In this document: in pieces, positions 1-39,654 of the stretch
Layout: each line of letters opens with the position of its first letter
How positions within the stretch are numbered: the first letter of the stretch is position 1
Origin: a virus
Virus record (IMG/VR): IMGVR_UViG_3300022074_000123
Span: 1-39,654 of that record
DNA: 39,654 bases
Reading direction: 5' to 3' (one strand)
Position numbers and translations under genes: made by a program
The notes under the pieces: model-generated
Seen by the model: the letters and a program-made list of their open reading frames with translations, nothing else
What the model was told of the DNA's origin: nothing
The model's database searches: none

Positions 1-120
1 ACTGCTCCAACTACATCAGCATTTAGATTTAATGTTTACTTAGGCTCTAGTGCAGGTACAGATGGTGCTTTAGTAGATTTATCATATGTTTATATGATGA
101 CATCAGGAGGGTTATCATAA
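1..120 (+). CDS. C-terminal end of a tail structural protein (5' truncated)
   Basis: An open frame runs in from the window edge and ends with TAA at 118-120, giving 39 visible residues ending MMTSGGLS. The stretch is rich in Ser, Thr, Gly and Ala with alternating hydrophobic residues, which fits a beta-rich tail-fibre or tail-tip protein. It overlaps the ATG of the next gene by one base (TAATG), so the two are translationally coupled. The start and most of the protein lie outside the window, so the family cannot be named. The role is inferred from the position directly ahead of other tail-fibre genes. Confidence 0.65.
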   Translation, partial: TAPTTSAFRFNVYLGSSAGTDGALVDLSYVYMMTSGGLS

Positions 121-578
121 TGGCATATATAGGCAAATCTCCCTCACAGGGAGTACGTAACAGATTCCAATACCAAGCCACAGCAGGGCAGACATCCTTC
201 AGTGGTTCTGATGCAAACTCATTGACACTTACCTACACAGATAGTTTGTACTTAGACGTATATCAGAATGGTGTATTACTTGTTCCGGGAGATGACTACA
301 CTGCAACTACAGGTACAACTGTGGTGCTTGTACAGGGTGCATCACTTAATGACATAGTTGAGATGGTAGCCTATGATGTGTTTTCTGTTAATGAAACGTA
401 CACTAAGACTGAATCAGATACACGCTACCCATTCAAAGGTAACAACTCAATCATCAGATTAAACGGACAGACAATCAGTGCAGACATTACAATAGACAGT
501 GATGAGAATGGTGTAAGTGGTGGTCCTATAACACAGTCGGCAACAGTCACTGTTAATGGATATTGGAGTATTGTATGA
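120..578 (+). CDS. tail fibre / tail-tip protein
   Basis: This is a 152-residue protein beginning MAYIGKSP, an N-terminus common in marine phage tail proteins. It continues with TAGQTSFSG and a patch YLDVYQNGVLLVPGDDY, a beta-sandwich repeat that I recognise from cyanophage and pelagiphage tail-fibre proteins. The C-terminal third (SIIRLNGQTIS) looks like another short beta module. The likely role is host recognition or linking the tail tip to the fibres. The start overlaps the previous stop by one base and the stop overlaps the next gene by four (ATGA), so it belongs to a tightly coupled late operon. The family is known by pattern only and the exact role is inferred. Confidence 0.75.
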   Translation: MAYIGKSPSQGVRNRFQYQATAGQTSFSGSDANSLTLTYTDSLYLDVYQNGVLLVPGDDYTATTGTTVVLVQGASLNDIVEMVAYDVFSVNETYTKTESDTRYPFKGNNSIIRLNGQTISADITIDSDENGVSGGPITQSATVTVNGYWSIV

Positions 579-994
579 CAAGTCAATTAAATGTAGACAC
601 CATTGTAGACAAAGCAGGGTCAGGTGGCACGAATGTAAAGATAGCAAATACGTCTGTTACTGTGGCTGAAGGTGGTAGTGCTACAACAACTACTGTGCAA
701 GGTTTGGCTAAAGCATGGGCAAATTTTAATGGGTCAGGCACAGCTAATATAGATGATAGCTTTAACATTGGTTCAATAACAGATAATCAAACAGGGGATT
801 ATACTTTTGCATACTCAAATGCTTTTTCTAGTGGTAATCATTCTACTCCAATGGGGGTTGGGCAAACAACTATAGGTGCAAGAAGAGATGCAGCAGAATC
901 AGCTTCAACGGTGAAGGTATCATGTTTGAATCCAAGTTTTGCTTTAGCAGATGAACCTAGTGCATATTTTACGTGTCATGGAGATTTAGCATAA
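575..994 (+). CDS. small tail-fibre paralogue 1
   Basis: The protein has 139 residues. I place the start at the ATG inside ATGA at 575, because an upstream in-frame ATG at 563 would add only four residues inside the previous gene. It opens MTSQLNVDTIVD and ends CHGDLA. The opening M-x-S-x-L-x-V-(D/N) and the closing GDLA recur in the next two genes, making a set of three tandem paralogues. The middle (GLAKAWANFNGSG, then DDSFNIGSITD) is also shared: GL(A/S)K(A/V)W, then DSFN, then S(I/L)TD. It is probably a trimeric beta-rich fibre or receptor-binding module. Its exact receptor or virion position cannot be read from sequence. Confidence 0.75.
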   Translation: MTSQLNVDTIVDKAGSGGTNVKIANTSVTVAEGGSATTTTVQGLAKAWANFNGSGTANIDDSFNIGSITDNQTGDYTFAYSNAFSSGNHSTPMGVGQTTIGARRDAAESASTVKVSCLNPSFALADEPSAYFTCHGDLA

Positions 995-1398
995 TGGCTA
1001 GTGAACTTAAAGTAGATAAATTTACAGGTGTAACCACAGCAGGTTCTATACTTGTTACAGGTGAAGGCAATAGTACAACAACTAATCTGCAACAAGGGTT
1101 GAGTAAAGTTTGGTGTTCATGGACAGGTGATGGTGCATCTGCATATGATTCATTTAATGTATCTTCATTGACTGATTCTAGTAATATATTGAATTTAGTT
1201 TCATATACAAATGGATTTAATACAGCAGGACACATGGCAATAAATTATTCTTCTAATCATAATGGAGGTGGACTTGATAGTGCAGGAACATCTTATATGG
1301 TTGTATATTCACCTAATACAACAAGTGCAAAATTTGAATCACAAAGCAATCAAAATGCTGCTTATCAAGCCTGTAATATAAGTGGAGACCTCGCATAA
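994..1398 (+). CDS. small tail-fibre paralogue 2
   Basis: The protein has 134 residues, starting at the ATG at 994 that overlaps the previous TAA by one base. A longer frame from 973 would read back into the upstream gene and is less likely. It begins MASELKVDKFTG, has the shared core (GLSKVW, then DSFNVSSLTD) and ends ISGDLA. The last codons of the preceding gene contain GGAGA about ten bases before this ATG and serve as its ribosome-binding site. The outer parts are similar among the three paralogues while the central part differs, as expected of duplicated receptor-binding modules. The function is inferred from position and composition. Confidence 0.75.
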   Translation: MASELKVDKFTGVTTAGSILVTGEGNSTTTNLQQGLSKVWCSWTGDGASAYDSFNVSSLTDSSNILNLVSYTNGFNTAGHMAINYSSNHNGGGLDSAGTSYMVVYSPNTTSAKFESQSNQNAAYQACNISGDLA

Positions 1399-1772
1399 TG
1401 GCTAGTATATTAAGAGTAAACACATTAACAGATGCAAGTAGTAATAATTCTACTGCTATGAGTACAGTGTTTGGTGGTAGTGGAAAAGCATGGCTTCAAC
1501 ACAATAGTTCTCATGCAATACAAGACAGTTTTAATTTTGCATCTATTACAGATGGTGGCACAGGTCTTACAAGTGATGCTACTTTTACAAGTGCTATGGT
1601 AAATGATGATTATGCCATATCTGGTTGTGCAGGAGCTACAACAAATGATGATGGTTTTTGGGCATTAACAGCGATAGCAACAACAGATTTTAATGTTAGA
1701 TGTAGAACACATAATGGAAACTTAAATGATTCTAATAATGCGTCATTAGTAGTACACGGAGACTTAGCATGA
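1398..1772 (+). CDS. small tail-fibre paralogue 3
   Basis: The protein has 124 residues and is the third member of the tandem set. It begins MASILRVNTLTD, an N-terminus typical of marine phage tail-fibre genes. The shared core is GSGKAWLQHN, then DSFNFASITDGG, and it ends VHGDLA. It is coupled to its neighbours by a TAATG overlap at the start and an ATGA overlap at the end. It lacks part of the N-terminal linker found in the first two copies, so the shared core sits nearer the start. It is probably a fibre or receptor-binding module; which copy contacts the host cannot be told from the sequence. Confidence 0.75.
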   Translation: MASILRVNTLTDASSNNSTAMSTVFGGSGKAWLQHNSSHAIQDSFNFASITDGGTGLTSDATFTSAMVNDDYAISGCAGATTNDDGFWALTAIATTDFNVRCRTHNGNLNDSNNASLVVHGDLA

Positions 1773-2893
1773 CCAAAGCAGCAGAATTAGCAAAGATGGG
1801 TGAAGTCCTAACCAATAGTCAGATTGGTGGGCGAAGGAATATCATAATTAATGGTGCAATGAATGTGGCTCAGAGGGGAAATCAAAATACTTCGGATGGC
1901 ACTAATACTTTTGGAGTAGATAGATTTCTTGTTTATCTAAGAGGTGGTGCAGCAGCTACAGTTTCTAAAGATACAGATGTTCCTAGTGGTCAAGGCTTTT
2001 CTTCTTCTTGTAAAATAGATATAACCACTGGAGATGCTTTAGGAGTAGCTAATGATTTAGCATTATTCCGTCAACTCTTTGAAGGACAAGATTTACAACA
2101 ACTAAAAAAAGGTACATCAAATGCAGAAAAAGTAACTGTATCTTTTTGGATTAAGTCAACTATTACTGGAACTTATATATTAGAATTAGATGATGTTGAT
2201 AACACAAGAGGAATTAGTAAATCATATACAGTAAGTTCAAGTAATACTTGGGAACATAAAACAATTACATTTGAAGGTGATACTACTGGAGCTTTTGATA
2301 ATGACAATGCTAATAGTCTTAGACTTACATGGGCATTGGGAGCAGGTTCTGATTTTCAAGGTGTTACTTTGGCTACAAGTTGGGCAAGTATTTCAGACGG
2401 AGATGCTAGATATGAGGGTCAAGTAAATGCAGTTAATTCAGATAGCAATAATATTTATTTTACTGGCATACAACTAGAAGTAGGCGAACAAGCCACACCA
2501 TTTGAGCATAGGTCATTTGGGGAAGAACTAAGATTGTGTCAAAGGTATTTTAACATTGAAAAAGATGGCACAGGGGGAACTTTTAAAAGATATGCTCATG
2601 GGGGTGCACACACCACAACACAGGGTTCGTGTACTGTACCTTTATCTACCCCTTTACGTGATGTTCCTAGTATAGTTTTAAGTGGTAACGTCAATACTTT
2701 TTTAGCTCATAGTGCAGGGGGTACAGATGCTTTGACTAGTTTAATTATAGCAACGGATTCTGATGGAGGAACTTTTAACAATCAAATAGAAATAACACCA
2801 GTGGTAAGTTCAGGATTAGTGGCAGGAGAAGCAGTAGCTATTATATCTAATAGTAGTACTTCTACTTCTATAGCATTTGATGCAGAACTATAG
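1769..2893 (+). CDS. tail fibre protein with carbohydrate-binding-like domain
   Basis: The protein has 374 residues. The N-terminus MTKAAELAKMGEV is followed by IGGRRNIIINGAMNVAQRG, a signature I know from many marine phage tail proteins. Residues of about 30-240 form a jelly-roll-like region ending in the typical strand IYFTGIQLEVGEQATPFEHR, after which comes a LRLCQRYF segment and a variable C-terminal beta domain. This layout is that of a host-recognition fibre with a lectin-like sandwich. It overlaps paralogue 3 by four bases. After its stop an AGAGGA site serves the next short gene. Recognition is good at family level; the ligand is unknown. Confidence 0.8.
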   Translation: MTKAAELAKMGEVLTNSQIGGRRNIIINGAMNVAQRGNQNTSDGTNTFGVDRFLVYLRGGAAATVSKDTDVPSGQGFSSSCKIDITTGDALGVANDLALFRQLFEGQDLQQLKKGTSNAEKVTVSFWIKSTITGTYILELDDVDNTRGISKSYTVSSSNTWEHKTITFEGDTTGAFDNDNANSLRLTWALGAGSDFQGVTLATSWASISDGDARYEGQVNAVNSDSNNIYFTGIQLEVGEQATPFEHRSFGEELRLCQRYFNIEKDGTGGTFKRYAHGGAHTTTQGSCTVPLSTPLRDVPSIVLSGNVNTFLAHSAGGTDALTSLIIATDSDGGTFNNQIEITPVVSSGLVAGEAVAIISNSSTSTSIAFDAEL

Positions 2894-2902
2894 AGGAATA
2901 AA

Positions 2903-3079
2903 ATGGCAATAGAAAATGCAAAATACATGAAAGATGTAATAAGTAATAAAGTATGTGCTGTAAATTGTATGTGGGATGGTCAATATATGTCTATACCTAT
3001 AAGTACTAACAACAGACATTATGTAGAAATAATGAAACAAGTTGATGATGGCACACTCACAATAGCAGAAGCAGACTAG
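2903..3079 (+). CDS. small conserved protein downstream of the tail fibre
   Basis: This is a 58-residue gene beginning MAIENAKYMKD and ending TIAEAD. It has an AGAGGA ribosome-binding site seven bases before its ATG and sits neatly between the fibre gene and the holin-like gene. It has a pair of cysteines (VCAVNC) and a segment reading GQYMSIPISTNNRHYVEIMKQVDDG. The pattern (A)KY...V...V.C..DG...+P....NRHY..I..WV.DG is one I have seen in short proteins near tail-fibre genes of other marine phages. The function is unknown. A role in fibre assembly is possible from position only. Confidence 0.75.
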   Translation: MAIENAKYMKDVISNKVCAVNCMWDGQYMSIPISTNNRHYVEIMKQVDDGTLTIAEAD

Positions 3080-3081
3080 AC

Positions 3082-3318
3082 ATGGACAGCATAGACCCAA
3101 TGTTATTTTGGAACATAATCCTGACTATGGTCGTTGTACCATTCGGTTGGGCATTTAACAAGATGTTCCAAGAGGTCAAACGCATACAGATACTCTTGAA
3201 CAAGACACGAGAAGATTATGCACGTAAGGATGATGTAAAAGATGATATGCACAATCTTATGGATGCACTCAAAAGATTAGAAGATAAGTTAGATAAGATA
3301 CTGATTGGAAATAGATAA
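3082..3318 (+). CDS. holin-like small membrane protein
   Basis: The protein has 78 residues. Residues of about 8-28 (LFWNIILTMVVVPFGWAF) form one membrane segment. The rest is charged and heptad-like (LNKTREDYARKDDV, then LMDALKRLEDKLDKIL), so a coiled coil in the cytoplasm is likely. In T7 the holin gene follows the tail-fibre gene, and this gene has the same position, so a holin or other lysis role is the best guess. It starts three bases after the previous stop and its stop overlaps the next ATG (TAATG). A structural anchoring role is the alternative. No endolysin gene was recognised nearby to support lysis directly. Confidence 0.55.
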   Translation: MDSIDPMLFWNIILTMVVVPFGWAFNKMFQEVKRIQILLNKTREDYARKDDVKDDMHNLMDALKRLEDKLDKILIGNR

Positions 3319-4652
3319 TGGCAACAATAACTACAGACGATCAACTTAAAGAAGAAATAGGTAAACTTGCCAGTGGACAACAGGGGGTTATGCCTAAAGT
3401 TGAACCCATACTACCTACCGTAAAACAAGATGAGTTACAAACAACAACAGGAACAACTGTAACTGGTGACGTAACTTCAGCCGTTGCATCACCAATAGTG
3501 CCAATTACTCCTGCAAAACCTGTTGGTCAAGAGGGTGTAGGGCAGATAAGTTCCATTGCAACGAATGTACCACAGATAGGTGAAGCAAAGGTTGCACAGA
3601 TATCAGATCCTAAAGCTGTTATATCTGACATACCACAGGGAACTGTTAGTCAACAATCTATAGTTGATCCTGCACAAGCAGAGCTAGATCAGAGAGCTAC
3701 AGTAAAATTCCAACTCGGTAGTTTGTTTGAATCACTCAAGGAGGGTGAAGATTTACCTGCATGGGCAGCACCTGCCGTTCGTAAAGTATCAGCAGTTATG
3801 CAGGCAAGAGGTCTGGGTGCATCAAGCATGGCTTCTGCGGCCATAACTCAAGCACTTATGGAATCAGGTATTCCGATTGCAGCCCAAGATGCAAACAAGT
3901 ATGCGACTATTCAATTACAAAACCTAAACAACGCACAACAAGGTGCTTTGACTAATGCGGCTACATTTGCTGCGATGGATAAAGCAAACTTATCTGCACG
4001 ATTACAAGGTGCTGTGACGAACGCACAATCATTGTTAACTGTAGACACAGCTAATTTATCTTCACAACAAAAGTCAAACGAACTTAGTTATAGTGCATTG
4101 ACACAGGCTTTGTTTAAAGATTCTGCAGAAGAAAATGCACGAAGAGAGTTCAACGCAAAAAATGAAGCACAAGTACAAGAGTTTTTTGCAGAACTTGGAT
4201 CACAAGTTGAAACAGCCAATGCAAATAGAACTGCTGCAGTACAACAATTCAATGTGGGTGAAGAAAATGCTATGAATCAATTTAACACATCCATGAGAGA
4301 CGCACGTGATAAGTTTAATGCCAATATGAAGTTTGCAATTGATCAGTCAAATGCACAATGGAGACGACAGATAAACACTGCAGATACAGCGTTGCAAAAT
4401 GAAACAAACAGAATAAACGTTCAAAATCAATACAATCTTACGCAAAATGCACTGTCTCAACTGTGGCAAAAATATAGAGATAATGCAGCTTGGAACTTTC
4501 AAAAGTCAGAATCAGCTTTACAAAGGCAACACGAGATAGGTGTCATGGCTATGGAGTTTGCAAATACTAAAGAGTTGTACGATAAAGAGATGAAAGACTC
4601 AATAGCTACAGGAGTTGGTAATTGGCTTGGAACATGGATAAGAGAAGCTTAG
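3318..4652 (+). CDS. probable internal virion / ejection protein, coiled-coil, Ala/Gln/Asn rich
   Basis: The protein has 444 residues. The N-terminal third is Pro, Thr and Val rich and probably flexible. From about residue 120 it becomes helical, with PAWAAPAVRKVSAVMQARGLGASSMASAA followed by long Ala/Gln/Asn stretches such as AQVQEFFAELGSQVETANANR and repeated QFN(V/T/A) units (VQQFNVGEENAMNQFNTS). Such helical, glutamine-rich proteins sit in the internal core or tail hub of T7-like phages. It opens the group of five virion-type genes that ends with the 1631-residue protein. I recognise no catalytic motif. The virion location is inferred from neighbourhood and composition. Confidence 0.6.
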   Translation: MATITTDDQLKEEIGKLASGQQGVMPKVEPILPTVKQDELQTTTGTTVTGDVTSAVASPIVPITPAKPVGQEGVGQISSIATNVPQIGEAKVAQISDPKAVISDIPQGTVSQQSIVDPAQAELDQRATVKFQLGSLFESLKEGEDLPAWAAPAVRKVSAVMQARGLGASSMASAAITQALMESGIPIAAQDANKYATIQLQNLNNAQQGALTNAATFAAMDKANLSARLQGAVTNAQSLLTVDTANLSSQQKSNELSYSALTQALFKDSAEENARREFNAKNEAQVQEFFAELGSQVETANANRTAAVQQFNVGEENAMNQFNTSMRDARDKFNANMKFAIDQSNAQWRRQINTADTALQNETNRINVQNQYNLTQNALSQLWQKYRDNAAWNFQKSESALQRQHEIGVMAMEFANTKELYDKEMKDSIATGVGNWLGTWIREA

Positions 4653-4664
4653 AGGAGTTTTAAT

Positions 4665-5225
4665 ATGAGTCTTTGGGATGATTTGACAAGTTGGATAGAT
4701 CCCACAGTGGATTGGGTTGCAGAAGCAGTGGGATATGAGGGATCTGATTTTATAGATATAACTGGTGAAACTTTTAGTGCAGGAGATCAACTTGTTAGCG
4801 ATATTACTGACGTAGTTGGATTTGCAAAAAAGGGTTATGACGTGTATAGTAAGGTGGCAGGTTTTACTGACAAAAGTGGTAAACCAACAGGTAAACCTTA
4901 CTTTAATCAACCTCAGTTTAGAAAGCAAAGTAGAACAGTCGGACAGCTAACATCAGGCTCTAGAGCATCCACACGAACAAGTCCAATAACAGGTAATCCT
5001 GTAAATATAGGATATGCTAATCCTGATGTCAGATCTTATTTGACACAGTTAGCACAAAATTCTTACAATCAACAAATGAACAACATGTTTTCTAGTTATC
5101 TTGTAACTCCAACTTTAAGAACTGGACAAAAAACAGTAGGCGTAGGTTCGACCACAGTAAGGGGAATATCAAGTAAATCAGCCAAAGCATCTAAGACGGC
5201 TAGAACGGCACGAGGTTTAACATAA
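4665..5225 (+). CDS. uncharacterised virion protein
   Basis: The protein has 186 residues. It has a very good ribosome-binding site (AGAGGAG) about eight bases before the ATG. The N-terminal half is acidic and aromatic (MSLWDDLTSWIDPTVDW) and suggests an amphipathic region. The middle carries a Gln/Asn-rich segment (LTQLAQNSYNQQMNNMFSSY) and the C-terminus is basic and Ser/Arg rich (SSKSAKASKTARTARG), so it could contact DNA. No family was recognised. It lies inside the probable internal-virion gene group and overlaps the next gene by one base. Confidence 0.6.
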   Translation: MSLWDDLTSWIDPTVDWVAEAVGYEGSDFIDITGETFSAGDQLVSDITDVVGFAKKGYDVYSKVAGFTDKSGKPTGKPYFNQPQFRKQSRTVGQLTSGSRASTRTSPITGNPVNIGYANPDVRSYLTQLAQNSYNQQMNNMFSSYLVTPTLRTGQKTVGVGSTTVRGISSKSAKASKTARTARGLT

Positions 5226-5791
5226 TGATGGAAGATATGAACGAAGAAATGCAACCTATGAGAGGATCTATTGAAGCAAAAGATGAATTTGCTGTAGCAC
5301 CTCCCGGTCATTCTCTTACACAGGACAATACACGATGGTCATGGGGTAATCCACCTGTAGATGTAGATCCAGAGATAGTATTAACTAAAGCTATTAGTTC
5401 ACTTAAAAAACGAAAAGTACGTGATGAAATGACAAAGTTACTTCTCACTGGTGTGTCGGTTGAAACTATGGTCGAAGGTTACATATTACAAGGTTTTCAC
5501 GAGGGAAGATTTACACCTGATGTCGGATTACTTATAAAGCCTGCATTAGCCACCGTCATAGCAGGAATGGCAGAAGAAGATAATATACCCTATCGTATGT
5601 TTGAAAATAAAGATGCAGGTGATGAAGATAAAATGGATGATAAAACATTCTTCAGGATGTTAAAAGTTAACAACCCACGTATGTTTAGTTTTATAAAAGA
5701 AAATATAAATGAAACAATACGTGAGGGTAACAAACCACCTGAAGAAAACTTTTTAAATGCACAGTTAACAACGGAAGAAGAAGAACAATGA
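5225..5791 (+). CDS. uncharacterised conserved marine-phage protein
   Basis: The protein has 188 residues. Two adjacent in-frame ATGs (5225, 5228) are both usable; the first overlaps the preceding TAA by one base. A segment FAVAPPGHSLTQD near residue 23, followed by WSWGNPP, is one I have seen in other environmental phage contigs at the same place between virion genes. The middle (TKLLLTGVSVETMVEGYILQ and LIKPALATVIAGMAEE) is helical, and the C-terminus is strongly acidic. It is probably a virion or virion-assembly protein. The stop overlaps the next start by four bases. No catalytic residues were identified. Confidence 0.6.
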   Translation: MMEDMNEEMQPMRGSIEAKDEFAVAPPGHSLTQDNTRWSWGNPPVDVDPEIVLTKAISSLKKRKVRDEMTKLLLTGVSVETMVEGYILQGFHEGRFTPDVGLLIKPALATVIAGMAEEDNIPYRMFENKDAGDEDKMDDKTFFRMLKVNNPRMFSFIKENINETIREGNKPPEENFLNAQLTTEEEEQ

Positions 5792-7833
5792 GTTTTGCAC
5801 TAGGTTTCGTAAAAGGTTTAGTTGGTGGCTTCACAGAGAATATAAAAAAGGAGCAAGAAGCTCGTGGCATGGATGATCAGCGACTTGCTGCAATAGAAGA
5901 TACCATGATACAGGCATCTCTTGATCCTAAGAAAAAAGTTCCTGAAAGTCTAGCAACTATGGTAAGAGATGCAAAAGCAGGACTCAAAAAGAGAGGTGGC
6001 ATAGATATATTTGGTAGGGCAGGACCTCGACTTGAATTAGATATAAATAAGATTTCAGGTTTAATGAATGAAGTTGACGATGATCAAAGATTTCTTAATT
6101 ACGGATCATCAAAGCATGGTACATTTAAAATACCAATATCATCTGAATACTTTGAACAAAAGACAAGTGCGTATGATAAAGCTGACATATGGTGGAAAAC
6201 CATAGATAATTTTGTGGCAAATAATCCTGAAAAAATAATTAGTATGAATAAACATTTTGCAGAAAATACTTTGTTTAGAAATAGATACGGTGCAGACTAT
6301 GCTGCAAATTTTAGAGATTACAAATATGGTGATATTAACACTATTAATTTAAAAAATAAAACAGGAAATGTTATTTTAAAAGATCCTTTCTTATTTAAAA
6401 ACGCACACGGAGCTTTTAAAAATATAATAGAAGATTCAAAGCCTTCTGATAATGAAATAACTTTACGTGGTGCAGAAGATTTATTATTTGGCAAAGATGA
6501 CAAAATTGGTAGAAGAGATAAACTAGCTAATTTAAGTAAAACTAATTCTATAATATTAATTGACAACGACCGAAACGCAGGAGTATTTACTTTTAAAAAT
6601 ATAGAAAATTATAAAGCTTTAACAAGATTAGCCAAGTTAAACGGATATGAAAATCCTAGTCTTTTTGTATTAGATTATCGTGATCAAATACAAAGAGGTT
6701 TAAAAATGGGTAGACAACCTGATTTAGCATATTTGGATGAAGATGATAAAGTGATTGATTATGAAGATGCTAAAAATAAATATGTAGATTTATTCCACGC
6801 ACTTGAAGTAGAAAAACGAGGTGGTGGTATAGATCTATCAAACATGTCAGATCAAGAAAAAGTTGATGTGTTTGATTATTTACAAAAAGCATACCAAAAT
6901 AATACTTCTGGAATGGTCAGAGCTTTTGCTCCATTGATGCAACTTACTGATGATGAATCTGAATTATTTAGAAACGAAGCAGGAACTATAGTTTTAACTC
7001 AAAAGCAAAAAGATGATATTATAAAAAAATATTTGGGTGTGCCGACTATAAATGAATTTAATGATAGATTTGAAGCTGTAAAAAGTGCAAAAAGAAGAAT
7101 AGATAGAATACTTACTTTAGAATATAATACTGAAACTTCTAGTGGAGTTGTGCGTTTTATTTCAAATGGTATAACTAAGATAACAGGTCCTACAGGAACT
7201 ATTTCTCAAATAGCTAATACTATATTTTCAAGAGGTGACAATAGAAATAAAGTAAACAAAGAATCCATAGAAAAGATATTAAATAAACTAAAAGGTGAAG
7301 GTTTATTTGACAATTTTAAAGGCAGTCTTTTAAAAGATTCTGTAAACATAGCAGAGATAGAAAGTATAGCAATCATACTTGCTGCTGATATGGCTAGAGC
7401 AGTTGATCCTTCTGGAAGATTGTCTAACCAAGACTTTGAAGTCCAATTAAGAAGATTAGGACAATCAGGATTCTTTGGAAGTAAAATAGGTGACATAACT
7501 GCTTTAAAGACAGTTAAACGTGATTTTGATGAGCTTTTTGAAAAAAGAAAAATGATTGCTGCAGTCCTCAAAGACGCAGAAAGCGATACTTTAACAACTA
7601 GACACTTGCAAATAATTAAAGCAAACGAAAAACTAAATGATATAAATCAAGAGTTTTATGCAATAGGTGATCAGCCTACAGTCACAGAAAATCTTACAGT
7701 AGACATGAAAGATTCAGATGGTAGAAGTAGAATGATAGAAATCAGACCGAATATCTTTAGAGACAGGTTAAGCAAAAAGACTTATGAATTACAACCTGAC
7801 GGTAAGTCATTAAAATTATTAACTAAATCATAG
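5788..7833 (+). CDS. large uncharacterised virion protein
   Basis: The protein has 681 residues. The N-terminus MSFALGFVKGLVGGFTENI is a short amphipathic or weakly hydrophobic helix, and the rest is mixed helical, lysine and aspartate rich. Marine podovirus genomes often carry a protein starting MSFALGF(A/V)KGL in this position. A run near residue 470-500 (VRFISNGITKITGPTGTISQIANTIF) is the most hydrophobic part. It lies between two other probable ejection proteins and is linked to its upstream neighbour by an ATGA overlap. By analogy with T7 gp15 it may form part of the DNA-ejection channel; this is inference from order and size. Confidence 0.6.
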   Translation: MSFALGFVKGLVGGFTENIKKEQEARGMDDQRLAAIEDTMIQASLDPKKKVPESLATMVRDAKAGLKKRGGIDIFGRAGPRLELDINKISGLMNEVDDDQRFLNYGSSKHGTFKIPISSEYFEQKTSAYDKADIWWKTIDNFVANNPEKIISMNKHFAENTLFRNRYGADYAANFRDYKYGDINTINLKNKTGNVILKDPFLFKNAHGAFKNIIEDSKPSDNEITLRGAEDLLFGKDDKIGRRDKLANLSKTNSIILIDNDRNAGVFTFKNIENYKALTRLAKLNGYENPSLFVLDYRDQIQRGLKMGRQPDLAYLDEDDKVIDYEDAKNKYVDLFHALEVEKRGGGIDLSNMSDQEKVDVFDYLQKAYQNNTSGMVRAFAPLMQLTDDESELFRNEAGTIVLTQKQKDDIIKKYLGVPTINEFNDRFEAVKSAKRRIDRILTLEYNTETSSGVVRFISNGITKITGPTGTISQIANTIFSRGDNRNKVNKESIEKILNKLKGEGLFDNFKGSLLKDSVNIAEIESIAIILAADMARAVDPSGRLSNQDFEVQLRRLGQSGFFGSKIGDITALKTVKRDFDELFEKRKMIAAVLKDAESDTLTTRHLQIIKANEKLNDINQEFYAIGDQPTVTENLTVDMKDSDGRSRMIEIRPNIFRDRLSKKTYELQPDGKSLKLLTKS

Positions 7834-7840
7834 GAATGTA

Positions 7841-10800
7841 ATGGCACAAGAACAATTACAGATGGTAGATCCTAACGAGTTTGACGATATAACTGCACCT
7901 GATGAACAGAATGTTGTAAAGAGTCCTGATGTGAAGTTAGCAGAAACAGAAAATGCAGGTGTTGATTTAGCTACTACACCTGAAGAAACTACTGATCAAG
8001 TTGCAAAAGTAGAAAAACCGTCTACGGTTGATAAACAAATACAACAAGATGTAGTTGAAGATAAAAAAGTAGATTACGTTGCTGATGAAGCATCTGTAAC
8101 TAAACCAATTATACGCACAAGATCATCTAAATATTTTGTAGACGACAGAGATAAATTAAAACCAACAACAGGTTTAGTTCCGGGAATAAAAACAACACAA
8201 GATATTATTGCGGCCGAAGATGAAAAAGCAGGTTTGTACACTCGTGATATGAAATCTGAAGCTGAAAAAGATTTGGAGGATCAGGATAGACCAGTAAATC
8301 CTGATGAGTTGTTAAATACTTGGAGACAAAATAAAGTACCTCCTGCAGAATTAAGAGATGAAGAGTGGGATGATCTTTCTTTTGCGTATACAGTTTTATA
8401 TAATCCCGGTAATAATCAATTTAGTCAACAAGACAAAACAGATGCAAAACAAACTGTAAATGACACCATACAAATAATAAATGGCATTAGAAAAAAGAAA
8501 GGCGTAAAAGTAGGCTTTGATAGAGATGGTCAATTTCAAGCTACAGAAAGAGCATTAGAAGAAAAAAAGTATGGTGACAATGATCTATACAATGATCAAC
8601 AAAAATACCAAGAGGGTAGGAAACAGCTATATAGTCTTGTAAAAGGCGTTGGTAAAAATATATCTGAATTTAGAGAAAATGACAAAGTAATAGTTCAACA
8701 AATATTGATGGACAAGATTGTCACTGGTGAATTTTGGGAAGCACTAAAAACAACAGCCAATGAAACAGTAAGAGCATTTGCTTTAGATCTACCTAACTTT
8801 GCTTACAATATGATATATTACGGTGGACAAGCAGTTTTTAAGGGAGCTAGAGATCCGTTCAAAAGCACAGGAGACTATTGGAAAGAAACAGAATCTTTAA
8901 GAGAAAATAGTATTAAGGGTTGGAAGGAAGCCATATCAGGTGGTGATCCAATACAACTATCTGATCATATAAATGATACTATACACTCTGAATTAAAAAA
9001 GATGCTCGATAAAGGAACGATAGATAGAGTAACGTACGACAGAATTACCACTGTGCAAGATGTTGGAACGCAAGGACAAGTCCAAAGAGTACGCTTGCGT
9101 AATATAGTAGATGAAACTCAATCTCAATCATTTTTAAATGAGTCTTTAAATCAACTATCTAGTACAGATACTTTTTTATTAATCGCTGCAGAAAATCTTG
9201 CAGGCATGGGTGGTTTAGCAAATGTAAGAAAAGCAAGAGCTTTAAGTAGTTACAAAAATTTAGAAAAAGATGTAAGCAAAGAAACTTTAAAAAAAATAAA
9301 ACAAGGTGACTTTACTTATCTTGGTATGACAACAGTTGAAGCAGCAAGAAAATTAAAAGCAGACGGTGTTAAGATCAAGATAAACGAAGATTTAATTCAA
9401 CAAGCATTGCGTATTGATTTAAATAAGACTCAAGTTTTAAATATGAAAAGAGGTTTACAAAAAAAGGGTGAAGAGTTAGACAATCTGAAAAATAAGTTAA
9501 AAAGAGATTTTGGTAGAGACTTTGATCCAATGGACAATACTGAATATCTTAAAGCAAAAAATGATTATGATTCTTTAAAAGGTAAACTTTTTAGAAATCA
9601 TTTTCTTGCTAGATCTTCACCGTTTTTTAAAGAATCTGCACAAATAGCATTTCCTGCTTCTATAACACAATACGTTGCAGTTGAGTTTTTGGGAACAAGT
9701 GAAGGAGGAGATCCTGCCTTACTTGATTTTTACACAGCACAAGGTGTAGGTGCATTAGTTCATTTCTTTGGTAGTATTCCAATTAAAGGTATATCTTTAG
9801 GTGGTTTGTTGACTGCAGCTCCAAGATACTTAGCACAACAAGCAGGACCTGTAAAAGATGCAATTCTTGACTTAGGAGAAACTTTAAGATTACCTGTTGA
9901 TATTTTTAGATCTAGAGACATTGAAGAATTAGATGCTCTCGTGGCTCAAGCAAGAAACGGCAGGGGTCTTAATATGAAAGAAAGACGAGGTGCAGAGTAT
10001 ATATTTAATTTAGCAAATATCATGCCTAAGAATAGATTAGACAAAGTTCTTGGTAATTTAAAAGATCAAATAGATTTAGAAGAACGAATAATAAAACAGT
10101 TTCCTGAACCAGAACAAGCTGAAATTAGAAAACTTGTTTCAGCACCATTTGCACAAGCTTCAGGTTTAACTTGGTTGATGAGTGCATCAGCAATGGCAGG
10201 AACAGGAATAGATATACGTGATGTAAAAAGTTTAGTAAAAGCAGAAGAAATACAAGAAATAGCTGATTCAAAAATAGCTGAATTAGCTCTTCTGTCGAGA
10301 GGTTTAGATCAATTTCGTTCTAAGCTTAGAAATAGAACAGATATAGAAAATCCTCAAGCAGTAGAAAACTTTATAGACAAGTATAAAAAATTGTATGAAT
10401 TAAACATGAAGAAGATAGAGGATGAAAACACTGCGTTTGCAAGCACTATAATTAAAATGAAAGAAACAGTGTTTTTAGATACAGATTCAACTATAGATAA
10501 AAACATATTTAATTCACTTAGCAGAGCCAGTGTTAATGCACGGATGCAGTTAAACAAAGTTTTAACTGAAGGTGAAGCTATAGAGGAAGATCAGGCAGAT
10601 AATTTTAAACTATTAGCACAAAGAGCTAAAATAATAAAAAGTAGACAAAAGTCACCAGAGTCTATGGATCAATCTGCTTTACTCTTAGAAAGAATATTTG
10701 AAGAACATGTAAGAGGTTTCTATCTTCGTGGTAAATTAGGATACAAAGAAGTAGATCAACTTGCTAAAAAACAAAATAAATACATAGACATTACTGAATT

Positions 10801-12736
10801 AATGTTTGAATTTAAAGAAATAGCTGACCCTCTTAAAGCAACTGGTTTTGGAACTTTCTTTGGTAGGAAGGGTAAATTCTTTGACACTACTTTAAATTCT
10901 CAACTTAGATTTTCTTTAAACAAAATGGCTGTAAGAACTTTATCGCAGTTAAAAGGAACAACTCTTAGAAAATTAAGACAAATGGCTAGGGATAAAGACA
11001 GCAAACACTACATTGCTAAAGATGCAGATGATATGGATATAGCTTTGTACTACTATGAAAAGGGTGATCTTAAAGCTTTCAAGGCATTGCCTAGTCAGTT
11101 GACAGATGTATATGCTGCGTTTAGAGATTACGGTTATAGATTAGATTCTCAACTGCCTGATGAAAAGAAAAAGTTTGTTAGCTTGTTTAAAGGTAAAGCA
11201 AACGATATAATAAAAATGGTAGAAGATCAAGCACCTGAATATGCTGAAAAATATAAAGAAGCAAGTGCAAATTATAAAAAAGAAGTATTTGACAGACTTG
11301 ATGGTGGAGGACCTATAACAACATTTTTAAAATCTAAGTCTTTACGAGAAACAGAAGTATCAAAATCAGGAGAAAATAAATTCTTTCAAAATACATACGC
11401 AGGTAAAACTCCAGATGAGATAGTTAGAGAAGTTATACCTAAGATGGATAGGTATGTAAACAAAGGAGATGAGGGAGCAAGAACAGATATACGAAATTTT
11501 TTCTTAGACTTCTCAAACCAATTTACAGATTTTGAAAAAGGCAGTAATAGACCTGCTTTTAATTTAGATACTGAACTAGGAAAAGCAAAGTTTGATGGAT
11601 TACAAGAAGCTTTTACTAATTTTATGTATCATAATTATGCCACTAAATTTACAGAGCAATATAAAAAATTAGATCCTAGAGTAAAAAGTCAACTACAAAG
11701 CAAAATGGGAGGTTACGACTTTAGTATTCTTGATGATGATCGTTTAAATGAACTTACACGATTATCTTCTGTAGATGTAATAATAAACGGTAAGCCAGAC
11801 ACAAGAAATTTACTAAACTTATCTAATTTAATTAGTGACAACAAAGATATAGTTAAACTTATGGCAGAGAACAAAACTGCTAGAGAATCATACTCTAGAT
11901 TTGTTGCAACAGGAAATGAAAGAATAAACACTATACTCAAGGGTGAAGCTGTAAAAGAGTTTCGTAAAAGAGACTTTGTGCTTGAGCAGATAAGTGATAT
12001 AACAGGATACAAAGGTAATCCACTAGGTTTCTTTACTAACTACGTAGAAAATGGCACAGTAGAAGGCTTACGTCTTATTAAACAAGATATATTAAGTAAA
12101 TCAAAAAAACTAGATGGAGAGCCAATAACAGAAAAAGATTTGGATAATACTCTTCTTTATTTAGCAGTGCAAGGTGCTTACGCAAAAGGTGGATTAAGAA
12201 CATCGACTTCAAAAAAAATACCTACATTTGATGGTTTTTACAAACCAATAAGACAGTTTACAAATGTAGATGAATTGTTTGGTGCGTTTAAAGGCAGTAA
12301 TTCAAAAGCTATACTATCTGATATAATCGGTGAAGAGCATACAGAATTTTTAACAGATATAACTGAGCTTATGCTTAGAAAACAAGAGTCTTTGATTGGA
12401 ACAGAAAGAATAACTAATCTTACAAGACCTATAAGCACAAACGAAATAATAAGTAGAGGATTCAACTTAGCTAGAGGAATGGTTAGTCCTGCATACGTTG
12501 GTGCTGAAATAGCATTTAGACTAGCGAGCAATGCAGGAATAGAAATGTTAGGCATGGCTGCAAACAGTAAGGAAGCTGCCAGACTTATGAAAAAAATGTT
12601 TGAGTTTCCTGAGAAGATAACAAAAGTTGAATTAAGTAAATTTAAAACTTTAGCTGTTGACTATGTTCTTACAGAATATGCTAGACAAGATTTAAATATA
12701 TCAGATTACTTTTACGATCCAACACAAGAAGATTAA
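7841..12736 (+). CDS. giant internal virion protein (ejection protein candidate)
   Basis: With 1631 residues this is the largest gene in the window. Its acidic, low-complexity N-terminus (first about 110 residues) is followed by a long helical region with several hydrophobic stretches: near residue 445 (TFLLIAAENLAGMGGLANV), near residue 640 (GVGALVHFFGSIPIKGIS), near residue 775 (GLTWLMSASAMAGTG) and near residue 1555 (MVSPAYVGAEIAFRLASNAG). T7 gp16 (about 1300 residues) is a comparable giant that is ejected and lines the channel through the envelope. I found no lytic transglycosylase or lysozyme motif at the N-terminus. The role is inferred from size, position and hydrophobic segments. Confidence 0.65.
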   Translation: MAQEQLQMVDPNEFDDITAPDEQNVVKSPDVKLAETENAGVDLATTPEETTDQVAKVEKPSTVDKQIQQDVVEDKKVDYVADEASVTKPIIRTRSSKYFVDDRDKLKPTTGLVPGIKTTQDIIAAEDEKAGLYTRDMKSEAEKDLEDQDRPVNPDELLNTWRQNKVPPAELRDEEWDDLSFAYTVLYNPGNNQFSQQDKTDAKQTVNDTIQIINGIRKKKGVKVGFDRDGQFQATERALEEKKYGDNDLYNDQQKYQEGRKQLYSLVKGVGKNISEFRENDKVIVQQILMDKIVTGEFWEALKTTANETVRAFALDLPNFAYNMIYYGGQAVFKGARDPFKSTGDYWKETESLRENSIKGWKEAISGGDPIQLSDHINDTIHSELKKMLDKGTIDRVTYDRITTVQDVGTQGQVQRVRLRNIVDETQSQSFLNESLNQLSSTDTFLLIAAENLAGMGGLANVRKARALSSYKNLEKDVSKETLKKIKQGDFTYLGMTTVEAARKLKADGVKIKINEDLIQQALRIDLNKTQVLNMKRGLQKKGEELDNLKNKLKRDFGRDFDPMDNTEYLKAKNDYDSLKGKLFRNHFLARSSPFFKESAQIAFPASITQYVAVEFLGTSEGGDPALLDFYTAQGVGALVHFFGSIPIKGISLGGLLTAAPRYLAQQAGPVKDAILDLGETLRLPVDIFRSRDIEELDALVAQARNGRGLNMKERRGAEYIFNLANIMPKNRLDKVLGNLKDQIDLEERIIKQFPEPEQAEIRKLVSAPFAQASGLTWLMSASAMAGTGIDIRDVKSLVKAEEIQEIADSKIAELALLSRGLDQFRSKLRNRTDIENPQAVENFIDKYKKLYELNMKKIEDENTAFASTIIKMKETVFLDTDSTIDKNIFNSLSRASVNARMQLNKVLTEGEAIEEDQADNFKLLAQRAKIIKSRQKSPESMDQSALLLERIFEEHVRGFYLRGKLGYKEVDQLAKKQNKYIDITELMFEFKEIADPLKATGFGTFFGRKGKFFDTTLNSQLRFSLNKMAVRTLSQLKGTTLRKLRQMARDKDSKHYIAKDADDMDIALYYYEKGDLKAFKALPSQLTDVYAAFRDYGYRLDSQLPDEKKKFVSLFKGKANDIIKMVEDQAPEYAEKYKEASANYKKEVFDRLDGGGPITTFLKSKSLRETEVSKSGENKFFQNTYAGKTPDEIVREVIPKMDRYVNKGDEGARTDIRNFFLDFSNQFTDFEKGSNRPAFNLDTELGKAKFDGLQEAFTNFMYHNYATKFTEQYKKLDPRVKSQLQSKMGGYDFSILDDDRLNELTRLSSVDVIINGKPDTRNLLNLSNLISDNKDIVKLMAENKTARESYSRFVATGNERINTILKGEAVKEFRKRDFVLEQISDITGYKGNPLGFFTNYVENGTVEGLRLIKQDILSKSKKLDGEPITEKDLDNTLLYLAVQGAYAKGGLRTSTSKKIPTFDGFYKPIRQFTNVDELFGAFKGSNSKAILSDIIGEEHTEFLTDITELMLRKQESLIGTERITNLTRPISTNEIISRGFNLARGMVSPAYVGAEIAFRLASNAGIEMLGMAANSKEAARLMKKMFEFPEKITKVELSKFKTLAVDYVLTEYARQDLNISDYFYDPTQED

Positions 12737-12748
12737 GGAGAAAATTAA

Positions 12749-13081
12749 ATGAAAATGTATAACAACGGACAACGCCCACAAAAGATGTATGGTGGTGGTA
12801 TGGCTATGAGAAAACCTATGATGATGGGTGGACTTGCTGAAAAGAACAGAAGCCAAAACACTATGACACCCAAAGCAACAGACTCAATGGGTATGATGAC
12901 CCAACAAAAGAAGTTTGGTATGGGTTACAATCTTGGTGGTGCGATTAAGAAGTTTGAAAATAAAAGCAATGGTGGTAAGCTTACAGGCAAGAAAAAAGAA
13001 TTGGCAGCAATGTACGGCAATCCAAACGAGATAACACGTGGCGACATAATTACTGCGGCCAAAAAGAAAAAGAAATCTTAA
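12749..13081 (+). CDS. small Gly/Met/Lys-rich basic protein
   Basis: The protein has 110 residues with a strong ribosome-binding site (AAGGAG) ahead of the ATG. It is built of short Met-Gly-Gly blocks (KMYGGGMAMRKPMMMGG) and ends in a run of lysines (AAKKKKKS), giving a very high positive charge. Similar MYGGGM-type small proteins occur in marine phage genomes, often near virion genes, with no assigned function. It could bind DNA inside the capsid. It is the last rightward gene of this block and overlaps the convergent leftward operon by four bases. Confidence 0.6.
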   Translation: MKMYNNGQRPQKMYGGGMAMRKPMMMGGLAEKNRSQNTMTPKATDSMGMMTQQKKFGMGYNLGGAIKKFENKSNGGKLTGKKKELAAMYGNPNEITRGDIITAAKKKKKS

Positions 13082-13299
13082 ATATAGTTTCGTGAACCAC
13101 TCATTATATCATCAGCACTCTTTCTCAAGTACCGAAGCAGAGATGCAACCTGACTTGTGCCACTATACATAGGCAACCCAGTATTCAATTCTCGTTCGAG
13201 ATCGTCAGGGGTAACTGCTTCGTAGTTCATCTCCACATTCCCCTCTTTATTTAAAAATACTTCTAATGAAAATAGTTTAGCTTTAGTTTTTGATATCAT
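13078..13299 (-). CDS. uncharacterised small protein ending the replication operon
   Basis: The protein has 73 residues and begins MISKTKAKLFSLEVFLN. A central segment reads AVTPDDLERELNTGLPMY and the C-terminal half (SQVASLLRYLRKSADDI) is probably helical. It overlaps its upstream neighbour by 17 bases and the convergent rightward gene by four, so it is the distal gene of the leftward operon. No family was recognised. Its coupled position next to a PD-(D/E)XK nuclease is the only functional hint. Confidence 0.55.
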   Translation of the reverse strand: MISKTKAKLFSLEVFLNKEGNVEMNYEAVTPDDLERELNTGLPMYSGTSQVASLLRYLRKSADDIMSGSRNYI

Positions 13300-13768
13300 G
13301 GCAAGGACTCAATTGACTTATCTGTAGGTTATAACAATCAGCCTTGAATGTATAGCCGTTGTTATAATCAATATCCCCTTTTCTGTATAGGGTGGCTTCT
13401 TTGTAAAAGCTCTGTTTGGATATGCCACCAAGAATCCAAGCTTTAGTTAAATCTGTAAGTATGCGAACAAACACATACGCATCACAATCTTGTTTAGTTC
13501 CATGCAACGCTACAGAACAATCATAAAAAGGTTTAGGCTTAGAGTTACAACGCTTGGTCTTAACATCTATTCTCATCCCATCCTTCACAAGATCGTAATC
13601 GTATGTATTCATCTGCTCTGCTTCAATACTATCAGCAACAATTATCTCACCTATCGCACCTACAACGTTGCTAGTGCCACCTGTAATACTTCCCTGCAAT
13701 ATGCCCACAGTAGAAGCTTTTTCCCTCGCACGGTTCATATAATCGTCATTGATCGGTATCTCTATCAT
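13283..13768 (-). CDS. PD-(D/E)XK nuclease-like protein
   Basis: The protein has 161 residues. A glutamate in GAIGEIIVAD (E41) is followed by YDYDLVKDGMRIDVKTKR, where D68-x-K70 fits the catalytic strand of the PD-(D/E)XK fold, with D59 possibly contributing as well. The rest (YDCSVALHG, DAYVFVRI, WILGGISKQ) gives the alternating strands and helices expected of this fold. Family members cut DNA in restriction, repair or recombination. The gene is coupled to the ribonucleotide reductase gene by a TAATG overlap. The substrate is unknown, and since a separate endonuclease I is present this is unlikely to be the main junction resolvase. Confidence 0.65.
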   Translation of the reverse strand: MIEIPINDDYMNRAREKASTVGILQGSITGGTSNVVGAIGEIIVADSIEAEQMNTYDYDLVKDGMRIDVKTKRCNSKPKPFYDCSVALHGTKQDCDAYVFVRILTDLTKAWILGGISKQSFYKEATLYRKGDIDYNNGYTFKADCYNLQISQLSPCHDIKN

Positions 13769-15696
13769 TAGCTTGAACTCAAGTCCACGACTTCACAGGC
13801 ATCTGCTGTACAGGCTAACTCACGAGATCCACTTGTATTATCTTCCTTTTCATACATAGAGAACTTAGTCCAGTCGAGTGACGATGGTACACGCCCATTC
13901 CATTCGAGATATTCATCTGCATCTATGTCCTGATAAGGAGCTTGTTGGTAGGTGTGATCAGAGAATGGTAAGAATGATACCCCTGATGCAATATCAAAGT
14001 TCTCATACAACCATGCACCCACTTCCATCCATTCACTTTCTTTTACAGAAATAGTAACAGACGGCTTGTGTTCACACCAATAAAGTGCATAGACTTTCCA
14101 TAACTCTAGTTGTTCTATTGCACTCATCTCTGTCCTAGTGATAGCACCACTAGGGGATTTCATTGGAAACGAAAAGACAGTAACACTATCAGGTTTTGTG
14201 ATATCAGGTTCAAACGGTATGTTCTCCTCTTTCATGAATTGTGTAAGTGGATCTTTATTATCACCACGTACAGTTCTTACATAAAAAGGATTGTGTCTAG
14301 CGTGTATACCTGACGCTGAATCAGTAAGTTGCGATACAGTACCACTTGGCTTTACACATGTAATAGCTGTGCTTCTTGGTATGCCAATCTTTTCTGCATA
14401 CTCTTTGTTTGTATCTACTGCAACCTGTTTCATCTCTTGTAACCAAACCTTTGAATCTGTCTGTCTAGCCAACACATAATTATCCATGATACCAGTTAAT
14501 GAAACACCTAGCAAGCGTTCTTCTTCAGTATTTGTTTTCCATATCTTTCGTAAATATTTTAAATCTGTAAGAGTAGATTGAAATGTACCCAAGATAGTTG
14601 CAATCCTTACTTTGGATCGTAAACTTAACAGGTCATCATTCTCACGAACTACAACTTCAGATAGATTACAGAACTGATACGGTCTAAGTATAATCTCACT
14701 ACATGGATTAGTACCCCACATATGTCCTGTCTGTCGTCTACCATTCTTAGCGACTTGATCATCGGCAGCTTTACGGTTGAACATACCACGTTCACCTGAC
14801 TTAGATTCATACAAGGCTAACCATTCTCTCATGTAAGTTTCCATACTTGGCTTACCTTTGTATGCTACAGAGTTGTTAGCTAAAGATCGTTGTCCTTCGT
14901 TTTCCCACCATTGACCTGTCTTAGCGTGAGCCATTTGGTCATCGTTCAAGTTAGATAGACTGATCAATGCAGATCGTCTCACTCCACCTACAACAACAAC
15001 CTCACCAACTTTACACATAATATCGTGACACTCGATAGGAAATAGTTTTCTACCTTTTGCTTCTTTGAACTTATCTATTGTAAACTTAAATAGGTTGACC
15101 AACGGATCAGGCCCTGATGCTCTACCACCCATAACTTTTAGTCTTGCACCTGCAGGTCTAACGTTAGATATATCCCAAGACGGTATCATTCCTGAATAGA
15201 GTAATGCAACAAGTTCACGAAATGACTTTGCCCATCCTGCCTTACTATCTTCTACGATAATAACAACGTCAGAGTCTTGCATGTTCTCACTGATGATAGG
15301 TAACTTATCTACATTCTCACGTTCAACACTAAATCCCACACCTGTACCACACATAAGTATGTACATCGCTTCATCGAAAGATCGTGGACTATCCACAGGT
15401 AAATAGCTACAGTTGTAACCACACACGTTATCTCTTTTCAATGCCTGTCCTGCAGTCATCAAAGCTCTCATAGACGGCATAACACTAAGGTTGGTTATGT
15501 ATTCTTCTATGGCTTGTTTATCTACCTTATCTATCTTGTAGTTGTGCTTTTCAAGTAAAGCTTCTTCCATAAAGTTTATGTATCTTGAAACTGTTTCACC
15601 CCAGTTTTCTCTTCTTCCTTCTTCATCAAGCCAACGAGCATATCGTGATTTGTGGATGAACTCTTGGTATGATGTTGGTAACATATTAGACGACAT
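13768..15696 (-). CDS. nrdJ: adenosylcobalamin-dependent (class II) ribonucleotide reductase, monomeric type
   Basis: The protein has 642 residues and reduces ribonucleotides (triphosphates in the monomeric relatives) to deoxynucleotides by a thiyl radical made with coenzyme B12. The active-site loop NPCSEI places N330, C332 (radical cysteine) and E334. C96 (NCSYLP) and C343 (QFCNLSE) are the redox pair. The C-terminal pair C629-x4-C634 (ACTADACE) matches the reducing tail of the Lactobacillus leichmannii enzyme (739 residues), so the protein is slightly short but complete. It is the only reductase seen, with no small subunit. The ribosome-binding site AAGGGG precedes the ATG. Thioredoxin and B12 must come from the host. 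Confidence 0.93.
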   Translation of the reverse strand: MSSNMLPTSYQEFIHKSRYARWLDEEGRRENWGETVSRYINFMEEALLEKHNYKIDKVDKQAIEEYITNLSVMPSMRALMTAGQALKRDNVCGYNCSYLPVDSPRSFDEAMYILMCGTGVGFSVERENVDKLPIISENMQDSDVVIIVEDSKAGWAKSFRELVALLYSGMIPSWDISNVRPAGARLKVMGGRASGPDPLVNLFKFTIDKFKEAKGRKLFPIECHDIMCKVGEVVVVGGVRRSALISLSNLNDDQMAHAKTGQWWENEGQRSLANNSVAYKGKPSMETYMREWLALYESKSGERGMFNRKAADDQVAKNGRRQTGHMWGTNPCSEIILRPYQFCNLSEVVVRENDDLLSLRSKVRIATILGTFQSTLTDLKYLRKIWKTNTEEERLLGVSLTGIMDNYVLARQTDSKVWLQEMKQVAVDTNKEYAEKIGIPRSTAITCVKPSGTVSQLTDSASGIHARHNPFYVRTVRGDNKDPLTQFMKEENIPFEPDITKPDSVTVFSFPMKSPSGAITRTEMSAIEQLELWKVYALYWCEHKPSVTISVKESEWMEVGAWLYENFDIASGVSFLPFSDHTYQQAPYQDIDADEYLEWNGRVPSSLDWTKFSMYEKEDNTSGSRELACTADACEVVDLSSS

Positions 15697-15700
15697 TCTT

Positions 15701-15988
15701 TTACCCCTTTTTTATTTCTATTAGTTTATTTAAATACCATCGTGCTTTTTCTAAATCCTCTACACCATTCTTGTATGGGTATCTGCATAGATACTTCATA
15801 ATATTTCCTTGTAGATAAAATTCAAAACCATCTCCAGTTACAGAACCTATCATATCTATAGTTTCTATACTGGTTGCATTGTAGTGTGGTGGATGGTCAA
15901 CCATACTACGCATCTCTATATTATCAGACTGCATATGTGCCTGTTCTTCTTTCATCTTTTTCCTCATGTACTCTATATGCCTTAACAT
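15701..15988 (-). CDS. DUF3310 protein (nucleotide-kinase-like, T7 gp1.7 relative)
   Basis: The protein has 95 residues. From residue 32 it reads HPPHYN, then IETIDMIG, FYLQGNIMKYLCRY and GVEDLEKARWYLNKLIE, which is the complete DUF3310 signature. This family includes T7 gp1.7, reported as a nucleoside monophosphate kinase, although many members are uncharacterised. The N-terminal 30 residues have several methionines, so the true start may be later. It lies directly upstream of the ribonucleotide reductase gene, four bases away, which fits a shared job in nucleotide supply. It overlaps the upstream gene by one base. Confidence 0.85.
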   Translation of the reverse strand: MLRHIEYMRKKMKEEQAHMQSDNIEMRSMVDHPPHYNATSIETIDMIGSVTGDGFEFYLQGNIMKYLCRYPYKNGVEDLEKARWYLNKLIEIKKG

Positions 15989-16335
15989 TATTCTTTACCA
16001 AAATCAACCTTAATTACATTATCTTTGTACTTTATTGTTTTACCTTCTTCATCAAGCACCTCACCAAACATTCGCTTAGATACATAGTTGTATGCAAGTT
16101 CTGATGTACCAAAGTTAAATACTTCTTCACTCTTACCCATGAGTAATCCAACAAGACCCTCATGTATTATTGATCCTACAGAGTGATCGATCTCAGACTT
16201 ATATTCTCTCTCTGTCGTATCATAAGCACTCATCTTGAATTTATCATCACCAACATCCGTAAGTATAATATAGTAGTGACCCTTTTGTAAATTCATTTTC
16301 TTTGCAAACTTTATTGCATCTTCTTCACTTTCCAT
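15988..16335 (-). CDS. uncharacterised protein
   Basis: The protein has 115 residues using the ATG at 16335 (MESEEDAIKFAKKM). A longer frame from 16404 would overlap the endonuclease gene by 80 bases, while this start has a GGAG site eight to ten bases upstream and leaves only an 11-base overlap. It has an alpha/beta pattern (GHYYIILTDVGDD, then SIIHEGLVGLLMG) but no motif I can name. It is placed between endonuclease I and DUF3310 in the leftward operon and is probably an accessory protein of replication or host takeover. Confidence 0.6.
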   Translation of the reverse strand: MESEEDAIKFAKKMNLQKGHYYIILTDVGDDKFKMSAYDTTEREYKSEIDHSVGSIIHEGLVGLLMGKSEEVFNFGTSELAYNYVSKRMFGEVLDEEGKTIKYKDNVIKVDFGKE

Positions 16336-16699
16336 TTTTGTACCACTCCACAGGTATTGACTTCTCTGCCCATCTGTAATCGTGCTTGTTGCACCAATCA
16401 GCATAGGTTGTTTTACTACCCTTATATATTTTGTTACGTGCGTTCATAAAAACAAAACGTATATCCAAATCTTTGTGTTGTTGTTTTACCAAAGCCATCT
16501 TTACTCTATCTGCCTTATCAAAATGTCCTTTTGCTTCTACATAAATACCACTCTCGACTATATAGAAATCAGGAGTGTACGTTCTTGGCTTGGGTATGTA
16601 AAGAAACTTCTTTGATTCATACTCAAACTTAACTTTGTTTTGAGCCAAACCTTTCGCAAGATGCAACTCAAAGCGTGATCTGTATTTCATTCTGTTCAT
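16325..16699 (-). CDS. endonuclease I, Holliday-junction resolvase (T7 gp3-like)
   Basis: The protein has 125 residues from the ATG at 16699, which overlaps the upstream stop as ATGA. The catalytic set of T7 endonuclease I is conserved with almost the same spacing: E11 (RFELHLA), E26 (FEYES), D44 (TYTPDFYI), E55 and K57 (YVEAKG). The C-terminal stretch DLDIRFVFMNARNKIYKGSK also matches T7 (LDIRIVFSSSRTKLYKGS). The enzyme cuts branched DNA and in T7 also helps break down host DNA. It is a little shorter than T7 gp3 (149 residues). A longer frame to 16813 exists but would run into the upstream gene. Confidence 0.93.
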   Translation of the reverse strand: MNRMKYRSRFELHLAKGLAQNKVKFEYESKKFLYIPKPRTYTPDFYIVESGIYVEAKGHFDKADRVKMALVKQQHKDLDIRFVFMNARNKIYKGSKTTYADWCNKHDYRWAEKSIPVEWYKNGK

Positions 16700-17082
16700 A
16701 TTTTCTTTTTCAACCCTAAAGACTGCAGTCGTTTTTTTACATACCCTGCCAGTTTGGGGGATTGTTTTTCTAGTATAAGAAGTTCTTCTGTTAATCCAAG
16801 TATCGGAAGGCATATTACTTTACCCTGATCGCTAACGTAGTTTATTGTTTGAAATTGATTCTCTATTTTTACTATATCTCTTTTTTCTGTATGGGAGGTG
16901 AGAGTTCCGTTGTCTGAAAAGTTTTCACGAAGAGTAAGGGGAATACCTCTATCATGTTGACGTAAATGAACAACGTCTCTCCCACCACCTGTCTCCACAT
17001 GGGAGTCTATATAAACGTGGTACAAGTCCTCGTTTAATCCTAAAAGATCTATATGAAATTGATGAACATAAATAATTGCCAT
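16696..17082 (-). CDS. uncharacterised protein in replication operon
   Basis: The protein has 128 residues and begins MAIIYVHQFHIDLLG. The first part looks beta-rich (DLYHVYIDSHVETGG), followed by a polar middle (REN, HTEKRD) and a helical basic C-terminus (PKLAGYVKKRLQSLGLKKK). It lies between the Fe-S exonuclease and endonuclease I, coupled to both by one- and four-base overlaps. I recognise no family. A role in DNA metabolism is suggested only by its place in the operon. Confidence 0.55.
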   Translation of the reverse strand: MAIIYVHQFHIDLLGLNEDLYHVYIDSHVETGGGRDVVHLRQHDRGIPLTLRENFSDNGTLTSHTEKRDIVKIENQFQTINYVSDQGKVICLPILGLTEELLILEKQSPKLAGYVKKRLQSLGLKKKI

Positions 17083-17972
17083 TACAATGATTTCCTTTTC
17101 AATCTAGAATACCAAACTTGAGGTGGCTGTTTAGCTTTCGATGTTATCTTATCGTGTACTACTGCATCTTTCCAACAGTGTGCTTTGTATCCACACATAG
17201 TACACGGTTTAGGTAGTAACTTGTTTCCTGTCCTGACTTCTTGACCATCTTGTTTGTACACCTCAAATACATCTTTGAAGGGTACTTTGAACTCAAGTGA
17301 TTCATCTGTCAATACTTTAATTCGTTCTTTGGCATCTGCCATATATTCTTTTCTATCGTTTGCTTGCCAGTCAGGTGCTTCAACTACAGCTACCTCACCA
17401 CTTGATTTGTTTATCACAATCCAACCACCAAACGGTAATCCTGTTGCTTCTCCATACAGATGCCCTTGCATGATGTAGCCAAATGGGTCATCCTCTTTTA
17501 TTTTTTCGTATCCACCGTAACCTGTATACTTAAACTTGTATGCCCACTCACTTGCAGACTTTATATCCCAAACCTTATCTTGTCCAAACTCATCACGTAT
17601 AATCAAATCTAACGTGCCACTTACATCTGTACCATCTATGTTTAGACTGACGGCTTTCTGTTTGTCTATGATATCAACACCTGCCTGTTCTAACACAAGC
17701 ACGGCTATTGCTTCTACAATATCACCAAACAAAAACCTGAATAACATATTGTATTGTATCTCTTGTTGTATGCCTTTCTTCTCAAGAAGTTGTTGACACA
17801 CAGGTCTACCAAGACCTGACATTCTAATCTTGTAATGTCTTTCTTTATTTAACTGTTTACTGACAGCTTCTTCGCAAGACTTAGTAAAGTCTAAAACGGC
17901 TTCAGGGGGAAGGTCAACTTCCCCCCTACTTGCACGTTCCATATAGTCTTGTATTTTAAACAGGAGTAGCAT
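17082..17972 (-). CDS. PD-(D/E)XK exonuclease with Fe-S cluster cysteines (Cas4/AddB-like)
   Basis: The protein has 296 residues. The nuclease core is visible as E87 (GDIVEAIA), D122 (SGTLDLII), D136-x-K138 (VWDIKSAS) and the QxxxY motif Q169/Y173 (MQGHLYG). One cysteine ahead of the core (C59, GRPVCQQL) and three after it (C257, C260, C266; CTMCGYKAHC) fit the four-cysteine Fe-S arrangement of AddB and Cas4 nucleases. It probably fills the place of T7 gp6 exonuclease: host DNA degradation, primer removal and end processing. It overlaps the upstream gene by 17 bases, and no strong ribosome-binding site is seen. A later start (ATG at 17942) is possible. Confidence 0.85.
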   Translation of the reverse strand: MLLLFKIQDYMERASRGEVDLPPEAVLDFTKSCEEAVSKQLNKERHYKIRMSGLGRPVCQQLLEKKGIQQEIQYNMLFRFLFGDIVEAIAVLVLEQAGVDIIDKQKAVSLNIDGTDVSGTLDLIIRDEFGQDKVWDIKSASEWAYKFKYTGYGGYEKIKEDDPFGYIMQGHLYGEATGLPFGGWIVINKSSGEVAVVEAPDWQANDRKEYMADAKERIKVLTDESLEFKVPFKDVFEVYKQDGQEVRTGNKLLPKPCTMCGYKAHCWKDAVVHDKITSKAKQPPQVWYSRLKRKSL

Positions 17973-18810
17973 TGAAATCGTCTGCCAAGCTTTCTTCTCC
18001 GACCACTACCTGTAGCTTTGCAGATTCTCTGTTCTGCTCTAACACATACTGATTGGCTGCCTTGACTGTATCGGCAAACTTTTTCATTAACTCCTTATCT
18101 TCTGTAGATATATCAGTTTCACTTTGAAGAGTTGGAACAGGTGTCCAATAGGTAACCGATCCCTTCTTCTGTCTAGCCGTAGCCATATTGATCCAACATT
18201 TCTGCATAATCTTTTTCTGTTTGGTTAGGCTTTCAATAAAATTCTTCATGGGTACAAACCCTGACTTCTTGAAGTAAGCTACAACAGGATGTCTATCTAT
18301 AGCCACTTTGTCTTTATTACCTTTGACGAAATCGCCTGAGATAATGCAGTACAACACTTGGTTACAGACTGCCAATCGTGATCTTAGCTTAACTGGATCA
18401 TCATCCTTGAGTTGCTCTTCTTCTGCTACAGATAGACGACCACACTTGTTGCCACCCTCTGTATCAGGAAAGTCACCTGACATGGTTGGTTTTTGTACAG
18501 ACTTACAAGAAAACGTTCCTTGCTCCTGATCAAACACACTCCATTCGTAGGTTCGCAGTATTGGTCTAATTCTCACTGTCTTGGCGTAGACCATTTCGCC
18601 CTCGTACATCATTTTCCAATCGCCACGAGTTAGGGAAACACCATCTTCGGTTTCCATATCGTAGTTAATGTTTAGTCTTGAGAGTCCTTGACTTGATTTT
18701 TGTGAAGGTGTTTGACCTGTCAATGCCATCAAAGATTCTATGTCGTCAGTACTAAAAGAGTTAACAATGTTATCAATTTCAGTACTCATAGTAGTTTGTA
18801 AGTTTTCCAA
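17956..18810 (-). CDS. putative ssDNA-binding / replication accessory protein
   Basis: The protein has 284 residues if the TTG at 18810 is used, which has an AAAAGGAT site at proper spacing; an ATG at 18789 has no such site. The region of residues 45-200 alternates beta-rich segments (LNINYDMETEDG, WKMMYEGEMVYAKTVRIRP) with conserved cysteines. The tail from about residue 245 is helical and then acidic (GEESLADDFN), as in ssDNA-binding proteins. It sits between the polymerase and the Fe-S exonuclease, the place where a gp2.5 analogue would be useful. The function is inferred from context and I cannot show an OB fold. Confidence 0.5.
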   Translation of the reverse strand: MENLQTTMSTEIDNIVNSFSTDDIESLMALTGQTPSQKSSQGLSRLNINYDMETEDGVSLTRGDWKMMYEGEMVYAKTVRIRPILRTYEWSVFDQEQGTFSCKSVQKPTMSGDFPDTEGGNKCGRLSVAEEEQLKDDDPVKLRSRLAVCNQVLYCIISGDFVKGNKDKVAIDRHPVVAYFKKSGFVPMKNFIESLTKQKKIMQKCWINMATARQKKGSVTYWTPVPTLQSETDISTEDKELMKKFADTVKAANQYVLEQNRESAKLQVVVGEESLADDFNATPV

Positions 18811-18855
18811 TTTAAATATCCTTTTCTATTTATTTAAGGTTAACGTAATCAGAGG

Positions 18856-20385
18856 TTACAGATCTACTTCAGATAAGTCAAGCCAATTCTTTCCTATTTT
18901 TAATTCGATACCTACAGGCATGTCGTATTCTACGCCATACCTACGTTTTGTCTCACTTGGTAGACACAACATTGCTTCAGATAATACATCGATACACTGT
19001 TGCTTTTCGTTTGGATGAACATCAAGAACAATAGAATCGTGTACTGTGTTGCAAATAACCGACTGCATTTTTAGTTCTCTCATCTGTCTATCTAGCTCCA
19101 CCAACGCAATAGGCAATAGATCAGCCGTAGCGAACCCCTGAACAGGGTAATTACAAATAGCAGTACGATTGGTAGCTGTACCCCACTCTGTCCATCTAGC
19201 GTCAGGAAAACAGTATTCTCTTCCTGACGGTAATTTTATAATTTTTGTAGTCACAGCCTGCTTCTCAAGTTCTTTGTGCCACTCACTCACCTGTTCATAC
19301 TTCTCTTTGAATCTTCTGTAGTATGCCTGCTGACTTTGTGTACCACTTACACCACCGTACAATGGCTTGAATGTGTGTGCTTTTGCTTCCTGTCTAGAGC
19401 AGCCAATGATAGATGCAGTATAGCTGTGAACATCTGTGCCTTTCTTTACATCATCGTACACCTGACTATCTTTAGAAAGAAAGCCTGCCACTCTGAACTC
19501 CAACTGTGAGTAATCACCCTCAAGTATGAAGCCATCATCAAATCTACTTTCGACAACCTTACGTATGGCAAATGTAGAACCACGTGGCATGTTTTGAAAA
19601 TTAGGATTACGACTAGATAGCCTGCCTGTTGCTGTTACACATTGCATAAACTCAGGATGAATAAAATTGTAATCATCCACGTTGTTTTTCATACCCTCTA
19701 CAAAGGTAGACAAATAGGTACGCAAAGCATTGTATCGTACATAAGCTTCACAGAACTCACGTGCATCACCACTTAGTTCAGATAGCCTATCTTCTAAGGT
19801 TACCTTGTCTGTCTTGAAACCTGCTGACGCTGTGTCTCTTGGTGTACGAGGTATGATTTTAAAACCTGCCACCTCACCTGTAGATGTATAGACTACACCT
19901 TTACCCTCACAAATTTTACATATTCGTTTGGCTTTACCAACACTACCGTCTTTTTTGAGAGGTGTTATCCTACCTGATCCACGACAGGTTTCACATTGAC
20001 GACCAATTGTTTTGTAAACTATGTCAGTCATACGCCTGACGTACTGTACAAAGTCTTTGTTTTTCATACGTGTACGCATCTTAGGTTTGATTGTATTGCC
20101 ACGCATCTCATGTCCAAGATTAAACGTAAGCGACCAAAGAGATTTATCTTTTACTTTTCGTGAGTAAAGCAACACACTCTTGTCATCAGGACTTGCAAGA
20201 TTGATAGGAGTATCTCCCATTGCATTTTTGGCTAGTCTGTTCAGCTTAGTTTCCAACATGGTCATCTCATCCATGTATTGTTTTTCAATATCTTCTAGGG
20301 TATCTGTGTTTATCTTTAGTCCGTTGTGTTCTATCCTAGATAGCGTGTTCGTCATCTCGAACGACAGTTTCAGTGTTTGTTTCAT
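18856..20385 (-). CDS. polA: family A DNA polymerase, polymerase domain with DnaJ-like zinc-finger insertion
   Basis: The protein has 509 residues and catalyses DNA synthesis. Motif A is GDYSQLEFRV (D291), motif B R331-QEAK-AHTF-KPLYGG (F339 at the position of E. coli Phe762) and motif C VHDSIVL (H449, D450). Residues 131-163 insert two CxxCxGxG units (C131/C134 and C156/C159), like half of a DnaJ central zinc domain. I recall this insertion from the HMO-2011 polymerase. The 3'-5' exonuclease is in a separate upstream gene, overlapping by 50 bases in another frame. This ATG has its own GAGGAA site at good spacing, so independent translation is well supported. Confidence 0.93.
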   Translation of the reverse strand: MKQTLKLSFEMTNTLSRIEHNGLKINTDTLEDIEKQYMDEMTMLETKLNRLAKNAMGDTPINLASPDDKSVLLYSRKVKDKSLWSLTFNLGHEMRGNTIKPKMRTRMKNKDFVQYVRRMTDIVYKTIGRQCETCRGSGRITPLKKDGSVGKAKRICKICEGKGVVYTSTGEVAGFKIIPRTPRDTASAGFKTDKVTLEDRLSELSGDAREFCEAYVRYNALRTYLSTFVEGMKNNVDDYNFIHPEFMQCVTATGRLSSRNPNFQNMPRGSTFAIRKVVESRFDDGFILEGDYSQLEFRVAGFLSKDSQVYDDVKKGTDVHSYTASIIGCSRQEAKAHTFKPLYGGVSGTQSQQAYYRRFKEKYEQVSEWHKELEKQAVTTKIIKLPSGREYCFPDARWTEWGTATNRTAICNYPVQGFATADLLPIALVELDRQMRELKMQSVICNTVHDSIVLDVHPNEKQQCIDVLSEAMLCLPSETKRRYGVEYDMPVGIELKIGKNWLDLSEVDL

Positions 20386-20932
20386 ATAATTCCTCGAATG
20401 TTAAGCCAAAGGCTTCTAGTTGTTTTAATGCAACCTGTTCAGTTGCGACTACATCGGCAATACCGTATTCTTCTACTATCTCTGCAGGTATGTCATAGAA
20501 TGTCTTGCCATCTTTGAGATATGGTTTAACTAAGTCTACTTCTTTTTGAGTAACATCGTATCGTTTTGCAAGAGACTCAAGTGACAAAGACCAACGCCTA
20601 CCTTTTGATCTTAGGTATTCTGCTACCATAGTATCATACAGAACACCATCAAAAGTAAAACCACATGATCGCAACCATGTTATGTCAAACTTTATATTTT
20701 GTCCAATCAGAACATCTGCTCTATCTAAATCTTTTTGTATCAAGTTTACAATATCTGACTCATAATTGTACTCACTATCTTTGTGATAGAAAAACTTATA
20801 GTTAACGTGATCGTTTAACAACCACTTCCAACCTATTGATACTAATCGGTTATTGAAATAAGGTAGTGCAGTAATGCCACCCCCCTCTTTGTCTTGGTGT
20901 GTAGTTTCTACATCTAAAGTTAGTACTCTCAT
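20336..20932 (-). CDS. DNA polymerase 3'-5' exonuclease subunit (split family A polymerase)
   Basis: The protein has 198 residues, starting at the ATG at 20932, which overlaps the helicase stop by one base. A longer frame to 20986 would lie within the helicase gene. Exo I is LTLDVETT (the D and E metal ligands), Exo II is IGQNIKFDITW, and Exo III is EYGIADVVATE (Y and D, three residues between). This is the proofreading domain normally fused to the N-terminus of T7-type polymerases. Its last 11 codons are read through the start of the polymerase gene in another frame and end at TAG. The two products probably associate. Confidence 0.88.
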   Translation of the reverse strand: MRVLTLDVETTHQDKEGGGITALPYFNNRLVSIGWKWLLNDHVNYKFFYHKDSEYNYESDIVNLIQKDLDRADVLIGQNIKFDITWLRSCGFTFDGVLYDTMVAEYLRSKGRRWSLSLESLAKRYDVTQKEVDLVKPYLKDGKTFYDIPAEIVEEYGIADVVATEQVALKQLEAFGLTFEELYETNTETVVRDDEHAI

Positions 20933-22158
20933 CAGTAATACACTCCTCTGCTTATATCTATTTGGGCATTGATCATACCATGCCAACCATTGATCTTGTT
21001 CTTAGATATACAGATGTGTCGCACTACATTATCTATTTCACTTGATCCTGTTTTCCCTATACCTATAATGATATCAGCTTCACCTGCCTTACCTGTCTTG
21101 GAATTGTCAAGCATAGCATAGTCAATAAATTGTCTGTCGTGTGCATCGTAACTTGCTTGGCTTACTGCCCACACAAGACACAAATTTCGTTTAGCTATCT
21201 CTCTTGCAGACACATAAGTTTCCTTCAAACGTTCATCTCCACGATTGTACTCACCACGTATTCTGAATTTGTCTAGCTGATCACAAAACATGACATCAGG
21301 TTTGTTCAGCTTGGCATACTCATCTACCTCTTCTACAGATGTACCTACCGAATCCATGATAGTCAAGTATGGTTCTATCTCTGTCTTGTATCTTTCCAAA
21401 AGACTAAACCTCTGTGCTACCATATCTTCTTTTGTCAGTTCAAAGTATGATTGGATGATACGTAACTTGATTCGCTTGGCAGGTTCTTCGTTTGCCCAAT
21501 ACACAACCTGAAACCCTTGACGTATGTACGATGATGCAAGAAAGCAACAAAACGTTGTCTTACCCACTTCAGGTCTTGCAAACAAGATACCTAAGTTGCC
21601 ACGATCTAAACCTTTGATGTTCTCATTTATTAAGTTGAATGTGAATGGGAAATCATTGTCACCTGCTTCTTCAGATAACAGTTCGTTCAGATCTTTGTCA
21701 ACAATGGTGTAGGTGGTCTTGTCACCTATCCTGCCATCATCTACACTTTCGATGAGTTTCTTTAACTCACCAAACTCATCACTGTCACCAGTGAATATGT
21801 CTAATGCTTTCTCTCCTATCTGCCTTGCTTTGTCTCGCAGCCACAGGTTATTTACAATGTCAGTGTGTAACTCATCGCTTTCTTTTGGTGCAACGAGTTG
21901 TACAATCATATCCTGTACACGATTCCTAGCTGAATCAGGCATGGCAGGATTACGGTCATTAAATATTGTGGACAGTTCAGGAACAGACAGACTACGGTCA
22001 TACTTGGTATGTGAATAGACTATCGTATCAAATATATCTTTGAGTTCATTGTCGAACATAGTCCGATCAATTTTATTTTTTACTTTATTGAAGAAATCAA
22101 TATTGAGACAAAAACCTATTACTTGTCTGTCAATTGATATAACGCCTGATGAAGTCAT
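20932..22158 (-). CDS. DnaB-type replicative helicase
   Basis: The protein has 408 residues. The Walker A loop is ARPEVGKTTF (residues 194-203, like ARPSMGKTT in DnaB) and the Walker B strand is PDVMFCDQLD near residue 290. A later IDYAMLDNSKTGKAGEADIIIGI segment is like DnaB motif 4 and the following glutamine/arginine region. The N-terminal 140 residues are a helical DnaB N-like domain. The enzyme unwinds the fork as a hexamer. In T7 the primase is fused to the helicase; here it is a separate upstream gene overlapping by 29 bases. A GGGGAAAG site precedes the ATG. Confidence 0.9.
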   Translation of the reverse strand: MTSSGVISIDRQVIGFCLNIDFFNKVKNKIDRTMFDNELKDIFDTIVYSHTKYDRSLSVPELSTIFNDRNPAMPDSARNRVQDMIVQLVAPKESDELHTDIVNNLWLRDKARQIGEKALDIFTGDSDEFGELKKLIESVDDGRIGDKTTYTIVDKDLNELLSEEAGDNDFPFTFNLINENIKGLDRGNLGILFARPEVGKTTFCCFLASSYIRQGFQVVYWANEEPAKRIKLRIIQSYFELTKEDMVAQRFSLLERYKTEIEPYLTIMDSVGTSVEEVDEYAKLNKPDVMFCDQLDKFRIRGEYNRGDERLKETYVSAREIAKRNLCLVWAVSQASYDAHDRQFIDYAMLDNSKTGKAGEADIIIGIGKTGSSEIDNVVRHICISKNKINGWHGMINAQIDISRGVYY

Positions 22159-22912
22159 TTCTTTCCCCTTTTTCCATATCTTTTAAATCCTTGTTCAAAA
22201 CAATTAACTTAGTTGGAACATAGTTCCGTAACTTTCTTATCATCATGTATGCCTTAGACGTTGCATCTTTGTCAAGAGCTACATAAACTTTCTTGAATTT
22301 TTTTATTACATCAATGTGTTCATTGAGTAATGTTGTTCCCATTAATGCTATTCCGACCCAAAAGTCACTAACACAGCAAGCACTAGGACAATCTTCGACA
22401 ATAATTCCACAAAATCCGTTTCCAGATAAAAAAGGATCTCTGCTATTTCCATATCTTCTCCATTTCGGTTTACTTCCATTCAAACTTCTACCTGTACCAT
22501 CTATTGTCTTTCCATCTTTCTTGACAAGGTACACTACTCTATCTTGTTGAAAGTCATATCGTATGTCAGCCAATCCATTCAGGTAAGCATCGTACGATCC
22601 TACTTTCTTTACATACGCTTCTGCTTCTTTACTTCGTGAAAGCGAAACAAACGTATCAGGAATAACAAACTCTGTATCATCGACTCTTTTCTCAACACGT
22701 TCTTTAAATGCAACCTTTGAGTTCTCTTTAGTGAGTTGCACTCCTGTAGATCCCTTAGTGTGACAATCAGCATGAAAGCAATACCACAGTCTTTCAAATC
22801 CTGTATCAGTTACACTAAAGGTATTGCTCCTATGACAAACAGGGCAATCACCCCTAAAACGCCCATAAGATACAACATGTAAATTTCCCACATAGTTCTT
22901 TATCCATTCCAT
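22130..22912 (-). CDS. DNA primase (zinc-binding + Toprim)
   Basis: The protein has 260 residues from the ATG at 22912; an in-frame TTG at 22933 would add seven. The zinc-binding module has C23 and C26 (GDCPVC) and C45 and C50 (WYCFHADC). The Toprim core has a glutamate in GIIVEDCPSA and an aspartate pair in VYVALDKDAT. It makes RNA primers for the replication fork and corresponds to the primase half of T7 gp4. It is the first gene of the leftward operon. No Shine-Dalgarno is seen, and a promoter predicted just upstream could place the transcript start at or very near the ATG. Confidence 0.85.
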   Translation of the reverse strand: MEWIKNYVGNLHVVSYGRFRGDCPVCHRSNTFSVTDTGFERLWYCFHADCHTKGSTGVQLTKENSKVAFKERVEKRVDDTEFVIPDTFVSLSRSKEAEAYVKKVGSYDAYLNGLADIRYDFQQDRVVYLVKKDGKTIDGTGRSLNGSKPKWRRYGNSRDPFLSGNGFCGIIVEDCPSACCVSDFWVGIALMGTTLLNEHIDVIKKFKKVYVALDKDATSKAYMMIRKLRNYVPTKLIVLNKDLKDMEKGERNDFIRRYIN

Positions 22913-22919
22913 TTCGAAA

Positions 22920-22948
22920 CCATTACTACGCAATAAACTTTATGTCAA
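22920..22948 (-). promoter_or_regulatory. leftward promoter of the replication operon
   Basis: On the minus strand a perfect -35 TTGACA (22948-22943) is followed 17 bases later by TAATGG (22925-22920), a moderate -10. The start of transcription would fall about seven bases on, at roughly 22912-22913, which is the primase ATG itself. Together with the lack of a Shine-Dalgarno this suggests a leaderless transcript. The -35 lies in one arm of an inverted repeat shared with the rightward promoter. Confidence 0.45.
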
Positions 22949-22970
22949 ATAAAAAAATAATTTGACGTAA
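22940..22970. repeat. inverted repeat holding two back-to-back -35 boxes
   Basis: An 11-base arm at 22940-22950 (TTATGTCAAAT) is repeated in inverse at 22960-22970 (ATTTGACGTAA) with one mismatch and a 9-base A-rich spacer. Each arm contains the -35 element of one divergent promoter. It is a likely operator for a dimeric regulator that controls both directions, such as the ribbon-helix-helix protein encoded immediately to the right. Confidence 0.6.
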
Positions 22971-22990
22971 TTTTAAATACGTGGTATGTG
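22962..22990 (+). promoter_or_regulatory. rightward early promoter
   Basis: A TTGACG box (22962-22967) is followed after 17 bases by TATGTG (22985-22990). The transcript would begin near 22997 and read into the ribbon-helix-helix gene. The -10 is weak, so activation or simply modest strength is possible. This reading rests on position between divergent operons and on the mirrored leftward promoter. Confidence 0.45.
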
Positions 22991-23018
22991 TGTGAAACCC
23001 TTTGGGAGAACACACACT

Positions 23019-23246
23019 ATGACTAGACCAAACAAGATATTTCAAGATACAACATCTTACAATTTAAAGATAGAAAAAAAAGATTACGAAGAATTAAAAA
23101 AGTACTCGACAAAAGAATCGGATACGTTTAACATGCAAGTAAGCATTGCAGATTTAATTCGTACATCTGTAAAATTATACTTAGAGGATTTACGTAAGCT
23201 ATATGGAAAAGAAACAGACAAAGACAAGTGTGCAACAGAGAAGTGA
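23019..23246 (+). CDS. ribbon-helix-helix-like small DNA-binding protein
   Basis: The protein has 75 residues from the ATG at 23019; an upstream in-frame ATG at 22986 would lie in the promoter. It begins MTRPNKIFQDTT, has a strand-like SYNLKIEKKDYEELKKY, and then a helix pair ending SIADLIRTSVKLYLEDLRKLYG, the pattern of Arc/CopG-type regulators. GGGAG lies 13 bases before the start. As the first gene after the divergent promoter it is a good candidate for binding the inverted repeat there and for timing replication and early transcription. The fold is suggested by sequence pattern alone. Confidence 0.6.
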   Translation: MTRPNKIFQDTTSYNLKIEKKDYEELKKYSTKESDTFNMQVSIADLIRTSVKLYLEDLRKLYGKETDKDKCATEK

Positions 23247-23475
23247 CGGTATGTGGATTGTCGATGCAAAGTTGTCAGCAGTACGTATAGGATTACAAGA
23301 CAAGGAATTTGTCAAACGTGGACACAATACAGATTACAGATTATGGGTAACCTGTTTTGTAGCCAAGACAAAAAATGCTTGTGTTGATTGGCTAAGAGAC
23401 AATATGGCTATGCTAGATAAGCGAAGTCAGAAGTACTCTGTTAATGTCAGGCAACATAAGGAAAGCACTAACTAA
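23203..23475 (+). CDS. uncharacterised small protein
   Basis: The protein has up to 90 residues. The frame can start at ATG 23203, GTG 23230 (VQQRSDGMWIVDAKL) or ATG 23251. The GTG start, giving 81 residues and a 17-base overlap with the previous gene, is attractive because the segment after it looks like one folded unit. It has a WIVDAKLSAVRIGLQ strand-helix start and a central YRLWVTCFVAKTKNACVDWLRDN. No family was recognised. The end of the gene lies in the left arm of a hairpin (23461-23502). Confidence 0.55.
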   Translation: MEKKQTKTSVQQRSDGMWIVDAKLSAVRIGLQDKEFVKRGHNTDYRLWVTCFVAKTKNACVDWLRDNMAMLDKRSQKYSVNVRQHKESTN

Positions 23476-23502
23476 CTTTTCCTTTCATAAGTTGGTGCTT
23501 TC
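23461..23502 (+). repeat. hairpin overlapping a gene end
   Basis: A 13-base arm at 23461-23473 pairs with 23490-23502 with one G-T pair. The loop is 16 bases. It has no T-run after it, so it is not a typical terminator by itself. It may protect the 3' end of the upstream message or act together with the strong terminator 25 bases on. Confidence 0.55.
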
Positions 23503-23527
23503 AAGCTCATAATTTCTCCTTACGTTG

Positions 23528-23566
23528 AAGAGGGGAGCAACCCAAAAAGTTGCTCCTCTTTTTTTT
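23528..23566 (+). terminator. strong intrinsic terminator
   Basis: A 14-base stem (23528-23541 with 23549-23562, two G-T pairs, 7-base loop) is followed by a run of T to 23566. It closes the short transcription unit that begins at the divergent promoter, before the methyltransferase gene. Confidence 0.9.
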
Positions 23567-23567
23567 C

Positions 23568-23597
23568 TTGACAGATGTTTTTAGTTAGTTGTATAAG
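23568..23597 (+). promoter_or_regulatory. promoter of the methyltransferase gene
   Basis: TTGACA (23568-23573) and TATAAG (23592-23597) are separated by 18 bases. The box begins just after the T-run of the preceding terminator, so the methyltransferase and later genes start a new transcription unit. The transcript would start near 23604, about 25 bases before the ATG, which has a GAAAGGAA site. Confidence 0.65.
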
Positions 23598-23628
23598 TTT
23601 CCCTGAGTATTAACAGAAAGGAAATAAT

Positions 23629-24762
23629 ATGAATTGGCTTAACTTATGTAGTGGTGGCGAGATAGGTCGCCAAGCAGTAAAAGAGTTGGGATTACCTGTA
23701 AAACATTGGTTTAGTTCTGAGATAGATAAGTTCGCTATCAAAGTAGCTAAAGACAATCACGATGACGTGCTTCACATTGGAGATATAAAAGACATAATGA
23801 AATTTTGGGAAGTAAATAAGTTTCCTAAGATAGACGTTATTCTATGTGGATCACCTTGTCAGGGATTTTCTGTGGCAGGCAAAGGTTTAAATTTTGAACA
23901 CCCTCAATCCAAGTTGTTCTTTGATTTTGTTAAGATATACAAATACCATTATAATCGTAATCCAAAATTAAAACTGTTGTTTGAAAATGTACGTATGAAA
24001 AAAGAATGGCAAGACATTATTCTAAGTACACTACAAGAGATCAATCCTAACTTAAAACTTTACATGATCAATTCATCTATTGTATCTGCACAGAATAGAC
24101 TACGTATGTACATAACAGATTTTGAGTTCGACATACCTGAAGATAGAAATGTCAAACTTCGTGACATAATAGAATGTGGTTGTGTAGATAGGGAAAAATC
24201 TTATTGCTTAGATGCAAACTATTGGAAAGGTGGTAACTTGAAAATGTATTTCGAGAAGTCACGTAGACAGTTGGTATTTGGAGATGGTTGCAAACAGGTT
24301 GGGATAGCTGATCTGAACGGACATGACATACTAAAGCGTGTCTATTCTGTAGAGGGTAAAGCTCCTACGTTGAATAGTTGTAATGGTGGCAATCGTGAAC
24401 CAAAGATACTTTGTAATTCTGCATCAATTACAGGTCGTAGACTAGACAGACAAGGCATACGCAAGGATAATGATCTAACTGTTCCAATCACCCAAACCTT
24501 AGAGGTATCTGATTCAGGTAAGTCACGGTGCTTATCTACATTGACTAAAGATACAGTTGTGTCGCCTTTGCCAAAAGGTAGGTATCCTGATGCTTATGGA
24601 GAAAACGCTTTACATTGGAGAAAGTTGACTGTAAAAGAATGTTGTCGGTTGCAAACGTTACCTGATGATTACTGTAAGTCAGTTAGTAATAGTCAAGGCT
24701 ACAAGATACTTGGGAACGGTTGGACTAACGAAGTCATTAAATTTATTTTGAAAGGAAAATAG
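23629..24762 (+). CDS. DNA (cytosine-5)-methyltransferase
   Basis: The protein has 377 residues. It transfers a methyl group from S-adenosylmethionine to C5 of cytosine. Motif I is LNLCSGGEIGRQ, motif IV GSPCQGFS (catalytic C77), motif VI FENVRM, motif VIII QNRLRMY, motif IX is close to LTVKECCRLQTLP and motif X is GNGWTNEVI. The variable region (about residues 180-310), which reads the target, has no recognisable specificity. No restriction enzyme is next to it, so this is an orphan enzyme, most simply for protecting phage DNA from host restriction. The good site AGAAAGGAA lies ahead of the ATG, and the gene has its own promoter. Confidence 0.95.
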   Translation: MNWLNLCSGGEIGRQAVKELGLPVKHWFSSEIDKFAIKVAKDNHDDVLHIGDIKDIMKFWEVNKFPKIDVILCGSPCQGFSVAGKGLNFEHPQSKLFFDFVKIYKYHYNRNPKLKLLFENVRMKKEWQDIILSTLQEINPNLKLYMINSSIVSAQNRLRMYITDFEFDIPEDRNVKLRDIIECGCVDREKSYCLDANYWKGGNLKMYFEKSRRQLVFGDGCKQVGIADLNGHDILKRVYSVEGKAPTLNSCNGGNREPKILCNSASITGRRLDRQGIRKDNDLTVPITQTLEVSDSGKSRCLSTLTKDTVVSPLPKGRYPDAYGENALHWRKLTVKECCRLQTLPDDYCKSVSNSQGYKILGNGWTNEVIKFILKGK

Positions 24763-24763
24763 T

Positions 24764-24916
24764 ATGGCAGATAAAAAGAAAGATACAAAAAAGTATCACG
24801 ATTGGGTGTACATGGCAGATGATCAAATAAACCATGTACTAAAGTATGTTATCATTTTAGTATTTGCTTGTGGTGGTATAGCCATTATAAGTGATTTAAT
24901 TAAACGATTTATATAG
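24764..24916 (+). CDS. small single-span membrane protein
   Basis: This is a 50-residue gene immediately after the methyltransferase stop, with an AAAGGAAAA site in front. The N-terminal half is charged (MADKKKDTKKYHDW) and the segment HVLKYVIILVFACGGIAII is one membrane span with a short basic tail. It is the first of three tiny membrane proteins in this early region. Such proteins often alter host membrane functions or superinfection, but nothing shows which applies here. Confidence 0.65.
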   Translation: MADKKKDTKKYHDWVYMADDQINHVLKYVIILVFACGGIAIISDLIKRFI

Positions 24917-24925
24917 GGGAAAAAT

Positions 24926-25753
24926 ATGACAGAAGAAGTAGGAAAAGTAATTCATGATCTGTATGAAGAATTAGTCGAGGTAAGAAAACAAAACGTTGGC
25001 TTAACTAATGCAAACAAGATATATAGCAAACAAAATGTGGAGTTTCGTCAAAACCAAGATCAAGATGATCTGAACAGACAGATTACAGAACTCAAGAAAG
25101 AGAACAAACGTTTGTATCAGGCTTGTCATCTTGCTGAAGTTATTGAGTTACGTAAAGAGAATGTCAAGCTTGTCGCTCAATTAGAAAACGATGAACACAA
25201 CGTTGGTCATTTGGATGAGAAGATGAAAAGATTAGACTATCTAGAAAAGCTATTCTCTGAAAACAGATACGTGTTTAGCGATATACCTAACACACCTGAA
25301 AACATGAAGATGGTAAAGTTGATGAAGAAACATATCAACAAAAGAAAGTATACTATGCGTTGGCGTGGTCAGTATCTTATTGATGGAGAGGATTGGAGAA
25401 AATACCAAATGGGTCAACCTTTATCAAAGTCCAAATGTATTCGTGTTTACATAGATAACAAACCATACCAAATAGATAACGTTGAAGGATTCAATGCAGA
25501 AGAAGTAGACATTATACTAGGTGGCTTATACAAAGAGGAAGATCAAAGTGAAGAGTTTATCACAAGCTTTGAAGTAAAGGGAGAAGAAAACGGTGAGATT
25601 GATGACGAGAAAAGAATACTTGACGTTACAAAACAGCTAATAAACTATTTTAAATCTATGAAGTTACACCTTGAGAACTCTGCTTCAAAACCTATTAAGG
25701 ATAATGTCAACATTGTCATTCCAAAAGGAGAGAAAAATTGTCACACTCAATAA
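24926..25753 (+). CDS. coiled-coil protein of unknown function
   Basis: The protein has 275 residues. Residues of about 1-110 form a long coiled coil (VIHDLYEELVEVRKQN, then RQITELKKENKRLYQ and ELRKENVKLVAQLEN). A basic middle (KLMKKHINKRKYTMRWRGQYL) is followed by an acidic alpha/beta part ending near GEKNCHTQ. The start has an AGGGGAAA site. The last 16 bases overlap the next gene. I recognise no family; a scaffold or DNA-associated role is possible. Confidence 0.65.
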   Translation: MTEEVGKVIHDLYEELVEVRKQNVGLTNANKIYSKQNVEFRQNQDQDDLNRQITELKKENKRLYQACHLAEVIELRKENVKLVAQLENDEHNVGHLDEKMKRLDYLEKLFSENRYVFSDIPNTPENMKMVKLMKKHINKRKYTMRWRGQYLIDGEDWRKYQMGQPLSKSKCIRVYIDNKPYQIDNVEGFNAEEVDIILGGLYKEEDQSEEFITSFEVKGEENGEIDDEKRILDVTKQLINYFKSMKLHLENSASKPIKDNVNIVIPKGEKNCHTQ

Positions 25754-25929
25754 ACGATAGTATCGTAGACTGTATAAATGACGAGTGGAGTGACATGACA
25801 GTTGATCTTAAAGATTGGCTTAAAACTCACAGGGAAACAGACGAGGTTGCAGACAGAGTTTACATAGGCTTAACCTATCTAGAGAACAAATGGAAACAGG
25901 AAAGATTTGACAGTTATCCTGATAGCTGA
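25738..25929 (+). CDS. small acidic protein, TTG start
   Basis: The protein has 63 residues. It starts at a TTG (25738) supported by a strong AAAGGAG eight bases upstream, inside the end of the previous gene; no nearby ATG fits as well. The sequence is acidic and tryptophan-rich (SINDSIVDCINDEWSDMTVDLKDWL). It ends YLENKWKQERFDSYPDS. No family was recognised. It is one of many small early genes that may act on host functions. Confidence 0.65.
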   Translation: MSHSINDSIVDCINDEWSDMTVDLKDWLKTHRETDEVADRVYIGLTYLENKWKQERFDSYPDS

Positions 25930-25966
25930 TACATATAATCTGAACAGACAAAGAAAGGAAATGTCA

Positions 25967-26143
25967 ATGCAAGTTAAAGATCTAATCAAGACATTACAGA
26001 AACACAATCTTAATAATGAGGTTGTGTTTTATAATTTAGACAACGATGATCTTAGACAAAAAGAGTACTTAGAAACGATATTAAACGCTGATGGTCAATG
26101 TGAAATTACTACAACACTAGACAAGGAGATGGCAAATGTCTAA
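25967..26143 (+). CDS. uncharacterised small protein
   Basis: The protein has 58 residues from the ATG at 25967. Two in-frame ATGs (25961 and 25967) exist; the AAAGGA site ends one base before the first and seven before the second, so the second start is favoured. The protein begins MQVKDLIKTLQKHNLNNEVVFYNLD, a short helix-strand unit like small phage proteins of the same look. The stop overlaps the following gene by eight bases. Confidence 0.6.
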   Translation: MQVKDLIKTLQKHNLNNEVVFYNLDNDDLRQKEYLETILNADGQCEITTTLDKEMANV

Positions 26144-26765
26144 CACAGATAGAGTAAGAGCTTATTACAATCTGCACCGTAAGTGCTTTTCTGTACAGGA
26201 TTACAAAACAGGATTGGTAATCGAACACACTAACAAGTTGTGCTTTACCAATGCTATGTTTGTCGTCAGGAAGTCAGGCAACGAAAGAGTAAAGAAAGAG
26301 GGCAGAAAGAATGTCCATGCTTTTGTAAATGGAATACGCAATGACAAATGGAATGACACTAACCATTTAAAAGTAAGAGAACGTGTCGCTAATTTCTTCA
26401 GGGTAAAATATGATCCACATACTATGGATTTTTTTCACTACAGAAGAATTGTTAACGGCAATGCTGAATGGCTACCAATTGATAGGCATTGGATCGGTAA
26501 CGTTTGGCTATTTATGGAGAGAGATCGCCCAAGAGTTGTAGCCAACATAGACAGATTAGATGACACTAATATCTATGACATTGACAAATCAAGTGACACT
26601 AAAGAAGAACCAATCATGGTTATCCAAGATGGTAATTGCACCAAAAAGTATTATGATGGTGGTGGTTTTGCTATGAGTATTGATCTTGAAAAATCAGGAT
26701 ATAATGAATTTTTAAGAAAGAAAAGAAAGCAGATAGCAAATAAAAAGAAACTTCTTGCAATCTAA
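26136..26765 (+). CDS. uncharacterised early protein
   Basis: The protein has 209 residues with a strong AAGGAG site eight bases before the ATG. The first 75 residues (RVRAYYNLHRKCFSVQDYKTGLVIEHT, then the basic RKNVHAFVNG) look like a compact beta-rich unit that I have seen in other phages as a hypothetical protein. The middle carries RRIVNGNAEWLPIDRHWIG and the C-terminus is basic (LRKKRKQIANKKK). No catalytic signature is visible. Confidence 0.6.
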   Translation: MSNTDRVRAYYNLHRKCFSVQDYKTGLVIEHTNKLCFTNAMFVVRKSGNERVKKEGRKNVHAFVNGIRNDKWNDTNHLKVRERVANFFRVKYDPHTMDFFHYRRIVNGNAEWLPIDRHWIGNVWLFMERDRPRVVANIDRLDDTNIYDIDKSSDTKEEPIMVIQDGNCTKKYYDGGGFAMSIDLEKSGYNEFLRKKRKQIANKKKLLAI

Positions 26766-26774
26766 TCTAGATAG

Positions 26775-26803
26775 TTTACAAATTAATTACGTTCAATTTT
26801 AAT
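26775..26803 (+). promoter_or_regulatory. probable promoter of the DUF932 unit
   Basis: TTTACA (26775-26780) and TTTAAT (26798-26803) are 17 bases apart in the only gap between 24764 and 28292. The transcript would begin near 26810, directly before the GAAAGGA ribosome-binding site of the next gene. Confidence 0.4.
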
Positions 26804-26822
26804 TTAACTGAAAGGAAATAAA

Positions 26823-27833
26823 ATGAACTATATAGTAAATGACTTTAACCACGAAGTAAAAACACATAGAGATTATACTGATGTTAGTTTCTATGAAGAT
26901 AATTCTAAGATAACTAAAGTTGATCTTCAGGCTATGTTACCTGTTCCAAATGACGATCCTGACTTTGGCGTAGTAACAACGCCTGAAGATTTAAAAGGTT
27001 ATTTTGGTTTGTACAATTCTAGTCTAGATAAGTTATTAAATACACGCCCTGTATCTAATACTTATCAGCTTGTACCTCATCATGAATTGTTCAATGAACA
27101 AGCTAAAATACTTGGTCAATCTGATTTACCTTTAGAAAATATTACGGTAAAAGATCAGCTTTATAAAGATGGATTACAAGCTCATCGAACTATATTTTTT
27201 CATGATCTAGAAACTACCGTATCCAATAATAAAGATAAGGTTTTATCTAGAATTGATATATTTAATAGTTGTGATATGTCATGGAGCTTTCAAGTTTTCT
27301 CAGGTGCGTATCGTGATCTATGCAGAAATACTTTAGTCTTTGGTGGACAAAAAGCGTATCATCAACAAGCAAAGCATACTAGGAATTTATCGACTACGGC
27401 TTTAATGACTAAGGCAAGTATTGGTTTGGAATTTTGGAATAACCAAAAAGAAACAATGTTAAATTGGCGTGCTAAAGATTTGTCGCCTGAACAGTTTGGC
27501 AACATCTTAAAGCAGACTATTTGTAAAAAGAAATCCAAATCAGCAGAACTTAACTTAACTAATCCAATTAATGAAACTAAGATAAATTATTTATTGGATA
27601 GGTTTGAAAAAGAAACACCTGACTTGGGCAATACTATGTGGGCAGGCTATAATGCTTTAACGCATTGGGCAACCCATACTGACGAAACTATTGAAAAAGA
27701 AATTGATAATAAGTTAGTCAAAATAAGATCAGGTAAATCTACGGCAGATGTTCCAAGCGTTCAAAGAACACGCAATGACGAAGTAAGACAAGTTATTGAG
27801 TGTGAACATTGGAAAGAGTTAGAGTTAGCTTAA
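26823..27833 (+). CDS. DUF932 family protein
   Basis: The protein has 336 residues. The family pattern is visible: an N-terminal half with YQLVPHHELFNE, a centre with FQVFSGAYRDLCRNTLVFGG (close to the usual R-x-x-C-x-N-T) and AKHTRNLS, then a helical region and a conserved-looking tail. DUF932 proteins occur in phages and plasmids; their biochemical role is not settled and they are often found near recombination or replication genes. The gene has its own apparent promoter and a GAAAGGA ribosome-binding site. Its stop overlaps the next small gene (TAATG). Confidence 0.75.
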   Translation: MNYIVNDFNHEVKTHRDYTDVSFYEDNSKITKVDLQAMLPVPNDDPDFGVVTTPEDLKGYFGLYNSSLDKLLNTRPVSNTYQLVPHHELFNEQAKILGQSDLPLENITVKDQLYKDGLQAHRTIFFHDLETTVSNNKDKVLSRIDIFNSCDMSWSFQVFSGAYRDLCRNTLVFGGQKAYHQQAKHTRNLSTTALMTKASIGLEFWNNQKETMLNWRAKDLSPEQFGNILKQTICKKKSKSAELNLTNPINETKINYLLDRFEKETPDLGNTMWAGYNALTHWATHTDETIEKEIDNKLVKIRSGKSTADVPSVQRTRNDEVRQVIECEHWKELELA

Positions 27834-27925
27834 TGAATGATGGCTTAGAACTCGCTTATATCATTTACAGAACAGTTGTCGTTATACTGTTCTGTTTAAT
27901 TATTTACGCAATTATTCAATGGTAA
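27833..27925 (+). CDS. 30-residue membrane protein
   Basis: The gene begins at ATG 27833, overlapping the previous TAA by one base, and ends at TAA 27923-27925. The sequence begins MNDGLELAYIIY and is followed by RTVVVILFCLIIYAIIQW, a clear membrane span. It is very short, but coupling to the previous gene and its hydrophobic composition support a real small gene. It is the second of three tiny membrane proteins in the region. Confidence 0.55.
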   Translation: MNDGLELAYIIYRTVVVILFCLIIYAIIQW

Positions 27926-27940
27926 ATGAAAGGAAATCTT

Positions 27941-28291
27941 ATGAAAACATTGACAGACATTGACACACAAATAGACGCTTTAAAAGAAGTGTCTAGTAAT
28001 GCTTTACTTAAACACGGTTTTAGTAGGTCAAGACAAAGAATATTTGACTTATCAAAATCACTCGACCAAACATGGCAAAACTACAAAGTTGTACATGGCA
28101 AAACATATTACAAAGAACTTACACTATTTGTAATAACACGTTCAGCTTTGGGTTTACGTTACAAATCAATTGTTAAACGTTCAGGTTTGAAAGGTTTGGT
28201 TGTTCATGATTGTTTAACTGATTTACTAAATGAAAAGTTAATCTATAAAAAAACAGTTGATATGAAACTAATTTATTGTGCAAAAAAATAA
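27941..28291 (+). CDS. uncharacterised protein, helix-turn-helix-like C-terminus
   Basis: The protein has 116 residues from the ATG at 27941; an AAAGGAA site lies about eight bases upstream. An earlier in-frame ATG (27926) lies within the ribosome-binding sequence itself. The first half is helical (DTQIDALKEVSSNALLKHG). The second half (SALGLRYKSIVKRSGLKGLVVHDCLTDLLNEKLIYKKT) has the spacing of a winged helix or helix-turn-helix with a basic wing. It may be a small regulator, but I could not assign a family. A terminator follows the gene. Confidence 0.6.
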   Translation: MKTLTDIDTQIDALKEVSSNALLKHGFSRSRQRIFDLSKSLDQTWQNYKVVHGKTYYKELTLFVITRSALGLRYKSIVKRSGLKGLVVHDCLTDLLNEKLIYKKTVDMKLIYCAKK

Positions 28292-28323
28292 CTTGCATTA
28301 AATAAAAAAATAAATTTATAATT

Positions 28324-28354
28324 AGGCTAGGTTAGAAATTAATCTAGCCTTTTT
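28324..28354 (+). terminator. intrinsic terminator
   Basis: An 11-base stem (28324-28334 with 28340-28350, one G-T pair, 5-base loop) is followed by TTTT up to 28354. It ends the DUF932 transcript. Confidence 0.85.
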
Positions 28355-28377
28355 ACGTTATGAAAGGATTTCTTAAA

Positions 28378-28740
28378 ATGGAAACAAAAACGTATTTAAT
28401 TAAAACTAAGTTTGATTATTCAACAAAAGAACTCGTTCAAGTTGACGGTAATAATTTAACTATTGAATTTAAAATCATGGATAAGTACGCAATGATTGAA
28501 ATAATAGGAAGATTAAAAGACCGAACTGTTGAAGAGTTTAAACATCAAATAATTTGTAATAAAAATCAAAATATTCAGGTGTTGCCAAACCGTAATGAAC
28601 AAGTTGAAAAGTTTGATAATCGTATTAATGATAATGTTGATAGGTTTCATTTTGACCAATTATTCAAAAATGATTATCAATTAGGTTTGCACGGTCAATT
28701 AGATTTAGAAGATTTAATTAATGAAAAGGTAGGTCAATAA
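28378..28740 (+). CDS. uncharacterised early protein
   Basis: The protein has 120 residues from the ATG at 28378, which is the start with the better-spaced AAAGGA site; an ATG at 28360 is also in frame. It begins METKTYLIKTKFDYS and is alternately hydrophobic (LTIEFKIMDKYAMIEIIGRL), with a polar centre and the C-terminus LGLHGQLDLEDLINEK. No family was recognised. Its stop overlaps the next small gene by one base. Confidence 0.6.
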   Translation: METKTYLIKTKFDYSTKELVQVDGNNLTIEFKIMDKYAMIEIIGRLKDRTVEEFKHQIICNKNQNIQVLPNRNEQVEKFDNRINDNVDRFHFDQLFKNDYQLGLHGQLDLEDLINEKVGQ

Positions 28741-28862
28741 TGGGATACTTTTTAAAAGAACTCTTAGAGCTTATCAAATGGATGTCTTTTGGTTTCACTC
28801 TTGCCTATTGCTTGGCATCCTATCACGGTTTGGATACAAGCTTTTCTAGTTTGTGGGGATAA
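28740..28862 (+). CDS. 40-residue membrane protein
   Basis: The ATG at 28740 overlaps the previous TAA by one base and the gene ends at 28862. It begins MGYFLKELLELIKW and continues SFGFTLAYCLASYHG, giving one membrane span of moderate hydrophobicity and a short polar tail. It is the third tiny membrane protein in this region. Confidence 0.55.
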   Translation: MGYFLKELLELIKWMSFGFTLAYCLASYHGLDTSFSSLWG

Positions 28863-28864
28863 TC

Positions 28865-29071
28865 ATGGCTTATTATTTTAGTTGTAGAGAATGTAATACT
28901 ACTAGTTTATTTGATAACGGTGTTATTACTAAAGTTAATCCTATTGAAGATTACCACCTTTTACGAAATGTAAGGGGTGGTTATATTAATACTAATGACA
29001 ATGAAAGTGTTATCTGTAAATCTTGCATATCTAAAAAGGTAAGGTTAAAAGGTAATTATATAATAATTTAA
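28865..29071 (+). CDS. small zinc-ribbon protein
   Basis: The protein has 68 residues from the ATG at 28865, which has a GGGGAT site six bases upstream; an in-frame GTG at 28853 has none. CREC near residue 7 and CKSC near residue 54 are two CxxC knuckles about 45 residues apart, the pattern of a zinc ribbon. Such proteins bind nucleic acid or protein partners. The stop overlaps the ATG at 29071 by one base. Confidence 0.65.
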   Translation: MAYYFSCRECNTTSLFDNGVITKVNPIEDYHLLRNVRGGYINTNDNESVICKSCISKKVRLKGNYIII

Positions 29072-29088
29072 TGAAAGGTAATAAAACA

Positions 29089-29460
29089 ATGCAAACATTT
29101 AATTTAACTCTTGAAGATATGCCACATAGAGAAAAGAAACTTTATAATATTGCAAAGGTCGAGAACTGCAAAAGCAACCGTTCAGGCAAACCAATTGCAA
29201 ATCAATTTATTATTACTTTGCAAAATGGTATTAAGATATTTCAAAGTTATAATTCTATTATCTGCGTTAAAGCTGATGGCGAAACATATCTTGATTATGA
29301 AAGGTGGGATTATTCAAATACTACTTCAAGGTATCGTAAACAGTTTTTAAATGAAGATACTAAGACAACTAGAGATAAAATAAATCAAGGTAAATATGCC
29401 GTTGTATATCTTAATAAACCGTCTGTGTATCATCATTCAATTAAAACGACTGATTATTAA
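29089..29460 (+). CDS. uncharacterised conserved phage protein (WDYS-type)
   Basis: The protein has 123 residues from the ATG at 29089, which has an AAAGG site 10-14 bases upstream; an in-frame ATG at 29071 lies before it. The sequence includes SGKPIANQFIITLQNG, then IFQSYNSIICVKADG and the strongly phage-like YERWDYSNTTSRYRKQFLNE. This SY...WDYS.TT..FL pattern belongs to a phage family with no known function that I have seen as a short DUF. It is the last gene of the rightward early block. Confidence 0.65.
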   Translation: MQTFNLTLEDMPHREKKLYNIAKVENCKSNRSGKPIANQFIITLQNGIKIFQSYNSIICVKADGETYLDYERWDYSNTTSRYRKQFLNEDTKTTRDKINQGKYAVVYLNKPSVYHHSIKTTDY

Positions 29461-29465
29461 TATAC

Positions 29466-29494
29466 TTGACTATTAAAATACAATAGAATAATAA
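29466..29494 (+). promoter_or_regulatory. possible promoter just ahead of a terminator
   Basis: TTGACT (29466-29471) and TAATAA (29489-29494) are 17 bases apart. The transcript would begin near 29501 and end at the terminator at 29512-29545, giving a product of about 45 bases. It may be a chance match in AT-rich DNA. Confidence 0.25.
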
Positions 29495-29511
29495 TAACTT
29501 TCCTCCATGTT

Positions 29512-29545
29512 AAAGCACTTTAGATTAGTTTCTAAGGTGCTTTTT
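29512..29545 (+). terminator. intrinsic terminator of the early block
   Basis: A 13-base stem (29512-29524 with 29531-29543, one G-T pair, 6-base loop) is followed by T up to 29545. It closes the transcript that contains the last early genes. Confidence 0.85.
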
Positions 29546-29679
29546 CATTTCATAGCCTGATATATCCTTAAATGATTGTTTCCTTTATGTATTCGCCTTA
29601 AACGGTGTTTGGCGTATTGCTCGCAATAGTAACAGTAAAAGGTATTAATCGAGGGTTTGTTATACAGTTAACTTTTAAC

Positions 29680-29803
29680 AAATGACAAATCGTCTTACGT
29701 GGCGTGTGCGTGTGTGTATAATCTAAAGTTTACTTTTGATGTTTGGTGTTTGGGGTTGTGGTTTGCCTGTGGTTCTGCATCAATGATGAAGAAATGACAA
29801 ATC
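29680..29803. repeat. 12-base direct repeat, two copies
   Basis: AAATGACAAATC occurs at 29680-29691 and 29792-29803. Each copy is followed at similar distance by TGTGCGTGTG (29705-29714 and 29824-29833). Together they suggest a decayed duplication of a module of about 115 bases. Confidence 0.7.
29694..29722 (+). promoter_or_regulatory. possible promoter in the non-coding block
   Basis: A perfect TATAAT (29717-29722) follows a GT-rich stretch. The -35 (CTTACG, 29694-29699) is poor. It would drive transcription across the rest of the non-coding block, including the branched fold. The second copy of the module lacks the TATAAT. Confidence 0.3.
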
Positions 29804-29900
29804 AAAACTGGCAGAAATACTTATGTGCGTGTGCGTACGCATGGGTCACTGGGGGTACTGGCATATTTGCATGCAATGTCGCCATATTTTTACTAGAATG

Positions 29901-29992
29901 AGTTAGTTGTACAGGTAACGGTGCATCCCTTTGGGATAGCGTGGGGGGATATGGTGTATTTCCCCGGAGGTTCTACTCCGATTGTACTAACT
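29901..29992 (+). ncRNA. branched RNA-like fold of unknown type
   Basis: An outer stem pairs 29901-29905 and 29909-29914 with 29982-29992 (a three-base bulge at 29906-29908). Inside are three hairpins: ATCCC/GGGAT at 29925-29937, GGGG-type with CCCC at 29943-29965, and CGGAG/CTCCG at 29965-29980. The layout is a cloverleaf of about 90 bases, but the D- and T-arm sequences and loop lengths do not match a tRNA. The strand is chosen because the late promoter and genes read this way. It could equally be a packaging or origin structure. Confidence 0.4.
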
Positions 29993-30026
29993 GATTCCTG
30001 ATCTGTCAATAAAATAATTATTTTTC

Positions 30027-30055
30027 TTGACGTATTCGTGCAAAGTTCTTATTAT
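30027..30055 (+). promoter_or_regulatory. strong sigma70-type promoter of the late operon
   Basis: TTGACG (30027-30032) and TATTAT (30050-30055) have an ideal 17-base spacer. The transcript would begin near 30062 and include the terminase and head genes. This is the best promoter match upstream of the late block, so host RNA polymerase probably transcribes it. Confidence 0.7.
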
Positions 30056-30163
30056 AAAGGTAACAAAGTGTCATTTAAAGCACATACAACCAACAATTAC
30101 CTGAAAAACAAGTGTAATAGGCTTTATTTGTTTGATTCTTTGTCAATTTAACGAAAGAAAGTA

Positions 30164-30385
30164 ATGTTTCAAGCATTTGTACTCATATGCCTTATAGGTA
30201 TGCCCACTGAAAATAGATATTGTGAAGAATTAGCCGACACAAGAGGACCATACATGCTGCACGACAAGTGTCTTGCACGAGTATATGAGATAAAAGAGGA
30301 ATTGCACCTCTACAAACCTAACATGCAAGCACGAGCATACCGTTGTGATGAATTTACTCCCCAAACAGAAAAGCAAAGCACGTGA
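30164..30385 (+). CDS. small conserved protein with N-terminal hydrophobic segment
   Basis: The protein has 73 residues. Its N-terminus MFQAFVLICLIGMPTE is a short hydrophobic leader, possibly a membrane anchor or signal. The rest has cysteines spaced along the chain (RYCEELADTRGPY, DKCLARVYEI, YRCDEF) and looks like a small disulfide-linked or metal-binding unit. I recall similar short proteins with a DTRGPY segment in marine phages, with no assigned function. A GAAAGAAAG site precedes the ATG. The end overlaps the terminase small subunit gene. Confidence 0.6.
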   Translation: MFQAFVLICLIGMPTENRYCEELADTRGPYMLHDKCLARVYEIKEELHLYKPNMQARAYRCDEFTPQTEKQST

Positions 30386-30755
30386 AATAAGTCCTCAACA
30401 GGAGCAATTTCTAGAAGTACTCTTTGAAAATGGTGGAAACGTAACTGATGCAGCCCTCAAAGCAGGATATGCAAAGGGATCAGTGACGTGGCTACGCACA
30501 TCTTTAGCAGATGAGATCATAAACCGTACAAAGAACATACTATCTATGAACGCATTTAAGGCAGCTACACGTCTTGTAACTACTATAGACAACCCAATAC
30601 CTGAAAGAGGGGATGACCTACGCTTCAGGGCGGCAGAATCGCTGTTAAACAGGGTAGGACTGGGTAAACAGGAAACAACCAACGTAAATGTACAGGCAGT
30701 ACACGGAATAGTTCTGTTGCCGCCTAAGAAAGACGTTGTAATCGATGGAAACTAA
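30348..30755 (+). CDS. terS: terminase small subunit
   Basis: The protein has 135 residues from the ATG at 30348 (a GTG three bases earlier is also possible). A helix-turn-helix pattern lies near residues 16-45 (ISPQQEQFLEVLFENGGNVTDAALKAGYAK), followed by a helical oligomerisation part and FRAAESLLNRVGLGK. It recognises the packaging site and brings it to the large subunit. It overlaps the large subunit gene by 11 bases and the preceding small gene by 38. Family-level identification rests on the fold pattern and position directly before the large subunit. Confidence 0.8.
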   Translation: MNLLPKQKSKAREISPQQEQFLEVLFENGGNVTDAALKAGYAKGSVTWLRTSLADEIINRTKNILSMNAFKAATRLVTTIDNPIPERGDDLRFRAAESLLNRVGLGKQETTNVNVQAVHGIVLLPPKKDVVIDGN

Positions 30756-32427
30756 GAAGCGTGGTCGCCCAAAGAAAGACCCTAACGCACCCAAACAAAG
30801 ATACAACTATTCATCTGCAATCAAAGCTCGTAAACAGACACAACGTAGACTTACTGAAGCCAAAAAACGAGCAACAAAGATAACGAGACAAGCAGAAAGT
30901 AAAAGAAGATATGCCAGAAAACTCGAAGAAAAAATCACCAAAGTCGACAAAGCTCTCAATCAAAAAGAGACTACTGTTATCGACAAAACGGATCTGCAAC
31001 AGCTTCCAGACGTTGTTGAGCAACTGGTGGATGGGCGTGAAATTATTTTTCAGCCGAATGAAGGACCTCAAGAAGAGTTTCTTTCCTCAAGTGAAAGAGA
31101 CGTTCTTTACGGTGGTTCGGCAGGGGGTGGCAAAAGCTTTGCCTTACTTGCAGACCCCTTACGGTATTGCCATAATAGCAACCATCGTGGGCTTCTTCTT
31201 AGGCGTACTCTGGATGAGCTAACAGAACTTATTGACAAGTCACGTCAGCTATATCCCAAAGCTTTCCCCGGTGCAAAGTTCCGGGAGTCAAAGTCAACGT
31301 GGCACTTTCCATCAGGTGCAACAATATGGTTTACCTATCTTGACAAAGACAAAGACGTAACAAGATTTCAGGGTCAGTCGTTTAACTGGATAGGCATAGA
31401 TGAGATAACCCAATATCCCTCGCCTTATGTTTGGGATTATCTCCGTTCACGACTAAGGGCAACTGATCCTGAACTGCAAAAACATCTGTACATGCGTTGT
31501 ACAGCAAACCCCGGAGGAGTCGGAGGTTGGTGGGTCAAGAAGATGTATATCGATCCATCTGAACACAACTCGACTTTTCCTGCAATAGACATCGAAACAG
31601 GCAAAGCTTTCTTGTGGCCGCAAGGACATGAAAAAGCAGGTGAGCCACTCTTCTATCGTAGGTTTATACCTGCACGTTTGACTGACAATCCATACTTGTT
31701 GGCTGACGGACAATACGAAGCGATGCTACGATCCCTACCTGAAGTTGAACGTAAGCGACTTCTTGAAGGCGACTGGGAAGTAACGGAAGGTGCAGCCTTT
31801 CCTGAATTTAGTAGAAGTAAACATGTGGTCCCGAATTTTGACCTTCCACCGAATTTCCCCAGAATACGTGCCGCTGACTATGGGTATGCGAGTCCTTCTT
31901 GTGTCCTGTGGGGTGCTATTGACTGGGATAACAATATATGGGTTTATCGTGAACTGTATGTAAAACAGTTGACAGCAGAGCAGTTAGCAGATAGAATACT
32001 ACAAGTAGAACAAGAAGATCCGACCCCCCACTATACTGTACTTGACTCATCGTGTTGGAACAAGACAGGCTTTGGTCCTTCCATAGCAGAGACAATGATG
32101 AGATGTGGAGTGCGTTGGATGCCATCGGACAGAAACCGACTTCAAGGCAAAATGGAAATACATCGTAGGCTTGCCGATGACCCACGAACAGATGAACCTA
32201 GAATACGAATATTTCCGAACTGTGTCAACCTCATCAAACAACTATCAGGTATACCTCTTAGCAAAACAAATGCAGAGGATGTGGACACAAAGGCAGAAGA
32301 TCACGCATACGATGCACTACGATATATGTTAATGACAAGGATGACAGGATATGTGTCGATTCATAAAACGCTTGGTGGTATTAAGAATCAGGTCTATCAA
32401 ATGCAAGACCAAACATTTGGGTATTAA
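30745..32427 (+). CDS. terL: terminase large subunit
   Basis: The protein has 560 residues and is the ATP-driven DNA-packaging motor with a nuclease. The Walker A is GGSAGGGKS (123-131) and the Walker B is WIGIDEIT with catalytic E220. A coupling-type segment TANPGG follows near residue 253. The nuclease has D378 (AADYGY), D434 (TVLDSS) and D519/D523 (EDHAYDA). The N-terminal 70 residues are very basic and begin with KKRGRPKKDP, an AT-hook-like unit, then a coiled coil. This extension is unusual for the family and may help DNA contact or small-subunit binding. Confidence 0.95.
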   Translation: METKKRGRPKKDPNAPKQRYNYSSAIKARKQTQRRLTEAKKRATKITRQAESKRRYARKLEEKITKVDKALNQKETTVIDKTDLQQLPDVVEQLVDGREIIFQPNEGPQEEFLSSSERDVLYGGSAGGGKSFALLADPLRYCHNSNHRGLLLRRTLDELTELIDKSRQLYPKAFPGAKFRESKSTWHFPSGATIWFTYLDKDKDVTRFQGQSFNWIGIDEITQYPSPYVWDYLRSRLRATDPELQKHLYMRCTANPGGVGGWWVKKMYIDPSEHNSTFPAIDIETGKAFLWPQGHEKAGEPLFYRRFIPARLTDNPYLLADGQYEAMLRSLPEVERKRLLEGDWEVTEGAAFPEFSRSKHVVPNFDLPPNFPRIRAADYGYASPSCVLWGAIDWDNNIWVYRELYVKQLTAEQLADRILQVEQEDPTPHYTVLDSSCWNKTGFGPSIAETMMRCGVRWMPSDRNRLQGKMEIHRRLADDPRTDEPRIRIFPNCVNLIKQLSGIPLSKTNAEDVDTKAEDHAYDALRYMLMTRMTGYVSIHKTLGGIKNQVYQMQDQTFGY

Positions 32428-32431
32428 ATAA

Positions 32432-34429
32432 ATGGCAGCAGGAACACAAGCTTACATTGTAGGACAAGAATACGATCCTAGAAAAATAACTCTAGAAGAT
32501 TTTATTTCTATGTTTGAAAAAGAAAGCACCGAGCAGGGTGGTAGAAAAAATCAAACGTGGGGTAACCTGATAAGAAATAACCCAGTAACAAAAAAATATT
32601 TAGATCAGCCTGCTATAATGTTATTTGGTGCAGTTCCTTCAGATTCTGATAGTATAATGGCTGATATTCAAAATGCTGCAAAAGGTCAAGCTAGTACAAT
32701 CCAATCAAAATTTAGAGTTATAGAAGCAAACCTATTTCCTAAGTTAGCTATTCTTGGTAAAAAAGAAGGAGTAGATTTATTATCTGGATATTCAAAGATA
32801 TCAGAGGAAGTAAAAAAACTTCAAACTAGAGGTGGAAAGTTTACAGCTAAAAAAGGATTTGATGTAACTAAGGTTGGAGACTTAATAGAAAATTTAATTG
32901 AACATGTTAAAAATAATTCTAAAGATAAACCAATAGCTAACGCCATTTTATTTAATTTAGAAAATGGTAGTAGACCCAGTTTAACAACTGAATTACGAAC
33001 TTTCATGTATGAAAAAAACAAGTTTGGTGAAGCTGCACAAACTATGGGTTTAACTGGTAGAGATGGTTTACTTATACCTGCAGGAACTACAGGTGTAAAA
33101 AGACAAGCTAAAGGTCAAGCTCCAAATATACAACCTTATAACGCACCGTTATCAAAAAGAGCCGTTGCTATTTTACAGGATCAAAGTGAGTATAATAAAA
33201 ATATAGTAGGCGATAATAGAAAATTAGATTTTTATTTTCAAGTTGAAGAATTAAAAGGGACTAAGTTTTACAAAAAGGGAGAGATGCGACCCATATCTTT
33301 AGAAGATATAAACAGAGTTTTAAAAACAACAACACCAAAAGGCTTACTCATAGAGTACACCACTAAAGGATCTAAGGAACTTAGTGAACCTATTACATCC
33401 AAAAATTTAAGAAACTTGTTTATAAATATTGGGGGTTTAAGTATCACTAACAAAACAAATTTAGCCATGTTAACAAACAGAGATATGGCAGAAAATACTG
33501 GATCTCAAGAAATATACATGGGTAAACCCGGTCAGTATAATCAAACTGCCATTGATGATTTAGATAAAATAAGTTTACGAACTTGGGGATTATTTAGTTT
33601 AAGAAATCCTGAAGCACAAAAAATATATAAAGAACAAGGTAAATTTCGTAATATAAATGAGTTTATTTTTGGTAAAAATGAGTTAAGCACAGATGGAAAA
33701 TTAATACCTGATGAAGTAACGTATGAAAACTTTGATACCGTAAAAGCAAAACCCATACCAATACAAACAACAGGTTTTGCTCCACCTGAAGAAAGTACTA
33801 CTACTGAAAAAACTTTTGTTGCAAAAGAAGAAAATAAAAAAGTTTTAGACTTTGATGACTTTGATGATGATGAAAAAAACGAGATGCGAAAATTAGGCAT
33901 TTACGATAAAGATGTTGGATCAAATGAACCCACAAGAATACAAAAAGCAAAAGGTTTAAAATCTATAGATCCATCTGCAATAATTTTAGGTGGTGCAGCA
34001 GGATCAGAAATCCTTAGTGATACTGGTGAGTTAGTTGGTGAAGAAGTTACGCAGTCAACTATAGCTCAAACACTCGCAAAGACTGCACCGAAGTTAGCAC
34101 AGACTACACTTGGAAAAGCTTTACCAGTGGCAGGTGCAGGATTGGTCTTTCCGTCATCTCCTACAAACGTAGATGAAGTAGAAGGGTTTGCAAGAAAAGA
34201 TATTGACAGACGCTTTGCAGGTATAGATCAGATGGATACATCCCAAGAAAAACAAATATTTCAAGATGATCCTAGACTGCAAGGAACAACAGCTATGTAC
34301 GATCCATCAGAATTACCAAGACGAGACGCTGAAGATCCACTGAGTGATGAAGCGTACAGAAAAAGATTTCTAGAACAATCTAGAACAAAAGCAAGTTCAC
34401 AATTAAGTGGGTTTGCACAACCTCGCTAA
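32432..34429 (+). CDS. large protein with tyrosine-recombinase-like domain
   Basis: The protein has 665 residues. Residues of about 165-370 match, piece by piece, the catalytic fold of tyrosine recombinases: helix with Arg (FNLENGSRPSLTTELR, R181), a beta-hairpin with Lys (GVKRQAKG, K223), NAPLSKRAVAIL, Box II-like K324-xx-R327 (TSKNLRNLF) and a C-terminal Tyr (QEIYMG, Y362). Residues 20-130 could be a core-binding domain. The rest (about 440-665) is acidic and probably disordered. The region matches by pattern alone, and the usual histidines are absent. Its place between terminase and portal suggests a structural or packaging function, or a decayed integrase. Confidence 0.5.
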   Translation: MAAGTQAYIVGQEYDPRKITLEDFISMFEKESTEQGGRKNQTWGNLIRNNPVTKKYLDQPAIMLFGAVPSDSDSIMADIQNAAKGQASTIQSKFRVIEANLFPKLAILGKKEGVDLLSGYSKISEEVKKLQTRGGKFTAKKGFDVTKVGDLIENLIEHVKNNSKDKPIANAILFNLENGSRPSLTTELRTFMYEKNKFGEAAQTMGLTGRDGLLIPAGTTGVKRQAKGQAPNIQPYNAPLSKRAVAILQDQSEYNKNIVGDNRKLDFYFQVEELKGTKFYKKGEMRPISLEDINRVLKTTTPKGLLIEYTTKGSKELSEPITSKNLRNLFINIGGLSITNKTNLAMLTNRDMAENTGSQEIYMGKPGQYNQTAIDDLDKISLRTWGLFSLRNPEAQKIYKEQGKFRNINEFIFGKNELSTDGKLIPDEVTYENFDTVKAKPIPIQTTGFAPPEESTTTEKTFVAKEENKKVLDFDDFDDDEKNEMRKLGIYDKDVGSNEPTRIQKAKGLKSIDPSAIILGGAAGSEILSDTGELVGEEVTQSTIAQTLAKTAPKLAQTTLGKALPVAGAGLVFPSSPTNVDEVEGFARKDIDRRFAGIDQMDTSQEKQIFQDDPRLQGTTAMYDPSELPRRDAEDPLSDEAYRKRFLEQSRTKASSQLSGFAQPR

Positions 34430-34441
34430 AAGGAGAAAAAA

Positions 34442-34660
34442 ATGGCAGACAATCTTAATCAAGGTGCAGCCTATATAATGGGATCAGACAAAGTATCAGT
34501 TAATGATGCTCAAGGATCTAATAGCTTACATAGAGAAGGTCTTGAGTTTACTATGGAAGTAAATCAAGATGCGTTGCAAGTTGACATGCCAAAGAAGCAA
34601 ACAAAACCTACTGTTGAAGCTTCTTTATTTGCTATGGCTGACGACAAAAACTACTTTTAA
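34442..34660 (+). CDS. uncharacterised small protein between terminase and portal
   Basis: The protein has 72 residues with a very strong AAGGAG site before the ATG, so it should be highly translated. It begins MADNLNQGAAYIMGSDKVSV and has a polar middle (GSNSLHREGLEFTMEV) and an acidic or basic tail (DMPKKQTKPTVEAS). It is followed 13 bases later by the portal gene. It may be a small head protein. No family was recognised. Confidence 0.6.
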   Translation: MADNLNQGAAYIMGSDKVSVNDAQGSNSLHREGLEFTMEVNQDALQVDMPKKQTKPTVEASLFAMADDKNYF

Positions 34661-34673
34661 TCAAGGATAAATT

Positions 34674-36797
34674 ATGGCTGATGAAAGTTTTCTTCAACCT
34701 GATGACGACACTCCTGTATCTATCGAAAATCCACAAGAGCAGATGCCCGGATTGGCAGGGTACGTTAAATCTAAGTTTGAAGATGCAGAGAATGGTAGAC
34801 GTTCTCACGAACTAAAATGGTTACAGTCTTATAAAAACTTCAAAGGTATCTACGATTCTACAACTCAATATCGTGACTCCGAAAGATCAAAAGTATTTAT
34901 TAAGATAACCAAAACTAAAGTTCTTGCTGCGTATGGACAGATAGTGGATATACTATTTAGCAATAAAAAGTTTCCACTTGTTGTAGAACCTACTCCTATG
35001 CCTGAAGGCATCGAGGAGTTTGCTCACATGAAAACTCCAGTTGATGAAGCTGAACAGCCAGTTGATCCATTTGGTTTTGAGGGAGATGGCAGAGAGCTAC
35101 CCCCCGGAGCTATGTCGGCTCGTGAGCCACACAAGCTAGGAACATACGGTAACGATTTTCCTGACATGTTGGCATCAGGACCTGCAAAGATGGGTGAGCC
35201 ACAAGTTAAGCCTGCACAGAAGATGGCTATGAATATGGAGAAATGTATTCATGATCAACTTATGGACAGTAACGCAGTTAACGTATTTCGTAAAGCTATA
35301 TTTGAATCAGCACTGCTTGGAACAGGTATAGTCAAAGGTCCATTAAACTTTTACAAACGTGTTCACAACTGGCAGATGAATCCTGATACTGGACAAAAAG
35401 AATATAGTCCATATGAAAAGGTAATGCCACGCATTGAATATGTATCTCTGTGGGATTTTCATCCTGATCCGTCTGCAACAAGTATTGAAGATTGTGAGTA
35501 CGTAATACAAAGACATCGTATGAACCGTCAACAACTTCGTGGTCTAATCAAACGACCATACTTTGATGCGTCAGCTATTGAAGAGTGTCTTGCTAAAGGT
35601 CCTAACTACGAAGATAAATACTACGAAGATACCATACGTGAAGATGATACTGAACCTTACTATCAAGAAAACAGATACGAAGTTCTTGAGTACTGGGGTG
35701 TCATAGATAAAAAACTTGCAGATGAAGTTGGTATGGAAAATGCCAATGATATGTCAGAGTTTGATCAGTTGCAAGTCAATGTATGGGTATGTGGTGGTAT
35801 GGTCATTCGATGTGTCGCAAATCCATTTACACCTGCACGATTACCTTTCCAAGCTTTTCCATTTGAAATAGATCCTTACCAGATATGGGGTGTTGGTGTT
35901 GCAGAGAATATGGAATACTCACAAAAATTAATGAATGGTCATTACCGTATGGCTATTGATAACTTAGCACTTGCAGGTAATCTTGTATTTGATGTAGACG
36001 AAGCAAGCTTAGTCCCCGGTCAAAACATGGATATATTCCCCGGTAAGATATTTAGACGACAGTCAGGTGTAACAGGCACAGCAATTAACGGACTAAAGTT
36101 TCCAAACACTGCACCAGAGAACATACAGATGTATCAGATATCACGACAACTCGCTGATGAAGATACAGGTATACCATCCATACTACACGGACAAACAGGT
36201 GTAACAGGAACTGGTAGAACCGCTGCAGGACTATCTATGTTGATGGGTTCAGCAGGACTAGCAATGAAAACAGTCATAAAGAATATAGATGATCATTTAC
36301 TGAAGCCACTGGGTGAATCTTTGTTTCAATGGAACATGCAGTTTAATGATGATTTAGGGGAGATAAAAGGGGATCTAGAAATAAAACCTCGTGGGGTTGC
36401 AGCAGTTATGCAAAAAGAAGTACGTACACAAAGATTAACTGCTTTGCTTCAAACCGTATCTAACCCAATGCTTGCACCTTTTATCAAGATACCTAACTTG
36501 ATAAGAGAGCTTGCAATAGCACAGGATATTGATCCTGATACGTTAGTCAACGATGCCAACGAAGCACAACTATACGCTGAAATGTTAAAAGGAATGATGG
36601 CTAATGTACAACAAGGAGCAGGCGAGGATGCTGTCGCCACTAATCAACAGCAAGGAATGGGTCAACCTAGTGGAGTACCTCAACAACCTGAAGGAACTGA
36701 CAGTCAAGGGTCTGGTAACGGCACAATCGGAGTCGGAGCTACGCCAACTGCAGGGGAAACTGGCTTTACTGGAAATGCTCCTAGAGTTGAAGAATAA
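34674..36797 (+). CDS. portal protein
   Basis: The protein has 707 residues and forms the ring through which DNA enters and leaves the head. It is recognised by its order (after the terminase), size, and features typical of podovirus portals: RRSHELKWLQSYKNFKGIYD near residue 43, the membrane-proximal AYGQIVDILFSN, WDFHPDPSATSIEDCEYV near residue 260 and YRMAIDNLALAGN in the central domain. The C-terminal 70 residues are Gln/Gly/Thr rich and unlike the rest. A different gene is read through that stretch in another frame. Confidence 0.9.
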   Translation: MADESFLQPDDDTPVSIENPQEQMPGLAGYVKSKFEDAENGRRSHELKWLQSYKNFKGIYDSTTQYRDSERSKVFIKITKTKVLAAYGQIVDILFSNKKFPLVVEPTPMPEGIEEFAHMKTPVDEAEQPVDPFGFEGDGRELPPGAMSAREPHKLGTYGNDFPDMLASGPAKMGEPQVKPAQKMAMNMEKCIHDQLMDSNAVNVFRKAIFESALLGTGIVKGPLNFYKRVHNWQMNPDTGQKEYSPYEKVMPRIEYVSLWDFHPDPSATSIEDCEYVIQRHRMNRQQLRGLIKRPYFDASAIEECLAKGPNYEDKYYEDTIREDDTEPYYQENRYEVLEYWGVIDKKLADEVGMENANDMSEFDQLQVNVWVCGGMVIRCVANPFTPARLPFQAFPFEIDPYQIWGVGVAENMEYSQKLMNGHYRMAIDNLALAGNLVFDVDEASLVPGQNMDIFPGKIFRRQSGVTGTAINGLKFPNTAPENIQMYQISRQLADEDTGIPSILHGQTGVTGTGRTAAGLSMLMGSAGLAMKTVIKNIDDHLLKPLGESLFQWNMQFNDDLGEIKGDLEIKPRGVAAVMQKEVRTQRLTALLQTVSNPMLAPFIKIPNLIRELAIAQDIDPDTLVNDANEAQLYAEMLKGMMANVQQGAGEDAVATNQQQGMGQPSGVPQQPEGTDSQGSGNGTIGVGATPTAGETGFTGNAPRVEE

Positions 36798-36825
36798 TCA
36801 CGAAAGAATAAATAAAAATGGCTGA
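36628..36825 (+). CDS. small coiled-coil protein overlapping the portal 3' end
   Basis: The protein has 65 residues, starting at ATG 36628 with AAGGAG nine bases upstream; a longer in-frame start at 36604 has no such site. It is read in another frame than the portal over 170 bases. It begins MLSPLINSKEWVNLVEYL and ends with heptads (ELRQLQGKLALLEMLLELKN), a clear helical unit that I recognise from small proteins downstream of phage portals. The portal in the same DNA is low-complexity, which fits dual coding. It may stabilise or regulate portal assembly. Its stop overlaps the next gene by eight bases. Confidence 0.75.
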   Translation: MLSPLINSKEWVNLVEYLNNLKELTVKGLVTAQSESELRQLQGKLALLEMLLELKNNHERINKNG

Positions 36826-39370
36826 CATTTTTGATTTTGGTGTAGACTTTGGTCTTTCTTTCTTTGAGCCTTTGCCAGAGAGACGAAAACGTACTGGTAC
36901 GTTGACACGTGAAGAATACGCTAAAGAAAATGTTGATTTTTATGAACAGAGCTTAGACGATACTTTAGGCACTGGCATAGAACTTAGATTTAAAGATGAT
37001 GAAAAAAAAGAAGAAGAAGATAAAAAAGAGGACATTGACGTAAATGTAGTGGGTGGAGACGATGAACCTGCTTCTATATCTGCTTCTAGTTACGATGTGC
37101 AAGACACAGGAGAATTAGGGTTAGGAGCAGGAGAACAAATTGGAATAGGAGGTACGGCAAACACTTTAGGATCTGTTAATGTTGGAACTTATGGACAATC
37201 TTTATCACAAGCAGGTTTAGGAGATAAAAATCCATTTAGTGCTTTTGGTCTAGACATATACACAGCTTCTGTTCCAACAACAAAAGATGAAGCAAAAAAG
37301 GGATTAGCAAAACAATTTTCAAAAGAAAAATTAACTCAAAGTGCAGTTAAATTTGCAGGAAGAATGATAGGTATGCCTGCACCTTTAACGTCAGGTGTAA
37401 TGGGTTTTGTAAACGGAGTTACTGTTAATGATCCTTTAGGGAATCCTAGCTTTAGACCTAGCCATCCTGTTTTTGGATTGGCTCACGATTTAAATATGTC
37501 AATACAATTTAGTAATGCTTCAGCTATAAATGCAGCTATAAACGCAAATCTTGATGTTCCATATGCAGAGAGAGGTCCTATAGGTTTTATGGGATACGAT
37601 CCTACAAACGGTCAATTAATAAGCAGGGCCCCGTTAGGCATGACGTGGACTGGAACTACAAATCTTTCAGTACAACAACTAAGTGCGTTAGAAGCTTTAT
37701 CTAAAGGTTTTACTACTAACGGATATAACAATCAAACAGAAAGAGGAGAAGTTCTAGCTATGGGAACTGACACCATCGGAGGTCAGACAGTAGGAGGATA
37801 TAGCAACAATGGATTTCACCACGGTATAAATGGTGCGTCAAGAACTGGAACTATGGCACAAGCTGAAAAAGCTGCAAAAGGATATGGTATTACCACCAAA
37901 CAATTTACTAATATTTTATCAACAGTACGTAAAAATCTTACTTTTTTTGGTAAGCCTAAAAGCAGTAAACTTACTTTAGATTATTTAAGTAGAAAACAAT
38001 TCAGAGATAATGAAACAACAGGTGGATCATATAGTATGGGTCTTGAGACCGATGTCACTGCTCAACAAAATATTGAAAATGCTTTAAGTCAGGGAATAGG
38101 CGTAAATGAATTTGGCGGCATATCTGCACAAGGTTTAACAGATGTTCAAGGTATTAGTCAAGCTACTCAAGGTATAACGAGTGGAAGTTTTGGCACAGTA
38201 AGTGTTGAAAGTCCGGGTGATAACAGTAATGATGGTGGTAGTGGTAGTGGCAGTGGGGCTGCAGGAAGTGGTTCAGACAGTGGTCCGGGAGGTGGCGTTG
38301 GAGGAGATGCTACTGGGGGATATACTGCATTTGGTGGACAGATTGGTGAAGGTATGCAAGAAGGTGGTCCTGCAGGATTTATTGGTGGGCCTCCTGAAAA
38401 CTACAGCGATCAAACAACCATCGCAGATGACATACCTCTAGAGGTCAAAGATGGTACTTTTGTTATAAATGCTCCTGCTGTAGAATACGCAGGATCAGAT
38501 GATATTAGCGAAATGTTAACAAAAGCGTACGAAAAAGCAGGACAAGCTATTGACAAATCTGGACAAAGGACTACAATACCAAGTAAGGAACAAATTAATA
38601 TAATGATTTCACGAGGTGAAGTCGTAGTTCCTCCCCAAATAGCAAAGATCATAGGATACGATCGTTTAGAGAAAATAAACAATCGTGGTAAAAAAGAAGT
38701 TGCAAGACGACAGAAGCAAGGTGATCAAGAAAAGCCACAAGCTAGACAAGCTAACGAAGGTGGTTTTATAGAAAAAGCTGAAGGTGATAAAGTCACTGTA
38801 TACAGAGGTGAACCTTCAAAATTTCCTAAAAGAGCAGAGCTACTTAGAGATAAATACACTGGCTCTTGGTTTTCACCAAATAAAAATTTTACAAAGACAT
38901 ACGGTGAAGTTGCAAAAACTATGGAGCTTACTTTTGACGAATATAAAAAGGGTGCAAAAAAAGCTTTTTTAAAAAAGAATATATCAACACGAAGAATGGA
39001 AAACAGAGACGCTAAGTTACCTCCAAACTTGACAAGAAGTCAAAGATCTAGAATATTTCAATCTTTAAAGTATATAGATTTTATGGCTAATGAAGTTAAA
39101 AAAGGAAACAGAAGCACTAAAGCGTTTGCAGATTTTATGTATGAAGGAGTATTTCCAAAAGAAAAAGATAAAGCAACAGTAATGCTGTTAGAGACTGCAA
39201 AAAGAAGTCCTAAAGCTTTTGGAAAATTAGTAGTAGATAGTTTAGTTAAAAACGTTGTATCAAAAGGAATACCTGTAGTTGGAGCAGTAACAGGATTTGC
39301 TCCTAAAGAAATGGGCGATGCAACTCTTAGTGGCAAAGAAGGATTTATTTATGACTATCGTAGTCAATAA
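36818..39370 (+). CDS. large virion protein with Gly-rich linker and possible ADP-ribosyltransferase-like C-terminus
   Basis: The protein has 850 residues. The N-terminal 90 are charged, then follows a Gly/Asn/Ser-rich region with GFHHGINGAS near residue 340. A Gly/Ser linker lies at about residues 473-500. Residues of about 530-630 include DGTFVINAPAVEYAG and ISRGEVVVPPQIAKIIGYDRL, a pattern I know from several marine phage virion proteins. The last 190 residues begin VYRGEP (about 661) then GSWFSPNKNFTKTYG (about 682), like the first two motifs of ADP-ribosyltransferases, but no ExE motif is visible. It lies between the portal and the probable scaffold gene. Confidence 0.6.
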   Translation: MADIFDFGVDFGLSFFEPLPERRKRTGTLTREEYAKENVDFYEQSLDDTLGTGIELRFKDDEKKEEEDKKEDIDVNVVGGDDEPASISASSYDVQDTGELGLGAGEQIGIGGTANTLGSVNVGTYGQSLSQAGLGDKNPFSAFGLDIYTASVPTTKDEAKKGLAKQFSKEKLTQSAVKFAGRMIGMPAPLTSGVMGFVNGVTVNDPLGNPSFRPSHPVFGLAHDLNMSIQFSNASAINAAINANLDVPYAERGPIGFMGYDPTNGQLISRAPLGMTWTGTTNLSVQQLSALEALSKGFTTNGYNNQTERGEVLAMGTDTIGGQTVGGYSNNGFHHGINGASRTGTMAQAEKAAKGYGITTKQFTNILSTVRKNLTFFGKPKSSKLTLDYLSRKQFRDNETTGGSYSMGLETDVTAQQNIENALSQGIGVNEFGGISAQGLTDVQGISQATQGITSGSFGTVSVESPGDNSNDGGSGSGSGAAGSGSDSGPGGGVGGDATGGYTAFGGQIGEGMQEGGPAGFIGGPPENYSDQTTIADDIPLEVKDGTFVINAPAVEYAGSDDISEMLTKAYEKAGQAIDKSGQRTTIPSKEQINIMISRGEVVVPPQIAKIIGYDRLEKINNRGKKEVARRQKQGDQEKPQARQANEGGFIEKAEGDKVTVYRGEPSKFPKRAELLRDKYTGSWFSPNKNFTKTYGEVAKTMELTFDEYKKGAKKAFLKKNISTRRMENRDAKLPPNLTRSQRSRIFQSLKYIDFMANEVKKGNRSTKAFADFMYEGVFPKEKDKATVMLLETAKRSPKAFGKLVVDSLVKNVVSKGIPVVGAVTGFAPKEMGDATLSGKEGFIYDYRSQ

Positions 39371-39376
39371 GAATTA

Positions 39377-39439
39377 GTCAGCTACCCACACACGTGGCCC
39401 TGACGAACCGAAGCAGCTACCCACAGCCAGTGGCACTGC
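39377..39439 (+). promoter_or_regulatory. tandem pair of look-alike hairpins upstream of the scaffold-like gene
   Basis: Two hairpins lie side by side at 39377-39404 and 39413-39439. Both have an outer stem (GTCAG/CTGAC; GCAG/CTGC), the same 4-by-2 internal loop starting CTAC, an inner CCAC/GTGG stem and a short loop. AGCTACCCACA is repeated exactly at 39380 and 39415. The outer stems differ at a base pair but stay paired. They lie 20 bases before the ATG of the next gene, so they may act on its message. Confidence 0.6.
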
Positions 39440-39458
39440 ATTAATGAGGTATAAAACT

Positions 39459-39654
39459 ATGGCAACACAAGTAAAGGGCGTAAGAGCCAACAAACCAAAC
39501 GATTCATTTGGAGTAACAAATAACGAAAATCTTTATCGTGGCAAATATCGTGAAGATGTTTACAAAGATGAAGAGGAACAAACAGAAGAAACTCAAGACC
39601 CCACACAAGTGGCTACTCAAGAGAAACCAAAACCTTCTGAAAATAGTTTTGCAG
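39459..39654 (+). CDS. probable scaffold / head-assembly protein (3' truncated)
   Basis: The visible 65 residues begin MATQVKGVRANKPNDSFGV and continue with an acidic, polar stretch (EDVYKDEEEQTEETQ). A GAGGT site lies eight bases before the ATG; an in-frame ATG at 39444 is possible but poorly placed. Acidic, low-complexity N-termini and location after the portal fit a capsid scaffold gene, which in these phages precedes the major capsid gene. Most of the gene is beyond the window end, so this is an inference from order and composition. Confidence 0.55.
   Translation, partial: MATQVKGVRANKPNDSFGVTNNENLYRGKYREDVYKDEEEQTEETQDPTQVATQEKPKPSENSFA

Follow-up and report, generated by a model that had tools for sequence, protein, structure and literature searches.

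A predicted tyrosine recombinase encoded by an exchangeable cassette between the terminase and portal genes of uncultured marine podoviruses

Results

Organization of the locus

The window, by which we mean the whole stretch of 39,654 nucleotides that was analyzed, belongs to an uncultured HMO-2011-type marine podovirus. The portal protein encoded in it is ~42-51% identical to those of the Pelagibacter phages HTVC033P/103P/104P/115P, of HMO-2011 and of the Roseobacter CRP phages. HMO-2011-type phages are among the most abundant marine phage groups known (PMC9038755). No tRNA or Rfam features were found in the window. Its DNA polymerase is encoded on the minus strand (18859-20986) as two overlapping ORFs, an exonuclease part (20339-20986) and a polymerase part (18859-20385), and a late protein of 1631 aa (7841-12736) was without any PHROG match.

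The gene studied here, the slot gene, is located in the late operon near the portal and terminase genes (Table 1). It is separated by 4 nt from the gene for the terminase large subunit (TerL) and by 12 nt from a 72-aa ORF. A sequence-only reading of this DNA had called the position between terminase and portal unusual for an integrase, and the literature agrees: in a survey of HMO-2011-type phages, the only integrase genes reported lay upstream of the replication module and came from subgroups I and III and one member of subgroup II (PMC9038755). No integrase was identifiable in subgroups IV-X, and several subgroups were called probably lytic because none was recognized there (PMC9038755).

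Table 1. Features of the slot gene and its neighbors in the window
Feature	Position	Strand	Basis
Slot gene, predicted 665-aa tyrosine recombinase with C-terminal tail	32432..34429	+	Family profile against PDB sequences, Pfam/PHROG matches of relatives, AlphaFold/Foldseek, conservation
N-terminal helical domain (residues ~1-133), probable core-binding (DNA-binding) domain	32432..32830	+	AlphaFold helices 21-36 and 75-112 at high pLDDT; lambda Int profile matches reach here
Predicted catalytic domain (residues ~138-370): R181, K223, R327, R350, Y362	32843..33541	+	Residue conservation; AlphaFold strands and helices
Acidic, mostly disordered C-terminal tail (residues 446-665), exchanged separately, GF motif at end	33767..34426	+	Low pLDDT, pI 4.7, swap boundaries, C-terminal motif
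TerL, conserved left flank of cassette	30745..32427	+	PHROG terminase large subunit 4e-62
Conserved 72-aa ORF, right flank of cassette	34442..34660	+	Present in 92/92 distinct loci
Portal protein	34674..36797	+	Pfam SU10_portal 1.9e-27; PHROG 1.3e-80
Post-portal gene, 850 aa, second hypervariable gene of the operon	36818..39370	+	Low identity between close relatives

The slot gene is fixed in an uncultured clade

Using portal and TerL as anchors, we retrieved 122 loci having both genes, of which 92 were distinct. A slot ORF of 529-759 aa lay between TerL and portal in 122/122 loci of the window's clade and in none of 62 loci of the sister clade that have TerL and portal. The gene was not found in 12 annotated cultured relatives, tblastn with three further family members as queries gave no cultured-phage homologues, and among 77 further loci it never occurred outside the TerL-portal slot. 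The clade consists of uncultured bacterial viruses that are widespread in the ocean, and the slot gene is fixed within it.

The TerL-portal gap of distant relatives (L170:2339-4888, L163:4250-5857, L171:4247-4906) holds other cargo: an FAD-dependent oxidoreductase (Rhizobium phage RHph_N3_19), an SGNH hydrolase (phiM6) and, by eye, an HNH-like protein (ctYwJ313).

The slot protein resembles tyrosine recombinases

In single-sequence searches, the window's slot protein had no match in Pfam, PHROG, PDB or a collection of phages. We built a family profile from the 92 slot proteins and ran it against PDB sequences, where it matched XerA (E = 1.9e-12), Tn1549 Int, an S. aureus integrase and lambda Int, the lambda Int matches covering profile positions 12-205 and reaching into the N-terminal part. 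Among 75 slot-family members, 34 matched the PHROG integrase family and 32 matched PF00589, which the window protein alone did not.

The AlphaFold model of the window protein was of high confidence over most of residues 10-440. In Foldseek, its first 35 PDB matches were all tyrosine recombinases, including lambda Int, Flp, XerH and Cre, with probabilities up to 1.00; the E-values were modest (~0.01) owing to the long disordered tail, which makes up a third of the protein. The slot protein of a second locus, L082, has no BLAST similarity to that of the window, yet its model shows the same fold, with tyrosine recombinases in most top Foldseek matches; its Foldseek matches also include the MrpR/YopR structures. 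Profile and models thus uphold the recombinase-like fold proposed in the sequence-only reading, and on their evidence the slot ORF is a real, divergent tyrosine recombinase of the lambda Int type. The acidity of the tail, also noticed then, was confirmed as well, with a pI of 4.7 for residues 446-665 compared to 9.4 for residues 1-425.

Active-site residues

The arginine, the hairpin lysine, the K-x-x-R motif and the tyrosine that had been picked out by eye are all in place in the window protein, as R181, K223, K324-x-x-R327 and Y362, together with R350. When 92 relatives were aligned with E-INS-i, R181 (Arg-I), R327 (Arg-II) and Y362 (the tyrosine nucleophile) were each present in 92/92. Over 254 well-occupied columns in 75 relatives (13% mean column identity), M1, R181, F269, R327 and Y362 were the only invariant positions. 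In these alignments, the conservation of R181, R327 and Y362 lies far beyond chance. The hairpin lysine was found in 47/47 members of the subfamily with His at position 350; in the subfamily with Arg there, it could not be cleanly aligned because of indels.

The histidines had been described as lost, which was correct for His-II in all members and for His-III in about half of them. At position 324 (His-II), a site often variable across the superfamily, no member had His (0/92), the residues being S in 33, Y in 16, K in 9 and others. Position 350 (His-III), where His or Trp is expected, was H in 47 and R in 45 of the 92, the window being among the latter, and this split matches the three core families exactly. 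From the conserved residues, it is highly probable that the slot recombinase has kept the ability to cut and rejoin DNA by means of Y362, although catalysis is not certain because His-II is lost in every member.

The slot gene is an exchangeable cassette

We compared 401 locus pairs in which TerL was at least 90% identical. Median identity was 80% for the portal protein, 77.5% for the 72-aa ORF and, with truncated ORFs counted in, 25% for the post-portal protein. Identity of the recombinase core was <30% in 356/401 pairs and mostly undetectable by BLAST. The window and L082 are 99.5% identical through codon 4, have nothing detectable in common across the slot gene, and return to 95% identity at the stop codon and beyond. 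In another pair, L004 and L083, TerL, portal and core have ~100% protein identity while the tails differ. The slot gene is therefore a hypervariable cassette that is replaced wholesale between close relatives, and its core and acidic tail are exchanged separately.

One possible explanation for this hypervariability is fast substitution. We rejected it for the core, where dN/dS in close pairs was 0-0.18, consistent with purifying selection; exchange of old alleles is therefore the better account. The sharp boundaries alone are no proof of site-specific exchange because homologous recombination in the conserved flanks gives the same picture. No specially conserved DNA stretch was seen in TerL beside the cassette, identity being flat over the last 1.2 kb. 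Two hypervariable late genes are thus interspersed among assembly genes that stay frozen, a pattern indicative of strong selection for exchange at just these places.

Swap boundaries of the tail fell near residues 498-509, and one tail family (79/92) was found joined to all three core families. The tail ends in a GF-type motif in 77/92 relatives, compared to 7.7 in shuffles, and its other short motifs were weakly above shuffled controls. Outside the slot, the tail had no significant match to any other gene; its resemblance to the post-portal protein (PTEMGxATL) was weak, with E ~0.6. At two loci (L061:3733-5748 and L056:1995-4004), the slot protein carries an extra N-terminal segment of ~130 aa, followed by a core sharing 95-97% identity with that of a relative without the segment.

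Among 38 relatives, the domains encoded by the post-portal gene include cell-wall hydrolase (6), pesticin-like (2) and ART-PolyVal (2) domains. The window's post-portal protein had no Pfam match; an ART-like motif, VYRGE...GSWFSP, can be seen in it by eye.

Recombination sites and integrated relatives

The gaps from the slot gene to TerL and to the 72-aa ORF were ≤30 nt in 91-92 of 92 loci, leaving no room for an attP in these adjoining spacers, as distinct from sites inside genes or far off. In 20 clade records, all nine PF00589 matches lay within the slot gene and no second integrase was found. No integrated clade member was seen in genome scans or among 782 sampled SAR11-order and alphaproteobacterial genomes, a limited sample of possible hosts.

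A noncoding element upstream of terS (window 29863-29986) contains the blocks ATGCAATGTCGCCATATTTTTA and TTTCCCCGGAGGTTCTACTCCGATTGTA, which are common to 29 aligned loci whatever the recombinase allele. It is possibly a packaging site or a promoter. As a recombinase site, the 0.7-kb region upstream of terS was rejected, its conserved blocks being independent of the recombinase allele; consensus folding of its gappy alignment gave no structure.

Discussion

A recombinase that may travel in the virion

From the operon context, we tentatively favor a recombinase that is produced late, carried in the virion and ejected along with the DNA. The slot recombinase would be made together with head proteins, its tail would target it to the virion, close to the portal, and after ejection with the genome it would act on phage or host DNA as infection starts. 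Such acts on entry could include an attack on competing DNA, or the circularization or integration of the genome. Differences in DNA target from one host or rival element to the next would be the reason for swapping the recombinase module. We hold still more loosely to the complete scheme, in which a virion component acts as soon as it enters and its DNA-target module is traded between near-identical phages in the manner of an effector cassette.

Association with the virion or head fits both the operon position and the tail. The occurrence of one tail family on three core families is as expected of a targeting module, and the post-portal neighbor has enzyme domains typical of injected phage proteins (PMC5512222). 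On the other hand, tails are exchanged between near-identical phages, which a pure targeting signal would not need, the tail is without significant similarity to any other gene, and His-II is lost in every member. Nor was a DNA substrate found in the spacers adjoining the gene, the region upstream of terS or the end of TerL.

The main alternative is a conventional integrase, relocated to the packaging operon, that integrates the phage into the host chromosome and whose alleles are swapped for different attB sites. Integrase exchange is usual among temperate phages, and the slot protein has the full lambda-Int-like architecture and active site and is the only PF00589 match in the 20 clade records. 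Some integrase-bearing HMO-2011-type phages, such as CRP-3, are temperate (PMC9038755). However, the lack of attP space beside the gene and of clade prophages in the genomes searched leaves a classical integrase possible but not favored. Fixation in 122/122 loci is also at odds with the usually patchy occurrence of integrases, and the separate exchange of the tail would be left unexplained. We consider this alternative unlikely.

Another possibility is that the protein serves packaging, resolving concatemers or circularizing genome ends alongside the neighboring terminase. Recombinases such as P1 Cre perform related jobs, and both the location between TerL and portal and the conserved element upstream of terS would suit this role. 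A fixed site needs a fixed recombinase, however, whereas here TerL and the element are conserved while the recombinase is replaced, making this role decidedly improbable. A new kind of resolvase, one of two options in the sequence-only reading, is possible; no recombination site was found in the regions examined.

The other option, a recombinase fold merely turned into a packaging or head protein, is disfavored, since alleles that otherwise cannot be aligned all have the catalytic R, R and Y. More generally, a non-catalytic fold repurposed as a DNA-binding regulator or structural protein has a precedent in the SPbeta repressor MrpR and would suit the universal loss of His-II, but in MrpR both catalytic arginines are gone (PMC10516654, Table 3). 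The slot family, by contrast, has R, R and Y in 92/92 with nearly all else variable and thus looks enzymatic, so that we regard repurposing as very improbable.

The presence of a conserved but overlooked recombinase in all sampled members of a large uncultured clade would call into question lifestyle calls of the "probably lytic" type. Alternatively, it would reveal a recombinase that serves in packaging or as the DNA enters the cell.

Comparison with known systems

The integrase of HMO-2011-type phages (subgroups I and III) belongs to the same phage group and the same superfamily as the slot protein. The two are set apart by description: that integrase is patchy and lies upstream of the replication module (PMC9038755), whereas the slot gene is fixed in its clade and lies in the packaging operon. 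MrpR/YopR (PMC10516654) likewise represent a divergent recombinase fold in phage, and differ in the arginines discussed above.

Packaging and injection have been proposed for polyvalent proteins (PMC5512222). The slot gene shares with the genes for such polyvalent or injected proteins (T4 Alt, the P1 Dar proteins, N4 virion RNA polymerase) a late operon near portal and terminase, and its post-portal neighbor has PF07486 and ART-PolyVal domains, which are characteristic of that class (PMC5512222). A word search of PMC5512222 gave no mention of a recombinase or integrase.

The closest likeness in fold, motif order (R, K, R, H/R, Y) and N-terminal helical domain is to the Phage integrase family (PF00589, PHROG 1; lambda Int, XerA, Tn1549 Int). 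In contrast to that family, the slot family is always without His-II, has Arg at His-III in half of its members, and combines an acidic C-terminal tail of 155-290 aa with a TerL-portal location and the wholesale exchange of alleles.
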